A stretch of DNA of 64,000 nt from Bordetella genomosp. 12 (GTDB lineage Bacteria; Pseudomonadota; Gammaproteobacteria; Burkholderiales; Burkholderiaceae_B): contig NZ_NEVU01000003.1 of the NCBI RefSeq assembly GCF_002261355.1, forward strand, positions 682,001-746,000. The letters are read 5' to 3'. Position numbers and translations under genes: made by a program. The notes under the pieces are model-generated. The model saw nothing but the letters and a program-made list of their open reading frames with translations, searched no databases and was not told the origin of the DNA. Shown in pieces: positions 1 through 64,000 of the stretch (positions are counted from its first letter, which is position 1; each line of letters starts with the position of its first letter).

Positions 1-76
1 GGCTGCGCTGCAGCGTTTTGACATAGAGTTCGTCGTCGTCGATCAGCAGACCAACGGGGGAGTTCGATTCTGTCAT
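1..76 (-). CDS. Response regulator, RegA/PrrA-like, N-terminal fragment
   Basis: Only the first 25 residues lie in the window; the rest is beyond the left edge. The ATG is at 76-74 on the minus strand. The peptide runs into the acidic receiver signature LLIDDDELYV, the aspartate cluster that binds Mg2+ in two-component receivers. Its start overlaps the stop of the upstream histidine kinase by 4 bp (ATGA), so the two are translationally coupled. Because the partner is a RegB/PrrB-type redox sensor, this is most likely the RegA/PrrA/RoxR response regulator. That assignment rests on the partner, not on the fragment itself. Confidence 0.75.
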   Translation of the reverse strand, partial: MTESNSPVGLLIDDDELYVKTLQRS

Positions 77-1275
77 AGTGATGATGTCGCCCCGCCCAAA
101 GGCAGATGAAAGCTGATGCGGGCGCCTCCGCCCTCGGCAGCCGAGATGGTCATTTCGCCCCCTAGTTGTTCAACCGTGGCGTGAGACAGCGCCAGGCCCA
201 CGCCCAGGCCGCCCGGTTTGTCGCTGCTGAAAAGCGCCGGCAACACGGTGTGATCCGGATCGAACCCTCGCCCATGATCGCGCACTTCGCCGCGCAGCGC
301 CCCGTCCAGGAACTCCAGATGCAGATCGACCCGCGGATCGCCGGCCTCTTCGCCGGCGTCGGCGGCATTGTTCAGCAGAGCCTGCAACAGGTGGGCGATG
401 GCCGGCTCCACCCGCAGCGATTCGGGCAGGCTGCCGGTGCGGCGCAAATCGATCGTCGGGCGGATGAGGCGCCACTGCCCCACCACGCGTACCAGATCGA
501 CCTCCGTGGGCACGGCCAGATTGCGGATGCGCTCGCGGCACAAGGCCAGCAGCTCACGCAGCGTATCCACATCGGCGCGCAGGTCCGGATCCTGCACTTC
601 TTCGCGCACCTCGTCGGCCAGCAGCGTCATGGTGGCCAGCGGCGTATTCAGTTCGTGCGCCATGGCCGCCGCATGGGTGGCCAGCGCGACGATACCCTCG
701 TTGCGCGTGAAGCGCTCGCGCAGCAGGGCCAGTTCTCTTTCCCGGGCCCGCAAGTCGGCGGCCAGACGCGTCGAGAAATACAGCACCACGCCCGCGGAGA
801 TCAGGAAGTTGGCCCCCAGCCCCCAGAGCAGCAACAAATACGTATTGTGGCTGCTGGCCAGCGGCTGGCCGAACACGGCCGCGGCGGTGTAGCCCGCCAG
901 GCTGGCCAGGGCCGCGGCGAACGCCCAGCCGCCGGGCAGCGCGAAGGCCGCCAGGGCGATCAACACCAGAAACATGGTGCCGAACGGATTGGTGATGCCG
1001 CCGCTCCAGCCCACCATCCAGGCCAGCACCGCCATATCCACCATCAGATGGGCAAAGGCCGTGCCGTAGGAAATATCACTGGTGCGCCGCAGACGCAGGC
1101 TGGCGTAGGCATTGAATGCCACCAGCGCGCCCACGCCAGCCCATAAGGGCTCCAGCGGCAAGGGCAGCCCCAACAGACTGCTGGCCACGAGCACGGTCAT
1201 GGCCTGCCCGCCGATGGCTAACCAACGCAGGCTGCACAGAGTGCGCAGGAAAGAAATGGCGGAACTACCGGGCAT
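73..1275 (-). CDS. regB: RegB/PrrB-like redox sensor histidine kinase
   Basis: Membrane sensor kinase of the RegB/PrrB/RoxS family (about 400 residues from the ATG at 1275). Six hydrophobic segments fill roughly residues 10-165. Between them sits GGITNPF (about residues 92-98), matching the GGxxNPF ubiquinone-binding heptapeptide known in RegB. The H-box is MAHELNTPL, with the phospho-accepting His near residue 207. A cysteine near residue 246 (LALCRERI) sits where RegB has its redox-active Cys. N-box (LLNNAADA), DHGRGF and GLGVGLAL ATP-lid motifs follow. The frame is open further upstream, but the extra 58 residues are low-quality sequence and MPGSSAISFLRTL is the better start. The gene overlaps the response regulator by 4 bp. 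RegB proteins sense quinone/oxygen status and control respiratory genes. Confidence 0.88.
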   Translation of the reverse strand: MPGSSAISFLRTLCSLRWLAIGGQAMTVLVASSLLGLPLPLEPLWAGVGALVAFNAYASLRLRRTSDISYGTAFAHLMVDMAVLAWMVGWSGGITNPFGTMFLVLIALAAFALPGGWAFAAALASLAGYTAAAVFGQPLASSHNTYLLLLWGLGANFLISAGVVLYFSTRLAADLRARERELALLRERFTRNEGIVALATHAAAMAHELNTPLATMTLLADEVREEVQDPDLRADVDTLRELLALCRERIRNLAVPTEVDLVRVVGQWRLIRPTIDLRRTGSLPESLRVEPAIAHLLQALLNNAADAGEEAGDPRVDLHLEFLDGALRGEVRDHGRGFDPDHTVLPALFSSDKPGGLGVGLALSHATVEQLGGEMTISAAEGGGARISFHLPLGGATSSL

Positions 1276-1434
1276 GGGCAGGAAAAAGCCGCGAAGGCTG
1301 GGAGAGGCCGACAAGGCCCTCCAAGAGGGCAAAAGGAGCCAAACCTCGGATTGTAGGGGGATTTCCCGGGGGACGCTCGGCGCCCTGCGCGCCTGCCGGG
1401 CCAGCGGCCGGCCATGCAAATCCGCCCTACAAAC

Positions 1435-1453
1435 AATAATGATTATCAATTAT
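1435..1453. promoter_or_regulatory. Fur-box-like site upstream of the DUF2325 gene
   Basis: AATAATGATTATCAATTAT matches about 13 of 19 positions of the Fur consensus GATAATGATAATCATTATC and is a clear AT-rich island in GC-rich DNA. It lies about 47 bp before the DUF2325 start and about 160 bp before the divergent kinase start. By position it should overlap the DUF2325 promoter, implying iron-dependent repression. Visual match only. Confidence 0.6.
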
Positions 1454-1499
1454 ACTGCCGGTCTGCGCGAATTCCGCCGCGTTCGTCCCAGGAGGTCGC

Positions 1500-2090
1500 A
1501 TGTCCACGCTATCCGACACCGAGCAGCTACGCTCGGAGCACGCCGCCCTGCTGCAAGCCTACGGGCGCATCCAGGCCGATTGCTCCCTGCGCCTGCGACG
1601 CCAGGCCGAGCGTATCGACCATCTTGAAAACGCCCTCTTCCAGACACGCCTGGCGGTCGTGCTGCGCGATACGCGCATGGCCTGGGCCGAAGCGGATCAG
1701 CAGGCGCTGCGCGAAGCCGCCCAACTGCCGCGGCGCAAAACCCTGGCGCGGCAGGTCGAGCAACTCATGGAAAGGGTCCGGACGTTGGCCCGCCAGCGCA
1801 ATGGCGGCAGCCGGGCAGTGCTGTGCGTGGGCAGCGATGGCAATACCGTCGGCCTGGCGCGGCAACTGGTAGAAAGCACGGGCGGGCGCTTTCTCACGCA
1901 CGAAGGCGAAGAAGAAGCCCTGGAGGCCAGCCTGCGCGCGGCGGATCTGGTCATCTGCCAGACCGGCTGCATCAGCCATGACGCCTATTGGCGGGTCCGC
2001 GACCATTGCAAACGCACAGGAAAACAGTGCGTGCTGGTCGACAGCCCGGAAGCCGTCATCCAGCCCCCCACTTCACGCAAACCGGCTTGA
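1500..2090 (+). CDS. DUF2325 domain protein
   Basis: 196-residue soluble protein with an N-terminal half rich in charged helices (about residues 5-95, probably coiled coil). The C-terminal DUF2325 domain begins around residue 102 (AVLCVGSDGNTVGLARQLVE) and contains the family hallmark CQTGCISHDAYWRVRDHCKR (about 154-173). The conserved cysteines and histidines of that motif suggest metal or redox chemistry, but no biochemical function is established for the family as far as I know. The start is ATG with AGGAGG just upstream (about 1490-1495). A Fur-like box lies in the promoter region and Dps is the next gene on the same strand, so a link to iron or oxidative stress is a reasonable inference. 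Confidence 0.8.
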   Translation: MSTLSDTEQLRSEHAALLQAYGRIQADCSLRLRRQAERIDHLENALFQTRLAVVLRDTRMAWAEADQQALREAAQLPRRKTLARQVEQLMERVRTLARQRNGGSRAVLCVGSDGNTVGLARQLVESTGGRFLTHEGEEEALEASLRAADLVICQTGCISHDAYWRVRDHCKRTGKQCVLVDSPEAVIQPPTSRKPA

Positions 2091-2139
2091 TTCGAGCGCA
2101 AGCCCGGCTCGCCGCAGCGACGAGCGCGGGCCGGCTGCC

Positions 2140-2355
2140 TTACTCGAAGCGCGGCGCTTCGTCGAACTCCTCCGACAGGCGGCGCAGGGCGCCTTTCAGC
2201 GCAAGCGCTTCGGTCGGATAGGGCGCCTCGGCGACCTCCAGCGGCGGGAAACCATATACATTGACGCGCGGCACGAAGCCGGCTGCCTCTTCGCGCATTT
2301 CGACATCGAAGTTGCGGTCGCCCACCCAGCCGCTACGCACGATTTTCCATTCCAT
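2140..2355 (-). CDS. Small conserved-looking hypothetical protein
   Basis: About 71 residues starting at ATG 2355; a GTG three codons upstream is less likely because GGGAG sits about 8 bp before the ATG. The protein is acidic and soluble, begins MEWKIVRSGWVGDRNFDVEM and has no signal peptide or membrane segment. Composition is balanced and protein-like rather than the Arg/Ala/Pro-rich pattern of antisense shadows, which supports a real gene. It lies convergent to the DUF2325 gene. No family is recognised. Confidence 0.6.
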   Translation of the reverse strand: MEWKIVRSGWVGDRNFDVEMREEAAGFVPRVNVYGFPPLEVAEAPYPTEALALKGALRRLSEEFDEAPRFE

Positions 2356-2586
2356 GCCAGTCACTCCCGAAAGCCGGCGGCGCCTTGCCGCACGAGGTTG
2401 ATTCCACGTCCACCATCCTCGCCCATCCGCATGAGCAATGCAACCTCAGGACATTGCGGCAAGTCATGGCGCGGCCCGATCACGGGTTGGCAAAGCGAGC
2501 CATGGGGTTTACGCTAGAAGTGAGCCGGCATGATTCACATCGCCGGAACTGACTCGGACATACCCTCTTAAAAGGAGTTGCTTGCT

Positions 2587-3138
2587 ATGGTCAAGAAACT
2601 GGATCCGAAACAGAAGAGCGCCGCGGTTCAACGCCGCAAGCGCCCGCTAGCCACCCCGACTGACCTGGCCCAGGCCGCCACCCGCGATATCTCGGTTGCC
2701 CTGAACCAGTTGCTGGCTGACGTCTTTGCTCTCTACCTCAAAACCAAGAACTTCCATTGGCATGTCAGCGGCCCGCATTTTCGCGACTACCACCTGATGC
2801 TCGACGAACAAGGCGATGAGCTGTTCGCCATGACCGACGCGCTGGCCGAGCGCGTGCGCAAGATCGGCGGCACCACGCTGCGCTCGATCGGGCACATCGC
2901 CCGCATGCAGCGCGTGCTGGACAACGACGCCGATTACGTCCAACCGCTGGACATGCTGGCCGAGCTGCGCGATGACAACAAGGCGCTGGCCGCCGCCCTG
3001 CGCGAAGCGCACGACGTGACCGACGAGTACCACGATATCGCCAGTTCCAGCCTGCTCGAAAACTGGATCGACGAGACCGAAAAACGGACCTGGTTCCTCT
3101 TCGAGGCCAGCCGTCAGGCCGACAGCACCGGCCACTGA
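2587..3138 (+). CDS. dps: Dps-type ferritin-like DNA-protection protein
   Basis: 183-residue Dps monomer; twelve such subunits form a shell that oxidises Fe(II) with peroxide and stores iron, often shielding DNA. The intersubunit ferroxidase ligands are all present: His57 in KNFHWHV, His69 and Asp73 in HLMLDEQGDE, and Asp84/Glu88 in DALAERV, with the family's spacing. The N-terminal tail (about 25 residues) is rich in Lys and Arg, as in Dps proteins that bind DNA through the tail. The start is ATG 2587, preceded by AGGAG at 2573-2577; an upstream in-frame TTG is rejected. The gene stands alone with a possible hairpin after it. Confidence 0.93.
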   Translation: MVKKLDPKQKSAAVQRRKRPLATPTDLAQAATRDISVALNQLLADVFALYLKTKNFHWHVSGPHFRDYHLMLDEQGDELFAMTDALAERVRKIGGTTLRSIGHIARMQRVLDNDADYVQPLDMLAELRDDNKALAAALREAHDVTDEYHDIASSSLLENWIDETEKRTWFLFEASRQADSTGH

Positions 3139-3160
3139 GCCGCCGCCCTCGCGTCTGTCA

Positions 3161-3187
3161 CACTGCCCCGGCCTGTCCGGGGCAGTG
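3161..3187 (+). terminator. Hairpin after dps, possible terminator
   Basis: Perfect 11-bp inverted repeat CACTGCCCCGG / CCGGGGCAGTG with a 5-nt loop, 22 bp after the dps stop. The downstream run is only weakly T-rich (TCGTTGG), so termination may be inefficient. Confidence 0.55.
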
Positions 3188-3267
3188 TCGTTGGGGCCCA
3201 CACGCGGACGCGGGCAGCGCCCGGCCCTCTGTCCGCAGGCATAATGCCCGCGTACAGGAGATTCGAC

Positions 3268-4029
3268 ATGGACATATCCGCACAGACCGTCCTGGTCACC
3301 GGCGCAAGCCGTGGCTTAGGCGCGGCCATCGCGCGGGCGCTGGCGCAGGCCGGCGCCCGCGTCATCATCAACTACCATCGCAGCGAGCGTCAGGCACGGG
3401 CGCTGGCCGAAGAGCTCGGGCCGCTGGCCATTGCCCTGCAGGCCGATGTCACCGACGCCGCGCAGGTGCGCGCCTTGGTGGCGGCAGCCGCCGAACACAC
3501 CGGCCAACCGATACTGTCCGTGGTCAACAATGCGCTGGCCGACTTCCGCTTCGACGGCGACGCCCGCCCGCTGCTGGGCGACATCGCCTGGGAACGCTTC
3601 GAAGGGCAGATCAATGGCGCGGTCAAAGGGGCGCTCAACACCATGCAAGCCGCCCTGCCCGCCATGCGGCAGGCGGGTTTTGGCCGCATCGTCAACATAG
3701 GCACCAACCTGGTTCAGAACCCGGTCGTGCCCTATCACGACTACACCGCCTCCAAGGCTGCATTGCTGTCGCTCACGCGCACTGCCGCCCAAGATCTGGG
3801 CCCGGACGGCATCACCGTGAACATGGTCTCCGGCGGGCTGCTGCAAACCACGGACGCCAGTTCAGCGACCCCGCAGGCCGTGTTCGATCTGATCGCCAGC
3901 CTGACGCCGCTGCGGCGCGTCACCACGCCGGCCGAGTTCGCCGACGCGGTGCTGTTTTTCCTGTCGCCGTGGGCGCGCGCGGTGACCGGGCAGAATCTGG
4001 TCGTCGACGGCGGGCTGGTCAAAGACTAG
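3268..4029 (+). CDS. Short-chain dehydrogenase/reductase, FabG-like
   Basis: 253-residue classical SDR. The Rossmann motif is TGASRGLG near the N-terminus, the NNALA motif corresponds to NNAG, and the active-site YTASK is present. At the position 13 residues before the catalytic Tyr, where classical SDRs have Ser, this protein has Thr (IVNIGTN). The C-terminus ends in the FabG-like GQNLVVDGGLV. The start is ATG 3268 after AGGAG. It is probably an NAD(P)-dependent oxidoreductase of a carbonyl substrate; the substrate cannot be told. Its 3' end overlaps the convergent DUF2059 gene by 4 bp. Confidence 0.82.
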   Translation: MDISAQTVLVTGASRGLGAAIARALAQAGARVIINYHRSERQARALAEELGPLAIALQADVTDAAQVRALVAAAAEHTGQPILSVVNNALADFRFDGDARPLLGDIAWERFEGQINGAVKGALNTMQAALPAMRQAGFGRIVNIGTNLVQNPVVPYHDYTASKAALLSLTRTAAQDLGPDGITVNMVSGGLLQTTDASSATPQAVFDLIASLTPLRRVTTPAEFADAVLFFLSPWARAVTGQNLVVDGGLVKD

Positions 4030-4511
4030 CCCGCGCTGGCGCGCTTTTGCGCGCCCAGCAAGGCATCGGCCACATACTGGCTGAGCAGGGGCGCGGACAG
4101 CTGCATCATCGCCGCTCCCACCTGATTGGCCGTCTCCTGCATCTTGGCGGCCTCGGGTGCGGCATCGCCCTTGTCGGCCACCGACTGCAATTCGGCGGCG
4201 GTGAAAAACTGGCTATAGGCCTGAGCCAGGTTTTCTTCCCATTGGGCGCGATACGTGGGCGCGGCCCGTTTGAGTTCTTCTTCGAGCAGGGCATGGGCTT
4301 TCTCGGCGCCCAGATGCTGAACCAGGCCCGCATAGGTTTGCGTACGCAACGCCGCGGCCATTCCCATGGGCAGCAAGGCCACGCCGAGATCCTGCCGCGC
4401 CACCATCTCACGCGCCGCATCCAGCGGCCCGGCCGCCTGGGCCAGCCCGGCCATCGAGCACGACAAAGCCAGGCCCAAGGCCAGCCCGCGCAAACTCCTT
4501 GCTATCTTCAT
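4026..4511 (-). CDS. Exported DUF2059-like protein
   Basis: 161 residues from ATG 4511, chosen over an upstream ATG because GGAGGG lies 5-10 bp before it. A clear signal peptide ends at about residue 26 (GLALSCSMAGLAQAA). The mature part is helical and contains SQFFTAAELQSVADKGDAA followed by a KMQE segment, resembling the FTxxEL...F..sp.G.K core of DUF2059 proteins. Function is unknown; it should be periplasmic. It stands alone, convergent with the SDR gene. Confidence 0.7.
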   Translation of the reverse strand: MKIARSLRGLALGLALSCSMAGLAQAAGPLDAAREMVARQDLGVALLPMGMAAALRTQTYAGLVQHLGAEKAHALLEEELKRAAPTYRAQWEENLAQAYSQFFTAAELQSVADKGDAAPEAAKMQETANQVGAAMMQLSAPLLSQYVADALLGAQKRASAG

Positions 4512-4578
4512 GACGCCCTCCCCGGCGATGTTCGACACCCACTGTACACCTGGTGCCGGCCGCCCTGGTAGCGGAGGT

Positions 4579-5274
4579 TCAACTGGCCAGCAGATAGGCC
4601 ACGCTAGGCGTGATGAGGACGTTGGACAGGCCGGCCAGCACCATGACCAATCCGGCGATGGACCCTTCCTCGGCGGCGAGCTCGCGCGCTTTGGCCACGC
4701 CCGCGCCGTGCGCGCCCATGCCGAACAACGCGCCGCGCGCCAGCGACGATCGCAGGGGCAACAACCGCCGCAACGTCTGCCCCATGAGCGCGCCCAGCAC
4801 GCCGGTGACGATGACGAAGACCGCGGTCAGGTCGGGCACCCCGCCCAAGCGCGACGACAGCGCCATGGCAAACGGCGTGGCGACCGAACGCGGCACCAGG
4901 CTCAGGCGCACGTCGGCCGGCAAGTCCAGCCAGGTGGCCAGCAGCCATGCGCTCACCCCGGCGATGGTGCTGCCCACGGTGACGCCCACCAGCAGTATCG
5001 GCCAATAGCGGCGGATGAGCGCCCGCTCCTGATAGAGCGGCAAAGCGAAAGACACGATGACCGGGCTGAGCATGACCATCAACCAATGACTGCCGCGCAT
5101 ATAGTCGGCATACCCTGCGTGCAGACACAGTGCCAGGGCAAGCAACAGCGCCGGCGCCAGGACCAGCGTCGAGCTCCACCAATAACCGCGACGGCGGTAG
5201 ACCGTGCGCGCGCACAGATAGGCCAGCACCGTGGCCACCGGCCAGAATAAGAGCGCGCCCAGATCAGCAAACAC
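4579..5274 (-). CDS. lrgB: LrgB/CidB/YohK-family membrane protein
   Basis: 231 residues with about seven hydrophobic segments. LSLVPRSVATPFAM and GMGAHGAGVAKA are characteristic of the LrgB/CidB family. In Staphylococcus and Bacillus these proteins pair with LrgA/CidA and are implicated in murein hydrolase control, pyruvate uptake and overflow metabolism. The start overlaps the end of the upstream lrgA-like gene by 11 bp, indicating coupled translation. A LysR gene is divergent to the pair, the usual arrangement for this operon. Confidence 0.88.
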   Translation of the reverse strand: MFADLGALLFWPVATVLAYLCARTVYRRRGYWWSSTLVLAPALLLALALCLHAGYADYMRGSHWLMVMLSPVIVSFALPLYQERALIRRYWPILLVGVTVGSTIAGVSAWLLATWLDLPADVRLSLVPRSVATPFAMALSSRLGGVPDLTAVFVIVTGVLGALMGQTLRRLLPLRSSLARGALFGMGAHGAGVAKARELAAEEGSIAGLVMVLAGLSNVLITPSVAYLLAS

Positions 5275-5665
5275 GGCGGTTCATCCAGCGATAGCACAGG
5301 TCGATGGCCAGCGCCGTGCCCCCCATCACGAGCACGGTGCCCAGCACGATGACCGCCAGGATCTTCAGCCCCAGCATGCCCATCAGCTCGCGATGGTCGA
5401 GCAGGCACATCACCGCCGGCACGAAAAACAGCAGCATTTCGGCCAGCAGCCAGCTGGCGCCACGACGGATGTGATTGAGCCGCAACAGGCCGCTGCCCAG
5501 CAGCAGCAGCACCATCACCATGCCGAGCACGCTGCCTGGAATCGGCAGACGGCTCCATTGCGCCAGCGCCTGACCCGCCCAGGCAAACCCCGCGATCACC
5601 CCGACCTGCATCAACCTGCTGCGCCTCAGATAGCTGCGTCCGAGGGTCCAACTACGAGAAAACAT
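5264..5665 (-). CDS. lrgA: LrgA/CidA/YohJ-family membrane protein
   Basis: 133 residues from ATG 5665, which has GGGAG 8 bp upstream; a longer frame adds an unlikely 42-residue polar extension. Four hydrophobic segments are seen, with the family motif RLPIPGSVLGMVMVLLLL near residue 40 and a second one at LLFFVPAVMCLLDH. CidA/LrgA proteins are small, holin-like inner-membrane proteins that act with CidB/LrgB. The gene is first in a two-gene operon with lrgB and is divergent from the LysR gene at 5790. Confidence 0.88.
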   Translation of the reverse strand: MFSRSWTLGRSYLRRSRLMQVGVIAGFAWAGQALAQWSRLPIPGSVLGMVMVLLLLGSGLLRLNHIRRGASWLLAEMLLFFVPAVMCLLDHRELMGMLGLKILAVIVLGTVLVMGGTALAIDLCYRWMNRRVC

Positions 5666-5746
5666 GACAACACTCCCTGAGCGCGCTTCTCTGTCTCCGG
5701 AAGCTTGAGCGCTGTCTCTCTTGTACGCCTTTCCCTCGCATAGATA

Positions 5747-5760
5747 AAATGAATTCATTT
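5747..5760. promoter_or_regulatory. Palindrome between lrgAB and its LysR gene
   Basis: AAATGAATTCATTT is a perfect 14-bp palindrome in the 124-bp divergent intergenic region. It lies 30 bp before the LysR start and about 80 bp before lrgA. It is a plausible operator for the LysR regulator. Confidence 0.55.
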
Positions 5761-5789
5761 CATCGAATCTATACCAATTTGGAATACCC

Positions 5790-6683
5790 ATGGATTTGCG
5801 TACCTTGCGGGCGTTCTGCGAAGTGCTGCGCCAAGGCGGTTTTTCTCAGGCCGCGCGCGCGATTCACGCCACCCAACCCACGGTCAGCAAGGCCGTGCGC
5901 CAGCTCGAAGACGAGATAGGCATGCCCTTGCTGGACCGGCAAAGCCATCCGCCCCGGCTGACCCAGGCCGGCGAGGTGGTCTTCCGGCGCGCCCAGACCA
6001 TGTTGGCGCAACGCGACGATCTGATCGCCGAACTCGAGGAATTGCGCGGCCTCAAGCGCGGTGTCTTGCGCCTGGGCCTGCCGACGCTGGGCAGCAGCGT
6101 GTTGTTCGCGCCGCTGTTCGCGCGCTTTCGCGGGCGCTATCCCGGCATCGAAATCAGCCTGGCCGAGCACGGCAGCCGCCGCCTGGAAGACATGGTGCAA
6201 AGCGGTGACATCGAACTGGGCGCCACCCTCACGCCGGTGCCGGAGGCGTTCGAGTATCAACCGGTCGCGCGTGAGCCGCTCATGGTGCTCATGCCGCCCG
6301 ACCATCCGCTGGCGGGCGCTCGCCGCTTGCGCCTGGCCGAACTGCGCGATACGCCCTTCGTGATGTTCGAAAGCGGTTTCGCGCTCAACCATGTGCTGAT
6401 CTCGGCTTGCGAACGCGTGGGTTTCACGCCGACCACGGCCGCGCGCAGCGGCCAGATCGACTTCATTGTGGCGCTCGTCGCCTCGGGCCTGGGCATCGGC
6501 TTTCTGCCGCGCCTGATGGCCGAAAAGCGCCAGCAGCCCGGTGTGCGGCAGGTGGAGCTCGATGATCGCGACGCGGTCTGGGAGATGACGCTGATCTGGC
6601 GCCGCGGCGGTTACCTCTCGCACGCGGCGCTCGCCTGGCTGGCGCTCAACCGTGAAATCTATCCGTCAGGAGGCCTGCAGTAG
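5790..6683 (+). CDS. LysR-family regulator, probable activator of lrgAB
   Basis: 297-residue LysR protein. The N-terminal winged helix-turn-helix spans about residues 1-60 (FSQAARAIHATQPTVSKAVR), then a linker helix and a periplasmic-binding-protein-like effector domain from about residue 90. It is divergent from lrgAB with a palindrome between, the arrangement of CidR/YwbI-type regulators, which activate these operons in response to acetate or related metabolites in Firmicutes. A GntP-family permease follows 33 bp downstream on the same strand and may be co-transcribed. The effector is unknown. Confidence 0.88.
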   Translation: MDLRTLRAFCEVLRQGGFSQAARAIHATQPTVSKAVRQLEDEIGMPLLDRQSHPPRLTQAGEVVFRRAQTMLAQRDDLIAELEELRGLKRGVLRLGLPTLGSSVLFAPLFARFRGRYPGIEISLAEHGSRRLEDMVQSGDIELGATLTPVPEAFEYQPVAREPLMVLMPPDHPLAGARRLRLAELRDTPFVMFESGFALNHVLISACERVGFTPTTAARSGQIDFIVALVASGLGIGFLPRLMAEKRQQPGVRQVELDDRDAVWEMTLIWRRGGYLSHAALAWLALNREIYPSGGLQ

Positions 6684-6716
6684 CATAGAAAAAGCGAAGA
6701 ATTACCGAGGACCTGC

Positions 6717-8087
6717 ATGAATTCCGTTGCCCAAGCCGCCTGGACTGCCTACGACAGCCAGCTCGTGCTCTACTGTATCGTGGCCCTGCTGGCCATTGTC
6801 GTACTGATCAGCGTTCTGAGAATCGCGCCTTTTCTGGCCATTTTGCTGGGCGCCTTTGGCGTGGGCCTGGCCGTCGGCCTGCCGTTGGACAAACTGGGCC
6901 ACAGCTTCAGCCAGGGCGCCGGCGGCATCCTCGGCGATGCGGGCCTGATCATCGCCTTAGGCGCCATGCTGGGCGCCTTGCTGGCTGAATCCGGCGGCGC
7001 CGACCGTATCGTCAATTCTCTCTTGAATAAAGCGCACGGGGCCGCGCTGCCCTGGGTCATGGCCGGCGTGGCCATGATCGTCGGCCTGCCCCTGTTTTTC
7101 GAGGTCGGGCTGGTGATGGTCGTGCCCATCATCTTCGTCATGGCGCGCCGCTCGGGCCTGCCCATTCTGGCCGTCGGCATCCCGGCCCTGGCCGGCATGA
7201 CCACCCTGCACGCGCTGGTGCCCCCCCACCCCGGCCCCTTGATCGCCATCAGTGTGCTGCACGCCGACCTGGGCATGACCATGGCCCTGGGCCTGCTGAC
7301 CGCCATCCCGGCCGTCATCCTGGCCGGCCCGGTTTACGCCCGCTGGCTGGCGCCGCGCATGCCCATCGCCGAACCCGAAGAACTGGGCCAACTGTTCACC
7401 AGCACCCGCGACGCGAACCGGCTGCCCAGTTTTGCGGTGTCGATCTTCATCATTCTGCTGCCCGTGGCGCTGATGCTGGGCCGCACCGTGGCGCGTATCG
7501 CGCTGGCCAAAGAAGGCCTGCCCTACGCCGTGCTGGACTTCCTGGGCGAACCCATCGTCGCCCTGTCGGTGGCCGTGCTGGCCGCCATTGCCCTGCTGGG
7601 CTGGGCTCAGGGCACCAGCCGCGACGCGGTTGGCAAAACCCTGCGCCGCGCCCTGCCCCCCATCGCCGGACTGCTGCTGACCATCGGCGCCGGCGGCGGC
7701 CTGAAGCAGGTGCTGCTTGCCGCCGGCATGAGCGACACCATCAGCAAGATCGCCACGCAAAGCCATATGCCCTTGCTGCTGCTGGCCTGGATCGTCGCCG
7801 TGGCGCTACGCCAGGCCACGGGATCGGCCACCGTGGCCACCACCACGACCGCCGGTATCATCGCGCCGCTGGCCATGGGGCTGTCGACCACCCACGGCGC
7901 CTTGCTCGCGCTGTCCATCGGCGCGGGCTCGGTGTTCTTCTGCCACGTCAATGACGCGGGCTTCTGGATGGTCAAGGAGTACTTCGGCCTGAGCCTGAAG
8001 CAGACCTTCGCCGTGTGGTCGGCCTTGCAGACCATTGTCTCCGTGGTCGGTCTGGTCGTGACCTTCGGGCTGTGGCAGTTGCTCTGA
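6717..8087 (+). CDS. GntP-family gluconate/organic-acid permease
   Basis: 456 residues with about twelve hydrophobic segments. Family motifs include LGAMLGALLAESGGADRI, GLPLFFEVGLVM, ALVPPHPGPL and ATGSATVAT near the C-terminus, typical of GntP/GntT/DsdX transporters. These are proton symporters for gluconate, D-serine, idonate or related hydroxy acids in the inner membrane. The start is ATG 6717 after GAGGA. It is followed by a strong terminator, so the unit ends here. No sugar-acid kinase is adjacent, so the substrate is undetermined; a PQQ glucose dehydrogenase elsewhere in the window would generate gluconate in the periplasm. Confidence 0.88.
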   Translation: MNSVAQAAWTAYDSQLVLYCIVALLAIVVLISVLRIAPFLAILLGAFGVGLAVGLPLDKLGHSFSQGAGGILGDAGLIIALGAMLGALLAESGGADRIVNSLLNKAHGAALPWVMAGVAMIVGLPLFFEVGLVMVVPIIFVMARRSGLPILAVGIPALAGMTTLHALVPPHPGPLIAISVLHADLGMTMALGLLTAIPAVILAGPVYARWLAPRMPIAEPEELGQLFTSTRDANRLPSFAVSIFIILLPVALMLGRTVARIALAKEGLPYAVLDFLGEPIVALSVAVLAAIALLGWAQGTSRDAVGKTLRRALPPIAGLLLTIGAGGGLKQVLLAAGMSDTISKIATQSHMPLLLLAWIVAVALRQATGSATVATTTTAGIIAPLAMGLSTTHGALLALSIGAGSVFFCHVNDAGFWMVKEYFGLSLKQTFAVWSALQTIVSVVGLVVTFGLWQLL

Positions 8088-8118
8088 ACCCCGAAATCCG
8101 GTGAAACAGCCCTGATCG

Positions 8119-8146
8119 CCCGCCGTCACTTCAGACGGCGGGTTTT
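8119..8146 (+). terminator. Rho-independent terminator after the permease
   Basis: Perfect 9-bp stem CCCGCCGTC / GACGGCGGG, 6-nt loop, then TTTT, 32 bp after the permease stop. Confidence 0.85.
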
Positions 8147-8187
8147 GGCTATGCTGGGCAGGTGATCGACACTGGAGACGGCTGGCC

Positions 8188-8622
8188 ATGATGCTGCAAA
8201 CCCCTCTTGCCCAGGAATCCGATTTCGACAGCCTGGCCCAGCTCAGGCTTGCGGCCATGCGTGAGAGTCTGCAGGCTCTGGGCCGCTACGATCCTCAGCG
8301 CTCGGCGCAACGGCTGCGCGACGGCTTCGACCCCGCCCTCACCCGCCACATCGTGATCGACGGCGCACGCGCCGGCTTCTATATTCTCGACGACCGCCAC
8401 CCCATCTGGCGGCTCACGCACTTTTACCTCAGCCCCGATTACGCCGGGCGCGGCATCGGCTCGCGCGTGCTGCGCGAGCTCTGCGCCCGGGCACGCACGC
8501 TGCGCGCCAGCATCGAATTGGGTGCCCTCAAGGGCAGCCGCTCCAACGCTTTCTACCTGGCTCACGGCTTTGAGCCAGTCGGGGAATCCGAATGGGATAT
8601 CGAGTACCGCTATCAGCCGTGA
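8188..8622 (+). CDS. GNAT-family N-acetyltransferase
   Basis: 144 residues (a second ATG is the next codon). The acetyl-CoA-binding motif A is seen as FYLSPDYAGRGIGSRVLREL (Q/RxxGxG/A, about residues 82-101), followed by the motif-B helix and NAFYLAHGFEPVGES, the usual GNAT C-terminal strand. It acetylates an amine; the acceptor is unknown. It sits alone between the permease terminator and the convergent peptide-importer operon, 13 bp from its last gene. Confidence 0.85.
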   Translation: MMLQTPLAQESDFDSLAQLRLAAMRESLQALGRYDPQRSAQRLRDGFDPALTRHIVIDGARAGFYILDDRHPIWRLTHFYLSPDYAGRGIGSRVLRELCARARTLRASIELGALKGSRSNAFYLAHGFEPVGESEWDIEYRYQP

Positions 8623-8635
8623 ACCGCCCGGCGGG

Positions 8636-10300
8636 CTAGCCGGCCTGCCCGGGCCCGAACACCAGCCGGGGCACCGCATCGAGCAGGCGGCGGGTCAGAT
8701 CGTGGCCCGGTTGCCGCAGTACGGAGGCGGCGTCATCGATTTCCACGATACGGCCGCCTGCCATGACCGCGATCCGGTCAGCCAGGTACTCCACGACCCC
8801 GAAGTTGTGCGTGATGAACAAATAGGCGATCCCTAACTCCGCCTGCAACTCGCGCAGCAGATCGAGAATCTGCGCCTGCACCGAAACATCCAGCGCGGAG
8901 GTGGGCTCATCGCAGATCAGCACCCGAGGCTCGACGGCCAAAGCGCGGGCGATGGCGATGCGCTGCCGCTGGCCGCCGGAGAATTCGTGCGGATAGCGTT
9001 TTACGGTATCGGCGGGCAGGCCCACACGCTGCAACAACTCCTGCGCACGGGCCTGGCGCTTGGGCGCGGCGAGCTCCGGATGCAGCGATGCCACGCCTTC
9101 GTCGAGGATTTCACCCACGCGCATGCGCGGGTCCAGCGAGGCATAGGGATCCTGAAACACGATCTGGATGTCGCGTCGCAAGGCCTGCATGGTGCGGCGG
9201 TCGGCGCTCAACAGGTCCCGGCCGTCGAGCAAGGCACGGCCGGAGATATGCGCGCCGTCGATCAGGCGCAGCAAGGCCTTGCCGGTCGTGGTTTTGCCGC
9301 AGCCGGACTCGCCCAGCAACGCCAGCGTTTCACCGGCCCGCAAGGTAAAGCTCACGCCGTCGGCCGCCTTGACCCATGAGGTGGGCCGGCGCAACAGGCC
9401 TTCCCGCACGGGATAATGAACCCGCAGATCCTGAACATCGAGCACGACCTGCCCGGGCGGGCGCGGGGAAGCGCTCGGCACTGCGCCCGCGGGGGCCGTC
9501 AGCGGCCGGCCGCGTTTCTCGAAAGTGGGAATGGCTTCGAACAATTGCCGCGCATACGGATGGCGCGGCGCGGAAAAAAAGGTCGCGGCATCGGCGGCCT
9601 CGACGATCTCGCCGCCGCGCATGAGGGCGACGTGGTGCGCCGTCTGGCGCACGATGGCCAGATCGTGCGTGATCAACAGCACGGCCATGCCCATTTCGCG
9701 CTGGATATCCGCCAGCAGATCCAGCACCTGGGCCTGAACCGTCACGTCCAGCGCGGTGGTGGGCTCATCGGCGATGAGCAAGCGGGGTTCGGCGGCCAGG
9801 GCGATGGCGATCATGATGCGCTGCTTCTGCCCGCCGGAAAACTGGAAGGGATAGTCGTCGATGCGCCGCTCGGGTTCGGGGATGCCCACCCGCGTGAGCC
9901 ATTCGATGGCGCGCCGGCGCGCCGCCGCCCCCCGCAAGGGCGTATGGGCCGACAGCGTCTCGATGATCTGCTGCCCCACCCGCATGACGGGGTTGAGACT
10001 GGTCGAAGGCTCCTGGAAGATGATGCCGATCTGCCCGCCCCGCACGCCGCGCATCTGGCGCTCGCTCAGGGTGTTGAGATCCTGATCCTGAAGATTGACC
10101 TGTCCGCCGACGATGCGCCCGGCGTCGGGCAGCAGCCGCAACAGCGCCAAGGCGGTCATGCTCTTGCCGCTGCCGGACTCGCCGACCAGCGCGAAGGTCT
10201 CGCCGCGCTCGATGGCGAAACTCAAGCGTTTGACCACATGCGCCAGCCGGTCCTCGGAGGCCACGGCCACGTCCAGATCCTTGACATTGAGCAGGCTCAT
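8636..10300 (-). CDS. Peptide ABC importer, fused double ATPase (YejF/GsiA type)
   Basis: 554 residues carrying two complete ABC ATPase domains. Domain 1 (about 1-255) has Walker A GESGSGKS, signature FSGGQKQR and Walker [12 protein letters not shown]. Domain 2 (about 285-540) has [16 protein letters not shown] and [10 protein letters not shown]. Each is followed by the oligopeptide-importer extension ([12 protein letters not shown]). The tandem layout is that of YejF or GsiA, energising uptake of peptides or microcin-like compounds. It is the last gene of a four-gene operon and overlaps the upstream permease gene by 4 bp. Confidence 0.92.
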
Positions 10301-11760
10301 TGCGTGCCTCCGGGCGCTTGCTTGAGTTTGAACCTGAACCGCCGGCTGCGCGGATCGAACGCATCGCGCACACCGTCAGCAAACAGATTGGCCGCCAGCA
10401 CCAGCGCCAGCAAGAACACGAAGGCCGTCAGCAGATTCCACCAGATCATGGGGTCACGCGACATTTCCAGGCGCGCGCCGTCGATCATGGAACCAAAGGA
10501 ACTCATGCTGGGGTCCACCCCGATACCCAGATAGGACAGCACGGCCTCATACAGGACCAGGCCGGAAAACTCCAACACGGCGGTAATCAGCACGATGTGC
10601 ATGACGTTAGGCAGCAGGTGGCGTGCCATGATGCGCCAGTGCGACACGCCGAAAGCGCGCGCGGCCTGAACGTATTCCTGTTCGCGCAACTTGAGGGTCT
10701 CGGCGCGCAGCAGACGGCACAGCGCCGACCAGCCGGTCAGGCCAAGAATCATGCACAGCAGAAACAGCCGCGCATCGGCGCGGGCCGCCGAGGTATTGAA
10801 ATACTCGGCATGGTTCTCGATGTAGACCTGCATCATCAATGAGCAGGCGGCCACCAGCAGCACGCCGGGGATGGAGGTCAGCGTGGTGTAAAGGTATTGA
10901 ATGACGTCATCGACCCTGCCCTTGAAGTAACCCGCGGCGATACCGAATACGATGGCCGGCGGCAGCATCGCCAGCGTAGTGAGCGTGCCGATCACCAAAG
11001 CCGTGCGGATGCTCTTGAGCGCCTGCCAGAGCACGTCATTGCCCGTGCGGTCCGTGCCCAGGACGTGATAGCCCGTGGAGAGCGCACCCGTTGCTCCCGC
11101 CACCAGAAACAGCAGCGTCAGCGTCAACAACATGGCGCGCCACGGAACCTGACTGTTGCCGCGCAACAGATCGCGCACCGCGACGCGGCCGGCGCCCCGG
11201 CGCCGGGCCAGGAACACCGCCAGCAAACCGCTCACCAGCAAGGCGGCCGCCAGGCCGCAGGCCATGCCGCGCGCCAGTTGGCCGCGGATATCGGGCCAGG
11301 ACTGCGTCGCCGGATCGGTCAGGTGCGCGCCGCCGTGGCGCAGCCGCGGATAACCGCGCGTGACCGTGCCGTCGCCGGCCACCATGCTCTCCTTGGAGAA
11401 CTGATGCGAAGCCAGCGGCGCCGAATAGGTTTTTTCCGGTTTGGCCAGCACCGAGCCGGCCAGCAGGCTATCGAGCAATGAGGTCACCACTGGGGCATAA
11501 GCCGGCGGGGCATCGGCAGCCGCCGTGGGCGCGGGCGGCAGCCGCAACTGGAAGTGCACCGAATCCAGCAGCCCGACGATGACAAAGCAGGACAGGACCA
11601 CGGCCGAACACATGGCGGGCGCATCGCCGGCGACCCGGCGCCAGGTCGCGCGCAAGGCCGGGCTGCGTCGCACCCGCCATACATAGGCCAGCACCGCCAG
11701 CACCATCAGATAAAGCGCGATGTCTGTCCAGAGAAATACGAATCGGGGCATGGCGGTCAC
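10297..11760 (-). CDS. Peptide ABC importer permease, DppC/YejE-like, enlarged
   Basis: 487 residues, well above the roughly 300-340 usual for DppC/OppC/YejE. The C-terminal half (about 240-475) is a standard permease: GTDRTGNDVLWQALKS, six-helix core, EYVQAARAFGVSHWRIMARH (the EAA loop that docks the ATPase) and DGVRDAFDPRSRR. The N-terminal 240 residues carry extra membrane segments (about 10-30, 48-68, 165-190, 210-235) with a periplasmic-looking stretch between. The start overlaps its upstream partner by 4 bp. The extended N-terminus is the odd feature. Confidence 0.88.
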   Translation of the reverse strand: MTAMPRFVFLWTDIALYLMVLAVLAYVWRVRRSPALRATWRRVAGDAPAMCSAVVLSCFVIVGLLDSVHFQLRLPPAPTAAADAPPAYAPVVTSLLDSLLAGSVLAKPEKTYSAPLASHQFSKESMVAGDGTVTRGYPRLRHGGAHLTDPATQSWPDIRGQLARGMACGLAAALLVSGLLAVFLARRRGAGRVAVRDLLRGNSQVPWRAMLLTLTLLFLVAGATGALSTGYHVLGTDRTGNDVLWQALKSIRTALVIGTLTTLAMLPPAIVFGIAAGYFKGRVDDVIQYLYTTLTSIPGVLLVAACSLMMQVYIENHAEYFNTSAARADARLFLLCMILGLTGWSALCRLLRAETLKLREQEYVQAARAFGVSHWRIMARHLLPNVMHIVLITAVLEFSGLVLYEAVLSYLGIGVDPSMSSFGSMIDGARLEMSRDPMIWWNLLTAFVFLLALVLAANLFADGVRDAFDPRSRRFRFKLKQAPGGTQ

Positions 11761-12734
11761 TCGAAACGCACGCGGGGATCGGCCAGCGTGTAGGAGATGT
11801 CGGCCAGAATGAGGCCCAGGATGTAGAGCACCGAACCGAGAAACACCATGGCCCGCACGATGGAAAAATCCTGCGCGCTGATGGCATCAATGGTGTAACT
11901 GCCCAGGCCGGGGATGCCGAAGAACGACTCGGCGATCAGACTGCCCATGAAGAGCAGCGGAATCGCCGACACCGTGCTCGTCAGGATGGGCAGCATGGCA
12001 TTGCGCAGCACATGTCGAAACAGCACCACGGTTTCGGTCAGGCCCTTGGCGCGGGCGGTGCGGACATAGTCCTTGCCGATCTCTTCCAGAAAGATGCTGC
12101 GGTAGAACCTCGCCTCGGGTCCCAGCCGCGAAATCACCGCCACCAGAACCGGCAGCGCCAGGAACTTGATGCTGTCCAAGCCGCCGGCATAACCGGAGTA
12201 CGGCACGAGCTGCCAGAGTTTGGCGAACAGCCACTGGCCCGCAATGATGTAGAACAGGCTGGAGATCGACAACAGCACCACGCACAGGACCACTCCCCAG
12301 AAATCCAGGCGGGTGGCGCGGAAAAACACCAATGTCAGCGCAAACACGATGCTGGCAAACAGGCCGAGGAAGAACGACGGCAGCGCCAGCGCCAGGCTGG
12401 GCCACATGCGCGTCTTGATCTCGCGGCCGATGTCGCGGCCGGCGTCGGAAGCGCCGAAATCCATGGTCAGCAGAGGCACCGAGCGCTGATAGAACACCGT
12501 GTCGGTGAAGCGCTCGGCGCCGCCTTGCGCATTGTTGATGAAAAGCGGTTTGTCGTAGCCGCGATCGGCCTTCCATTTGTCGATGGCATCCTGGCTGGTG
12601 CGCTGCCCGCCGATGGCCAGGCGGGCCATGTCATCGGGCGTGTTGACCGCGAAGAACAGCACAAAGGTAAAGAGGTTGACGCCGATTAGTATCAGCACGC
12701 CGTACAGCAGCCGGCGCAGCACATAGCTCGTCAT
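11757..12734 (-). CDS. Peptide ABC importer permease, DppB/YejB-like
   Basis: 325 residues from ATG 12734; an 89-residue upstream open extension is antisense to the binding-protein frame and rejected. It begins MTSYVLRRLLYGVLILIGVN, the typical DppB/OppB/YejB N-terminal helix, and contains the EAA loop DYVRTARAKGLTETVVLFRH and the C-terminal FLGSVLYILGLILADISYT. It forms the heterodimeric channel with the larger downstream permease. Its start overlaps the binding-protein stop by 4 bp. Confidence 0.92.
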   Translation of the reverse strand: MTSYVLRRLLYGVLILIGVNLFTFVLFFAVNTPDDMARLAIGGQRTSQDAIDKWKADRGYDKPLFINNAQGGAERFTDTVFYQRSVPLLTMDFGASDAGRDIGREIKTRMWPSLALALPSFFLGLFASIVFALTLVFFRATRLDFWGVVLCVVLLSISSLFYIIAGQWLFAKLWQLVPYSGYAGGLDSIKFLALPVLVAVISRLGPEARFYRSIFLEEIGKDYVRTARAKGLTETVVLFRHVLRNAMLPILTSTVSAIPLLFMGSLIAESFFGIPGLGSYTIDAISAQDFSIVRAMVFLGSVLYILGLILADISYTLADPRVRFE

Positions 12735-14977
12735 GATTGTCGCTCCCGGTTGCCAAAGGCCGTCTGGCGTTCGCGCCGCTTGAGGGTGAGATAGGAGGGA
12801 ATGATGGCCAGAACCAGCAACAGCAGCAAGATCCCCAGCGGCCACCAGCGCGGCTGGTTCCAGTCGTCGGTCTTCTGGACGCGCAAGGCCGGATCGACCT
12901 TCATGTACTGCAGCGTGTTGCGCACCATCTGCGTCGGCTTGGCATTGCCCACCCATTGCTGATAGGCGCCGCCGGACATCGGGAAGAAACCGAACATCCA
13001 TACGGCATCGCGCCGCACGACATCGACCATTCGCGCGATGATGGCTTCTTTTTCCGGGCCGTCGTCGAGAAATTTCATCTGTTCGAACAGGCGATCAAAC
13101 TCGGGATTCTCATAGTTGGCGGCGTTCTCGCCGCCGGTCTTGGCCTTGGCGTTGGGACCATAGAGCAGGAACAGGAAGTTCTCCGCGTCGGGATAGTCGG
13201 CATTCCAGCCCCAGAGAAAGAGCTGCGCCGTGCCGCGCCGCATCTTGTCCTGGAAACGGTTGTAATCCGTCGAGCGCACATCCATCTGGATGCCGAGCTT
13301 GGCCAATTGCCGGCGCATCCAATCGAACTGCGGGCTGGATCCCGCCCCGCTCATGGCGTCGTAATAGAGCACCAGCGGCGCGCCGGTCTCGGCGTTGCGG
13401 CCGCCCGGGTAGCCCGCCTCGGCCAGCAACTGCCGCGCCGTCTCGAGCGATTTGCGCACCGGTTTACCGTCTTCGAGCTGGTAGACCTGCGGGTTGTAGC
13501 CCTGCGGCAAGGGCTGGTAGCCCAGCACGCCCGGCGGCACCGGCCCGTAGGCCACGGCGGCCTGACCGTTTTCGAAGATATTGATGTACTCCTCCCAGTC
13601 AAAGGCGATGCTGATGGCCTGGCGCAACTTGCGGTTGCGCTCGGCCTGCTCGGGCGTATCCCCTTTACCCACGACCGGATCCAGCCAGTTGAAACCCATG
13701 TACCAGTTGGACGTCTCCACCGTGGTGGGCAGGCGGATGCCCCGCTCGCGATAAAGCGCGGCCTTTTCCTGGGAGTCGCCGGCGGCCACCAGCATGGACA
13801 CCCCGTACTCGCCGCGCTCGACTTGCGGCACGTCGTAGTACCCCTGCAGGAATTTTCCGCTCAGCGGCAGGGCCTCTTTTTCGACGCTGAACACCACCCG
13901 GTCGATGAAGGGGGTGGGCTTGCCGCAATCGGCCAGCAGGCCCGCCTCCTGGTCGCCCGGCTCGCCCTCGCAGGGATAGGCCTCGCCATGGTAGTTGGGA
14001 TTGCGAGCCAGCACATGCCGCCAGTTGGGACGCGACTCGACCAGCATGTAAGGCCCGGTTCCCACCGGCCAGGTGTTGAGCGACAGATCATGCTCGGCCA
14101 TGCCGGGCTGGCTGTAGAAACGGTCGGCCTCCCAGGGGATGGGCGCGGTGAAGGTCATCGCCAGCCAATACTTGAACTGCGGATACTTGCCTTTGACCCG
14201 GATGCGCAGCGTATGGTCATCCAGGGCCTGCACCCCGTCGAACCCGTCGGGCTGGCGCAGATCCAGCCAGGGCAGATCGCGTGATCCGGACGGCACCGTC
14301 TGGCGCTGGGCACGGTCGCGCTCGCGCAGCGTGTCGCCATACTGCTGCATGCCGACGACATACTCGGCCATGAGCGAATAAATGGGCGAAACCACGCGCG
14401 GGCTGGCCAGCCGCCGAAAGGCGTAGACATAATCGTGGGCCGTCAATTCGCGGCTGCCGGTGAGCGCGAAATCCGGCACATAGAACTTGTCGTCCAACTC
14501 GCCCGGCGCCAGCGGGAAGTAGGCATAACTGCCGTCCTCCTTGCGCGCAAAGGCGGGATGCGGCTGATAACGAATGCCCGGCCGCAGCTTGATGTCATAG
14601 ACGCTCTCGGCGACGCGGTCGCCGGGGGTGTCATCGGGCAGCCGCTGGCCCTGGGCGTCGAGATAGATCGGCTGGGAAATGTCGCTGGCCGCGCGCGGAA
14701 TCAGCTCATAGGGGCGTTTGAGGTAATGGTAGCCGTAGAGCGGCTCGTAGATGTTGTAGGTATACGGCGTCTCGTCGGTGGAATAGGAACTGGCCGGATC
14801 GAGATACTTGGGCGAGCGCTTGACGAAAGCGGTGTAGAGCGCGTTCTCATCGAGCGCGCCGGACAGATAGGGGCTGTTGATCGGGCTTTCGCGGCCGCAG
14901 CCAGCCAGGACGGCCGCCATGGCAAACACGGCCAGCCCGCAGCGCAGCAACCGCCCAGATATGCCTAACATTGTCAT
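12731..14977 (-). CDS. Peptide ABC importer substrate-binding lipoprotein with C-terminal membrane anchor
   Basis: About 748 residues, long for family-5 solute-binding proteins (500-600). ATG 14977 is taken as start; TTG 14980 and ATG 14971 are alternatives. A lipobox LAGC lies near residue 27, so the N-terminus should be lipidated. The SBP_bac_5 core includes YNIYEPLYGYHY early, and LRQAISIAFDWEEY in the middle. Unusually, the C-terminus has a second hydrophobic segment, WWPLGILLLLLVLAIIPSYL, followed by a basic tail, suggesting anchoring at both ends. It is first in the operon binding protein-permease-permease-double ATPase. Confidence 0.9.
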   Translation of the reverse strand: MTMLGISGRLLRCGLAVFAMAAVLAGCGRESPINSPYLSGALDENALYTAFVKRSPKYLDPASSYSTDETPYTYNIYEPLYGYHYLKRPYELIPRAASDISQPIYLDAQGQRLPDDTPGDRVAESVYDIKLRPGIRYQPHPAFARKEDGSYAYFPLAPGELDDKFYVPDFALTGSRELTAHDYVYAFRRLASPRVVSPIYSLMAEYVVGMQQYGDTLRERDRAQRQTVPSGSRDLPWLDLRQPDGFDGVQALDDHTLRIRVKGKYPQFKYWLAMTFTAPIPWEADRFYSQPGMAEHDLSLNTWPVGTGPYMLVESRPNWRHVLARNPNYHGEAYPCEGEPGDQEAGLLADCGKPTPFIDRVVFSVEKEALPLSGKFLQGYYDVPQVERGEYGVSMLVAAGDSQEKAALYRERGIRLPTTVETSNWYMGFNWLDPVVGKGDTPEQAERNRKLRQAISIAFDWEEYINIFENGQAAVAYGPVPPGVLGYQPLPQGYNPQVYQLEDGKPVRKSLETARQLLAEAGYPGGRNAETGAPLVLYYDAMSGAGSSPQFDWMRRQLAKLGIQMDVRSTDYNRFQDKMRRGTAQLFLWGWNADYPDAENFLFLLYGPNAKAKTGGENAANYENPEFDRLFEQMKFLDDGPEKEAIIARMVDVVRRDAVWMFGFFPMSGGAYQQWVGNAKPTQMVRNTLQYMKVDPALRVQKTDDWNQPRWWPLGILLLLLVLAIIPSYLTLKRRERQTAFGNRERQS

Positions 14978-15072
14978 CAAAACTTATCCCGTTTTTTGCG
15001 CCAGCAGATTCGCAAAGCCCTCATTCCCACCCTACGGAAACCGGGCTGCTTTTCTGTGGCCGCTCATCTTAG

Positions 15073-15699
15073 TCAGCAGCGCTTTTCTTTCCAGCAGTCG
15101 TAGCGCCATTTCCAGGGCTCGGTCGCGCCGTTGTCGGCCCACAAGCCGATGCGCGCTTCACGCGCCCGGCGCTGCAGGCCCGGCATGGCCTCATCCCGGA
15201 GGTAATCGCCGCGCCTGGCCGTATACGCCCAGGCATAGCCGGCCGCCACCTGCTCCCGGTTGGCCGAACGGCCATCGGGCAACACCAGCGCGCACAGATC
15301 CCGGCCGTATTGGTCTTTCTCGTAGCACTGCGCCGTCAGCGTCTTGCCTTCGACCAGCGCCGCCAGATGCTGGCGCGACGCTTCGGCATGAGGCTGGCCC
15401 GGCTCCTGCTGCCCATGCCCGGCTTCGGGCGCATCGATGCTGTCCAGGCGGATACGCCGCCGGCCGTCGGCCGCGCGCAGCGTGACCGTATCGCCGTCAG
15501 CCACGCTGACCACCGTGCCCTGCAGGCGATAACTGGCCTGCGGCAGCGCCACCGTGCTGGCCCCTGCGGGCGCCGGATCCGGCGCCGAGCCTGGCGGCAG
15601 CCCGAACCAGGCGGCAGCCAGCGCCAGAACGACGATCAGACCCGCGAGACGACGGCCAGGCCGGCGCCAGGCGCTGGGGGAAAAGCCATGAAGGGGCAC
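15073..15699 (-). CDS. Exported staphylococcal-nuclease-like (SNase) protein
   Basis: 208 residues from GTG 15699 (GAGG about 6 bp upstream). One hydrophobic segment at about residues 18-36 serves as a signal or anchor. The OB-fold SNase domain keeps the catalytic elements of staphylococcal nuclease: VADGDTVTL, RLDSIDAPE (equivalents of Arg35, Asp40, Glu43) and DQYGRDLCALVL (Arg87). The C-terminus is Trp/Lys/Cys-rich, like other thermonuclease-family proteins of Proteobacteria. It is probably a periplasmic, Ca-dependent nuclease. It lies 24 bp after corA on the same strand. Confidence 0.88.
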   Translation of the reverse strand: MPLHGFSPSAWRRPGRRLAGLIVVLALAAAWFGLPPGSAPDPAPAGASTVALPQASYRLQGTVVSVADGDTVTLRAADGRRRIRLDSIDAPEAGHGQQEPGQPHAEASRQHLAALVEGKTLTAQCYEKDQYGRDLCALVLPDGRSANREQVAAGYAWAYTARRGDYLRDEAMPGLQRRAREARIGLWADNGATEPWKWRYDCWKEKRC

Positions 15700-15723
15700 G
15701 GCAACCTCATCGGATGGGCGGAC

Positions 15724-16728
15724 TCAGAGCCAGCCGGACTTTCGAAACCGCCAATACAGAACGGCGCAAATCGTAACAATCACGCTCAAAGTGATTGGAT
15801 AGCCCCAATGCGCCTTGAGTTCCGGCATGTACTCGAAATTCATGCCGTAAATGCCGGCCACGGCCGTGGGAACGGCCAGAATGGCGGCCCAGGAGGCCAG
15901 TTTGCGCGTGGTGTCGTTCTGCTGCCCCTGCCCGATCATGAGGCTGGCCTCGAAGGCAAAGGCCAAGGCTTCGCGCAGGGCGTTGACCAGCTCGTCGACC
16001 CGCAGCACGCGATCGGCCACCTCGGCGAAATAGGGCCGGGCCTGCGCATCGATGGCCGACATTTCCACCCGCGCCAGGCGACGACAGATTTCGGCCATGG
16101 GCGCGATCGCATTATGGATGCGCAGCAGATCGCGCCGCTGCCGATAGAGTTTGCGGATGTCGGCATCCTTGGCGCCCCGGATGAGCAGTTTTTGCTCGGC
16201 ATGCTCGACCACGTCCTCGAGCTGAGCGACGGCGGCCACATACCGGTCGACCAGCAAGTCCAGCAATTCGGAAGTGATGTAGTCGCTGCCGCGCTTGAGC
16301 AGATCGGGCGCGGACTCCAGGCGCTCGCGCAGAATGCTGTGCGTGGACAGCGCGGTGCGCCGCACCGTGACCAGAAAACCTTCGCCGACCAGATACTGGG
16401 TTTCGCCAAAAACCGGACGCCCGCCCTCGACCTCCACCGTAATGGCCACGATGAGCACCATATTGCCGTAGTCGATGATCTTGGGCCGGCGATGCGACTC
16501 GATCATTTCCTCGCGGTTCTTGACGCTGGCGCCCAGCGCATCGACCACCTCGGTGATGCACTCGGGCGTCGGGTTGCGCAGGCCGATCCAGAGCATGCCC
16601 TTGGCACCGCCGACATAATCGGCCACTTCGGCAATGGGCACGTCGCGCGCGCGGCGCCCATTCACATAGGCGACCGACGCCACGACCTGACTGACGGGCG
16701 GCTCGGCTGCCGCTGAATCCTGAGCCAT
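15724..16728 (-). CDS. corA: CorA-family magnesium transporter
   Basis: 334 residues. A large N-terminal cytoplasmic domain, rich in charged helices, is followed by two C-terminal transmembrane helices. The hallmark IYGMNF (GMN motif) is at the end of the first helix, around residue 296, and the C-terminus ends in basic residues after the second helix (ITLSVIVTICAVLYWRF). CorA pentamers move Mg2+ and sometimes Co2+/Ni2+ or, in the ZntB branch, Zn2+. It lies 58 bp downstream of the helicase gene and 24 bp before the nuclease, all on the minus strand. Confidence 0.92.
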   Translation of the reverse strand: MAQDSAAAEPPVSQVVASVAYVNGRRARDVPIAEVADYVGGAKGMLWIGLRNPTPECITEVVDALGASVKNREEMIESHRRPKIIDYGNMVLIVAITVEVEGGRPVFGETQYLVGEGFLVTVRRTALSTHSILRERLESAPDLLKRGSDYITSELLDLLVDRYVAAVAQLEDVVEHAEQKLLIRGAKDADIRKLYRQRRDLLRIHNAIAPMAEICRRLARVEMSAIDAQARPYFAEVADRVLRVDELVNALREALAFAFEASLMIGQGQQNDTTRKLASWAAILAVPTAVAGIYGMNFEYMPELKAHWGYPITLSVIVTICAVLYWRFRKSGWL

Positions 16729-16786
16729 GAGCTTCCCTCCCCTGCTGGCCTTAGGCCGGCAACGCCCGACCCTCGGGGATGATAGC

Positions 16787-18862
16787 TCAGGAGAAGAGCT
16801 TGCGTAGGCGCTGGCCGACGTCGATCGCGGGCGTGCCCGAGGCGGCCGGCAAGCCCTCGCCGCGCCCGTGCGGCAGCGCCGGCGGCTTGGGCAGATGATC
16901 GAACAGCGGCATCAGATCGTCGGGCAGAAAACGCGTGCGGGCCGCATAGACGTGCCGGTCGCCCATCCCGCTTTGCTGATGCACGTAGAAGCGCTGCGGC
17001 ACGAGCACCTGCAGGCGCTCACGCGCGCGCGTCATCGCCACGTAGAGCAGCCGGCGCTCCTCCTCGATCTCGTCGCTGCTGTCTGTGGCCATGTCCGACG
17101 GGATGCAGCCATCCACCGCATTGAGGACGTACACCGCTTTCCACTCCTGGCCCTTGGCCGAATGAATCGTGGAAAGAATCAGGTAGTCTTCATCCAGCAA
17201 GGGCTTGCCGGACTCATCGCTGGTGGCCGCGGGCGGATCGAGCGTCAGTTCGGTCAGGAAGCGTTCGCGGGTGGGGTAGCCCCCGGCCAGCCGGGCGAGC
17301 TGCTCCAGGTCGGCGCGGCGCACGCGGGCATCTTCGTACAGATGCTCGAGCAAGGGGGCATACCAGGCAAGCGCCAGATCGACGTCCGCCGGCCAGCGCG
17401 CCTGTTGGCTGCGCAAAGCGCCCAGCAACCCGACCAGCCCCTCCCATTGCGGCCCCGCGCCCGGTTTGAAGGCCTGGAGACAGGCTTGCGGATCGGCCGC
17501 CTCGGCCAGGGCATCCATGAGCTTGCCCGCTTTGGCCGGCCCGACGCCGGGCACCAGTTGCGCGACGCGGAATCCGGCCAGACGCGAACGCGGATTTTCC
17601 GCCCAGCGCAGCACCGACAGCAGATCCTTGATGTGGGCGGCCTCGAGAAACTTCAGGCCGCCGAACTTCACGAAGGGGATATTGCGCCGCGCCAGCTCCA
17701 GTTCGAGCGCGGCGCTGTGGCTGGCGGTGCGAAACAGCGCGGCCTGCGCGGTCAGGCGCAGGCCCTCCTCTCGGCGGGCCAGGACCTGATCGGCCACCCA
17801 GCGTGCCTGCCCGGCTTCGTCGCTCACATTGACCAGTTCGGGCTTCTGCTCGCTCTGGCGGTCTGTCCAGAGCGCTTTGGCATAACGCTGTGGCGCGCGG
17901 GCGATCATCGCATTGGACGCATCGAGGATGGGCTGCGTGCTGCGGTAATTGCGCTCGAGGGCGATGACATGCGCGCCGAACTGCTGCGGAAAATCCAGGA
18001 TGTTGCGCACCGTCGCGGCGCGAAAGGCATAGATGGACTGCGCATCATCGCCCACGACGGTCAGCCCCCGCCCGTCGGGTTTGAGCGCCTGCAGAATACT
18101 GGCCTGCAGGCGGTTGGTGTCCTGGTACTCATCGACCAGCACATGGTCGAAACGCGCCGACACATCGCGGGCAATGCCCGGGTCGGCCATCATCTCGGCC
18201 CAATACAGCAGCAGGTCGTCGTAATCCAGGATCTGCTGCTCCTGCTTGGCCTGCATATAGGCCTGGAACAGCCGCTTGAGCTCGGCCTCCCATTGGGCGC
18301 ACCAGGGGAAGGCGCACGCCAGCACGTCGGCCAACGGCTCCTGGCTGTTGATCACGCGCGAGTAGATCGCCAAACAAGTGCCTTTGAGCGGGAAGCGGCT
18401 TTGCGTGGCGCTGAACCCCAACTCGTGGCGCAGCATGCCCATGAGGTCTTCGGCGTCGCCGCGGTCGTGCACCGTGAAGGCTTCGGACAGGCCGATGCGG
18501 GTGGCGCAGTCGCGCAGCAAGCGCGCACCCACACTGTGAAAGGTGCCCGCCCAGGGCAGCGAAGGCGCCGCGCTGTCCAGCTTCATGACCCGGCGCAGCA
18601 CCATGCCCACCCGGCGGTCCATCTCCTGGGCGGCGCGGCGGGAAAACGTCAGCAGCAGCAAGCGCTGCGGATCGGCGCCATGCCGGATCAGATGCGCCAC
18701 GCGATGCGCCAGCGTGCTGGTCTTGCCCGAGCCCGCGCCCGCGATGACCAGCAAGGCGCCCGACGGGGCCGCGCCCGGCGCGATACCGAACGTGGCGGCC
18801 TCGCGCTGCTCGGGATTGAGTTCGTCCAGCGGATCGCTGGCATCGGCGTTGAGGGGAATCAT
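16787..18862 (-). CDS. UvrD/Rep-family superfamily-1 DNA helicase, SOS-boxed
   Basis: 691 residues from ATG 18862. SF1A motifs appear in order: Q-motif LNPEQREAATFG, Walker A VIAGAGSGKT (Ia TFSRRAAQEM), motif II VDEYQDTN, motif III VVGDDAQSIYAFR, motif IV ERNYRSTQ, motif V STIHSAKGQEWKAVYV and motif VI YVAMTRAR. It unwinds DNA 3'-5' with ATP. The sequence is divergent from canonical UvrD and may be a second paralogue. A perfect LexA-type palindrome ends 9 bp upstream of the start, and there is no Shine-Dalgarno, so a near-leaderless SOS-induced transcript is likely. The divergent DUF72 gene shares the region. Confidence 0.9.
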   Translation of the reverse strand: MIPLNADASDPLDELNPEQREAATFGIAPGAAPSGALLVIAGAGSGKTSTLAHRVAHLIRHGADPQRLLLLTFSRRAAQEMDRRVGMVLRRVMKLDSAAPSLPWAGTFHSVGARLLRDCATRIGLSEAFTVHDRGDAEDLMGMLRHELGFSATQSRFPLKGTCLAIYSRVINSQEPLADVLACAFPWCAQWEAELKRLFQAYMQAKQEQQILDYDDLLLYWAEMMADPGIARDVSARFDHVLVDEYQDTNRLQASILQALKPDGRGLTVVGDDAQSIYAFRAATVRNILDFPQQFGAHVIALERNYRSTQPILDASNAMIARAPQRYAKALWTDRQSEQKPELVNVSDEAGQARWVADQVLARREEGLRLTAQAALFRTASHSAALELELARRNIPFVKFGGLKFLEAAHIKDLLSVLRWAENPRSRLAGFRVAQLVPGVGPAKAGKLMDALAEAADPQACLQAFKPGAGPQWEGLVGLLGALRSQQARWPADVDLALAWYAPLLEHLYEDARVRRADLEQLARLAGGYPTRERFLTELTLDPPAATSDESGKPLLDEDYLILSTIHSAKGQEWKAVYVLNAVDGCIPSDMATDSSDEIEEERRLLYVAMTRARERLQVLVPQRFYVHQQSGMGDRHVYAARTRFLPDDLMPLFDHLPKPPALPHGRGEGLPAASGTPAIDVGQRLRKLFS

Positions 18863-18871
18863 GGCAATACA

Positions 18872-18887
18872 CTGTATATTTATACAG
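18872..18887. promoter_or_regulatory. LexA (SOS) box
   Basis: CTGTATATTTATACAG fits the CTGT-N8-ACAG consensus of gamma- and betaproteobacterial LexA, with only the central base pair off perfect dyad symmetry. It sits 9 bp before the helicase start and 39 bp before the DUF72 start, so it can control one or both. Confidence 0.85.
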
Positions 18888-18926
18888 ACTATACCGCGTT
18901 CCGAGCGCCCCTTGCGCAGCCCCCAC

Positions 18927-19826
18927 ATGAGCGTACTGATCGGCACCGCCTCCTGGACAGACCCCACGCTGCTGGCCTGCGGGCGTTTCTACCCGCCCCA
19001 GGCCCGCGATGCGGCGGCACGGCTGCGTTTTTACGCCGAGCACTTTCCGGTCGTGGAAGCCGACTCGCCCTATTACGGTCTGCCGACGCCGGAACTCACG
19101 CATGCATGGGCGCAGCGCACACCCGCGGGCTTTGTCTTCGACGTCAAGGCTTTCCGGCTGTTCACCGGCCACCAGACACCGCTGCGCGCCCTGCCGGCCG
19201 ATTTGCTGCACGACCTGGGCTGGCAGGCCAGCGAGGCGCGCGTCTGTTTCGATAACCAGATCCCCGCCGCCTGGCGCGAGGAACTCTGGCGCCGCTTTCT
19301 GTTGGCGCTCGAACCGCTGCGCGCGGCCGGCAAGCTGGGCCTGGTGCATTGCCAGTTTCCGCCCTGGGTGCGCAACGATGCGCGCGGCGCGGCGCGTCTG
19401 GCGGCATGCGCCGGGCAACTCGAAGCGCTGGACGCCTCCATCGAGTTCCGGCACGAAAGTTGGCTGCGCGACGCCGCCACGGCCGCGGCCACACTGTCCC
19501 GCCTGCGCGAGCGCGGGCTGGTGCACACCATCGTCGATGCGCCGCAGGGCGTTGACAACACCGTGCCGGCGGTGTGGCGCACCACCCGCGACGATATTGC
19601 ATTGCTGCGGCTGCATGGGCGCAATGCGCAAACCTGGCTGAACCGCGGTCCGGCCTCGTCCTCGCGCTTTCAGTATGAGTACAGCCCGCAAGAGCTGGCG
19701 GAACTGGCGCAACGCCTGCGCCAGCTTCCCGCGCAGCACACCCATGTCATCCTCAATACCAACTATCAGGATCAGGGCGTCAGGAACGCCCAAGGCTTGT
19801 TGCGCGCGCTGCAGGGGCCGGCTTAG
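18927..19826 (+). CDS. DUF72 (YecE-family) protein
   Basis: 299 residues from ATG 18927; the long upstream extension is antisense to the helicase and rejected. The DUF72 TIM-barrel signature is present: IGTASWTDPTLLACGRFYPP at the N-terminus, EADSPYYGLPTPE, EFRHESWL mid-protein and LRLHGRN later. The family's role is not established. It is divergent from the helicase with a LexA box in between, and its stop overlaps the convergent MocR gene by 4 bp. Confidence 0.87.
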   Translation: MSVLIGTASWTDPTLLACGRFYPPQARDAAARLRFYAEHFPVVEADSPYYGLPTPELTHAWAQRTPAGFVFDVKAFRLFTGHQTPLRALPADLLHDLGWQASEARVCFDNQIPAAWREELWRRFLLALEPLRAAGKLGLVHCQFPPWVRNDARGAARLAACAGQLEALDASIEFRHESWLRDAATAAATLSRLRERGLVHTIVDAPQGVDNTVPAVWRTTRDDIALLRLHGRNAQTWLNRGPASSSRFQYEYSPQELAELAQRLRQLPAQHTHVILNTNYQDQGVRNAQGLLRALQGPA

Positions 19827-21337
19827 GTCACCGCGCTTGCCAACGGGCTGCGCCGGGCCACCTCATTGAGGCTGGCCAGAAGGATTTCGAATTTGCGTGC
19901 GATCTGGCTTTCGGGCACGCAGGCGTAGCCCAGGAGCAAACCATGGCGGGCCGGTTCGGCGCCCGTGTAATAGCGCGACAGGGGCCGCGTCAGGACGCCG
20001 CGGGCCCGCGCCACATCGACCACGGCCGTGTCGTCGATGTCTTCCGGCAGGTTGAGGATGAGGTGCAGGCCGGCCTCGCTGGCGTCGCGGTGCAGCCATT
20101 GCGGCCCCAGACGCCGCTCGATGAGATTGACCAGAATCGCACGCCGCTTGCCGTACAGCATGCGCATGCGGCGGATGTGGGCCGCGTAATGCCCCTCCGA
20201 CATGAAGGTCGCCAGCGCGGCGTGCGTGATCAAATGGCCTTCGCGGTACAGCTCCGCATGCCCGGCCTGAAAGGCCGCGGCGAGATTCTTGGGCAGCACC
20301 AGATAGGCCACCCGCAGGCCGGGATAGAGCGTCTTGCTGAAGGTGCCCAGATAAATGACCGGCGCATCGGGCTCCAAGCCCTGGAGCGAGGAAATCGGCC
20401 GCCCCGAGAAGCGGAATTCGCTGTCGTAGTCATCCTCGATGATCCAACTGCCCCAGCGCCGGGCCAGGGCCAGAAGCTGCCGGCGGCGTGCCAGCGACAT
20501 CACCGTGCCCAGCGGATACTGGTGCGAAGGTGTTACGAAAATAAATCGCGGCGGCGTGCTCACGCTTTCGGCCGCGGCCGGCAGCAGCATGCCTTCCTCG
20601 TCAACGGGCTGCGGCTCCACGCGAACCCCGTTGGCACTGAGCACGGTGCGCGCGCCCCAATAGCCGGGGTTTTCTATCCAGGCGACATCGCCGCTGGCCC
20701 CCAACAGGCGCGTGGCCAGATCGATCGCCTGATGCGACCCTTCGGTGATGATGATTTGTTCAGGGTCGCAATCCACCGAGCGGGTCAGACCCAGATGCTC
20801 GGCCAGCACGGCGCGCAAGGCCGGCAGCCCGCCGCCGTAGGAATACGTCAGCAGCTCCGGCGCGGGCCGGCGCCACAACGCACTGAAAATCCGGCCGAAC
20901 TTGCGATGCGGAAACTCCGTGACATCCGGCACCCCGGGCATGAAAGCGCCCCATTGATAGGGCGACGCCGAGGCCCGGTCGACGATATGGGCGCCGCGCT
21001 CGGACAAAACAGGGCCCGATGGGCCATTGGCCTGGTGCCGCCGCGAGCGGCCGGTGGCCAGATAGGCATCGGGCACACTTGCCGTTACAAAAGTGCCATT
21101 CCCCTGCCGGCTGCGGGTATAGCCCTCGGCCTGCAACTGGGCGTATACATGAACCACGGTATTGCGGGCAATGCCCAGCTCGGCCGCCAGATCGCGGGTC
21201 GCGGGCAGACGGGTGTCGCCGGGCAGCGTGCCGTCCAGTATGGCCTCGCGGATCGCGCGGTACAGACGCTGATTCATGGGCCCGTCGGAAGCGTCACCCA
21301 AGCGCAGCAGCAACAAGTCGCCGACGATGGACCTCAA
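19823..21337 (-). CDS. MocR/GabR-like regulator with aminotransferase domain
   Basis: 504 residues from TTG 21337 (AGGT upstream); an ATG at residue 21 is possible. The N-terminal GntR winged helix spans about 20-90 (LPATRDLAAELGIARNTVVH). It is followed by a fold-type-I aminotransferase-like domain with the PLP-lysine motif GTFSKTLYPGLRVAYLV (about residue 330). MocR proteins use PLP plus an amine or amino acid as effector. It is divergent from gabT-gabD, so it most likely is the GABA-responsive activator, as GabR is in Bacillus. It could equally sense another amine. Confidence 0.88.
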   Translation of the reverse strand: MRSIVGDLLLLRLGDASDGPMNQRLYRAIREAILDGTLPGDTRLPATRDLAAELGIARNTVVHVYAQLQAEGYTRSRQGNGTFVTASVPDAYLATGRSRRHQANGPSGPVLSERGAHIVDRASASPYQWGAFMPGVPDVTEFPHRKFGRIFSALWRRPAPELLTYSYGGGLPALRAVLAEHLGLTRSVDCDPEQIIITEGSHQAIDLATRLLGASGDVAWIENPGYWGARTVLSANGVRVEPQPVDEEGMLLPAAAESVSTPPRFIFVTPSHQYPLGTVMSLARRRQLLALARRWGSWIIEDDYDSEFRFSGRPISSLQGLEPDAPVIYLGTFSKTLYPGLRVAYLVLPKNLAAAFQAGHAELYREGHLITHAALATFMSEGHYAAHIRRMRMLYGKRRAILVNLIERRLGPQWLHRDASEAGLHLILNLPEDIDDTAVVDVARARGVLTRPLSRYYTGAEPARHGLLLGYACVPESQIARKFEILLASLNEVARRSPLASAVT

Positions 21338-21338
21338 T

Positions 21339-21367
21339 TGGTTCTACCTGATATGCAAAAGTGGTTC
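21339..21367. promoter_or_regulatory. TGGTTC direct repeats between regulator and gabT
   Basis: Two copies of TGGTTC (21339-21344 and 21362-21367) are spaced 23 bp start to start, about two helical turns. MocR/GabR regulators bind direct repeats, so this is a candidate operator. The first copy abuts the regulator's start codon. Confidence 0.45.
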
Positions 21368-21478
21368 CTAAGAATGGGGCCATCTTAGCATTAAAGTATC
21401 AGGGTGACGCCGCTGGCGATGACCGCCTGGCCAGTCTTTCGCCGCGCAGCGGCTGCCTATTGCCAATTTGAGGCTTTG

Positions 21479-22744
21479 ATGAAAAACCGTGATCTGAATA
21501 CCCGCCGCGCCCTGGCCACTCCCCGTGGCGTGGGCGTCATGTGCGACTTCTACGCCGTGCGCGCGGAAAACGCCACCCTCTGGGACGCCGAAGGCAAGGA
21601 GTACATCGACTTCGCCGGCGGCATCGCCGTGCTCAACACCGGGCACCGCCATCCCAAGGTCATGGCCGCCGTGGCCGCCCAGCTCGACAACTTCACGCAC
21701 ACGGCCTACCAGATCGTGCCCTACGAGGGCTATGTCGCCCTGGCCGAGCGCATCAACAGCCTGGCTCCGATCGACGGCCTCAAAAAGAGCGCCTTCTTCA
21801 CGACCGGCGTCGAAGCCGTCGAAAACGCGGTCAAGATCGCGCGTGCCGCCACCGGCCGCTCGGGCGTGATCGCCTTTTCCGGCTCCTTCCACGGCCGCAC
21901 CCAGCTGGGCATGGCGCTGACCGGCAAGGTCGCGCCCTACAAGCTGGCCTTCGGCGCGATGCCGGCCGACATCTACCACGTCCCCTTCCCCAACAAGACG
22001 CAGGACATCTCGGTGGCCGACTCGCTGAAGTCGCTCGACCTGCTCTTCAAGGTGGATATCGATCCCAAGCGCGTGGCCGCCATCATTCTCGAGCCGGTCC
22101 AGGGCGAAGGCGGCTTTAACGTCACCCCGCCCGAACTCATGGTCGCCCTGCGCAAGCTCTGCGACGAGCACGGCATTCTGCTGATTGCTGACGAAGTGCA
22201 GACCGGCTTCGCGCGCACCGGCAAGCTCTTCGCCATGGAACACCATTCCGTGCAGGCCGACATCATCACCATGGCCAAGAGCCTGGGCGGCGGCATGCCT
22301 ATTTCGGGCGTGGTCGGCCGTGCCGAAGTCATGGATGGTCCGGCCGCCGGCGGCCTGGGCGGCACCTACGCCGGCAACCCGCTGGCCGTGGCGGCCTCGC
22401 TGGCCGTGCTGGATGTGATCGCCGAAGAAAAACTCTGCGAACGCTCCACGGCCCTGGGCCAGCGCCTGCAGGATCGCCTCAACAGCCTGCGCGACAAGGT
22501 GCCCGCCATCGCCGACGTGCGCGGCCTGGGCTCCATGGTTGCCCTCGAATTGCATGACCCCGCCACCGGCAAGCCGGACGCCGAGGCCGTCAAGCGCGTG
22601 CAGCAAAAGGCCATCGAGAAAGGCCTGCTCTTGCTGAGCTGCGGCGTGTATGGCAACGTGTTGCGTTTCCTGTACCCGTTGACCATTCCCGATGCCCAGT
22701 TCGATCGTGCGCTGGACATCCTCACCGAAGCCCTGACCGCCTGA
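21479..22744 (+). CDS. gabT: 4-aminobutyrate aminotransferase
   Basis: 421 residues from ATG 21479. It is a class-III aminotransferase with GGIAVLNTGHRHPKV near the N-terminus, ADEVQTGFARTGK around 238-249 and the PLP lysine Lys267 in MAKSLGGGMP. It converts GABA plus 2-oxoglutarate to succinate semialdehyde plus glutamate. Downstream gabD consumes the semialdehyde and the divergent MocR gene is the likely regulator. 5-aminovalerate is an alternative substrate for this family. The gap to gabD is 72 bp. Confidence 0.93.
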   Translation: MKNRDLNTRRALATPRGVGVMCDFYAVRAENATLWDAEGKEYIDFAGGIAVLNTGHRHPKVMAAVAAQLDNFTHTAYQIVPYEGYVALAERINSLAPIDGLKKSAFFTTGVEAVENAVKIARAATGRSGVIAFSGSFHGRTQLGMALTGKVAPYKLAFGAMPADIYHVPFPNKTQDISVADSLKSLDLLFKVDIDPKRVAAIILEPVQGEGGFNVTPPELMVALRKLCDEHGILLIADEVQTGFARTGKLFAMEHHSVQADIITMAKSLGGGMPISGVVGRAEVMDGPAAGGLGGTYAGNPLAVAASLAVLDVIAEEKLCERSTALGQRLQDRLNSLRDKVPAIADVRGLGSMVALELHDPATGKPDAEAVKRVQQKAIEKGLLLLSCGVYGNVLRFLYPLTIPDAQFDRALDILTEALTA

Positions 22745-22816
22745 TACCCGGCTGTCCGATCCACGCGCGGGATGGAGCACCCATCCCGCGCGTGTCTTAT
22801 TCAGAAGGAAATACTC

Positions 22817-24280
22817 ATGTCCTTGACCAAGACCCTGAGCCGTCCCGATCTGCTGCGTGACGCCTGCTTCATCGACGGCAAGTGGGTGGCCGCGACCGGG
22901 GCCAGCATTCCCGTGGACAATCCGGCCACCGGCAAGACCATCGTGTCGGTGCCCAAGCTGGGCCGCAAGGAAGCCGAAGCCGCCATCGCCAGCGCCGAAA
23001 AGGCGCTGCCCGCCTGGGCCGCCAAGACCGGCAAGGAGCGCGGCGCCATCCTGCTCAAGTGGGCCAACCTCATGATGCAGCACCAGCAGGATCTGGCCAC
23101 CATCATGACCTCGGAGCAGGGCAAGCCGCTGCCCGAGGCCGCCGGCGAAATCGCCTATGCCGCCTCGTTCCTGGAGTGGTTCGGCGAAGAAGCCAAGCGC
23201 ATCGACGGCGATGTGCTGCAAAGCCCCAAGGCCGGCCAGCGCATCATGGTGCTCAAGCAGCCGATCGGTGTCACGGCAGCGATCACCCCGTGGAACTTCC
23301 CCGCCGCCATGATCACCCGCAAGGTAGGCCCGGCCCTGGCCGCCGGCTGCCCCATGGTGGTCAAGCCCGCCCAGCAAACGCCGCTGACCGCGCTGGCCCT
23401 GGCTGTGCTGGCCGAAGAAGCCGGTGTGCCTGCCGGCGTGTTCCATGTGATCACCGGCAGCTCGCGTGAAATCGGCGCGGCGCTGTGCGAAAGCGACGTG
23501 GTCCGCAAGCTGAGCTTCACGGGCTCGACCGAAGTCGGCCGCACCCTGATGGAGCAATGCGCCCCCACCATCAAGAAGCTGTCGCTCGAACTCGGCGGCA
23601 ACGCGCCTTTCATCGTTTTCGACGACGCCGACCTCGATCGCGCCGTCGATGGCATCCTGGCCTCCAAGTACCGCAATGCCGGCCAGACCTGCGTCTGCGC
23701 CAACCGCATCTACATCCAGGCAGGCGTCTACGAAGAAGTCGCCAAGCGCCTGGTTGCCAAGGTGCAGGCCATGAAGGTCGGCGACGGCTTCGAGCAAGGC
23801 GTGACCCAGGGTCCGCTGATCGATGACGCGGCCGTGGCCAAGGTCAAGGAGCACATCCAGGACGCCGTGGGCAAGGGCGCCAAGGTCGTCACCGGCGGCA
23901 AGGCCCATGCGCTGGGCGGCAACTTCTTCGAACCCACCGTGGTGCGCGACGTGACGCAATCCATGTTGTTCGCGGCGGAAGAAACCTTCGGCCCGGTGGC
24001 CCCGCTGTTCAAGTTCGAAACCGAAGAAGAAGTCATCAAGTACTCCAATGACACCATCTTCGGCCTGGCCGCCTATTTCTTCACGCGCGATTACGCCCGC
24101 ATCTGGCGCGTATCCGAAGCGCTGGAGTACGGCATTGTCGGCATCAACACCGGCCTGATTTCCAACGAAGTCGGCCCGTTCGGTGGCGTCAAGCAATCCG
24201 GCCTGGGACGCGAAGGCTCCAAGTACGGCATCGAGGACTACCTCGAACTGAAGTACCTCTGCGTGGATCTGGGCGCCTGA
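22817..24280 (+). CDS. gabD: Succinate-semialdehyde dehydrogenase
   Basis: 487 residues from ATG 22817 (AAGGA upstream). It is an aldehyde dehydrogenase with TPWNFPAAMITRK, FTGSTEVGR, the general base Glu in LSLELGGNAPF and the nucleophile Cys in GQTCVCANR. The adjacent second Cys is typical of GabD, where it can form a redox switch. It oxidises succinate semialdehyde to succinate with NAD(P)+, finishing the GABA route started by gabT. A strong terminator follows 38 bp after the stop. Confidence 0.93.
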   Translation: MSLTKTLSRPDLLRDACFIDGKWVAATGASIPVDNPATGKTIVSVPKLGRKEAEAAIASAEKALPAWAAKTGKERGAILLKWANLMMQHQQDLATIMTSEQGKPLPEAAGEIAYAASFLEWFGEEAKRIDGDVLQSPKAGQRIMVLKQPIGVTAAITPWNFPAAMITRKVGPALAAGCPMVVKPAQQTPLTALALAVLAEEAGVPAGVFHVITGSSREIGAALCESDVVRKLSFTGSTEVGRTLMEQCAPTIKKLSLELGGNAPFIVFDDADLDRAVDGILASKYRNAGQTCVCANRIYIQAGVYEEVAKRLVAKVQAMKVGDGFEQGVTQGPLIDDAAVAKVKEHIQDAVGKGAKVVTGGKAHALGGNFFEPTVVRDVTQSMLFAAEETFGPVAPLFKFETEEEVIKYSNDTIFGLAAYFFTRDYARIWRVSEALEYGIVGINTGLISNEVGPFGGVKQSGLGREGSKYGIEDYLELKYLCVDLGA

Positions 24281-24318
24281 TCGCCCTGGCCGCCTCGGCG
24301 GCCCCCACCTGAGGCAAT

Positions 24319-24355
24319 GCCCCCCGACAGCCACCCGGCTGCCGGGGGGCATTTT
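24319..24355 (+). terminator. Rho-independent terminator after gabTD
   Basis: Stem GCCCCCCG / CGGGGGGC continued by CAGCC / GGCTG, with a 4-nt loop and then ATTTT. Confidence 0.85.
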
Positions 24356-24477
24356 GCATGCCGACACCGGGCGGCCACCCGGCAATGTCCGCAGCTTGCG
24401 GCATCGCGCGCTTTTTTCATCTGGCGCTCGAGCAGGCATGCTAGATTGGCGGCTCCCTCGCATCCGCCCCGAACATC

Positions 24478-25356
24478 ATGAGCCGCACACTGACGCGCGA
24501 CGATCTGCGTCGCATCATGGCCATTCTGGCCGAGGCCGCCCAGGTCGAGATCCTGCCGCGCTTTCGCAACCTGCCCGTGCAAGCCGTGCGCGGCAAGACG
24601 TCGCCGCGCGACCTCGTCACCGATGCCGACGAAGGCGCCGAGCGCCTGATCAGCGCGCGTCTGGCCAAGCTGTTCCCCGGCGCGGTGCTCATCGGCGAAG
24701 AAGCCAGCACCCTCAACCCGGCCTTGCTGAACATGCTGGTCGATGCCGAGCTGGCGTTTCTCATCGATCCGATCGACGGCACCCGCAACTACGTCGCGGG
24801 GCTGCCGCTGTTCGGCATGATGGTGGCCGCCTGCCACAAGGGCGACGTCATGGCCGGCATCATCTACGACCCCATCAATCGCGATGCCGCCATGGCCATC
24901 CGCGGCGAAGGCGCGTGGTTCGAACATGAGAACGGCAGCCAGGAAGTCATGAAGGTGGCTCAGCCCGCGCCACCCGAGGACATGGACGGCATCATTGCCA
25001 CCGGCTCCTTGCCCGATGCGCAGCGCCAGACGGTCAATGGCAACCTGGCGCAACTGGCCAGCACCGCCTATTTGCGCTGCGCCGCGCACGAGTACCGCAT
25101 GGCGGCTTCAGGCCATGTGCATCTGCTGTTCTACAACAAGCTCATGCCCTGGGATCACGCCGCGGGCTGGCTGCTGCACCGCGAGGCGGGCGGCTATTCC
25201 GCCCATTTCGACGGCACGCCCTACAAGCCCACGCATCGCAGCGGCGGCCTGCTCTACGCCCCGGATGCGGGCAGTTGGCATGCGGCGCACCGGGTGCTGT
25301 TCGGCAGCGATGCACCGCTGCTGGATCATCCCGCCAACGCCTCGCCCGCTAGCTGA
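24478..25356 (+). CDS. Inositol-monophosphatase-family phosphatase
   Basis: 292 residues. The metal-binding signatures of the IMPase/CysQ/HisN superfamily are present: DLVTDADEGAE, GEEAS, FLIDPIDGTRNYVAG and the C-terminal PWDHAAGWLLHREAGG. These residues bind Mg2+ and the phosphate ester. The substrate may be inositol phosphate, 3'-phosphoadenosine 5'-phosphate or histidinol phosphate; the sequence does not decide. It stands alone behind the gab terminator. Its 3' end overlaps the convergent sirtuin gene by 8 bp. Confidence 0.88.
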   Translation: MSRTLTRDDLRRIMAILAEAAQVEILPRFRNLPVQAVRGKTSPRDLVTDADEGAERLISARLAKLFPGAVLIGEEASTLNPALLNMLVDAELAFLIDPIDGTRNYVAGLPLFGMMVAACHKGDVMAGIIYDPINRDAAMAIRGEGAWFEHENGSQEVMKVAQPAPPEDMDGIIATGSLPDAQRQTVNGNLAQLASTAYLRCAAHEYRMAASGHVHLLFYNKLMPWDHAAGWLLHREAGGYSAHFDGTPYKPTHRSGGLLYAPDAGSWHAAHRVLFGSDAPLLDHPANASPAS

Positions 25357-26173
25357 ACAACGCCCCCAGCACCTGATCACAGGGCTGGCTGATCTTGAGC
25401 GCCAGCAGATCATCGGCCCGGGTACGGCCCAGATTGATGGCGGCCACGGGCTTGCCCTCGCGGGCCGCGGCCTGCACATAGCGATAGCCCGAGTGCACCA
25501 TCAGCGATGAGCCGACGACCAGTACCGCATCCGCGGCGGCCAGACCGGCGTAGGCACGCGCCGTGCGGGCGCTGGGCACCAACTCGCCGAAAAACACCAC
25601 ATCGGGTTTGACGATGCCGCCGCAACGCGGGCAGGCAGGCACCTCGAACAGGCTGAAATCCACGCCCTCCAGATCGGCATCACCGTCGGGGGCATCGTCG
25701 GCATCGAGAAACGCCCAGGCCGGATTCATGGCCTCGAGCTGCTCTTGCCAGGCTTTGCGCGGCCCCACCCAATCGCAGCGCGTACAGCGCACCTCGTCCA
25801 GGCGGCCGTGCAGATCGACCACGGCCCGGCTGCCGGCCGCCTCGTGCAGGCCATCCACGTTCTGCGTCACCAGTAAGGCGATGCGGCCCGCGTGCTCGAG
25901 CCGCGCCAGCGCCAGGTGCGCGGCATTGGGCCTGACCTGCCCGAAGCGCCGCCAGCCGATCAGGCCGCGCGCCCAGTAGCGCGCTCGAGCCAGATCCGTG
26001 GCCATGAAGGTCTGAAAATCAATCGGCGGCTTACGCTTCCATTGGCCCTCGACATCGCGATAATCCGGGATGCCCGACGGCGTGCTGCAGCCCGCCCCCG
26101 TCAGGACAAACAGCTGCCGGTGGCCGTCGATGAAGGCCCGCAACGCCTCGATCTGATCTGGTATCGCATCCAT
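25349..26173 (-). CDS. Sir2-family NAD-dependent protein deacylase
   Basis: 274 residues with the full sirtuin motif set: GAGCS (26-30), GIPDYR (34-39), TQNVDGLH (103-110), catalytic His122 in DLHGRL, and zinc cysteines 130/133 and 181/184. FFGE follows at 194-197. The long insert between the zinc pairs and the motif pattern resemble class-II (SIRT4-like) bacterial sirtuins. It removes acyl groups from lysines using NAD+, giving O-acyl-ADP-ribose. It is 31 bp downstream of cysE on the same strand and may be co-transcribed. Confidence 0.92.
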
Positions 26174-26204
26174 GCGCGGACCTCCTGCCGGCAGCCCCGC
26201 GCGC

Positions 26205-27149
26205 TCAGCCGCCCAGACCGCAATTGGGCATATCGTTGATCAGACCGGCCTGCGTCACATTGCTATTGGGCGCCACGCTGCGCGTGAGCCAGACATTGCC
26301 GCCGATGGTCGACCCCTTGCCGATGGTGATACGGCCGAGAATGGTCGCGCCCGCGTAAATGACGACGTCGTCTTCGATGATGGGGTGGCGCGGCAGGCCT
26401 TTCTTGAGCTCGCCATTTTCGCCCGGCGGAAAGCGCTTGGCGCCCAGGGTCACCATCTGATAGAGCCGCACCCGGTCACCGATGATGGCCGTCTCGCCGA
26501 TCACCACGCCCGTGCCGTGATCGATGAAAAAGCTGCGGCCGATGGTCGCGCCCGGATGGATATCGATGCCGGTTTCGGCATGTGCGATCTCGGCCACGAT
26601 GCGCGCCAGCATGGGCGCGCCCAAGCGGTAGAGGACGTTGGCCAGGCGATGGTGGATCATCGCCGTCACGCCGGGATAGCAGAGCAACACTTCGTCCACG
26701 CTGCGCGCGGCCGGGTCGCCCTGATAGGCCGCCGTGACATCCAGATCCAGCGCGGCGCGCACGTCCGGCAGCGCCGCGCCGAATGCGCGAACGATCTCCA
26801 CGCCGCGGGTCAGCGTCTCGTCATGCGGGCGCGGGTCATCGCGGCCCAGATGCTCGAGCTCCAGACAGACCTGCTGCAACAGGGCATCGAGCGCCGCGCC
26901 GATGGTGTGCCCGACGTAGAAGTCCTCGCCCTCTTCGCGCAGGTCCAGCGGCCCCAGGCGCATCGGAAACAAGGCGCCACAGAGCTGCTTGATGATTTCC
27001 TGCAGACTTTGCTGCGAGGGAAACTCGCGCCCGCCGGAGGCCTCTTCGCGCAGGCGCCCGCGCGGGCCGCGCCAGGCCACGCGCGCGGCCCGCAGGCCCG
27101 AGACGATGCCATCCAGATTCCAGTGCGCCAGGGTCAGATCCTTGCTCAT
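26205..27149 (-). CDS. cysE: Serine O-acetyltransferase, EpsC-type
   Basis: 314 residues. An N-terminal helical domain (about 1-190) is followed by the left-handed beta-helix of hexapeptide repeats: GIDIHPGATIGRSFFIDHGT, GVVIGETAIIGD, and later YAGATILGRITIGKGSTIGG. The catalytic HAETG and FIDHGTG segments match serine acetyltransferases. It transfers acetyl from acetyl-CoA to L-serine for cysteine synthesis. The length and long N-terminus fit the EpsC group rather than the shorter E. coli CysE. It is in an operon-like pair with the sirtuin. Confidence 0.93.
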   Translation of the reverse strand: MSKDLTLAHWNLDGIVSGLRAARVAWRGPRGRLREEASGGREFPSQQSLQEIIKQLCGALFPMRLGPLDLREEGEDFYVGHTIGAALDALLQQVCLELEHLGRDDPRPHDETLTRGVEIVRAFGAALPDVRAALDLDVTAAYQGDPAARSVDEVLLCYPGVTAMIHHRLANVLYRLGAPMLARIVAEIAHAETGIDIHPGATIGRSFFIDHGTGVVIGETAIIGDRVRLYQMVTLGAKRFPPGENGELKKGLPRHPIIEDDVVIYAGATILGRITIGKGSTIGGNVWLTRSVAPNSNVTQAGLINDMPNCGLGG

Positions 27150-27498
27150 CGCCGGGCTCCCCGGCGCGCTTCCATACGCGAAAAAACCATGCTCAACCTC
27201 GGAACGAGGGGCGCGCAGAGGCGCGCCCGTCTATCAATAACAGGGGTCACTGTAACCGGTGGCGCCCTCCCGGCGCGCGCCGGCTGACATGTTTGCGGGG
27301 TTATGCCGCCCGGTTTCTGTGACGCGCTCGCAACACTGCGCCGCAGCATAAACGCCTGCGGCCCCCGAGCCGCGGCGGACCGCCACCGACCGCCGCATGG
27401 CGATGGCGCGGCGCAGCAAGGGCTTGCGGCCCCGCGTCGGGACTAACCCTGAGCCGGGCGGCGGGCGCTCGCCGCCCCCGCTTCAAACCCGTATAGTC
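27150..27498. other. Intergenic region between cysE and the fatty-acid regulator
   Basis: About 350 bp with no credible gene; the open frames here are Arg/Ala/Pro-rich shadows. It must hold the cysE promoter on the minus strand. I see GC-rich repeats but no recognisable RNA or known operator until the palindrome at 27499. Confidence 0.6.
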
Positions 27499-27520
27499 GA
27501 TTCAAACAAACGTTTGAATC
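27499..27520. promoter_or_regulatory. PsrA-type operator before the fad cluster
   Basis: GATTCAAAC-AAAC-GTTTGAATC is a perfect 9-bp inverted repeat with a 4-nt spacer, 10 bp before the TetR start. Its core CAAAC-N4-GTTTG matches the (G/C)AAAC-N2-4-GTTT(G/C) motif known for Pseudomonas PsrA. The site probably autoregulates the gene and controls the downstream operon. Confidence 0.8.
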
Positions 27521-27530
27521 AGGGCGGGCG

Positions 27531-28193
27531 ATGCAAGACCACCGCAATACCCGGCAGACCATTTTGCACAGCGCCGAGCGTCTTTTTGCCCAACAGGGCT
27601 ACGACGGCACCTCGATGCGCCAGATCACCCGCGATGCGGGCGTCAATCTGGCGGCCGTGAACTATCACTTCGGCAGCAAGGAGGCCCTGGTGCAGGCCGT
27701 GCTCAAACGGCGGCTGGAAATCGTCAATCACGAACGCTTGCGCCTGCTCGACGCGCTGGAGGCCCAGGCCGCGGGCGCGCCCCTGAAACCCTCACAGATC
27801 GTCGACGCCTTCTTCGGCACCCTGCTGCGGCTGGCCGCCAGCAGCGACCCGGATGGCAAGGCCTTCATGCCACTGCTCGAACGCACCATGACCGATCCGG
27901 CCGGCTTCATCCGGGCCCTGTTCGCCGACGAGTACGCGGATGTCATGGAGCGCTACAAGCAAGCGCTGTTCCAAGCTCTGCCCGGGGTGCCGCGCGCCGA
28001 AATCATGTGGCGTTTCCAGTTCATGCTGGGCGCGACCTCCTACGCCATCATCGGCACCGATACGCTGCGCATCGCCACGGGTTGGGCCATCCAGGAGGAA
28101 GAGCAGCCGGACAATCCGGACCTGCTTCTGCCGCGCTTGATGAGTTTTCTTCTGGGTGGTCTGCGCGCGCCGCTGCCGCCCCCCACTGTCTGA
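27531..28193 (+). CDS. psrA: PsrA-like TetR regulator of fatty-acid degradation
   Basis: 220-residue TetR-family repressor. The helix-turn-helix region (about 25-55) reads TSMRQITRDAGVNLAAVNYH followed by FGSKEALVQAV, nearly the same as Pseudomonas PsrA, and the WRFQFMLGA segment in the ligand domain also corresponds. PsrA binds long-chain fatty acids and then releases operators of beta-oxidation genes. The palindrome at 27499-27520 has PsrA motif form, and fadE starts 25 bp after the stop. The name rests on sequence resemblance and context. Confidence 0.85.
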   Translation: MQDHRNTRQTILHSAERLFAQQGYDGTSMRQITRDAGVNLAAVNYHFGSKEALVQAVLKRRLEIVNHERLRLLDALEAQAAGAPLKPSQIVDAFFGTLLRLAASSDPDGKAFMPLLERTMTDPAGFIRALFADEYADVMERYKQALFQALPGVPRAEIMWRFQFMLGATSYAIIGTDTLRIATGWAIQEEEQPDNPDLLLPRLMSFLLGGLRAPLPPPTV

Positions 28194-28218
28194 ACACACA
28201 AATCGGGAGAGGCTGCGC

Positions 28219-30549
28219 ATGACCGCTCTGAAGATCGTCCTGTGGGTATTGCTCGCGCTGGCCGTGCTGGCCGCGCTCGTGCTGGCGCTGGCCCCCTTGC
28301 GCCGCACGCTGCTGACCCGGCCCGTGTTCCGGCTGTATCGCAAGGTGCTGCCGACCATGTCGCAAACCGAGCGCGACGCGCTGGAGGCGGGCACGGTATG
28401 GTGGGAGGGCGAACTGTTTCGCGGCCGCCCGGATTGGCAGCGCCTGCTGGCCATTCCGCGGCCGGCCCTGAGCGCCGAAGAGCAGGCTTTCCTGGAGGGC
28501 CCGACAGCCCGGGTCTGCGCCATGGTGGATGACTGGCGCGTCACCGAACAGGATCTCGATCTGCCGCCCGAGGTCTGGGCGGCGCTCAAGCGCGACGGTT
28601 TCTTCGGCATGATCATTCCCAAGGAATACGGCGGACTGGGCTTTTCCGCCTTCGCCCATTCGGAGATCGTGACACGGCTGTCGACGCGCTGCTCCGCGCT
28701 GGCCGTCTCGGTCATGGTTCCCAACTCCCTGGGGCCTGCCGAACTGCTTCTGCACTACGGCACCGAAGCCCAGAAGGATCACTATCTGCCCCGGCTGGCG
28801 CGCGGCGATGAGATCCCCGCCTTCGCCCTGACCAGCCCCTGGGCCGGCTCGGACGCCGCGGCCATCCCCGATTACGGCGTCGTCTGCCGCGGTCAGTGGC
28901 AGGGCCGCGAAGTGCTCGGCATGCGCGTGACCTGGGACAAGCGCTACATCACACTCGCGCCGGTCTGCACCTTGCTCGGGCTGGCCTTCCGGCTCTACGA
29001 CCCGGATGGCTTGCTGGGCCCGACGCCGGATATCGGCATCACCTGCGCGCTGGTGCCGCGCGATCACCCGGGCGTAGAGACCGGCCGGCGCCATTTTCCG
29101 CTCAACGCCATGTTCATGAACGGCCCGACCCGCGGAAAGGACGTCTTCATGCCGCTGGACTTCATCATCGGCGGCGCCGAACGGGCCGGCCACGGCTGGC
29201 GCATGCTCATGGAATGCCTGGCAGCGGGGCGCTCGATTTCTTTGCCGTCCTCGAATACCGGCATGTCGCAACTCACCACCCGTGCCGTCGGCGCCTATGC
29301 CCGGGTACGCAGCCAGTTCCAGCTCGCGGTGGGCAAGTTCGAAGGCGTGCAGGAAGCGCTCGCGCGCATCGGCGGCAATACCTATGCAATGGACGCCGCG
29401 CGTGTCATGACCGCGGGCGCCATCGACCTGGGCGAACGTCCTTCGGTGGTATCGGCCATCGTCAAATATCACGTCACCGAGCGCGCGCGCCAGGTCGTCA
29501 ACGACGGCATGGACATCATCGGCGGCAAAGGTATCTGCCTGGGGCCGTCGAATTTCCTGGGCCGGGCCTATCAGCAACTGCCCATCGGGATCACGGTCGA
29601 AGGCGCCAACATCCTGACCCGCAGTCTCATCATCTTCGGGCAGGGCGCGATCCGCTGCCACCCGCATGTTCTGGACGAAATGCGCGCAGCCCAGAATCCC
29701 AAGACCGACGAGGGCCTGCTGGCCTTCGACCGCGCTTTCTGGGCCCATGTGCGTTTCGTGTCGGCCAATACCCTGCGCACGCTGGGCAGCGCGCTGACCG
29801 CGGGGCGCTTCAATCGCGCCCCCGGGCAAGCCGACGCGGCGCTGCAGCCTTACTACCGCGCGCTTGGCCGCTTGTCGGCCGCCTTCGCCCTGAGCTGCGA
29901 CGCCTGCATGCTGGCGCTGGGCGGCAGCCTGAAACGGCGTGAAAGCCTGTCGGCCAGACTGGGCGACGTGCTGGCGCAGATGTATTTGGCCAGCGCCGTG
30001 CTCAAGCGCTTCGAAGACCAGGGCCGGCCCGCCGACGATCTGCCGCTGGCGCAATGGGCGCTGCAGGACGCGCTCTGGCGTGCTCAGGAAGCCTTGCTGG
30101 GGGTGCTGGACAACCTCCCTCAGCGCGCCCTGGCCAAGACCCTGCGCGTCGTCATCTTCCCCTGGGGCCGTCCCTGGAAGCGGCCCTCGGACCACCTCGG
30201 CCAGCAAGTGGCCCAATTGCTCATCGCCCCCGGCGGTGCGCGCGAGCGCCTGACCGCGAACTGCTTTGTACCGGCCGACGTCGGCGAGCCCGTCGCGGCC
30301 ATCGAAGCCGCCCTCAGCGCCACCATCGAAGCCGAGGCCATCGAAGCGCGTGTGCGCAAACTGCAGAAAAGCGGCACGCTGGGCCATGATCCCAAGGCCA
30401 ACGTCCGGGACCTGGCCACCGCCGCTTTCGAGGCCGGCGCCCTGGGCCAAGAGGACTATGCCATCATGCAAAAGCGTAATGCCCTGCGCGACCAGGTCGT
30501 CAAGGTCGACGACTTTCCGCCTGACCTGCATCGCCGGCCCACCGCTTGA
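28219..30549 (+). CDS. fadE: Acyl-CoA dehydrogenase, FadE-type
   Basis: 776 residues from ATG 28219. The N-terminal hydrophobic segment (about 4-28) fits a membrane anchor, as in E. coli FadE (814 aa). The dehydrogenase domain is recognisable by FGMIIPKEYGGLGFSAFAHS, ALTSPWAGSD (FAD/acyl binding), GGAERAGHGWRMLMECLAAG and DIIGGKGICLGPSN, then the long FadE-specific C-terminal domain. It carries out the first, FAD-dependent step of beta-oxidation. It follows the PsrA-like gene by 25 bp and is followed by thiolase after 11 bp. Confidence 0.93.
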   Translation: MTALKIVLWVLLALAVLAALVLALAPLRRTLLTRPVFRLYRKVLPTMSQTERDALEAGTVWWEGELFRGRPDWQRLLAIPRPALSAEEQAFLEGPTARVCAMVDDWRVTEQDLDLPPEVWAALKRDGFFGMIIPKEYGGLGFSAFAHSEIVTRLSTRCSALAVSVMVPNSLGPAELLLHYGTEAQKDHYLPRLARGDEIPAFALTSPWAGSDAAAIPDYGVVCRGQWQGREVLGMRVTWDKRYITLAPVCTLLGLAFRLYDPDGLLGPTPDIGITCALVPRDHPGVETGRRHFPLNAMFMNGPTRGKDVFMPLDFIIGGAERAGHGWRMLMECLAAGRSISLPSSNTGMSQLTTRAVGAYARVRSQFQLAVGKFEGVQEALARIGGNTYAMDAARVMTAGAIDLGERPSVVSAIVKYHVTERARQVVNDGMDIIGGKGICLGPSNFLGRAYQQLPIGITVEGANILTRSLIIFGQGAIRCHPHVLDEMRAAQNPKTDEGLLAFDRAFWAHVRFVSANTLRTLGSALTAGRFNRAPGQADAALQPYYRALGRLSAAFALSCDACMLALGGSLKRRESLSARLGDVLAQMYLASAVLKRFEDQGRPADDLPLAQWALQDALWRAQEALLGVLDNLPQRALAKTLRVVIFPWGRPWKRPSDHLGQQVAQLLIAPGGARERLTANCFVPADVGEPVAAIEAALSATIEAEAIEARVRKLQKSGTLGHDPKANVRDLATAAFEAGALGQEDYAIMQKRNALRDQVVKVDDFPPDLHRRPTA

Positions 30550-30560
30550 GGAACCCGCCC

Positions 30561-31853
30561 ATGCCTTTCGAACCGGTTTATGTCGTCGACGGTGCCCGCT
30601 CACCGTTTCTCAAAGCCCGCACCGGGCCTGGCCCTTTCGCGGCATCCGATCTGGCCGTGCAGTCCGGCCGCGCCCTGCTGTTGCGCCAGCCCTTCGCCCC
30701 CACCGATCTCGACGAGGTCATCATCGGCTGCGCAGCGCCTTCACCCGATGAGGTCAACATCGGCCGGGTCATCGGCCTGCGCCTGGGCTGCGGCCATCGC
30801 GTGCCGGGCTGGACGGTGCAGCGCAATTGCGCTTCCGGCATGCAGGCGCTCGACAGTGCCATCGCCAATATCCAACTGGGCCGCAGCCAGCTCGTCCTGG
30901 CTGGCGGCACCGACGCGCTATCGCGCGCGCCGCTGCTGTTTTCCGATGAGATGGCGGCCTGGCTGGCGCAGTGGTTCGCCGCACGCAGCCTGGGCGCGCG
31001 CCTGAGCTTGCTGACCAAACTGCGCCTGCGCGCCCTCGCACCGGTCATCGGCCTGCTCAAGGGCCTGACCGATCCGGTCGTGGGCCTGTCCATGGGCCAG
31101 ACCGCCGAAAACCTCGCGACGCGTTTCGGCATCAGCCGCAGCATGATGGATGCCTATTCCGCCCTCAGCCACGAGCGTGCGCTTGCCGCCCAGCAGGCCG
31201 GACGTCTGGCGGAAATCCAGCCCTTGATCGACGCCTCGGGCAAACGCTATCCGGCCGATGACGGCGTGCGCACCGACTCTAGCGTGGAGAAGCTCGCCCG
31301 CCTCAAACCCGTCTTCGACAAACCCTTTGGCAACGTGACCGCCGGCAACAGCTCGCAGGTCAGCGATGGGGCGGCCATGGTGCTGCTGGCCTCCGAATCC
31401 GCCGTGCGGCAATGGCAGTTGCGCCCCATCGGGCGCATTGTGGACAGCCAGTGGGCCGGCCTGGATCCGGCACAGATGGGCCTGGGCCCGGTGCATGCCG
31501 CCACGCCCATCCTGCAGCGTCACGGCCTGGGACTCAATGATCTGGACTTGTGGGAAATCAACGAGGCCTTTGCCGCTCAGGTGCTAGCCTGCGTAGCCGC
31601 CTGGCAAGATGACGCCTATTGCCAGGAACACTTCGGTACGGCGGCCTGGGGCGCGCTGGATCCGCAGCGGCTCAACGTCGACGGCGGCGCCATTGCCATC
31701 GGCCATCCCGTCGGCGCATCCGGCGCGCGCATCGTGCTGCATCTGCTGCAGGCGCTGCGCGCCCGGGGCAAAAAGCGCGGCATGGCCGCTATCTGCATCG
31801 GCGGCGGCCAAGGCGGCGCCATGCTGGTCGAAACCCTGGAGGAGGCGATATGA
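30561..31853 (+). CDS. Acyl-CoA thiolase, FadI-type
   Basis: 430 residues from ATG 30561 (GAGGA upstream). Catalytic residues of thiolases are present: nucleophilic Cys in RNCASGMQAL (about residue 91), the His in GHPVGASGAR and the C-terminal Cys in AAICIGGGQGGAM; EINEAFAAQ is also conserved. It cleaves 3-ketoacyl-CoA to acetyl-CoA and a shortened acyl-CoA. Its stop overlaps the start of the FadJ-type gene by 4 bp, so this thiolase probably acts with that fusion enzyme, as FadI acts with FadJ. Confidence 0.9.
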   Translation: MPFEPVYVVDGARSPFLKARTGPGPFAASDLAVQSGRALLLRQPFAPTDLDEVIIGCAAPSPDEVNIGRVIGLRLGCGHRVPGWTVQRNCASGMQALDSAIANIQLGRSQLVLAGGTDALSRAPLLFSDEMAAWLAQWFAARSLGARLSLLTKLRLRALAPVIGLLKGLTDPVVGLSMGQTAENLATRFGISRSMMDAYSALSHERALAAQQAGRLAEIQPLIDASGKRYPADDGVRTDSSVEKLARLKPVFDKPFGNVTAGNSSQVSDGAAMVLLASESAVRQWQLRPIGRIVDSQWAGLDPAQMGLGPVHAATPILQRHGLGLNDLDLWEINEAFAAQVLACVAAWQDDAYCQEHFGTAAWGALDPQRLNVDGGAIAIGHPVGASGARIVLHLLQALRARGKKRGMAAICIGGGQGGAMLVETLEEAI

Positions 31854-33835
31854 GCGCCGCAACACACTGGCTGCATTGGCGGCTCGAGCGCGAAAGCAAC
31901 GGCCTGGCCTGGCTGGTGCTCGACCGTGCCGGATCCAGTGTCAACGCCCTGTCTGCCGATGTCATGGCCGAGCTGTCCCAAGTGCTCGATCACCTGGACG
32001 CCGCCGCGCCCGCGGGCCTGATCATCCGCTCGGCCAAGCCGGGCGGTTTCGTGGTGGGGGCCGACATCGATGAGTTCGCCCATCTGGCCACCCCCGACGA
32101 CGCCCGCGCTCTGGTCGAGCGCGGTTGGAATCTGTTCGCCCGTCTGGCGCGCGTGCGCTATCCCACGCTGGCGCTGATTCACGGGCAATGCCTGGGCGGC
32201 GGCCTGGAACTGGCCCTGGCCTGCCGTTACCGCCTGGTGGCCGACGACCCGGCCACCGCGCTGGCGCTGCCCGAAGTCATGCTGGGCATATTCCCGGGCT
32301 GGGGCGGGATGCTGCGCCTGCCGGCGCTCATCGGTGCGCCGGCCGCGCTGGACATGATGCTCACGGGCCGGCGCATCGATGCGCGCCGCGCGGTCACGCT
32401 GGGGCTGGCCGATGCCCGCGTACCGCAACGGCTGCTGCTGCAGGCCGCCCGCCAGACGGTGCTCTCGGGGCGCAAGCCCCGCCGCGCCGGCGGTGTGGCC
32501 GGCTTGACCAACCGCTGGCCCTTACGCGGCATCATCGCCGCCCGCGCGCGCAAAACCATTGCCGCCAAAGATCCGCAAGGACACTATCCCGCCCCGGCGG
32601 CCATCGTCGACATCTGGGAACGTCATCACGGCAACGCCCTGCTCGCGGCGCCTCTGCTGGCGCGGATCATCCAGTCGCCCACGGCCCGCAATCTGCTGCG
32701 CGTCTTCCGGCTGCAAGAGCGCCTTAAGGCCAATGCGCGCGGCGAGGCCGGCATACAGCATGTGCATGTGATCGGCGCGGGCGTCATGGGCGCGGATATC
32801 GCCGCCTGGTGCGCCTACAAAGGGTTGCGCGTGACCTTGCAGGATGTCTCGATGGAGCGCATCGCCCCCGCGATCCAGCGCGCCGGCGCCCTGTTCAGCC
32901 GCCGCCTGAAAGATCGGCGCGCCGCACGCGCCGCCTTCGATCGCCTGATCCCCGACCCCCGGGGCGATGGCATCCCCGGCGCGGATCTGGTCATCGAGGC
33001 CATCTCCGAACAGGTTCAGGCCAAGCAGGCGCTCTACCGCCAGGTCGAACCCCGGCTCAAGACGGGCGCACTGCTGGCCACCAATACCTCCAGCCTATCG
33101 CTGGCCACCCTGCGCGAAGGCCTGGCCGATCCGCTGCGGCTGGTGGGCGTGCATTTCTTCAATCCGGTGGCCAAGATGCCGCTGGTCGAGGTCATCGGCG
33201 CGGCAGGCAACGAGGCCGCCCAAGCCCGGGCCTGCGCCTTCGTGGGCCAACTCGGCAAACTGCCCCTGCCCGTGCGCGATGCGCCCGGCTTTCTGGTCAA
33301 TGCGGTGCTGGCGCCTTACATGCTGGAGGCCATGCGCTGCGTCGACGAAGGCCTCCTGCCCGAGACCATCGATGCGGCAATGACTAAGTTCGGCATGCCC
33401 ATGGGCCCGCTGGAACTGGCCGACACGGTGGGCCTGGACATCGTCCTGGCCGCAGGCAAACCGTTGTCCGCGCAGGCCGAGCCGCCCAACTGCCTGGCCG
33501 AACGCGTGGCACGCGGCGATCTGGGCCGCAAAACCGGCCGCGGCTTTTACCGCTGGCAGGAGGACAAGCCGCAGCGCGGCACGCCAGGCCAGGCGGCGCC
33601 CGGCCTGTCTCAGCGCCTCATCGATCCGCTCATCGACCGCACCCAGGCCTTGGTCGACAACGGCGTGGTGGCCGACGCCGAGCTCGCCGACGCGGGCGTG
33701 ATTTTCGGCACCGGCTTCGCCCCATTTACCGGCGGCCCCCTCCATTACCGCCAATCCCAGACCGGAGATTCGAGCCGGCCCATCGCTTCCCCGCAGCATG
33801 AAGAAATAAACACCCCCGGAGACTATCCAACATGA
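31850..33835 (+). CDS. fadJ: FadJ/FadB-type enoyl-CoA hydratase-3-hydroxyacyl-CoA dehydrogenase
   Basis: 661 residues from ATG 31850 (GGAGGAGG upstream); a longer upstream frame lies inside the thiolase and is rejected. The N-terminal crotonase domain (about 1-200) keeps both catalytic glutamates in GGGLELALAC and LPEVMLGIFPGWGG. The C-terminal dehydrogenase has the NAD motif IGAGVMGADIA (about 305) and the catalytic GVHFFNPVAKMPLVEV. It performs steps two and three of beta-oxidation. The gene overlaps thiolase and fadL by 4 bp on each side. At 661 residues it is shorter than E. coli FadJ (714), with a short C-terminal part. Confidence 0.9.
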   Translation: MSAATHWLHWRLERESNGLAWLVLDRAGSSVNALSADVMAELSQVLDHLDAAAPAGLIIRSAKPGGFVVGADIDEFAHLATPDDARALVERGWNLFARLARVRYPTLALIHGQCLGGGLELALACRYRLVADDPATALALPEVMLGIFPGWGGMLRLPALIGAPAALDMMLTGRRIDARRAVTLGLADARVPQRLLLQAARQTVLSGRKPRRAGGVAGLTNRWPLRGIIAARARKTIAAKDPQGHYPAPAAIVDIWERHHGNALLAAPLLARIIQSPTARNLLRVFRLQERLKANARGEAGIQHVHVIGAGVMGADIAAWCAYKGLRVTLQDVSMERIAPAIQRAGALFSRRLKDRRAARAAFDRLIPDPRGDGIPGADLVIEAISEQVQAKQALYRQVEPRLKTGALLATNTSSLSLATLREGLADPLRLVGVHFFNPVAKMPLVEVIGAAGNEAAQARACAFVGQLGKLPLPVRDAPGFLVNAVLAPYMLEAMRCVDEGLLPETIDAAMTKFGMPMGPLELADTVGLDIVLAAGKPLSAQAEPPNCLAERVARGDLGRKTGRGFYRWQEDKPQRGTPGQAAPGLSQRLIDPLIDRTQALVDNGVVADAELADAGVIFGTGFAPFTGGPLHYRQSQTGDSSRPIASPQHEEINTPGDYPT

Positions 33836-35124
33836 CACGCCCCAAACTCGCCTTGAAAACTTTGGTCATTGCCCTGACCAGCCTGGGCGCGGCGCAAGCC
33901 TATGCCGCCGGCTTCCAGTTGCTCGAACAGAACGCCAGCGGATTGGGCAATGCCTACGCGGGCTCGGCGGCCAATCCGGAAAACGCCAGCGTCATGTACT
34001 ACAACCCCGCCGGCATCACCTACCTGCCGGGCGTCTCGATCAGTGCGGGCATGAACGCCATCCGCCCGTCGTTCAAGTTCAAAAACAACGGCGAGAGCCG
34101 CAACCCCTCGGCGCTGGGCGGCGGCGCGCCGACCGGCGGCAACGGCGGCGACGCCGGCAGTTGGGGGTATGTGCCCAATTTCTATATTTCCTGGCAGGTC
34201 ACCGACAAGTGGTATCTGGGCCTGGGCATGGGCGCGCCCTTTGGCCTGATGACCAAGTACGACTCCGGCTGGGACGGCCAATATCACTCGAACAAGTTCG
34301 ACATCAAGACCATCAACATCAATCCGACGGTGGCCTACAAGGTCAACGAGATGTTCTCGCTGGGCGCGGGCCTGAACTGGCAGCACATCGACGCCGAGTA
34401 CAAGAAAAAGACCGTCGTGCCGGTCGGCCCGCTGGTCACCACGGGCGATGCCACCCTCAACATGGACGGCGACGCCTGGGGCTGGAACATCGGCATGATG
34501 CTGCAACCGACCGAGGACACCCGCATCGGCGTGTCCTACCGCTCCAAGATCCGCCACACGGCCACGGGCACGACCGACGTCGACAACATCCGCACGCCGC
34601 TGGGCATGGCCAGCGCCTCGTATGACGCCAAGGCCAAGGTCACGCTGCCCGACACCCTGATCTTCAGCGTCAGCCATCAGCTCAATGAGAAATGGCAGTT
34701 GCTGGGCGATGTGTCCTGGACGGGCTGGAGCAGCATCCCTCAATTGCGCATCCAGAACGATGGCGCCGGCAGCGACGAACTGCCGCTGAACTTCCGTGAC
34801 AGTTGGCGCGTCGCGTTGGGTGCCACGTACAAGTTCGCCTCGCAATGGAAATGGAAGGTCGGCGTGGCCTTTGATCAATCCCCGGTCTACAAGGCCAGCG
34901 ACCGGCCCGCCTCGTTGCCCGACAGCGACCGCTGGTGGTTCTCCACCGGCGTGCAGTATCTCGTCACCAAGGACACGACCATCGATCTGGGCTATACCTA
35001 TCTGTATGTCCGTGACTCCAAGGTCGACTCCACGTCGGGCAATATCCTGACCAAGGGCCGCCTGGCGGGCGACTACACCAGCAAGGGCAACATCATCGGT
35101 CTGCAGGTCTCCACCCGCTTCTGA
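33832..35124 (+). CDS. fadL: FadL-family outer-membrane long-chain fatty-acid transporter
   Basis: 430 residues. A signal peptide ends at about residue 25 (LTSLGAAQAYA), and the mature protein starts AGFQLLEQNASGLGNAYAG, the FadL N-terminal plug segment, with YYNPAGITYL carrying the conserved NPA. The rest alternates amphipathic strands and ends in aromatic VSTRF, typical of an outer-membrane beta-barrel. FadL imports hydrophobic fatty acids. Its start overlaps the FadJ-type gene by 4 bp. Confidence 0.93.
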   Translation: MTRPKLALKTLVIALTSLGAAQAYAAGFQLLEQNASGLGNAYAGSAANPENASVMYYNPAGITYLPGVSISAGMNAIRPSFKFKNNGESRNPSALGGGAPTGGNGGDAGSWGYVPNFYISWQVTDKWYLGLGMGAPFGLMTKYDSGWDGQYHSNKFDIKTININPTVAYKVNEMFSLGAGLNWQHIDAEYKKKTVVPVGPLVTTGDATLNMDGDAWGWNIGMMLQPTEDTRIGVSYRSKIRHTATGTTDVDNIRTPLGMASASYDAKAKVTLPDTLIFSVSHQLNEKWQLLGDVSWTGWSSIPQLRIQNDGAGSDELPLNFRDSWRVALGATYKFASQWKWKVGVAFDQSPVYKASDRPASLPDSDRWWFSTGVQYLVTKDTTIDLGYTYLYVRDSKVDSTSGNILTKGRLAGDYTSKGNIIGLQVSTRF

Positions 35125-35133
35125 TTGCCGTAT

Positions 35134-35165
35134 CCGGCCCCGGCGGGCGCATGCCCCCGGGCCGG
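35134..35165 (+). other. GC-rich hairpin between fadL and the FadN-type gene
   Basis: Outer arms CCGGCCC / GGGCCGG enclose GGGC-GCAT-GCCC. No T-run follows, so it is more likely an mRNA processing or stabilising element, or a partial attenuator, than a terminator. Confidence 0.45.
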
Positions 35166-35184
35166 CCAAGACAGGAGGTTTTTC

Positions 35185-37569
35185 GTGAGCACGTTCACCG
35201 TCAAGCATGCCGCCGTCCTCGGAGCGGGCGTCATGGGCGCGCAAATCGCCGCGCATCTGGCCAACGCCGGAATACCCGTCACGCTCTATGACCTGACCGC
35301 CAAGGAAGGCGCGCGCAACGGCGTGGTCGAGCGTGCGCTGGCCGGCCTGAAGAAACTCGAGCCGGCGCCGCTGGCGCGGCCCGATCGCCTGGCGCTGATC
35401 ACGCCCGCCAACTATGACGACGATCTGCCGCGCCTGGCGCACTGCGATCTGGTGATCGAGGCCATCGCCGAGCGGCTGGATTGGAAGACCGACCTCTATC
35501 ACCGCATCGCACCGCATGTCGCGCCCGACGCGATTCTGGCCTCCAACACCTCCGGCCTGTCGATCAACACCCTGGCCGACGCCCTGCCCGAAGCCTTGCG
35601 GCCGCGTTTCTGCGGCGTCCACTTCTTCAATCCGCCGCGCTATATGCGCCTGGTGGAGATCATCGCCACGGCGCACACTCGCCCCGACGTGCTGGATCAT
35701 CTCGAAACCTGGTTGACCTCGCGGCTGGGCAAAGGCGTCGTGCGCGCCTTGGATACGCCCAACTTCGTCGCCAACCGCATCGGCGTGTTCTCCATCCTGG
35801 CCGCGCTGCACCATACCCAGCGCCTGGGCCTGGCTTTCGATGACGTGGATGCGCTGACCGGGCCTCGCCTGGGCCGCCCCAAAAGCGCCACCTACCGCAC
35901 CGCCGACGTGGTGGGCCTGGACACCCTGGCCCATGTCGTGGGCACGATGCGCGACCAACTGCCGCAGGATCCCTGGCACCGCTATTTCTCGGTCCCCGCC
36001 TGGCTGCAGACGCTGATCGATCACGGCGCGCTCGGTCAGAAAAGCGGTGCCGGCGTATACAAAAAAGTCGGCAAGGAGATCCAGGTGCTGGACGCGGCCA
36101 CCGGGCAGTATCGCGCCGCTGCCGGCAAGATCGTGCCTGCCGTCGACGCCATCCTCAAAGAGCGCGATCCGGCCCGCCGTCTGGCTGCGTTGCGGGCCAG
36201 CCCGGAGCCCCAGGCCCAATTCCTCTGGAGCCTGTTGCGCGACACCTTCCATTACAGCGCCGTGCATCTGGCCGACGTCGCCGACAATGCGCGCGACGTC
36301 GATCTGGCCATGCGCTGGGGTTTTGGCTGGGCCCAGGGTCCTTTCGAGACCTGGCAGGCCGCGGGCTGGCAGGCGCTGACGCAGGCCATCGCCGAAGACA
36401 TCGCGGCGGGCCGCGCCATGAGCGACACGCCGCTGCCTGATTGGGTGGGCGAGCGCGACGGCGTGCACAGCGCGGCCGGCTCATGGTCGGCGCGCTCGCG
36501 CACGCTGCGGCCGCGTTCCGATCTGCCCGTCTACCAGCGCCAATTGCTCGCCGAACGCCTGGTGGGCGAACCGCCGGCGCCGCGCGGCACCACGATCTGG
36601 GAGGGCGAAGGCGTACGGCTGTGGCAATTGCCGGAGCAGGACCGCGGGCTGGCCATTCTGTCGCTGACATCCAAGATGCACACTCTGGGCAGCGAAGTGC
36701 TGCAGGGCATTCAACACGCCGTCGCGCTGGCCGAACGCGACTTCGACGGCCTGGTGTTCTGGCATGACGCTCCCTTTGCGGTGGGCGCCAACCTCGAACA
36801 GGTCCACCAGGCCTGCCAGGCTGGCGAGTTCGACATGCTCGAGCGCATGGTCGAAAAATTCCAGAACACCTCGCTCTGCCTGCAGGAGGCCCGCATCCCC
36901 GTGGTGGCCGCCGTACAAGGCATGGCCCTGGGTGGCGGCTGCGAATTCCTCATGCGCGCCAGCCACCGCGTGCTGGCGCTGGAGAGCTATATCGGCCTGG
37001 TCGAGGCTGGCGTCGGGCTGATCCCGGCCGGAGGCGGCAGCGCCTTTCTGGCTAGCCGAGCGGCCGACCTGGCGCAGGCCACGGCCACGCCCGCCGAGGT
37101 CTTCCCGTATCTGCAGCCGGTGTTCCAGAACATCGCCACTGCCCAAGTCAGCAAGAGCGCCCTGCTGGCCATATCGATGGGCTACGCGCAGGCCCAGGAT
37201 GTCATCGCCTTTCACCCTGACGAACTGTTGTGGATCGGTTTGCGAGTCGCGCGCGCGGCTGCCGATGCCGGCCATGTTCCGCGCCCCCGGCGCCAACGCA
37301 TACCCGTGGCGGGCCGCACAGGCATCGCCAACTTCGAGATGGTGCTGGTGAACATGCATGCCGGCGGCATGATCAGCGACCATGATTTGCGCGTTGCGCG
37401 CAGCGCCGCCGTGGCACTGTGCGGCGGCGAAGTCGACGCCGGCACGCTCGTGGATGAGGCATGGATGCTCGCCGTCGAACGGCGCGAGTTCGTGGCGCTG
37501 TTGCGCACCCCCGAAACCCAGGCCCGCATCCGCCACACCCTGGACACCGGCAAGCCCCTGCGCAACTGA
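35185..37569 (+). CDS. fadN: FadN-type 3-hydroxyacyl-CoA dehydrogenase-enoyl-CoA hydratase
   Basis: 794 residues from GTG 35185, with AGGAGG 6 bp upstream. The domain order is the reverse of FadB/FadJ: the dehydrogenase comes first (VLGAGVMGAQIAAHLANAG near residue 12, CGVHFFNPPRYMRLVEI), and the crotonase domain is C-terminal (about 480-700). Its catalytic glutamates are in ALGGGCEFLM and LVEAGVGLIPAGGG. This is the arrangement of Bacillus FadN. It is followed by its thiolase after 9 bp, as in fadNA operons. It is a second fusion enzyme in the same cluster, perhaps for a different chain length or growth state. Confidence 0.9.
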   Translation: MSTFTVKHAAVLGAGVMGAQIAAHLANAGIPVTLYDLTAKEGARNGVVERALAGLKKLEPAPLARPDRLALITPANYDDDLPRLAHCDLVIEAIAERLDWKTDLYHRIAPHVAPDAILASNTSGLSINTLADALPEALRPRFCGVHFFNPPRYMRLVEIIATAHTRPDVLDHLETWLTSRLGKGVVRALDTPNFVANRIGVFSILAALHHTQRLGLAFDDVDALTGPRLGRPKSATYRTADVVGLDTLAHVVGTMRDQLPQDPWHRYFSVPAWLQTLIDHGALGQKSGAGVYKKVGKEIQVLDAATGQYRAAAGKIVPAVDAILKERDPARRLAALRASPEPQAQFLWSLLRDTFHYSAVHLADVADNARDVDLAMRWGFGWAQGPFETWQAAGWQALTQAIAEDIAAGRAMSDTPLPDWVGERDGVHSAAGSWSARSRTLRPRSDLPVYQRQLLAERLVGEPPAPRGTTIWEGEGVRLWQLPEQDRGLAILSLTSKMHTLGSEVLQGIQHAVALAERDFDGLVFWHDAPFAVGANLEQVHQACQAGEFDMLERMVEKFQNTSLCLQEARIPVVAAVQGMALGGGCEFLMRASHRVLALESYIGLVEAGVGLIPAGGGSAFLASRAADLAQATATPAEVFPYLQPVFQNIATAQVSKSALLAISMGYAQAQDVIAFHPDELLWIGLRVARAAADAGHVPRPRRQRIPVAGRTGIANFEMVLVNMHAGGMISDHDLRVARSAAVALCGGEVDAGTLVDEAWMLAVERREFVALLRTPETQARIRHTLDTGKPLRN

Positions 37570-37578
37570 GGATAGAGC

Positions 37579-38772
37579 ATGAGCCAAACCGACGCTTATA
37601 TCGTGGCCGCCACCCGCCTGCCCGTGGGCAAGCGCAACGGCATGTACGCCACCACCCGCCCCGACGATATGCTGGCTGCGGCCTTGCAGGGTGCGCTGGC
37701 CCAGGTCCCGACGTTAGACCCGGCCCTGATCGAGGATGTCATCGCAGGCTGCGCCATGCCCGAGGCCGAACAGGGCATGAACGTCGCCCGCATGTCGCTC
37801 CTTCTGGCCGGGCTGCCGCAATCCGTAGCCGGCGTGACCGTCAACCGCTTCTGCGCCTCGGGCCTGCAGGCGGTCGCGGACGCGGCCGCCCGGATCCGCA
37901 ATGGCGAGGCCGACATCATGATCGGCGCAGGCACCGAATCGATGAGCGCCATGCCGCAGATCATGGGCAACAAGGTCGCCCTGAACCCGCGCATCTTCGC
38001 GCAAGAAGACACCCTGGGCATGGCCTATGGCATGGGCCTGACGGGCGAACGCGTGGCCGAACGCTGGAAAGTCTCGCGTGCCGATCAGGACGCGTTCGCG
38101 CTGGCCTCGCACCAGAAAGCCTGCGCGGCCATCGCCGCTGGCCACTTCCGCGCCGAGATCACGCCCTACAACATCGTGCGGCATTTGCCGGACGGCCAGA
38201 CGGGCGTCGTGCGCGAGACCGCGCAACTGGCCGAGATTGACGAAGGCCCGCGTCCGGACACCTCGCTCGAAGCGCTGGCGCGCCTGAAACCCGTCTTCGC
38301 CGCACGCGGCAGCGTCACCGCGGGCAACAGCTCGCAGATGTCCGATGGCGCGGGTGCGATCATTCTCGTGTCCGAGCGCATGCTCAAGCAGTTCCAGTTG
38401 GAACCGCTGGCCCGTTTTCTGAGCTTTTCGGTCGCCGGCGTACCGCCCGAGATCATGGGCATAGGGCCGATCGCGGCCGTCCCCAAGGCGCTGCAGCGTG
38501 CCGGCCTGGCGCTGGACGACATCGGCTGGATCGAGCTGAACGAAGCCTTTGCCGCCCAGTCCCTGGCGGTCATCCGCGACCTGGGGCTGGATCCGGCCCG
38601 CGTCAACCCGCTGGGCGGTGCGATCGCACTGGGCCATCCGCTGGGCGCGACCGGCGCCTTGCGCACCGCCACCCTGCTGCACGGGCTGCGCCGCACCGGC
38701 ACGCGCTACGGCATGGTGACCATGTGCATCGGCACGGGCATGGGCGCGGCCGGCATTTTCGAGGCGCTCTAG
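37579..38772 (+). CDS. fadA: Acyl-CoA thiolase, FadA-type
   Basis: 397 residues. The nucleophilic Cys is in NRFCASGLQAV (about residue 93), with ELNEAFAAQS, GHPLGATGALR and C-terminal MCIGTGMGAAGIFE completing the thiolase active site. It forms acetyl-CoA in the last step of beta-oxidation, probably partnered with the FadN-type enzyme 9 bp upstream. Its TAG stop directly abuts the ATG of the DUF4442 gene. It is distinct from the upstream FadI-type thiolase. Confidence 0.92.
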   Translation: MSQTDAYIVAATRLPVGKRNGMYATTRPDDMLAAALQGALAQVPTLDPALIEDVIAGCAMPEAEQGMNVARMSLLLAGLPQSVAGVTVNRFCASGLQAVADAAARIRNGEADIMIGAGTESMSAMPQIMGNKVALNPRIFAQEDTLGMAYGMGLTGERVAERWKVSRADQDAFALASHQKACAAIAAGHFRAEITPYNIVRHLPDGQTGVVRETAQLAEIDEGPRPDTSLEALARLKPVFAARGSVTAGNSSQMSDGAGAIILVSERMLKQFQLEPLARFLSFSVAGVPPEIMGIGPIAAVPKALQRAGLALDDIGWIELNEAFAAQSLAVIRDLGLDPARVNPLGGAIALGHPLGATGALRTATLLHGLRRTGTRYGMVTMCIGTGMGAAGIFEAL

Positions 38773-39345
38773 ATGCAACTTGACTGGCTGCGCTACGTAC
38801 CGCCCGCCTGGCGGGCCGCGGTCCTGCGTCTGGGTTTCAACCTGCACCCGGCCTTCCGTGCCACGGGGGGACGGGTGACCCACGTGGCCCGCGACTACCG
38901 CAGCCTGCGCGTGCGTCTGCCCCTGAACCGGCGCACGCGCAATCTGGTGGGCTCCATCTACGGCGGCGCGTTGTTCGCCGTGACGGACGGCGCGCATCCT
39001 ACCCTGCTCATGCTGGCCCTGGGGCGGGACGTCATCGTCTGGGACAAGGCCGCCAGCATCCGGTTTCGCCGCCCGGCCTACGAAACGCTGTATGCTGAGT
39101 TTCATCTGCCGCGCGGGGAGATCGCCCAGATACGCACCCTGCTCGATAGTCAGCACGAAACCACGCGCCTCTATACGGTCGAACTCAAGGATGCGGCCGG
39201 CGAGGTCTACGCCGTGGTCGAGCGCAGCGTCTATCTGGCAGACAAGGACTTCTATCGCCAGAAGACTTCAGGAGCCGTGCCATGGTCTACCCCTACAGAC
39301 TCTCCTGCCTGCGCATCCTCGTCCAGGGAGGAGTCTGCGCCCTGA
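38773..39345 (+). CDS. DUF4442 hotdog-fold protein, putative thioesterase
   Basis: 190 residues starting directly after the thiolase stop. The DUF4442 signature is recognisable: PLNRRTRNLVGSIYGGALFA, followed by TDGAHPTLLM and DKAASIRFRRPA. These proteins are related to PaaI/YiiD hotdog thioesterases. In this operon it could hydrolyse acyl-CoA to relieve CoA trapping, but no activity is shown by the sequence. The last 21 codons overlap the next gene, which reads in another frame for 64 bp; that is unusually long for this operon and its tail is probably not conserved. Confidence 0.8.
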   Translation: MQLDWLRYVPPAWRAAVLRLGFNLHPAFRATGGRVTHVARDYRSLRVRLPLNRRTRNLVGSIYGGALFAVTDGAHPTLLMLALGRDVIVWDKAASIRFRRPAYETLYAEFHLPRGEIAQIRTLLDSQHETTRLYTVELKDAAGEVYAVVERSVYLADKDFYRQKTSGAVPWSTPTDSPACASSSREESAP

Positions 39346-39893
39346 TCATCGCCTGCCCCGTCCCCGCGGCCGCCAGCGGCCAGACCCTCGAGGTCGAAGG
39401 CATCCCCATCGCGCGGGAGGTCAACCAGGCCGGCCAGACCCTCCAGCTGGTCGGCGCCGGCGTGCACACCAAGTTCGTCTTCCGGATCTATCTGGCCGCG
39501 CTCTACGCGCCCGACCCCAACGCCACGGCGGCCCAGCTGATCGAAGGACCGGGCGCGCGCCGGCTGCATCTGCACATGCTGCGTGACATCGAGAGCCAGG
39601 ACCTGGACGAGGCCATGCGCAGCGAACTCGAGGCCAACCACAGCGCCACGGACTCCTGGGCGCTCAAACCGTCCGTCGATCAGATGTCACGCATGCTCAA
39701 GACCATAGACCGCCTGCGCGAGGGCGACACGATCGATCTCGACATGAACGGCGCGACGGTCGACATCGTTTACAACCGCCAAGATAAAGGCCGCATCGAC
39801 GATCCGCTGCTGCCCGCTGCGCTGATGCGCGTCTGGCTGGGCGACACCCCGACACAGGCCTCGCTCAAACAAGCCTTGCTGGGCCTGCACTAG
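39282..39893 (+). CDS. Exported chalcone-isomerase-like fold protein
   Basis: 203 residues from ATG 39282, supported by AGGAG 8 bp upstream although it lies inside the DUF4442 frame. A signal peptide covers about residues 1-32 (CALIIACPVPAAASG). The mature part contains VGAGVHTKFVFRIYLAALYA and later WLGDTPTQASLKQALLG, the pattern of bacterial chalcone-isomerase-like domains. Plant relatives of this fold include fatty-acid-binding proteins. Between fadA and fadD, a periplasmic fatty-acid carrier is an attractive but unproven role. Confidence 0.8.
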   Translation: MVYPYRLSCLRILVQGGVCALIIACPVPAAASGQTLEVEGIPIAREVNQAGQTLQLVGAGVHTKFVFRIYLAALYAPDPNATAAQLIEGPGARRLHLHMLRDIESQDLDEAMRSELEANHSATDSWALKPSVDQMSRMLKTIDRLREGDTIDLDMNGATVDIVYNRQDKGRIDDPLLPAALMRVWLGDTPTQASLKQALLGLH

Positions 39894-39900
39894 GAAGCAT

Positions 39901-41565
39901 ATGGAAAGACTCTGGCTACGCAACTATCCCGCAGGCGTGCCGGCCGACATCACGGCCGACGGCACCTTGAATGACGTACTGGAAGAAGCGTGCACGCGCT
40001 TTGCGGACCACACCGCCTACATGAGCATGGGGGCCGACCTGCGCTATGACGAACTGGAGCGCCTGTCGCGCCACTTCGCCAACTGGTTGCGTGCCCAGGG
40101 GCTGGTTCCGGGCGACCGCGTCGCCATCATGATGCCCAATATGCTGCAGTACCCGGTGGCGGCGTTCGGGACGCTGCGCGCCGGCTGCGTGGTGGTCAAC
40201 TGCAATCCGCTGTACACCGCGCGCGAACTGCGCCACCAACTGGCCGACTCCGGGGCCCGCGCCATCGTCATCGCCGAGAACTTCGCCGCCACGCTGCAAG
40301 CCGTGCTGCCCGACACCCAGATCAAGCATATCGTGGTCACCTCCGTGGGCGACATGCTGCGCCCCGTCAAGGCCCGGCTAGTCAACTTCGTGCTGCGTCA
40401 TATCAGAAAACTGGTGCCGGCCTGGACGCTGCCCGGCCACACCGTCTGGCGCGCCGCCCTGCGCCAAGGCAGCCAGCAAAGCTACGAGCGCCCGGCCATC
40501 GGCGGCGAGGATTTGGCCTTTCTGCAATACACCGGCGGCACCACTGGCCGAGCCAAGGCCGCCATGCTGAGCCATCGCAACATGGTGGCCAACCTCAACC
40601 AGGCGCACGCCTGGATCCGGCCGCTGGCCACCGAGGGCAAGGAGTGCGTGGTCACGGCCCTGCCGCTCTACCATATCTTCGCACTGACGGCGAACTGCCT
40701 GACCTTTCTCAAACTCGGTGCGAGCAACCTGCTGATTCTCAACCCGCGCGATATCCCCGCCACGGTGCGAGCGCTGCGGCGCCATCGTTTCACCAGCTTC
40801 ACCGGCGTCAACACCCTCTTCAACGCCCTGCTCGAAAACAAAGATTTTCGGGCCCTGGACTTTCACGACCTGCACATGACCCTGGGCGGCGGCATGGCAG
40901 TCCAGAAAACCGTGGCCGAGCGCTGGCGCGCGGTGACCGGCAAGCCCTTGGCTCAGGCTTACGGCCTGACCGAAGCTTCGCCCGCCGTGGCCCTCAACCC
41001 GCTGGACCAGGCCGAGTTCAACGGCTCGGTCGGCCTGCCCGTGCCCTCGACCGACATCTCCATCCGCGACGAACAGGGCCAGGAAGTCCCGCCGGGGCAA
41101 AGCGGCGAAATCTGCGTGCGCGGGCCGCAAGTGATGAGCGGCTACTGGCAGCAGCCTGCAGAAACCGAGCGCGCCTTCTATCCGCAAGGCTATCTGCGCA
41201 CGGGCGACATGGGCTATGTCAATCCGGAAGGCTATCTGTTTCTGGTCGATCGCAAGAAAGACCTGATCCTGGTCTCCGGCTTTAACGTCTATCCGAGCGA
41301 AGTCGAAGAAGTGGCCGCAACCTGCCCCGGCATCCGCGAAGCCGCCGCGGTCGGCTGGCCCGACGAACGCTCCGGCGAAGCCGTCAGGCTGTTCGTCATC
41401 GCCAGCGATCCCACCCTGACCGAAAAAGCCGTGATCGACTACTGCCGCCGCTACCTCACCGGCTACAAGGTCCCGCGTCACGTCGTGTTCCGCAAGGACC
41501 TGCCCCGCAGCAACGTGGGCAAGATCCTAAGACGCAAACTGCGCGAAGAAACGCTGAATCCCTGA
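39901..41565 (+). CDS. fadD: Long-chain acyl-CoA synthetase
   Basis: 554 residues. It is an ANL-superfamily enzyme with the P-loop YTGGTTGRAKAAMLSH (about 213-228), QAYGLTEASP, the hinge-region GYLRTGDMGYV and DRKKDLILVSGFNVYP, and the C-terminal catalytic Lys in SNVGKILRRKLR. The FACS-type fatty-acid signature is present. It activates imported fatty acids with ATP and CoA at the inner membrane, priming beta-oxidation. It is the last gene of the fad cluster, 7 bp after the chalcone-isomerase-like gene. Confidence 0.93.
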   Translation: MERLWLRNYPAGVPADITADGTLNDVLEEACTRFADHTAYMSMGADLRYDELERLSRHFANWLRAQGLVPGDRVAIMMPNMLQYPVAAFGTLRAGCVVVNCNPLYTARELRHQLADSGARAIVIAENFAATLQAVLPDTQIKHIVVTSVGDMLRPVKARLVNFVLRHIRKLVPAWTLPGHTVWRAALRQGSQQSYERPAIGGEDLAFLQYTGGTTGRAKAAMLSHRNMVANLNQAHAWIRPLATEGKECVVTALPLYHIFALTANCLTFLKLGASNLLILNPRDIPATVRALRRHRFTSFTGVNTLFNALLENKDFRALDFHDLHMTLGGGMAVQKTVAERWRAVTGKPLAQAYGLTEASPAVALNPLDQAEFNGSVGLPVPSTDISIRDEQGQEVPPGQSGEICVRGPQVMSGYWQQPAETERAFYPQGYLRTGDMGYVNPEGYLFLVDRKKDLILVSGFNVYPSEVEEVAATCPGIREAAAVGWPDERSGEAVRLFVIASDPTLTEKAVIDYCRRYLTGYKVPRHVVFRKDLPRSNVGKILRRKLREETLNP

Positions 41566-41880
41566 GACGGCGATTCCGCGCCATCTGACGCAATGAGCGG
41601 GGCCGCCCGAGCGGTGGCATGTTGCCCTTGCAGGCTCCCCGCAAGGGCAACGTTCGATTGGCGCGATACCGGCAGATGGCGGACCGCGCCTGGCCGGCAG
41701 GCCGTTCGGCGCGACGACCGCTGAAGGTACAAGGAAAGACGCACCCTCTCCGCGGCACTGGCGCGCGGCGGAAAACAGCCTTACCCACCTGCTTTTCCCG
41801 CTATGCGCTAAGGCGTGGCTCTTAGATAATCACACGCTCATGCCATGCGCCATAGTTTCGCTATCACCCTGGGAGCCGCG
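41566..41880. other. Intergenic region after fadD
   Basis: About 315 bp without a credible gene. It holds a strong inverted repeat (41621-41651), probably ending the fad transcript, and near 41800-41880 the promoter of the LysR gene. No RNA gene is recognised. Confidence 0.6.
41621..41651. terminator. 11-bp perfect inverted repeat after fadD
   Basis: GTTGCCCTTGC / GCAAGGGCAAC with a 9-nt loop, about 55 bp after the fadD stop. There is no clear T-run on either strand, so it is a possible factor-assisted terminator or a 3'-stabilising hairpin. Confidence 0.5.
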
Positions 41881-42840
41881 ATGATGGAACGTCCACTTTC
41901 TACTGCGACGCCCCCCCACCTACTGAGGTCGCGGCTGCGCATCAAGCACATCGAGCTGTTTCGCCACCTGTGCGAAATGCAATCCTTGCGGAAGGCCGCC
42001 GAGGCTTCCAGCATGACCCAGCCTGCCGCCACCAAGCTGATTCAAGATCTCGAAAGTATGTTCGGCGTCCCGCTCTTCGTGCGTGACAGAAGAGGCATGC
42101 GAATGACTGCCCACGGCGAGCTGATACGCCGTCACTTCACCATTGTCATGTCAGACGTCGGCAATATGTGCAACGAACTGGCCTTGTTCGCCACAGGCGG
42201 CATCGGCGAGATTCGCCTCGGCGTACTCCCCTCCCTGTCCATACCGCTGCTGGCCCGCGTGACCGAACAGCTCATGATGACGCATCCGCAGGTGAGCCTG
42301 GCGTTGACGGAGGCTCCCACTAACCGGTTGGTCGTAGGCCTGCAACACAACGAGCTGGATCTGATATTCGGCCGCGTCCTGTCCGCCAACCTGCTGAACG
42401 ATTTTCGCGTCGTCGAGGTTTATTCGGAATCCTTTGATGTCGTCAGTGCAGCGCACCATCCCTTGGCCAGGCAAGACCGTGTGGGATGGACAGATCTTTG
42501 CAGCGAAAAGTGGGTACTCCCCGCAGCAGGCTCGCCGCTACGCGAAATGGCCGACCACCTCTTCACCCTGCGCGGCCTGCCACGGCCTAACGTCGTCGTG
42601 GCCTTCAATAGTTTCAGCCAGGTTCGGACGCTGATCGGCGGGAGCAGGCTGATCGGCCTGATGCCCCGCTCCCTCGCCCAGCAAGGAGAAGCGAGCGGGG
42701 AGCTGGCCCGGCTACTCGCGGCCGATCGCGGACGCTTCCCCCCTATCAGTCTCATTTCCAGGAAAGACCTCGAGCAAGCGCCGCATGTCCGCACGTTCGA
42801 AGCCCTGGTGCTGCGCACCGCAGCCGAACTGGCATCTTGA
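41881..42840 (+). CDS. LysR-family regulator of the catabolic island
   Basis: 319 residues from ATG 41881 (GGGAG 6 bp upstream; the next codon is also ATG). The HTH lies at about 30-60 (LRKAAEASSMTQPAATKLIQ). The effector domain starts near 90 (GEIRLGVLPSLSIPLLARV) and resembles GbpR/CbbR-like LysR regulators of sugar and aromatic catabolism. Unlike most LysR genes it is not divergent from a target: the D-lactate dehydrogenase follows on the same strand after 236 bp. Its targets are unknown. Confidence 0.85.
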   Translation: MMERPLSTATPPHLLRSRLRIKHIELFRHLCEMQSLRKAAEASSMTQPAATKLIQDLESMFGVPLFVRDRRGMRMTAHGELIRRHFTIVMSDVGNMCNELALFATGGIGEIRLGVLPSLSIPLLARVTEQLMMTHPQVSLALTEAPTNRLVVGLQHNELDLIFGRVLSANLLNDFRVVEVYSESFDVVSAAHHPLARQDRVGWTDLCSEKWVLPAAGSPLREMADHLFTLRGLPRPNVVVAFNSFSQVRTLIGGSRLIGLMPRSLAQQGEASGELARLLAADRGRFPPISLISRKDLEQAPHVRTFEALVLRTAAELAS

Positions 42841-43076
42841 ACGGCCGTACAGCGCCCACTCATCGGTTTTGGTTATCGCTCAGCGAAAATTCCTGATCAC
42901 CCAACCACGCGCTTTCGTGCACACTACAAGATCAGCTTCGGCAGCCCCGGGCCGGCCGCGCGACAACGATGGATGCAGGCCGCTGTCCCTCGGCGGGCGG
43001 ACGTCGACTCGACGTGCCAAAGAAACCTGAACTCGGCGCGCAGCCACGACTAGCCCGTCCGATGAGGGTCACGCCC

Positions 43077-44897
43077 ATGCTGTCCTCGCATCCCCCATTG
43101 AGGCAGCGCGTGACATCCTTGTCCGGCCCGTCAAGACTCCGCCCTCCTACAAGCTGGGACGATCCATTGAACAACACTTCATTTGAGCAGGATGGCCAGG
43201 CCAAGCACGAGGACGCCCCCGCTTTCCTGGCGCGGCTGCGTGACGTGGTCGGCACCGCGCATGTCCTGACCGACGAGCAACGTACCCGGCGCTACCGAGC
43301 CGGATTCCGGTTCGGATTCGGGCGAGCCATCGCCGTGGTGCGGCCGGGCAGCCTGCTGCAACAGTGGCGCATCGTGAAGTTGTGCGTTGAACACAACAGA
43401 ATCGTCATCATGCAGGCGGCCAATACGGGGCTGACCGGCGGCTCCACGCCAGACGGCGACGGCTACGATCGCGAGGTGGTGATCATCAGCACCTTACGGA
43501 TGAAACGTGTCGATCTCATCCGCGACGGCCAGCAGGTGATTTGTCTGCCTGGCGCCACGCTGGATCAGCTCGAACAAGCGCTCAAACCCCTCGGCCGGGA
43601 ACCACACTCCGTCATCGGATCTTCGTGCATCGGCGCCTCCGTACTGGGCGGGATCTGCAACAACTCTGGCGGATCCTTGGTGCAACGCGGCCCCGCCTAT
43701 ACCGAGATGGCCTTGTACGCCCAGTTGACCCAAACAGGAGAGCTGCAACTCATCAACCATCTTGGTGTGCAGCTCGGTTCGGATGCAGAGGAGATACTGG
43801 GCCGCCTGGACGCCGGTGACTACCGTGCCGCTGACATCACGGATGAGGCCCGCCGAGGCTCCGACCACGGTTATGCACAACACGTCCGGGATGTCGAGGC
43901 AGATACGCCGGCTCGATACAACGCGGATCCCGGCCGGCTCTTCGAAGCGTCCGGCAGCGCCGGAAAAGTCATTCTGTTTGCGGTACGGCTAGACACCTTC
44001 CCCGCCGAGAGCCAGACAGAAGTGTTCTACGTGGGCACCAATGACCCCCAGGATCTGAACGATATCCGCCGATTTCTCTTGACTGCCATGCCCACGTTAC
44101 CGATCTCAGGAGAGTATCTGCATCGGGACGCCTTCGACATCGCCGACGTCTATGGAAAAGACACCTTCATCACCATCCGCAAACTGGGCACGGCCAGGAT
44201 TCCGAAGTTCTTCGCAGCCAAGGCGTGGTTTGACAATGTCTGCGCGCGCCTCCCCTTTCTGCCTAAGCACAGCAGCGACAGACTCCTGCAATGGTTGAGC
44301 CGACGCTTCCCTGACCACCTCCCGGCGCGGTTGCGCACGTATCGTCAGTCCTATGAACACCATCTCATGATCAAGGTGTCGGCCGGCCTGATCGAGACCG
44401 TACGGACATTCATGGAGAGTTATTTTCACGCGCGGGAAGGCGACTTCTTTCTTTGCAGTCCGCAGGAGGGCGTTGCGGCATTTCTCTTACGCTTTAGCGC
44501 GGCGGGCGCGGCGATACGCTATCGTGCGGTTCACCACGAAGAAGTCGAGGATATCGTTGCCCTGGACGTCGCATTGCGGCGCAATGATAGAAATTGGGTG
44601 GAGCAGCTTCCGCAAGACATGGAGGCCGCCTTCATCAAGAAACTCTATTACGGGCATTTCCTCTGCCATGTCTTCCATCAGGATTACATTGTCAAACGGG
44701 GCACCGACTGCCTGGCACTTGAACATCGCATCTGGAAACTGCTGGATGCGCGCGGTGCCCGCTATCCTGCCGAGCACAACGTCGGTCACCTGTACGATGC
44801 GCCCCCGGAGCTCAAGGCCTTCTACCGGCAACTGGATCCTTGCAATCAGTTCAACCCGGGCATCGGCCGAACCTCCAAGCTCGCAGACTGGGCGTAA
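43077..44897 (+). CDS. dld: Quinone-linked D-lactate dehydrogenase
   Basis: About 606 residues from ATG 43077, which has GAGGG upstream. ATG 43062 and TTG 43167 are alternatives, and similarity to E. coli Dld (571 aa) starts only about residue 40. The FAD-binding part has IVIMQAANTGLTGGSTPDG and HSVIGSSCIGASVLGGICNN, and the membrane-binding/cap parts include HREGD-like stretches and the conserved YYGHFLCHVFHQDYIVK. Residues PAEHNVGHLY and NPGIGRTSK end the protein. The resemblance to E. coli Dld is high throughout. It oxidises D-lactate to pyruvate and feeds electrons to quinone. In this island it could oxidise lactate made from the aldolase product. Confidence 0.92.
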   Translation: MLSSHPPLRQRVTSLSGPSRLRPPTSWDDPLNNTSFEQDGQAKHEDAPAFLARLRDVVGTAHVLTDEQRTRRYRAGFRFGFGRAIAVVRPGSLLQQWRIVKLCVEHNRIVIMQAANTGLTGGSTPDGDGYDREVVIISTLRMKRVDLIRDGQQVICLPGATLDQLEQALKPLGREPHSVIGSSCIGASVLGGICNNSGGSLVQRGPAYTEMALYAQLTQTGELQLINHLGVQLGSDAEEILGRLDAGDYRAADITDEARRGSDHGYAQHVRDVEADTPARYNADPGRLFEASGSAGKVILFAVRLDTFPAESQTEVFYVGTNDPQDLNDIRRFLLTAMPTLPISGEYLHRDAFDIADVYGKDTFITIRKLGTARIPKFFAAKAWFDNVCARLPFLPKHSSDRLLQWLSRRFPDHLPARLRTYRQSYEHHLMIKVSAGLIETVRTFMESYFHAREGDFFLCSPQEGVAAFLLRFSAAGAAIRYRAVHHEEVEDIVALDVALRRNDRNWVEQLPQDMEAAFIKKLYYGHFLCHVFHQDYIVKRGTDCLALEHRIWKLLDARGARYPAEHNVGHLYDAPPELKAFYRQLDPCNQFNPGIGRTSKLADWA

Positions 44898-45046
44898 CCG
44901 GAGGACAACTGGCCGAACCCGCCCTGCGGCAAGGGCCTCGCGCAGCGCCCAGCCTGCCCTTTGAATCAAGGCGCCTCGCCAGGCGTGGCGCTAGAAGGGC
45001 TGCCAGGGCTTGCGGAAGATCGACGGGGCTTCGCCGATCTCGAGGT

Positions 45047-46486
45047 TCAGTGGCTGCACATCGAGATGGATCGGGCCACGAGATACCCCTCAATCGCCTC
45101 GGGTCCGCAATCCGAACCATACCCTGAATCCTTGACTCCCCCGAACGGCATTTCAACGGCAGGAATCGACGGCATATTGATCCACAGCAGTCCTGCCTGC
45201 AGTCTGCGAATAAAGAGATCGGAATACTTCAGTGAAGACGTGAAAGCATAGGCCGCCAAACCGTAGGGAAGCCGATTTGCCTCCTCGATGGCTTGCTCGA
45301 CATGGTCGAATGGCATCACGCTGGCCAGCGGCCCGAAAGGCTCTTCGTTAAACGCGAGCGCATCCGCCGGTACGTTGAAAAGCACGGTCGGCTCCCAGAA
45401 GTTGCCCGGCCTATCCAGCGCCTTTCCGCCCGCCAGCAATGTCGCGCCACGCGCCAAGGCATCGCCTGTCAGCTTTTTCATGGCCAGCACGCGCCGGGGA
45501 TTGGACAGCGGCCCCACCTGGCTTCCGGCGACCATGCCATCGTCTACCTTCAGTTGCTTTGCCCGCTCCGAAAATCGCTCGGCGAACGCCGAGGCCACTC
45601 GCGACTGCACGAGAAATCGCGAAGGTGACACGCAAACCTGACCCGAATTGCGAAACTTCGCTGCGATGCACGCATCGACCGCCAGATCGAGATCGGCATC
45701 CTCGGCGATCAATACCGGAGCGTGCCCACCCAGCTCCATCGAGGCGCGCTTCATGTACTGCCCCGCGAGCGCGGCCAACTGTTTACCGACAGCGGTCGAA
45801 CCGGTGAACGTAATCTTGCGGATCACAGGGTGAGCGACCAGGTAACTCGAAATCTGGGCAGGATCTCCGAATACCAGGTTCACTACGCCGTCGGGCAAGC
45901 CCGCTTCCTGCAAGGCCCTCATGAGTTCGGCCGGAGCCGCCGGCGTCTCTTCCGGAGCTTTGACAATCAAAGCACATCCCGCCGCCAGTGCTGCACCAAC
46001 TTTGCGCACGACCTGGGTAAGCGGGTAGTTCCAAGGGGTAAACGCCGCAACGGGGCCGATGGGATCCTTGACCACCATGTTGCGCACGTTCGCCGCCACG
46101 CGCGAAGGAACCAGGCGGCCGTAAATGCGTAACGACTCATCGGCATACCACTCCAAGGTATCCGCGGATGCCCGCACCTCGCCCATCGCCTCAGTCAGCG
46201 TTTTGCCCTGCTCTTGCGTAATGAGTTCGGCGATGAAGGCTGCGCGCTCGCGCAGTTGCTCCGCGGCCTTGCGCATAATGCGGTTACGCTCGATCGCAAG
46301 CATGCTGCTCCAGATCGAAAAACCGGTGCCCACCGCGACGATCGCATCGTCAAGATCGGCGATTTCCGCTCGGGCCACCTGCGCGAGCACTTTGCCGCTC
46401 GAAGGGGATACGACGTCGAGGGTTTTCCCCTTTGCCCCCGCCCGCCATTGTCCCGCAATAAAAAGTTGTGTGCCTGGATAAGTCAT
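45047..46486 (-). CDS. NAD(P)-dependent aldehyde dehydrogenase
   Basis: 479 residues. ALDH motifs: TPWNYPLTQVVRKVG, TFTGSTAVGKQ, base Glu in ASMELGGHAP and nucleophile Cys in SGQVCVSPSR. It resembles succinate-semialdehyde and glycolaldehyde/lactaldehyde dehydrogenases. It is last in the operon receptor-dehydratase-aldolase-ALDH, so it most likely oxidises the aldehyde released by the aldolase. 49 bp separate it from the aldolase gene. It is not a close copy of the gabD in this window. Confidence 0.88.
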   Translation of the reverse strand: MTYPGTQLFIAGQWRAGAKGKTLDVVSPSSGKVLAQVARAEIADLDDAIVAVGTGFSIWSSMLAIERNRIMRKAAEQLRERAAFIAELITQEQGKTLTEAMGEVRASADTLEWYADESLRIYGRLVPSRVAANVRNMVVKDPIGPVAAFTPWNYPLTQVVRKVGAALAAGCALIVKAPEETPAAPAELMRALQEAGLPDGVVNLVFGDPAQISSYLVAHPVIRKITFTGSTAVGKQLAALAGQYMKRASMELGGHAPVLIAEDADLDLAVDACIAAKFRNSGQVCVSPSRFLVQSRVASAFAERFSERAKQLKVDDGMVAGSQVGPLSNPRRVLAMKKLTGDALARGATLLAGGKALDRPGNFWEPTVLFNVPADALAFNEEPFGPLASVMPFDHVEQAIEEANRLPYGLAAYAFTSSLKYSDLFIRRLQAGLLWINMPSIPAVEMPFGGVKDSGYGSDCGPEAIEGYLVARSISMCSH

Positions 46487-46535
46487 GTGTGGACCTTGCT
46501 GTGTAAGCGTCGTCAGCGTGTCTGAAGCGCGGACA

Positions 46536-47330
46536 TCAATAACCCATGGCTTGAGGGCCGCGGGTCTGCAACGGGCTCAACAGGGCTTCTATGCCCTGCT
46601 TCATGAAACTGATGTCGCTGCCTGCGGCAACCAGCTGGAACCCCAGTTCGACCAAGGCCTGCGCGTTGCGTCCCGCATGCGGCAGCGTGCCGACAGGGGT
46701 GCCTGCCGCCTTGACGCGGCTGACGATGTCATCGATATATGCGGTCAGTGCGGATTGAGAAAGACCACCGCTGCGGTCCATGTCCGCCGACAGATCACTG
46801 GGCCCGATAAAGACCAGGTCCACGCCTTCGGCGGTCGCAATCTCCACAGCCTGCTCGGCCGCGCGACGCGATTCGACCTGGACGGCGACCAGCACTTCCT
46901 CGTCCGAGCGGGCGCGAAACCGTGTATCGGAGCCGTAATTCGCGGCCCTGACGACGCCAGGCGCGAGGCCGCGGGTCCCCGAGGGCGGGAACCTCGCCGC
47001 CGAGGCGACACGGCGGGCGGTTTGCACATCATCCACGCGCGGAACCACGATGCCGTGCGCGCCGCGGTCAAGAACACGAGCGATCAGCGTCACATCATGA
47101 TTGGGAACCCGTACCAAAGCGCGGGTATGCCCGCGGGACTCGAGCGCCCGGATCATAGGCGCGACGTCAGGCAGATCGAGGCACCCATGCTCCAGGTCGA
47201 TCAGTACGAAATCCAGGCCGCAAACTGCCGCGAGCTCGGCGAAGGCCGGGTTGGGCGTCGCTATCCAGCTCCCAATCAGGGCTTCGCCGCGCTTGAGGCG
47301 CGTACGCAGAGTGTCTTTGTGCTCAGTCAT
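46536..47330 (-). CDS. HpcH/HpaI-family class II aldolase
   Basis: 264 residues. Family motifs: SWIATPNPAFAELAA, FVLIDLEHG (catalytic His), ALVRVPNHD, GIVVPRVDD and the metal-binding Glu in VAVQVES, ending in an LVAAGSDISF segment. The metal-dependent TIM barrel cleaves 2-keto-3-deoxy sugar acids or 4-hydroxy-2-oxoacids to pyruvate plus an aldehyde. It lies 9 bp after the dehydratase gene, which would make its 2-keto-3-deoxy substrate. The exact carbon skeleton is unknown. Confidence 0.88.
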   Translation of the reverse strand: MTEHKDTLRTRLKRGEALIGSWIATPNPAFAELAAVCGLDFVLIDLEHGCLDLPDVAPMIRALESRGHTRALVRVPNHDVTLIARVLDRGAHGIVVPRVDDVQTARRVASAARFPPSGTRGLAPGVVRAANYGSDTRFRARSDEEVLVAVQVESRRAAEQAVEIATAEGVDLVFIGPSDLSADMDRSGGLSQSALTAYIDDIVSRVKAAGTPVGTLPHAGRNAQALVELGFQLVAAGSDISFMKQGIEALLSPLQTRGPQAMGY

Positions 47331-47339
47331 CGGCTTGCC

Positions 47340-49064
47340 TCAATAGATAATGAAGTCTTTCACGCCACCGGCCCCTTCGAGGAAATCGAAGTCGCATCCC
47401 TCCGGCGCCTGGGTTACGTGTTCTGCAAAGAGCTTGGAGTACCCTCGGGATGCAGTCGGTGCAGGCGCCTTCCACTTCTTGCGGCGGCGGGCGAGCTCTT
47501 CCTCGCTGACCAGCAGACTCAAGCGGCGCTCTTCCAAACTCAATTCAATGATGTCCCCGTCCTGAACCAAGGCAAGCGGTCCACCAATGGCAGCCTCAGG
47601 CGCGACGTGCAGCACACAGGTTCCATAGTGAGTGCCGCTCATGCGGGCGTCCGAAATACGGACCATGTCCCGCACGCCTTTGGCCAGCAGACGCTTGGGC
47701 ATCGGAAGATTGCCCCACTCCGGCATACCCGGTCCGCCCAGCGGGCCGGCATTGCGCAACACCAGCACGGTGTCTTCCGTGACCTCCAGGGCTGGGTCGT
47801 CGATCCTGTTGGTCATATCCGTTGGATTCTCGAAGACCAGGGCAGGCCCTCGATGCTGCAACAGGCGGGCGGTTGCCGCCGTCGGTTTGATGACCGCGCC
47901 GTCAGGCGCCAGGTTACCGCGCACGACCGCGTAGGCCGGCAGCGTTGAGACGGGTGTATCAAGGGTACGAATGACTGCCCGGTCGGGCGCTTCAGCATCC
48001 GCAATGGCGCTTCCCAACGTTTGGCCGCTAACGGTCAGCGCCTCCAGATGCAAATGGTCTCTGAGCTCGTTCAACACCGCAGGCAGGCCACCCGCGAAGT
48101 GAAAGTCTGCCATCAGGTGCTCGCCCGCGGGCATGAGGTTGACCAGCAACGGAATCTTGCGCCCGATGGCATCGAAGTCGGCCAACGTGATCGAAAAACC
48201 TGCCCGACGAGCCATTGCAATGATGTGGATCGCCGCGTTGGTCGAGCCGCCGCAGCCCGCGATCGCTACGATCGCATTGAGAAAAGACTCACGGCTGAGA
48301 ATTTTCGCCGGCGTACAGTCTTCCCAGATCAGATCGACAATACGCCGCCCGGCTGCCGTTGCCATGCGTTGGTGATCAGCATCCACCGCCGGAATCGATG
48401 CCGCGCCCATGGGGGATAAGCCCAAGGCCTCGATCGCGAGCGTCATCGTTGACGCAGTTCCCATGACATTGCACGTGCCGACACTACGCGTCATGCCGGT
48501 TTCAAGCTTGATCCAGTCCTTTTGCGTAATGGTGCCCGCGCGATACTCCTCCCAATACTGCTTCGAATGGGTGCCTGCACCGATTTTTTCTCCCCGCCAG
48601 GTGGCGTTGATCATCGGGCCGGCCGGGACGAACATGCAGGGCAATCCCGCGCTCACCGCCCCCATGATCATGCCCGGGCCAGTCTTGTCGCAACCGCCCA
48701 GCAGAATGGCGCCGTCGACGGGGTGAGAGCGAAGTACCTCCTCCGTCTCCATGGCCAGCATATTGCGATACAGCATGGTTGTCGGCTTGACCATGACCTC
48801 ACCCAGTGACATCACGGGAAGCTCGACAGGAAAGCCTCCACTGGCAATGACGCCGCGCGCCACGGATTCGGCTCGATCTCGCAGATGGGCATGGCAGGGA
48901 CTCAGGCCGCTCCACGTATTCAGAATCGCCACGATCGGCCGGCCCACGAACTCGTCTCTGCCGTGGCCGACTTGCTGCATGCGCTGACGGTGCATGAACG
49001 CCTTGAGCGTGTCTGCGCCAAACCAGCGTTGGCTACGCAAATCCTCCGCACTACGCTTTTTCAT
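47340..49064 (-). CDS. IlvD/EDD-family sugar-acid dehydratase
   Basis: 574 residues from ATG 49064 (AAGGA upstream). The Fe-S cluster cysteines appear in LNTWSGLSPCHAHL, LLGGCDKTGPGM and SVGTCNVMGTAST, and the C-terminal RISDARMSGTHYGT is conserved. The order of motifs and length match L-arabonate/D-xylonate dehydratases rather than IlvD of branched-chain synthesis. It should convert an aldonic acid to its 2-keto-3-deoxy form. The gene sits between the Bug receptor and the aldolase in a minus-strand operon. Confidence 0.88.
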   Translation of the reverse strand: MKKRSAEDLRSQRWFGADTLKAFMHRQRMQQVGHGRDEFVGRPIVAILNTWSGLSPCHAHLRDRAESVARGVIASGGFPVELPVMSLGEVMVKPTTMLYRNMLAMETEEVLRSHPVDGAILLGGCDKTGPGMIMGAVSAGLPCMFVPAGPMINATWRGEKIGAGTHSKQYWEEYRAGTITQKDWIKLETGMTRSVGTCNVMGTASTMTLAIEALGLSPMGAASIPAVDADHQRMATAAGRRIVDLIWEDCTPAKILSRESFLNAIVAIAGCGGSTNAAIHIIAMARRAGFSITLADFDAIGRKIPLLVNLMPAGEHLMADFHFAGGLPAVLNELRDHLHLEALTVSGQTLGSAIADAEAPDRAVIRTLDTPVSTLPAYAVVRGNLAPDGAVIKPTAATARLLQHRGPALVFENPTDMTNRIDDPALEVTEDTVLVLRNAGPLGGPGMPEWGNLPMPKRLLAKGVRDMVRISDARMSGTHYGTCVLHVAPEAAIGGPLALVQDGDIIELSLEERRLSLLVSEEELARRRKKWKAPAPTASRGYSKLFAEHVTQAPEGCDFDFLEGAGGVKDFIIY

Positions 49065-49118
49065 TTTGCTTCCTTCCCTTGACGCCACGTCGTTGGCGTG
49101 CCGCGAGTATCGAGACGA

Positions 49119-50093
49119 TCAATTGGTGGTGATGCCGGCTTGCTGGATCAGATCGCCCCAACGTTTGCGCTCTTGCGCAACGAAGGCTGCAAAGTCAGCC
49201 GAGTTCATGTAGGCTGCCTCGGCGCCCTGCGCTTCCAGCCGCTGCTTCAGTTCGGGGCTGGCCAGCACCTCCTCCAGCGCCTTGCTGACCTTCTCGATCA
49301 CTTCCGGCGAAGTACCCTTGGGCGCCAGGACGCCCTGCCACCCATAGATAAGCATGTCAGGAAGCCCGACCTCCGCCGAAGTCGGCACATCCGGGTACTG
49401 GGCGTTACGTTGCTCGCTCGGCGTGAACAAGGGGCGCAGCTTGCCGGTCTTGATCAAAGGACCTGTCACACTGAATCCATCGATCAACAAAGAGACGCGA
49501 TTGCTGATGAGATCGGGAATCGCCGCTGCGCCGCCTTTGTACGGCACATGCCGAAGGTCGATACCTGCCTGCTGCTTGAGCATTTCGGTGCCGAGTTGCT
49601 GGATCGCGCCGTTGCCGCCCGATGCGTAGGTGTAGTTTCCGGGGTTGGCCTTGGCGAGTGCCAGAAACGCCTTCGTATCTTTGGCCTGCAGTTCAGGGGA
49701 GGTCACGGCGACAAGCTGTGAGGTGGCCACTCGAGCCACTGGGTCGAGGTCCTTCGCCGGATCAAAAGACAGGTTCTGGTAGAGGGCGGGGCTGGCCGCC
49801 AGCACCCCGAGATTCGTCATCAGAAAGGTATAGCCGTCCGGGCGAGCCCGCGTCACCCACTCGGCACTGATGTTGCCGCCGGCACCCGCACGGTTCTCCA
49901 CGACGATGGATTGTCCGAGCTTGCGGGCCAGTTGATCCGAGATCTGCCTCGTCACCACGTCCAGACCCGACCCTGCCGGGAAGCCTACGACGATAGTGAT
50001 CGGGTGTTCCTCAGGCCAAGGCTTGGCCACAGCCTGAGGGGCTAAGGTGGCGAACGCGCAGGCCGCCAAAACGCCAGTAATGAGTCGCTTCAT
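49119..50093 (-). CDS. Bug/TctC-family periplasmic solute receptor
   Basis: 324 residues. A signal peptide ends at about residue 23 (AACAFATLAPQAVA). The mature protein has the Bug signatures ITIVVGFPAGSGLDVVTRQI, VVENRAGAGGNISAE and HVPYKGGAAA. Bug receptors deliver carboxylates to TctAB-type transporters. No tctA/tctB is in the operon, as is common for Bordetella-type orphan Bug genes. As the first gene of the catabolic operon it probably binds the acidic substrate or its precursor. The ACTATATAGC box lies 35 bp upstream of its start. Confidence 0.92.
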   Translation of the reverse strand: MKRLITGVLAACAFATLAPQAVAKPWPEEHPITIVVGFPAGSGLDVVTRQISDQLARKLGQSIVVENRAGAGGNISAEWVTRARPDGYTFLMTNLGVLAASPALYQNLSFDPAKDLDPVARVATSQLVAVTSPELQAKDTKAFLALAKANPGNYTYASGGNGAIQQLGTEMLKQQAGIDLRHVPYKGGAAAIPDLISNRVSLLIDGFSVTGPLIKTGKLRPLFTPSEQRNAQYPDVPTSAEVGLPDMLIYGWQGVLAPKGTSPEVIEKVSKALEEVLASPELKQRLEAQGAEAAYMNSADFAAFVAQERKRWGDLIQQAGITTN

Positions 50094-50127
50094 TGTCTTC
50101 CTCCGATGTTGGTTTTGCTATGGAGTA

Positions 50128-50137
50128 ACTATATAGC
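50128..50137. promoter_or_regulatory. ACTATATAGC box before the receptor operon
   Basis: A 10-bp sequence with palindromic core CTATATAG, 35 bp upstream of the receptor start. The identical decamer occurs before the sulfatase gene. It is a candidate operator for the GntR/UTRA regulator between them. Confidence 0.6.
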
Positions 50138-50251
50138 AATATAACAATAGAGTTCAAGAATTCTGAAGCATGCACAGCTAAGCGTGGGGTGTCGCCGCTT
50201 GTCAGCGACGCGGAGCTGATCGGCTACCCGTTTGCCCCGCCGTCGCAGAAC

Positions 50252-51061
50252 CTAGCGCGAGAGGCCATCCTGGATCTCGTTGGTACGCGAAAGCCCTTCC
50301 GTGACGACGTGCAGTTCACGTTCATTGGGAGGGATATAGATGTGCTGGTAATACACCGCATCGCGGGTTCCCACATAGCCGATAGCGCGTAACGCGATGC
50401 AGTCCGCGCTCGAGGTCAGCCCGAGGCTCTCGGCAATACGTTCATTGACGGGGCGTTGCGACAAGAAGATATCGACCCTCTTCATCGTCTGCCCGGTGGC
50501 GCGAAAGATGAGGTCTTTGAAATTCTGTCCGTCCAACTGATCCAGCGGAGCGGTAGCGAAGATCGGCAAACGCGCGGCATCGATCCAGAACACGCTATAG
50601 ACATCGAACTCGCTGCCTATGCGTATCTTGCGCGTAATTTCGACGATACGGCCTGGACCAAGCGACGGGGTCCACTCGCCCTCTCCGACCTCTTTACGCT
50701 CGACGACCTTGGGAAAAACCGGCAGATAGCCGTCCCCGCTGTCATTGACGAAACGGCAATGAAACGGGTGCGACATCTCGCCGCCAGCCTGGCGGCCACT
50801 GACGAACGAGCCCAGGCCATGGCGACGTTCGATCACGCCTTCGTCGGCAAGCTGCCGCAGGGCGCGCTGGATCGTCCCGAGGCTGATGGGCAAGGTCGCC
50901 GCGAGTTCCTGCTCATTCGGGACACGATCGCCGGCTTGCAGCTGCCCGCTCGCCACCGCGTGCACGATGGCGTCTCGCAGTGCTGTGTATTTCGGCACTC
51001 CCGTGCGCTGGAATCGTCCCAGGGCAGCCGCCAACCGTGTCGTGTCCATGGTCATGATCAT
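50252..51061 (-). CDS. GntR-family regulator with UTRA domain
   Basis: 269 residues; three in-frame ATGs (51061, 51055, 51049) compete and none has a strong Shine-Dalgarno. The winged helix covers about 20-90 (RVPNEQELAATLPISLGTIQ, then LRQLADEGVIERRHGLGSFV). The UTRA ligand domain follows from about 110. It is divergent from the sulfatase and shares the strand of the receptor operon. The ACTATATAGC boxes upstream of both units suggest it represses both until a sugar-type ligand binds. Confidence 0.88.
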   Translation of the reverse strand: MIMTMDTTRLAAALGRFQRTGVPKYTALRDAIVHAVASGQLQAGDRVPNEQELAATLPISLGTIQRALRQLADEGVIERRHGLGSFVSGRQAGGEMSHPFHCRFVNDSGDGYLPVFPKVVERKEVGEGEWTPSLGPGRIVEITRKIRIGSEFDVYSVFWIDAARLPIFATAPLDQLDGQNFKDLIFRATGQTMKRVDIFLSQRPVNERIAESLGLTSSADCIALRAIGYVGTRDAVYYQHIYIPPNERELHVVTEGLSRTNEIQDGLSR

Positions 51062-51097
51062 CTAGTTATCAGTTGCTGAAGCGTAGCATACACCATT

Positions 51098-51123
51098 ACT
51101 ATATAGCTTTAGTACTGTATAGA
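51098..51123. promoter_or_regulatory. ACTATATAGC box and imperfect repeat before the sulfatase
   Basis: ACTATATAGC (51098-51107) matches the box before the receptor operon. TACTGTATAGA (51113-51123) repeats it imperfectly, 16 bp on. The region lies between the divergent GntR and sulfatase starts. Confidence 0.6.
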
Positions 51124-51136
51124 TAAGGGGAGACCA

Positions 51137-52594
51137 ATGACCACGCCACGCAACGTAATTGTCGTGATGTCCGACGAGCACAATCCTAAGGTGATGGGCT
51201 GCGCCGGCCATCCGATTATCTCGACGCCCAATCTCGACCGGCTGGCTGGTCGCGGAAGCCGTTTTTCGGCGGCCTACACCACCAGTCCCGTATGCGTACC
51301 CGCGCGCGCCGCTTTTGCCGTGGGCAAGTACATCCATCAAATGGGTTTCTGGGATAACGCCGACGCTTATGACGGCTCGCAAACGAGTTGGCACCATGTG
51401 CTGCGTGAGCGCGGCCATGATGTCGTGTCCATCGGCAAGCTTCACTTCCGCCTGACCGGCGAAGACCATGGGTTCACGGAAGAACAAGTGCCCATGCACA
51501 TTCTCGAAGGCAAAGGCGACCTGATGGGCCTGGTCCGGGATGATCTGCCGCGCCGTGGCGGCGCCAAGAAAATGATCGGCATGGCGGGGCCTGGCGAGTC
51601 CACCTATACGCTTTATGACCGCGAAATCTGCGCGCGTGCTCAGGTGTGGCTGCGCGAACGGCAGCAACAGGCCAGCGATAAACCGTGGGTGTTGTTTGTA
51701 TCATTTGTCGCCCCGCATTTCCCGCTGACGGCGCCGCCAGAACATTTCTATCGCTACTTCAACCAAGAACTGCCCATGCCCAAACTGTACGCGCGCGAGC
51801 TGCGTACTCAGCACCCCTATCTGGAAGACTACCGTGGCAGCTTTTGCTACGACGACTACTTCAGCTCGGACGCTGATGTGCACCGCGCCTTGTCGGGATA
51901 TTTCGGTTTGGTGAGCTTTCTGGATGAAAACGTCGGCAAGCTCATGACCGTGGTGGACGAACTCGGCCTCGACGCCACGACGGACATCATTTACACGAGC
52001 GATCACGGTGACAATCTGGGCGCGCGCGGCCTCTGGGGAAAAAGCACGATGTACGAGGAAATCGCGGGCGTGCCGCTGATCTGCGCCGGGCCGAGTTTCC
52101 CGGTCAATGCAGTGATCGCAACGCCGGTCAGCCATGTGGATGTCTTTCCGACCATCGTCAACGACGTCGGCATCCCCTTTGTGGAAGTCGCCGATGGCCA
52201 ACCGGGGGTTTCGCTGGTGGACATCGCCCATGGCCAGACCCCGGATCGAACCGTGTTGAGCGAATACCATGGCATGGGATCGTCGACCGGCGCCTTCATG
52301 ATCCGCGTCGGAAAGTACAAATACGTGCATTACGTCAAGTACCCCGCGCAACTGTTCGATCTGGAACAGGATCCCGAAGAACTGCACGATCTTTCTGCCG
52401 AACCCACGGCAAGCGACGCCCTGCAACATTGCCGGGAGAAGCTCTTCGCGCTTCTCGACCCCGTGGAAGTCGATAAGCGCGCCAAAGCCAGACAGGCGGA
52501 ATTACTTGCTTCTCACGGCGGGCGTGAAGCCGTGATCGCCCGAGGAGATCTGGGATTCACGCCGGCGCCGGGCGTGCGTGCCGACTTCCGGTAA
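51137..52594 (+). CDS. Sulfatase, formylglycine (type I) family
   Basis: 485 residues, no signal peptide, so cytoplasmic. The alkaline-phosphatase-fold sulfatase signature is TSPVCVPARAAFAVGKY: Cys53 in C-x-P-x-R would be converted to formylglycine by a sulfatase-maturing enzyme (not in this window). Asp13 in VMSDEH, Asp289/His290 in YTSDHGDNLG and Lys302 in GLWGKST complete the metal and sulfate site. The LGARGLWGKSTMYEE segment resembles choline-sulfatase-like enzymes. It is divergent from the GntR regulator and shares its operator box with the sugar-acid operon, suggesting desulfation of the same substrate family. Confidence 0.9.
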   Translation: MTTPRNVIVVMSDEHNPKVMGCAGHPIISTPNLDRLAGRGSRFSAAYTTSPVCVPARAAFAVGKYIHQMGFWDNADAYDGSQTSWHHVLRERGHDVVSIGKLHFRLTGEDHGFTEEQVPMHILEGKGDLMGLVRDDLPRRGGAKKMIGMAGPGESTYTLYDREICARAQVWLRERQQQASDKPWVLFVSFVAPHFPLTAPPEHFYRYFNQELPMPKLYARELRTQHPYLEDYRGSFCYDDYFSSDADVHRALSGYFGLVSFLDENVGKLMTVVDELGLDATTDIIYTSDHGDNLGARGLWGKSTMYEEIAGVPLICAGPSFPVNAVIATPVSHVDVFPTIVNDVGIPFVEVADGQPGVSLVDIAHGQTPDRTVLSEYHGMGSSTGAFMIRVGKYKYVHYVKYPAQLFDLEQDPEELHDLSAEPTASDALQHCREKLFALLDPVEVDKRAKARQAELLASHGGREAVIARGDLGFTPAPGVRADFR

Positions 52595-52761
52595 ATCCGC
52601 CTAACGCCAGGTTGCGCTGCCTGGCCGGCTCGGTTCAACACTCGGCCGGCCCGCCAGCAGGCCGATCGCAGCCGCAGCCTGTCGCCGCATCTCGCAAGAT
52701 GCGCCGCCGCAGTGGCGGCAAGTTCATGCGACTACGACTGCGCGAAAATCCAGAAGCCATG

Positions 52762-52790
52762 AAAAAAGCCCGCAAGCTTCGCTTGCGGGC
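52762..52790 (-). terminator. Terminator of tRNA-Arg copy 1
   Basis: On the minus strand a 10-bp stem (GCCCGCAAGC / GCTTGCGGGC) with a 3-nt loop is followed by six T residues, 10 bp after the tRNA CCA end. It can also stop the sulfatase transcript on the + strand. Confidence 0.85.
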
Positions 52791-52800
52791 TTCTCAAATA

Positions 52801-52877
52801 TGGCGCGCCCGGCAGGATTCGAACCCACGACCCCTTGGTTCGTAGCCAAGTACTCTATCCAACTGAGCTACGGGCGC
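52801..52877 (-). tRNA. tRNA-Arg (anticodon ACG), copy 1
   Basis: 77 nt including an encoded CCA. The acceptor stem pairs GCGCCCG with CGGGCGC; the D arm (CTCAGTTGGATAGAG), anticodon stem TTGG/CCAA with loop CTACGAA (anticodon ACG) and T arm (GTGGGTTCGAATCC) are all canonical. A34 would be deaminated to inosine to read CGU/CGC/CGA. It is identical to the copies at 54594 and 58378. Confidence 0.96.
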
Positions 52878-52922
52878 TAAAGAGGCAAGATTATATCTCT
52901 TTTTTCTGACTTGTCCAATCCA

Positions 52923-54041
52923 TCAGACAGGCAGTGCGGGATAGTCGATATAGCCGTGCTCGCCGCCGCCGTAGAACGTCTTCTGATCCGGCGTATTCAA
53001 CGGCGCGTGATTGCGCAGGCGCGCCACCAGATCCGGATTGGCAATGAAGGGACGGCCAAAAGCGATCAGATCCGCCCGGCCGTCTTCGACCGCGGCGGCA
53101 GCCAGCGCGCCGTCGTAGCCGTTATTGAGCATCCAGGCGCCGCGTCCGCCCGCCTGGCGATACGTGGCCTTCAGACGCGCATAGTCAAAGGGTTCGGCGC
53201 CCTGGAAGGAATCGCGCGCGCCGCCCGTGGTGCCTTCGACGATGTGCAGATAGGCCAGGCCATATTGGGCCAGGCGTTGCACCACGTAGTCGAACAAGGC
53301 CTGGGGATGCTCATCGCTGATGTCATTGGACGGCGTCACCGGCGACAGGCGGATCCCCACGCGCGCGCCCCCGACTTCGGCCACGACCGCATCGAGCACT
53401 TCGAACAGAAAGCGTGCGCGGTTTTCGATGCTGCCGCCATAGGCGTCATCGCGCCGGTTGGCGCCTGCACGCAGAAACTGGTCGATCAAATAGCCGTTGG
53501 CGGCATGCAGCTCCAAGCCGTCGAACCCGGCTTCGTCCACGGCGGCGCGGGCCGCGCGCCGGTAGTCATCAACGATGCCCGGGATCTCCGTCAGCTCCAG
53601 GGCTCGCGGCATCGAGGTCTCGACGAAAGTACCGCTGCCATCGGCATTGACCAGATAGGTTTTGCTCTTGGCCTGGATGGCCGACGGCGCGACCGGGGCC
53701 TGGCCGCCGGGCTGCAACGACGTATGCGAAATCCGGCCCACATGCCACATCTGCACGACGATCTTGCCGCCCTTGGCGTGCACGGCGTCAGTGACCCGGC
53801 GCCAGCCCGCCAGTTGTTCGGGCGCATACAGGCCGGGCACGTCGGCATAGCCCTGCCCTTGCTGCGACACCGATGTGGCCTCGGTGATCAGCAGACCGGC
53901 GCTGGCGCGCTGGGCGTAGTACGTGGCGGTGATGGGTTGCGGCACGGCATTGGGCGAACGATTGCGCGTCAGGGGCGCCATCACGATGCGATTGGCCAGA
54001 TGCAGATCACCGATGGCGATGGGCTGGAACAGCTTGGACAT
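52923..54041 (-). CDS. nemA: Old yellow enzyme-family alkene reductase
   Basis: 372 residues from ATG 54041 (GAGG upstream); a further upstream open extension runs over the ArsR gene and is rejected. The FMN barrel starts LFQPIAIGDLHLANRIVMAP, and the active-site region ELHAANGYLIDQFLRAGANR carries the His/Asn pair and Tyr that position the electrophilic alkene, with DDAYGGSIENRARF following. It reduces activated C=C bonds and nitro compounds with NAD(P)H, as E. coli NemA does with N-ethylmaleimide. It is downstream of, and 49 bp from, an ArsR regulator. Confidence 0.92.
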   Translation of the reverse strand: MSKLFQPIAIGDLHLANRIVMAPLTRNRSPNAVPQPITATYYAQRASAGLLITEATSVSQQGQGYADVPGLYAPEQLAGWRRVTDAVHAKGGKIVVQMWHVGRISHTSLQPGGQAPVAPSAIQAKSKTYLVNADGSGTFVETSMPRALELTEIPGIVDDYRRAARAAVDEAGFDGLELHAANGYLIDQFLRAGANRRDDAYGGSIENRARFLFEVLDAVVAEVGGARVGIRLSPVTPSNDISDEHPQALFDYVVQRLAQYGLAYLHIVEGTTGGARDSFQGAEPFDYARLKATYRQAGGRGAWMLNNGYDGALAAAAVEDGRADLIAFGRPFIANPDLVARLRNHAPLNTPDQKTFYGGGEHGYIDYPALPV

Positions 54042-54090
54042 GAATTGCCTCTCGAAAAGGTGCCGGGGGTGGGCGTGAGAATCGAATGAC

Positions 54091-54390
54091 TTACAGCTCG
54101 GCCTGCAAGGTCTTGACGAACTCGGCGATGGTGGCCTCATTGCGTTGATAGAAAATCCACTGCCCGACGCGCCGCGTCTGAACGAGCCCGGCGCGCTGCA
54201 GGATGCCCAAATGCGTGGACACGGTGGATTGAGACAGGCCGCAACGCTCGAACTGGCCGGCGCACACGCCCAGTTCCAGGGGATGCTCCTGGCCGGCAAA
54301 GTGCTGCTCGGGCGCTTTGAGCCAGGAAAGGATCTCGCGCCGAACCGGGTGGGCGAGCGCCTTGAGGATGTCTTCGGTATGGATGCTCAT
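54091..54390 (-). CDS. ArsR-family regulator of the alkene reductase
   Basis: 99 residues. The winged helix occupies about 5-85, with recognition region GLSQSTVSTHLGILQRAGLV and wing RVGQWIFYQRNE. Two cysteines (43 and 50, GVCAGQFERC) precede the recognition helix. Position 43 is close to the metal site of ArsR, but the canonical CVC metal motif is missing, so thiol sensing of electrophiles is more likely. It is the first gene of a two-gene operon with the OYE. An AT-rich inverted repeat lies just upstream. Confidence 0.87.
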   Translation of the reverse strand: MSIHTEDILKALAHPVRREILSWLKAPEQHFAGQEHPLELGVCAGQFERCGLSQSTVSTHLGILQRAGLVQTRRVGQWIFYQRNEATIAEFVKTLQAEL

Positions 54391-54417
54391 GCGTCAGTCT
54401 CGATCTGTCTGCCCATG

Positions 54418-54449
54418 ATATATCTATAAATCTAAATATGCAGATATAT
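54418..54449. promoter_or_regulatory. Inverted repeat upstream of the ArsR gene
   Basis: ATATATCT (54418-54425) and AGATATAT (54442-54449) are perfect inverted arms 16 bp apart, about 28 bp before the ArsR start and overlapping the likely promoter. Candidate autoregulatory operator. Confidence 0.6.
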
Positions 54450-54554
54450 CGATATTAACGTAGGGTCTTTGCCCTTGGCGGCGCTCCGCGCGGCTTGCGG
54501 CCCCACCCCACCCCGCCCCGCCAGAGTGGGCAGCAAGGTGCCCGCCGCGCGGAT

Positions 54555-54585
54555 AAAAAAAGCCTGCAAGCATTGCTTGCAGGCT
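54555..54585 (-). terminator. Terminator of tRNA-Arg copy 2
   Basis: 11-bp stem AGCCTGCAAGC / GCTTGCAGGCT, 3-nt loop, with six T residues following on the minus strand. Confidence 0.85.
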
Positions 54586-54593
54586 TTTCAATA

Positions 54594-54670
54594 TGGCGCG
54601 CCCGGCAGGATTCGAACCCACGACCCCTTGGTTCGTAGCCAAGTACTCTATCCAACTGAGCTACGGGCGC
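54594..54670 (-). tRNA. tRNA-Arg (anticodon ACG), copy 2
   Basis: 77 nt, base-for-base identical to copy 1 including the encoded CCA. Flanking sequence differs except for the similar terminator hairpin. Confidence 0.96.
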
Positions 54671-54758
54671 AGAAGAAAGATTATAGCGCGTTTTTTATGT
54701 TTGTCCAATTGACGGCTTTTTTACCGGCTGCACGCCCGGCAGGCGCTGGACATAAATA

Positions 54759-54777
54759 ATTAATGAGACTTATTATC
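54759..54777. promoter_or_regulatory. Fur-box-like site before the Mn/Fe transporter operon
   Basis: ATTAATGAGACTTATTATC matches about 14 of 19 positions of the Fur consensus and lies about 96 bp before the binding-protein start. MntR would be the other candidate regulator for this transporter type. Confidence 0.6.
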
Positions 54778-54873
54778 CTTTAAATTCTAAACAGTGCCGC
54801 ATGACTTTCGATCGATCCTGTTGACGCGCCCTTGCCATCAAGGGCCTAGCCTTTTTTTTCGAGGAGTCCCTCC

Positions 54874-55776
54874 GTGTCGCTGGATCGATCCCGCCGCCTC
54901 TTGCTGTCCGTCTTTCTGTTCGCCGGACTGGCCGCCGCGCTGCCCGCGCAGGCAGCCGAAAAATTCAAGGTTGTCACCACCTTCACCATCATCGCCGACA
55001 TGGCGCGCAATGTCGCCGGCGATGCCGCCGAGGTCACGGCCATCACCCGCCCCGGCGCCGAAATCCACGAATATCAACCTACGCCCGGGGATCTGGCTCG
55101 CGCCCAGGGTGCGCAACTGGTGCTCTGGAACGGCCTGAATCTGGAGCGCTGGTTCGAGCGCTTCTTCCGTCGCGTGCGCGATGTGCCCAGCGCCGTAGTC
55201 AGCGAAGGCATCGCCCCCATCGGCATCGACGCCGGCCCCTACCAGGGCAAGCCCAATCCCCATGCCTGGATGTCGCCGCAAAACGCCCTGATTTATGTCG
55301 ACAACATCCGGGATGCGCTGGTGCGCCACGATCCCGCCCACGCCGAGACCTATCGCGCCAACGCGCAAGCCTACAAAGCCCGCATCCAGGCAACGCTGGA
55401 ACCCATCCGGGCCCGACTGCAGGCCATCGCTCCCGAGCGCCGCTGGCTGGTCTCCAGCGAAGGGGCGTTCAGCTACCTGGCGCGCGACTTCGGCCTGAAA
55501 GAACTCTACCTCTGGCCCATCAACGCCGATCAACAAGGCACGCCGCAACAAGTGCGCCGCGTCATCGACCTGGTCCGCGAGCACCGCATCCCGGCCGTCT
55601 TCAGCGAAAGCACCATTTCCCCCGCGCCGGCCAAGCAGGTCGCGCGCGAAACCGGCGCCCGCTACGGCGGGGTGCTCTATGTGGATTCCTTGAGCGAGCC
55701 TGATGGCCCCGTTCCTACCTACCTGGATCTGCTGCGCGTGACGACCGACACCATTGCCCGCGGGCTGCAACCCTGA
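54874..55776 (+). CDS. sitA: Mn/Fe ABC importer binding protein, SitA/YfeA-like
   Basis: 300 residues from GTG 54874 (GAGGAG upstream). A signal peptide ends at about residue 28 (LPAQAAEK). The cluster A-I features [30 protein letters not shown] (metal His), NPHAWMSP (second His) and the C-terminal Glu/Asp ligands in FSESTIS and YVDSLSE are those of SitA/YfeA/MntC Mn2+/Fe2+ receptors. Zn-specific His-rich loops (ZnuA) are missing. It is first in the four-gene operon behind a Fur-like box. Confidence 0.9.
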
Positions 55777-56642
55777 TGCCGCACCGCGCTCTCATCGGCC
55801 TGAAGGTCGAACACGCCACGGTGACCTACCGCAACGGCCACACCGCGTTGCGCGACGCCAGCTTCGAGATCCCGGCCGGCACCATCACCGCGCTGGTCGG
55901 CGTCAACGGCAGCGGCAAGTCCACGCTGTTCAAGGCCATCATGGGCCTGCAGCGGCTGGCGCGCGGCCAGGTTCAGGTGCTCGACATGCCGGCGCGCGCG
56001 GCATTGCGCCGCAAGCTGGTGGCCTACGTGCCGCAGAGCGAAGACGTGGACTGGGATTTCCCCGTCCTGGTCGAAGACGTCGTCATGATGGGACGTTACG
56101 GCCATATGGGGCCCTTGCGCCGGGCCCGGCCAGCGGATCACCAGGCGGTGACGTCGGCGCTCGAGCGCGTGGGCATGCATACCCTGCGTACCCGCCAGAT
56201 CGGCGAATTGTCGGGCGGGCAGAAAAAGCGCGTGTTCCTGGCGCGCGCGCTCGCCCAGGACGCGCGCGTCATCCTGCTGGACGAGCCTTTCACCGGCGTG
56301 GACGTCAACACCGAAGAGGCCATCATCGCCCTGCTCAGCCGGCTGCGGGACGAAGGCCGCATCATGCTGGTGTCGACGCACAACCTGGGCAGCGTGCCGG
56401 AGTTCTGTGACCGCGCCGTGCTGCTGAACCGGACCGTGCTGGCTTGCGGCCCGGTATCCGAAGTCTTCACCCAGGCCAATCTGCAGGCCACTTTCGGTGG
56501 CGTGCTCAGGCGCTTCGTGCTGAGCAATACCGACGAGCGCCGGGCGCTGGCCGTGGACATCGTCACCGACGACGAGCGGCCGCTGGTGTTCTATGGCGAC
56601 ACCGCCACGCCACGCGAACCCCGCAGCGGGGAGCGGCCATGA
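55776..56642 (+). CDS. sitB: Mn/Fe ABC importer ATPase, SitB/YfeB-like
   Basis: 288 residues. ABC ATPase motifs: Walker [10 protein letters not shown]-loop VPQSED, signature LSGGQKKR, Walker [13 protein letters not shown]. The [10 protein letters not shown] segment is typical of the metal-importer subfamily. The start overlaps the sitA stop by 1 bp and the stop overlaps sitC by 4 bp, so the operon is tightly coupled. Confidence 0.92.
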
Positions 56643-57490
56643 TCGCCGCCTTGAGCGCGCCCTTCGCCTATGACTACATGGTCAAGGCCATGTGGGTGTC
56701 GGCCCTGGTCGGCATGGTCTGCGCCTTTCTGTCCGCCTATCTGATGCTCAAGGGCTGGTCGCTCATCGGTGACGCGCTGTCCCACGCCATCGTGCCGGGC
56801 GTGGCAGGCGCGTACATCCTGGGGCTGCCGTTTTCGGGCGGCGCGTTTCTGTCCGGCCTGTTGGCGTCGGCCGCGATGCTGTTCATCAAGCAACGCACCG
56901 CCCTGAAGGAGGACGTCGTCACCGGCCTGGTGTTCGCAGGCTTTTTCGGGCTCGGCCTGTTCATGGCCTCGTTGTCGCCCACGGCAGTCAATCTGCAAAC
57001 CATCATCATGGGCAACATCCTGGCGATCACGCCCGAAGACACCCTGCAGCTGGTCATTATCGGCCTGGTATCGCTGGCGATCCTGCTGTGCAAGTGGAAA
57101 GACCTGATGGTCACCTTCTTCGACGAGAATCACGCCTGGACCATCGGCATCAACCCGCGTGTGCTCAAGGCGGTCTTCTTCAGCCTGCTGGCCGCCTGCA
57201 CGGTGGCCGCCATGCAGACCGTGGGCGCGTTCCTGGTGGTCGCCATGGTGGTCACGCCGGGGGCCACGGCCTATCTGTTGACCGACCGCTTCGGCCACCT
57301 GCTGATCCTGAGCATCCTCATCGGCGCGGCCACCAGCTTTATCGGCGCCTATGCCAGCTACTTTCTCGACGGCGCCACCGGCGGCATCATCGTATTGCTG
57401 CAGACCGCATGCTTTCTGTTGGCCTTCGTCTTCGCGCCCAAGCACGGCCGCCTGGCCGCGCACCGCCGCGCCGCGCTGGAGGCCCCATGA
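56639..57490 (+). CDS. sitC: Mn/Fe ABC importer permease, SitC-like
   Basis: 283 residues from ATG 56639. It is an ABC-3-type metal permease with about eight hydrophobic segments and the conserved [39 protein letters not shown] and [20 protein letters not shown]. It pairs with the second permease downstream to form the membrane channel. Its start and stop overlap the neighbours by 4 bp. Confidence 0.92.
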
Positions 57491-58311
57491 CGCTTACCGA
57501 ATTGCTGCTCGCGCCGCTGGCGTTCGACTTCATGCGCCAGGCGCTGCTGATCGCCGTGCTCGTGGCCGTGCCCACGGCACTGCTGTCCTGCTTTCTGGTC
57601 CTGAAGGGCTGGGCCCTGATGGGCGACGCCGTCTCACATGCGGTCTTTCCCGGCGTGGTGCTCGCCTACATGGCGGGCATCCCGCTCGAGCTCGGCGCCC
57701 TGGCCGCTGGCATGCTGTGCGCGGTGGGCACGGGCTATCTGCAGGCCAATAGCCGCCTGAAGCAGGAAACCGTGATGGGGGTGGTTTTCTCGGGGATGTT
57801 CGGCCTGGGCGTGGTGCTGCACACCAGCATACGCAGCGAAGTGCACCTGGATCACATTCTGTTTGGCGACATGCTGGGCGCGGCGTGGCCGGATCAACTG
57901 GAAAGCGGCGCCATTGCCCTGCTGGTCAGCGGCGTGATCGCCCTGAAATGGCGCGATCTGCTGCTGCAGGCTTTCGATCCCGTGCAGGCGCGCGCGCTGG
58001 GCTTGCGCACCGGTTGGCTGCACTATGGTTTGCTGGCCCTGCTGTCCCTATCCATCGTGGGCGGGCTCAAAGCGGTCGGCATCATCCTCATCATCGCCCT
58101 GCTGATCGCGCCCGGCGCGATCGCCCTGCTGCTGACCCGCAGCTTCGGCGCGATGCTGATCTGCGCCGTGACCATCGCCGTGGCGACCAGCCTGACCAGC
58201 GTGTACCTGAGCTTCTTTCTCGACAGTGCGCCCGCTCCCACGATCGTGGTGAGCTTGTCGGTGCTGTTCATCACCGCACTGGCCTTGCGCCGCTCCCGGC
58301 ATGCGTGCTGA
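57487..58311 (+). CDS. sitD: Mn/Fe ABC importer permease, SitD-like
   Basis: 274 residues from ATG 57487. It is a paralogue of sitC with LKGWALMGDAVSHAVFPGVV and LKAVGIILIIALLIAPGAIA. Two different permeases in one operon are typical of SitABCD/YfeABCD. It ends 30 bp before the shared hairpin of tRNA-Arg copy 3, which probably terminates this operon too. Confidence 0.92.
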   Translation: MTLTELLLAPLAFDFMRQALLIAVLVAVPTALLSCFLVLKGWALMGDAVSHAVFPGVVLAYMAGIPLELGALAAGMLCAVGTGYLQANSRLKQETVMGVVFSGMFGLGVVLHTSIRSEVHLDHILFGDMLGAAWPDQLESGAIALLVSGVIALKWRDLLLQAFDPVQARALGLRTGWLHYGLLALLSLSIVGGLKAVGIILIIALLIAPGAIALLLTRSFGAMLICAVTIAVATSLTSVYLSFFLDSAPAPTIVVSLSVLFITALALRRSRHAC

Positions 58312-58341
58312 CCGCCCCGGGCCGCAGCGGCCACCAAAGAG

Positions 58342-58370
58342 AAAGCCCGCAAGCATGGCTTGCGGGCTTT
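58342..58370. terminator. Bidirectional hairpin between sitD and tRNA-Arg copy 3
   Basis: Perfect 13-bp stem AAAGCCCGCAAGC / GCTTGCGGGCTTT with loop ATG. The T/A-rich ends make it usable in both directions: for tRNA copy 3 on the minus strand and sitABCD on the plus strand. Confidence 0.75.
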
Positions 58371-58377
58371 CTGGAAA

Positions 58378-58454
58378 TGGCGCGCCCGGCAGGATTCGAA
58401 CCCACGACCCCTTGGTTCGTAGCCAAGTACTCTATCCAACTGAGCTACGGGCGC
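58378..58454 (-). tRNA. tRNA-Arg (anticodon ACG), copy 3
   Basis: 77 nt, identical to copies 1 and 2 with encoded CCA. The 5' flank (GCTAAAGAGGC on the + strand) is shared with copy 1. Confidence 0.96.
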
Positions 58455-58540
58455 TAAAGAGGCGTGTTTATAGCATGCGCGGCGTGGTAGCACAAATCAT
58501 TCCCTTCCCTTCACCCCTTTTTCCTTAGGGTTTGCCCCAA

Positions 58541-58560
58541 ATGATACCGATAGGTATCAT
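58541..58560. promoter_or_regulatory. Palindromic operator before the PQQ dehydrogenase operon
   Basis: ATGATACC-GATA-GGTATCAT is a perfect 8-bp inverted repeat with a 4-nt spacer, 88 bp before the start. It has the size of a TetR operator and the operon contains a TetR gene, making it the likely autoregulatory site. Confidence 0.65.
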
Positions 58561-58647
58561 CTCGTAGGACTTTTCCTGAACACGCGGGCTGGCATGACAC
58601 CCGGCTCCGCGCACACCGTGTGCTGGTGAAAACATAGAGGTAGACAC

Positions 58648-61011
58648 ATGTCCCCCAACCCAAATCGCCCACCCTGGTACGTGATGCTGTTCGGCATCGT
58701 GCTGGCGCTCATCGGCCTGGCGCTTGCCATCGGCGGCGCCCGTCTGGTCAGCCTCAGCGGCTCCTGGTATTACCTCATCGCCGGCCTGGGCATGCTGGCC
58801 TCCGGCATTCTCCTGATGCGCCGCCGCACCGCGGGCGCCTGGCTCTACACCCTCGTCTTCGTCGCCACGGTCATCTGGTCGTTCTGGGAAGTCGGCACCG
58901 ATTTCTGGCAACTGGTGCCGCGCCTGATCGGCCCCATCGTGCTGGCGCTGTTCACGCTGCTGATCTGGCCCGCGCTGCATGATGACGGCACCCGCAGCCG
59001 CGTGCGCCGCAACGCCTATCCGCTGGCCGGTGTCGCCTTGCTGGCACTGATCGGCTTTGGCGTCGGCATGTTCCGTCCGCAAGGCGTCATCCGCACCGAA
59101 GCCACCGCGCAGCAAGCGGCCGTGCCCGCCACGCCCCAGCCGGTTTCCGACTGGCAATACTACGGGCGCACGCCTTCGGGCACCCGCTATGCCCCGCTCA
59201 CGCAGATCGACCCCAAAAACGTCGACAAGCTGGAAGTGGCCTGGACCTTCCGCACCGGCGACGTCGCCAGCACGGGCGCCGAAAACCAGAACACCCCCAT
59301 CCAGATCGGCGACACGGTGTACGTCTGCACGCCGCACAACAAGGTCTTTGCGCTGGACGCCGATACCGGCAAAGAGCGCTGGCGCTTTGATCCCGAGGCG
59401 TCCTCGCCCGTGTGGCAGCGCTGCCGTGGCGTGGGTTACTACGAAACCGCCGCCGCGCCCGCAGCCGGCGAAGCCCAACCCGCCGCATGCCGCAAGCGCA
59501 TCATCCTGAGCACCATCGATTCGCGCCTGATCGCTCTGGATGCCGAGACGGGCAAACCGTGCGAAGATTTTGGTACGCATGGCGCCGTGGATCTCAAGCA
59601 AGGCATGGGCGAGATCAAGCCGGGTTACTACTTCCAGACCTCGGCGCCGACCGTCGTGCGCAACATGATCGTGATCGGCGGTTGGGTGTTCGACAACCGC
59701 GCCATCGACGAGCCCTCGGGCGCCGTGCGCGCGTTCAATGCCGACACCGGCGAACTGACGTGGGCTTGGGACATGGCGGATCCGTCCATCACCGGCCTGC
59801 CGCCCGAAGGCAAGACCTACACGCGGGGCACTCCCAATGTATGGTCCACGCCGGCCTTCGACGACAAGCTGGGCCTGCTCTACCTGCCCACCGGCAATTC
59901 GCCGCCTGACTTCTGGGGCGCGCATCGCAGCAAGGCCGCCGAGAAGTTCGCCTCCTCCGTGGTTGCCCTGGACATCGCCACCGGCCGCGAACGCTGGGTT
60001 TTCCAGACCGTCCATCATGACCTCTGGGACTACGACGTCGCTTCGCAACCCGCGCTCTACGACATCCCCGACGGCAAAGGTGGCATGCAGCATGGCCTGA
60101 TCCAGGTCACCAAGCGCGGCCAGATCTTCCTGCTTGACCGCGCCAACGGCCAGCCGCTTGCCGAGGTCAAGGAACAACCGGTGCCGCAGGGTGCGCAAGA
60201 AGGCGATTGGACGTCGCCGACCCAGCCCTATTCGGTGGGCATGCCCTCGATCGGCACGGAACCGCTGTCCGAAGCCAAGATGTGGGGCGCGACCTTCTTC
60301 GATCAGCTCTGGTGCCGGATCGAATTCAAGAAGATGCGCTATGAAGGCGAGTTCACCCCGCCCTCCACGCATCGCACGCTCCAGTACCCGGGCTACTACG
60401 GTGGCATGAACTGGGGCAGCGCCTCCGTGGACGAAGCGCGCGGTTACCTCATCGTCAACGACATCCGCATGCCGCAATGGATTCAGTTGATCCCGCGCTC
60501 GGAAGCCGACAAGGAAGGCGCCGCCGGCGTGCATGACGGCTTCGCGCCGCAAACCGGTACGCCTTATGGCGTTTCCAAGAACGGCTTCATGTCGCCCCTG
60601 GGCGTGCCTTGCCATGCGCCGCCCTACGGCACGCTGTCGGCCATCAACCTGAAGACCCGCCAACTGATGTGGCAAGTGCCCATGAGCACGCTGCAGGACA
60701 CCGGCCCCCTGGGCATGAAAACGGGCCTGCAGATCCCCATCGGCATGCCCACGCTGGGCGGCCCGCTGACCACCGCTTCCGGCCTGGTGTTCTATGCCGG
60801 CACGCAGGATTACTACCTGCGCGCCATGGACACCGCCTCGGGCAAGGAGCTCTGGAAGGCCCGCCTGCCGGTCGGCGCGCAAGCCACGCCGATGAGCTTT
60901 GTCTCGCCCAAGAGCGGCCGTCAGTTTGTCGTGTTGTCGGTCGGCGGCGCACGCCAATCCCCGGATCGTGGCGATTACGTGATCGCCTACGCGCTGCCCG
61001 GCAAGCCATGA
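58648..61011 (+). CDS. gcd: Membrane-bound PQQ-dependent glucose/quinate-type dehydrogenase
   Basis: 787 residues. The first 140 or so carry five transmembrane helices, the quinone-reducing anchor of this family. The periplasmic part is an eight-bladed propeller of PQQ enzyme repeats with DWQYYGRTPSGTRYAPLTQI, repeated LDADTGKERWRF-like blades, QTVHHDLWDYDVASQPALYD and GPLTTASGLVFYAGTQDYYL near the end. Substrates of the family include glucose, quinate and shikimate; these are not distinguished here. It oxidises them in the periplasm and reduces ubiquinone. It needs PQQ, but no pqq synthesis gene is in the window. TetR and a PqqU-like receptor follow within the same operon. Confidence 0.92.
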   Translation: MSPNPNRPPWYVMLFGIVLALIGLALAIGGARLVSLSGSWYYLIAGLGMLASGILLMRRRTAGAWLYTLVFVATVIWSFWEVGTDFWQLVPRLIGPIVLALFTLLIWPALHDDGTRSRVRRNAYPLAGVALLALIGFGVGMFRPQGVIRTEATAQQAAVPATPQPVSDWQYYGRTPSGTRYAPLTQIDPKNVDKLEVAWTFRTGDVASTGAENQNTPIQIGDTVYVCTPHNKVFALDADTGKERWRFDPEASSPVWQRCRGVGYYETAAAPAAGEAQPAACRKRIILSTIDSRLIALDAETGKPCEDFGTHGAVDLKQGMGEIKPGYYFQTSAPTVVRNMIVIGGWVFDNRAIDEPSGAVRAFNADTGELTWAWDMADPSITGLPPEGKTYTRGTPNVWSTPAFDDKLGLLYLPTGNSPPDFWGAHRSKAAEKFASSVVALDIATGRERWVFQTVHHDLWDYDVASQPALYDIPDGKGGMQHGLIQVTKRGQIFLLDRANGQPLAEVKEQPVPQGAQEGDWTSPTQPYSVGMPSIGTEPLSEAKMWGATFFDQLWCRIEFKKMRYEGEFTPPSTHRTLQYPGYYGGMNWGSASVDEARGYLIVNDIRMPQWIQLIPRSEADKEGAAGVHDGFAPQTGTPYGVSKNGFMSPLGVPCHAPPYGTLSAINLKTRQLMWQVPMSTLQDTGPLGMKTGLQIPIGMPTLGGPLTTASGLVFYAGTQDYYLRAMDTASGKELWKARLPVGAQATPMSFVSPKSGRQFVVLSVGGARQSPDRGDYVIAYALPGKP

Positions 61012-61024
61012 GACTGAGCTGGCT

Positions 61025-61687
61025 ATGAGCCGCCCGGACCCGACCGCCCCTCTGACGACTCGCCAGCCGGGCGGCCGGGTCACGCGGCGCGGCCGCGATC
61101 GCAGCGAACGATTGCTGCGCGTGGCCGCCGATCTCTTCCTTGAACGCGGTTACGACAACGTCACGCTGGACGAGATCGTGGCTCAGGCCGGCGGCTCGAA
61201 AACCAATATCTACCGCTATTACGGCAGCAAGCAAGGATTTTTCTGCCGGGTGGTGGAGTATCTCTGCGATGATTTCCTGGCCGCCCTGTCTGACCTCGAT
61301 GTCCAGACAGGCGGCCTGGAGGGCGCATTGAGCCGTCTGGCTCGCGCCTTGATCCATGCCATGCTGAACCCGCGCCAGGTCGCCTTCTACCGCATGGTGG
61401 TGGCGACCTCGGCTCGCTTGCCGGAGGTCGGCCGCGCCTGGTTCGCCCACGGTCCCGTCGCCTCGCGCGCAGCGTTTACCCGCTTGCTCCAGGTCCAGAT
61501 CGATCTGGGCACGATTCATCCCGACACACGCATCGACGAAGTCGCCACCCAGTTGCACGGGGCGCTCGTCTATGACTTTTTCACCCGCACCGTCATGCTG
61601 GGCGCGCATCTGGACAGCGCGGCCATCGACACGGCCACCGAGGCCCTGGTGCGCAGCGCCAGGCGCTGGCTCTCCATCGAGGCTTAG
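61025..61687 (+). CDS. TetR-family regulator of the PQQ dehydrogenase operon
   Basis: 220 residues with an N-terminal basic tail, HTH at about 45-70 (LDEIVAQAGGSKTNIYRYYG) and a ligand domain with a TetR_C fold pattern (AFYRMVVATSARLPEVGRAW). It starts 13 bp after gcd and its stop overlaps the receptor start by 1 bp. The likely target is the palindrome before gcd. The inducer could be PQQ, a sugar or a quinate-like compound; nothing in the sequence decides. Confidence 0.88.
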   Translation: MSRPDPTAPLTTRQPGGRVTRRGRDRSERLLRVAADLFLERGYDNVTLDEIVAQAGGSKTNIYRYYGSKQGFFCRVVEYLCDDFLAALSDLDVQTGGLEGALSRLARALIHAMLNPRQVAFYRMVVATSARLPEVGRAWFAHGPVASRAAFTRLLQVQIDLGTIHPDTRIDEVATQLHGALVYDFFTRTVMLGAHLDSAAIDTATEALVRSARRWLSIEA

Positions 61688-63780
61688 TGAACCCTTTCCG
61701 ACCTCTCTCGCGGCTGGCCTTGCTGCTGCTGCCCCTGCCCGCGCTGGCGCAGACGCCCACGCTCGCCCCCATCATCGTCACGGGCACCCGCAACGGCACA
61801 TCGGTGCTGGACACCCCGGCGTCGGTGGATGTCATCGATGGCGCCACGCTGCGGGCCAACGCCCTGCAGATCAATCTCTCGGAAAACCTCAGCGCAGTGC
61901 CCGGGCTGCAAATACAGAATCGCCAGAACTTCGCGCAGGATCTGCAACTGTCCATCCGCGGCTTTGGCGCACGCTCGACCTTCGGCGTGCGCGGCGTGCG
62001 GATTTATGTCGACGGCATACCGGCGACCATGCCCGATGGGCAGGGGCAGACCTCCAACATCGACATCGGCTCGGCCGACCGGGTCGAGGTCCTGCGCGGG
62101 CCCTACTCGGCGCTGTATGGAAACTCGTCCGGCGGCGTCGTGCAGGTGTTTACCGAAGATGGCGCCCGTCCGCCGCGCGTGCAAGCCAGCATGGCCGCGG
62201 GCAGCTTCGGCACCTTTCGCTATGGCGTGCAGGCCAGCGGCGCCAGCGGCACCGGCGTGGGCGACCTGGAGTATGTGGTGGGCCTGAACCGCTTCACCAG
62301 CGACGGCTATCGCGACCACAGCGGCGCGCGCAAAAATCTGGCCAACGCCAAGCTGGGTCTGCAACTCGATGACGACAGCCGGCTGACGCTGGTGCTCAAT
62401 CGCGTCGACCTCAAAGCCCAGGATCCCATGGGCCTGACGCGAGCTGAATTCGACGACGATCCGCGTGCCGCCTCGCCCGCGGCGCAACGTTTCAACACCC
62501 GCAAGACGGTGCAACAGACGCAAGGCGGCCTGGTGTACGAGCGCCAGGTCGATGCCGACAATGCCTTGCGCGTCATGGTGTATTACGGACAACGCGAGAC
62601 CTGGCAGTACCAGAGCATCCCCGTGGCCGTGCAGCGCCCGCCTGCGCAGTCGGGCGGCGTCATCGGCCTGCGGCGTGACTACGGCGGCGCCGACGTGCGC
62701 TGGACCTCTCATCTGACCCTGGCCGGCCAGCCCCTGACCGTGGTGGGCGGACTGGCCTACGACAGCCTGCGCGAGATCCGCAAGGGCTATGAAAACTTCA
62801 CCCAGGGCGGCGCCACCCTGGGCGTCAAGGGCGCGCTGCGCCGCGACGAGACCAATGAGGTGTACAACCTCGACCCCTACCTGCAGACGTCGTGGGAATT
62901 CCTGCCGCGCTGGACGCTGGACACCGGCCTGCGCTATAGCAGCGTGAACTTTGATTCGCGCGATCACTACATCGTGGCGGGCAACGGCGACGACAGCGGC
63001 GGCGCACGCTACCGGCGAGCGCTGCCCGTGGCGGCCCTGCGCTATGCGCTGGATGAAGACAGCAATGTCTATGTGTCGTACGGCAAGGGTTTCGAAACGC
63101 CCACCATGAACGAAATCTCCTATCGTCCCGATGGGCAGCCAGGCCTGAACTTCGGCCTGCAGCCCTCGGTCAGCACCAATCTGGAAGCCGGCATCAAGCG
63201 CCGCCTGGCAGGTGGGCTGGCGACGGCGGCGGTTTTTCATACCCGCACGGAAAACGAGATCGTGTCCGCAGGCAGCATCGACGGACGCAGCAGTTTTCGC
63301 AATGGCGGCCGCACCCGCCGCGACGGCGTCGAGCTGGCTTGGGATGGCGAGTTCGGCACGCATTGGCGCTCACGCCTGGCCTATACCTACATCAATGCGC
63401 GCTATCGCGACAATGTAGCCGGCACGGGCATCGAGGCTGGCAACCAGATCCCCGGCGTGGCACGCCAGGCCCTCTACGCCGCCCTGGCCTGGGCGCCGCC
63501 GCAAGGATGGCAGGCCGGCATCGAAGGCCGTTATCTGGACAAACTGTACGTGGACGACGCCAACAGCGACGCCGCAGCGGGCTATGTCGTGGCGGCGCTG
63601 TCGACCGGCTATATCTGGAAGAACGGCCCCTGGACCTGGAGCGCTTACGCCCGCGTGGACAATCTATTTGACCGCCGCTATGCCGGCTCGGTCATCGTCA
63701 ACGAAGGCAATGGCCGGTATTTCGAGCCGGCGCCCGGCCGCAACTGGAACGCCGGCCTCACGGTCGCCTACCGCTTCTGA
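61687..63780 (+). CDS. pqqU: TonB-dependent receptor, PqqU/YncD-like
   Basis: 697 residues from GTG 61687. A signal peptide covers about 1-22. The TonB box region (APIIVTGTR) is followed by the plug domain with LSIRGFGARSTFGVRGVRIY, then DGIPATMPDGQGQTSNIDIG and VLRGPYSALYGNSSGGVV. The barrel ends in the aromatic AYRF. These stretches are strikingly similar to E. coli YncD, renamed PqqU after it was shown to import PQQ (recalled, not searched). Being in one operon with a PQQ-dependent dehydrogenase, it very probably supplies the cofactor. A siderophore role is the main alternative. Confidence 0.88.
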   Translation: MNPFRPLSRLALLLLPLPALAQTPTLAPIIVTGTRNGTSVLDTPASVDVIDGATLRANALQINLSENLSAVPGLQIQNRQNFAQDLQLSIRGFGARSTFGVRGVRIYVDGIPATMPDGQGQTSNIDIGSADRVEVLRGPYSALYGNSSGGVVQVFTEDGARPPRVQASMAAGSFGTFRYGVQASGASGTGVGDLEYVVGLNRFTSDGYRDHSGARKNLANAKLGLQLDDDSRLTLVLNRVDLKAQDPMGLTRAEFDDDPRAASPAAQRFNTRKTVQQTQGGLVYERQVDADNALRVMVYYGQRETWQYQSIPVAVQRPPAQSGGVIGLRRDYGGADVRWTSHLTLAGQPLTVVGGLAYDSLREIRKGYENFTQGGATLGVKGALRRDETNEVYNLDPYLQTSWEFLPRWTLDTGLRYSSVNFDSRDHYIVAGNGDDSGGARYRRALPVAALRYALDEDSNVYVSYGKGFETPTMNEISYRPDGQPGLNFGLQPSVSTNLEAGIKRRLAGGLATAAVFHTRTENEIVSAGSIDGRSSFRNGGRTRRDGVELAWDGEFGTHWRSRLAYTYINARYRDNVAGTGIEAGNQIPGVARQALYAALAWAPPQGWQAGIEGRYLDKLYVDDANSDAAAGYVVAALSTGYIWKNGPWTWSAYARVDNLFDRRYAGSVIVNEGNGRYFEPAPGRNWNAGLTVAYRF

Positions 63781-63795
63781 GCGGCGCGGCGCCGT

Positions 63796-64000
63796 TCAAT
63801 CGGCAAAACGCAGCCGCGCGAAGCTGGCGATGCTGGCCAGCGCGGCAAAGATCACGCCCAGCCACAAGGCCCAGGCCGTGCCTCCCACGCCCGCCATGTG
63901 CAGGCAGGCCGCCACCAGCGCCGCGCCCGAAGACTGGCCCAGCAAGCGCACCGTACCCACCATCCCGCTGGCCCCGCCCGCCCTGCCGGGCGGGGCGGCG
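63796..64000 (-). CDS. MFS transporter, C-terminal fragment
   Basis: The last 67 codons of a minus-strand gene cut by the window edge. Reading back from TGA 63798-63796 gives a hydrophobic sequence with RAGGASGMVGTVRLLGQSSG, a loop-helix pattern seen near the C-terminus of drug:H+ antiporters of the major facilitator superfamily, followed by a last membrane helix and FARLRFAD. The class is likely; subfamily and substrate are not determinable. Confidence 0.7.
   Translation of the reverse strand, partial: AAPPGRAGGASGMVGTVRLLGQSSGAALVAACLHMAGVGGTAWALWLGVIFAALASIASFARLRFAD

Follow-up and report, generated by a model that had tools for sequence, protein, structure and literature searches.

The locus examined here raises the question of whether production of a PQQ-dependent enzyme and import of its vitamin-like cofactor can be organised in a single genetic unit. 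The window, i.e. the whole stretch of DNA analysed, comprised 64,000 nt of Bordetella genomosp. 12 (GCF_002261355.1, NZ_NEVU01000003.1, positions 682,001-746,000 of the forward strand). Three plus-strand ORFs near its end encode a PQQ dehydrogenase (58648-61011, 787 aa, ATG start), a TetR regulator beginning after a 13-nt gap (61025-61687, 220 aa) and a TonB receptor, PqqU (61687-63780, 697 aa, GTG start), whose ORF has one base (61687) in common with the TetR stop codon. The initial annotation had placed these genes, with the 13-bp gap and the 1-bp overlap, behind a perfect palindrome, and the ORFs and coordinates agreed with this layout, from which the three genes would be co-transcribed. 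The same trio with the same repeat arms was also present in B. hinzii, B. pseudohinzii and a third genome of the genus, G083. Relocation of the operon in G083 was considered and rejected: its flanks are conserved on both sides, and the promoter is separated from the tRNA side by 2.5 kb that carry ISL3 and IS3 transposase genes. A search for RNA elements upstream of the operon gave the tRNA only. The unit is real and functionally linked, and consists of known parts in a new arrangement.

The dehydrogenase scored 1077 bits against TIGR03074 (cut-off 833) and was the sole match over the cut-off in the genome. The residues matching W404, D466, K493, N607 and D730 of E. coli Gcd, which we take to be PQQ/catalytic residues, were all kept. 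The QHxTCRG motif of Gcd (QHVTCRG) includes His262, presumably with a role in glucose binding; in the Bordetella enzyme it was replaced by WxRCRG (VWQRCRGV) in a loop two residues shorter, and the same shortened loop was found in the pca-qui-cluster enzyme of A. baumannii. An Arg or Trp at position 262 was initially considered, but a better alignment replaced it with the two-residue deletion. In a tree of 106 proteins the dehydrogenase was on the QuiA (quinate) side, outside the clade of E. coli Gcd; a single branch with support 100 parted 40 WxRCRG-type from 51 His-type proteins, with the 15 rows of neither type uncounted. The pca-qui-cluster enzyme shares the large QuiA clade with it but belongs to another subclade. 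An ordinary glucose dehydrogenase like that of E. coli would share the NCBIfam family TIGR03074, and the identity to E. coli Gcd (346/772 residues) almost matched that to the A. baumannii QuiA-type enzyme (362/783), but the exchanged loop and the well-supported split make this reading very unlikely. The earlier assignment as a PQQ-dependent membrane dehydrogenase was thus retained and its identity as Gcd was given up, on the missing His262 motif and the side of the tree: the protein is very probably not Gcd, and within the glucose/quinate/shikimate family it falls on the QuiA side. In the window's genome, the best PcaH match scored 67.6 bits (cut-off 296.4) and no QuiC was found in a search confined to the Acinetobacter type, with PcaH as the one ring-cleavage marker. 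These results make no case for full quinate catabolism by that route, and a quinate pathway was therefore dropped as proof of the substrate. Judged by its motif and its place in the tree, the enzyme's substrate is probably a cyclic polyol acid resembling quinate or shikimate, and not glucose.

The receptor was identical to E. coli PqqU (YncD) at 364 of 685 aligned residues (53%) and at 89 of 126 (71%) in the plug stretch, so that its earlier description as nearly the same as YncD/PqqU is fair for the plug only and not for the whole receptor. PqqU has been defined by a residue signature, Y/F/W99, R304 and R365 (Munder et al. 2025, PMC12124388), and the available text of that article counts 12 PQQ contacts in the E. 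coli protein. F99, R303 and R365 of the Bordetella receptor aligned with Y99, R304 and R365 of E. coli, and the equivalents of K274, R536, Q84, Q121, Q308, Q310, N477 and Y481 were identical; all 11 named contact residues compared, of the 12 counted, were thus kept, one of them via the accepted Y-to-F change. The signature was absent from all eight of the aligned TonB receptors of the same genome (8 of its 45 others). In a tree with 22 chosen PqqU rows and 12 other TonB receptors (FhuA, FepA, CirA, BtuB and eight from the same genome), the receptor was in one clade with E. coli PqqU with support 100/100, and its best structure matches were PDB 6v81 and 9c4o, at about 800 bits. Import of a different substrate, e.g. 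a siderophore, might be read from the score of 988.2 bits against NF041535, the NCBI PqqU equivalog, which is below the cut-off of 1200 (a limit that governs naming and is no property of the biology) but still marks the best family by far, and from the 209 bits obtained with a siderophore-receptor model (cut-off 223.5). The full set of PQQ contacts, a PqqU clade that leaves out FhuA, FepA, CirA, BtuB and the eight receptors of the same genome, and an adjoining gene coding for a PQQ enzyme all argue against non-PQQ import, which we regard as extremely unlikely; a siderophore or B12 receptor was ruled out by the contact signature and the tree. The phylogeny proposed in the initial annotation therefore grouped the receptor with E. 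coli PqqU and not with siderophore or B12 receptors, and the idea of a PqqU-like receptor was confirmed by both signature and tree. On sequence grounds the receptor is PqqU, a predicted TonB-dependent PQQ importer, and would be expected to take up PQQ.

Import would be of little use to a cell with its own PQQ supply, and a genome-wide search for pqqABCDE had been suggested for this reason. The search covered PqqB, PqqC and PqqE and yielded none of the three over its cut-off: in the 99.99% complete assembly there was no match for PqqB or PqqC, and the best PqqE match scored 56 bits (cut-off 381). The PqqC search has a positive control, as 54 of the 268 family genomes were over its cut-off, while the PqqB and PqqE searches had none. 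The Bordetella host thus seems unable to make PQQ and would be a PQQ scavenger, with an importer but apparently no synthesis.

Linkage of the two genes was assessed across the 268 family genomes. Both were present in 52, pqqU only in 51, the dehydrogenase only in 16 and neither in 149 (Fisher p 1.4e-13, without correction for relatedness). In 16 of the 52 genomes with both, representing eight genera and four gene orders, the dehydrogenase and pqqU genes adjoined, a recurrence that supports the coupling of enzyme and importer envisaged earlier. Among the dehydrogenases of pqqU-bearing genomes, those linked to pqqU were 13 of 25 on the QuiA side, 3 of 40 of the His type and 0 of 13 others. The TetR gene was part of the unit in four genomes only; at E ≤ 1e-30 the genomes carrying the remaining 12 linked loci gave no match to it, so the coupling does not generally include it. 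For 51 of the 103 pqqU genomes there was no TIGR03074-family dehydrogenase at the threshold used. Seven of the 32 QuiA-side genes were in genomes without a pqqU match, so such an enzyme can occur where no importer is detected. These seven include the five nearest relatives of the window's enzyme outside its genus (genus g31), whose genomes had no PqqC match either.

Upstream of the dehydrogenase gene, the perfect inverted repeat ATGATACC-GATA-GGTATCAT occupies positions 58541-58560, and a perfect repeat with 8-bp arms and a spacer of 0-8 occurred in 56 of 5000 shuffles of the region 58491-58647. The -10 hexamer of a sigma-70-like promoter (TTGCCC-17-TATCAT, 58532-58560, plus strand) is inside its right arm; this match was the sole one in 58300-64000, and is weak alone because shuffles averaged 0.8. 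In the four operon-bearing genomes, all 16 arm bases of ATGATACC-N4-GGTATCAT were invariant, compared with 43 of 87 bases downstream and 8 of 41 upstream (the latter lowered by the G083 insertion); the -35 hexamer was invariant at five of six bases and the -10 wholly so. Allowing up to two mismatches, the palindrome was found at one place in each of these four genomes and was absent from two same-genus genomes without the operon. The element could be a Fur-type box, in which case the operon would be iron-controlled like many TonB receptors and TetR would act elsewhere. The Fur consensus, in the form assumed by us, fits 13 of 19 bases over the palindrome, and about 1% of shuffles were equally good; it lacks the CC and GG that flank the spacer of the conserved repeat. 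As the element at up to two mismatches was nowhere else in the six genomes searched, and as the nearby TetR gene offers a simpler owner, a Fur box appears unlikely and the palindrome is the probable operator of the operon.

The TetR protein scored 50 bits against TetR_N (PF00440, cut-off 24) and was over the cut-off for TetR_C_7 (AefR-like, PF14246). Matches at E ≤ 1e-30 were found in 6 of the 268 family genomes, four of them in the operon. On a Rhizobium plasmid, a 56%-identical dehydrogenase had a 34%-identical TetR encoded 8 nt downstream. The TetR is a probable autorepressor of the operon, which would bind the palindrome, repress transcription and respond to a ligand. The proposal that this ligand is PQQ, with cofactor supply switching the operon, is physiologically sensible and would suit the position of the TetR gene within the operon and the conservation of the palindrome that overlaps the promoter, but none of our results supports it. 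The dehydrogenase requires PQQ in the periplasm only and we know of no inner-membrane PQQ importer, so that it is not obvious how a sensor in the cytoplasm would reach the cofactor. The TetR is also missing from the genomes of 12 of the 16 linked loci. Its best sequence match among solved chains, NalC (8ke8, 88 bits), is modulated by pentachlorophenol, thought by the authors of PMC3290565, in the text available, to mimic a phenolic effector. In the accessible part of the chemical-proteomics paper PMC13088180 there was no PQQ-binding TetR, the lone 'tetr' being a chemical name. A PQQ-sensing TetR is thus quite improbable. A broader version would have TetR as a dedicated sensor, responding to PQQ itself or to a cyclic acid of plant or host origin and inducing apoenzyme and cofactor importer together; it is speculative and has a small chance of being correct. 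If true, it would tie enzyme demand, in animal-dwelling bacteria, to the scavenging of a redox cofactor that is publicly shared, and we know of no earlier switch of this kind.

The reading that we consider likely is a PQQ-scavenging quinoprotein operon in which TetR holds the three genes down until a cytoplasmic ligand releases it. PqqU would carry PQQ from other microbes across the outer membrane, and the cofactor would complete the membrane-bound dehydrogenase in the periplasm. The enzyme would oxidise its periplasmic substrate, probably the cyclic polyol acid suggested above, and hand the electrons to ubiquinone. TetR on the palindrome over the promoter would repress all three genes until freed by its ligand, for which a substrate- or product-derived or phenolic compound is likelier than PQQ. 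With enzyme, importer and probable joint repressor in one operon, the enzyme and its cofactor supply could switch on together.

The role of PqqU in PQQ import is a recent discovery, and there has been little mapping of the enzymes to which this import is linked. The gene order described here ties PqqU to one dehydrogenase subtype, repeatedly and in several orders, with a probable dedicated repressor in one lineage. This suggests that PqqU can serve enzymes beyond glucose dehydrogenase, also in Bordetella genomes without a PqqC match, and the operon provides a ready handle on the regulation of cofactor scavenging. Literature searches found no published account of the operon, its TetR or a Bordetella quinate/glucose dehydrogenase, and PMC3669393, as far as its text was available, mentions PQQ genes and TonB receptors apart. 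Within the reach of these searches and of the available text of PMC12124388, PMC11658791 and PMC3669393, the arrangement can still be regarded as undescribed.

Among the closest known systems is E. coli PqqU (PMC12124388). The E. coli protein has the same PQQ contacts as the Bordetella TonB receptor, its host also lacks detectable PQQ synthesis, and it too serves a membrane PQQ dehydrogenase, as the Bordetella receptor would. However, E. coli pqqU adjoins mcbR and yncE, with gcd far off, whereas the operon partners of Bordetella pqqU are a TetR gene and the gene for a different dehydrogenase subtype. PMC12124388, in the part available, describes pqqU as syntenic with genes for PQQ synthesis in four genomes of Burkholderiales and gives no such case for dehydrogenases, and neither 'TetR' nor 'Bordetella' occurs in its main text. 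E. coli Gcd shares the TIGR03074 family and the five kept residues with the Bordetella dehydrogenase, but differs in its His262 loop and belongs to a separate clade. Acinetobacter QuiA is in the same half of the tree and has the same WxRCRG motif; its gene is behind pcaK, pcaH, pcaG, a dehydroquinate dehydratase gene and a porin gene, whereas the Bordetella gene is with pqqU and TetR in a genome with no pcaH over the cut-off and no Acinetobacter-type quiC. The Bordetella TetR, finally, resembles regulators of the NalC/AefR type in its AefR-like C-terminal domain, in having NalC as its best solved match, and in its predicted operator, since NalC too has as its target an inverted repeat that overlaps a promoter (PMC3290565, available text), but its target genes are different from those of the NalC/AefR-type regulators.

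The dehydrogenase gene (58648-61011) was followed after 13 nt by the TetR gene (61025-61687) and then by the receptor gene (61687-63780), which begins on the final base of the TetR stop codon. The three-gene layout given in the initial annotation was therefore confirmed. An inverted repeat (ATGATACC-GATA-GGTATCAT) was located at 58541-58560, and a tRNA-Arg gene lies ahead of it on the opposite strand (58378-58454). This tRNA gene is one of three minus-strand tRNA-Arg (acg) genes in the window, the other two being at 52801-52877 and 54594-54670, and the flanks of the three are similar enough for cross-matches in related genomes. The full operon was present in four of the 15 same-genus genomes, namely the window's own (G000) and three others (G082, G083 and G085), and pqqU was detected in 10 of the 15; in one of these 10, G084, the match spans 13-377 of 697 only.

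The closest named relatives of the receptor were from B. hinzii and B. pseudohinzii (87-88% identity), which places the window in a Bordetella near these two species. Its top family was PqqU (NF041535, 988 bits, below the cut-off of 1200) and its second a siderophore model (209 bits, likewise below cut-off), and its top solved structures were those of YncD/PqqU (6v81 and 9c4o, ~800 bits). The PQQ-contact residues of E. coli PqqU are counted as twelve by Munder et al. (2025, PMC12124388). When the eleven named residues were mapped onto the receptor, 10 were identical and Y99 was replaced by F, a substitution which these authors accept. The set Y/F/W99, R304 and R365 was found in none of the eight other TonB receptors of the window's genome that were aligned as a control, from 45 others found. 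In a tree of 35 receptors (one row ungrouped), the 22 chosen PqqU rows were separated as a single, fully supported group from 12 others, which include E. coli FhuA, FepA, CirA and BtuB. The receptor thus belonged to the PqqU group and did not group with a siderophore family, the outcome which the initial annotation had named as refuting a PqqU-like importer.

A second such outcome was a complete pqq operon elsewhere in the genome, and the search, performed with PqqB, PqqC and PqqE models, agreed with the proposal of import. In the window's genome (assembly 99.99% complete), no match to PqqB or PqqC was observed at E<=0.001, and the best PqqE match was 56 bits, far below the cut-off of 381. In a survey of 268 genomes of the window's family, taken by kinship to be probably Alcaligenaceae (thresholds of E<=1e-150 for both pqqU and the dehydrogenase and of E<=1e-30 for PqqC), matches were obtained for pqqU in 103 genomes, for the dehydrogenase family in 68 and for PqqC in 55, 54 of these above cut-off, which indicates that the PqqC model works in this family. 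The PqqB and PqqE models were above cut-off in none of 14 control genomes, their sole control. A PqqC match was also absent from the other three operon genomes.

The dehydrogenase was the sole protein of the window's genome above the TIGR03074 cut-off. Positions matching W404, D466, K493, N607 and D730 of E. coli Gcd were kept, and the QHVTCRG stretch containing His262 was replaced by WQRCRG, two residues shorter. For 99 of the 100 listed dehydrogenase matches of the survey (G112:C2 was left out), motif typing gave 50 His-type (QHxTCRG), 32 WxRCRG-type (R also being accepted for W) and 17 other proteins. In a tree of 106 proteins, three short rows having been removed beforehand, one branch with support of 100 parted 51 His-type from 40 WxRCRG-type rows (15 of neither type uncounted), and the window enzyme was on the WxRCRG side. 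The same side held an A. baumannii enzyme and a Klebsiella enzyme encoded close to pcaHG. The A. baumannii gene was preceded by pcaK, pcaH, pcaG, dehydroquinate dehydratase, NosD-like and porin genes, an order for which the names QuiB, QuiC, QuiX and QuiA are used. As the window enzyme falls in a subclade of its own within this half, distinct from that of the A. baumannii and Klebsiella enzymes, quinate or shikimate can be regarded as a lead to its substrate, short of proof. Neither PcaH above cut-off nor an Acinetobacter-type QuiC was found in the window's genome, a result that argues against complete degradation of quinate along that pathway. Applied to nine genomes, these searches gave PcaH above cut-off in three and QuiC in one. 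A second family member in this genome (G000:C3:640399-642453; L181:5358-7460; 700 aa, 543 bits against a cut-off of 833) had lost the matches to the five Gcd residues, and may be an 'empty' quinoprotein that carries no PQQ.

Both pqqU and the dehydrogenase were present in 52 of the 268 genomes (Fisher p 1.4e-13, uncorrected for relatedness), and in 16 of these, spanning eight genera, they were no more than 712 bp apart. The dehydrogenase preceded pqqU in six, pqqU preceded the dehydrogenase in six, and the genes were convergent in three and divergent in one; these several independent gene orders argue for a functional bond between the two. PqqC was also present in six of the 16. In pqqU-bearing genomes the linked share was 13/25 for the WxRCRG-type versus 3/40 for the His-type (Fisher p 8.5e-5, uncorrected for relatedness) and 0/13 for the others. 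Against such a bond, seven of the 32 WxRCRG-type genes, including the window enzyme's five nearest relatives outside its genus, were in genomes lacking a pqqU match, six of which also lacked a PqqC match. These five relatives are from five genomes of the genus g31 (L267-L271), in which neither pqqU nor PqqC was matched at the applied thresholds. Of the 103 pqqU-bearing genomes, 51, including 38 of 41 in the genus g2, were without a TIGR03074 dehydrogenase at the threshold used.

All 16 bases of the palindrome arms were invariant across the four operon genomes, with a variable spacer; beside it, 43 of 87 downstream and 8 of 41 upstream bases were invariant, the upstream count being lowered by an insertion in G083. 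Immediately upstream of the promoter, which it spares, this 2.5-kb stretch (L166:2685-5225) carries transposase genes of ISL3 and IS3, and the ISL3 matches fall in two separate frames. TTGCCC-17-TATCAT was the only promoter-like site in 58300-64000, and its -10 element lies within the right arm. When up to two mismatches were allowed, each operon genome held a single copy of the palindrome, and the two same-genus genomes without the operon that were searched held none. A conserved, operon-specific palindrome over a promoter-like site fits the TetR protein being a local autorepressor that would act at this putative operator. Iron control of the operon via Fur at the same palindrome is a live alternative, as 13 of 19 bases at this spot agree with a Fur consensus.

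The candidate autorepressor has TetR_N and AefR-like domains, and was matched at E<=1e-30 in six of the 268 genomes; four of these are the operon genomes, and in the remaining two the identity is 37-39%. The nearest homologue elsewhere in the family (39%; L180:5731-8075), from one of these two, has an EamA-type transporter gene on one side and on the other a gene for an APH-type phosphotransferase. The suggestion that this regulator senses PQQ was not upheld, as nothing found speaks for PQQ as ligand; its top solved-structure match was NalC, for which the abstract of PMC3290565 gives pentachlorophenol as a modulator, in the authors' view a mimic of a phenolic effector.

On a Rhizobium plasmid, a 56%-identical dehydrogenase gene is followed after 8 nt by a gene for a 34%-identical TetR, so a pairing of these two genes is not confined to Bordetella. 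That stretch gave no PqqU match at E 1e-3. On the Novosphingobium plasmid pHR1a (L276:1-3375), another PQQ dehydrogenase gene is preceded, at a distance of 3 nt and in the same orientation, by a TonB receptor gene. This receptor is not PqqU-like (22 bits to NF041535), and the two possibly represent a different receptor-dehydrogenase pair. Consistent with the claim of an undescribed arrangement, the dehydrogenase-TetR-pqqU order was not found in the literature searched, including the passages seen of PMC12124388, PMC11658791 and PMC3669393, and the main-text passages of Munder et al. (PMC12124388) do not treat synteny of pqqU with dehydrogenases. Those passages address synteny between pqqU and the genes for PQQ synthesis. 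The parts of the operon are already known.
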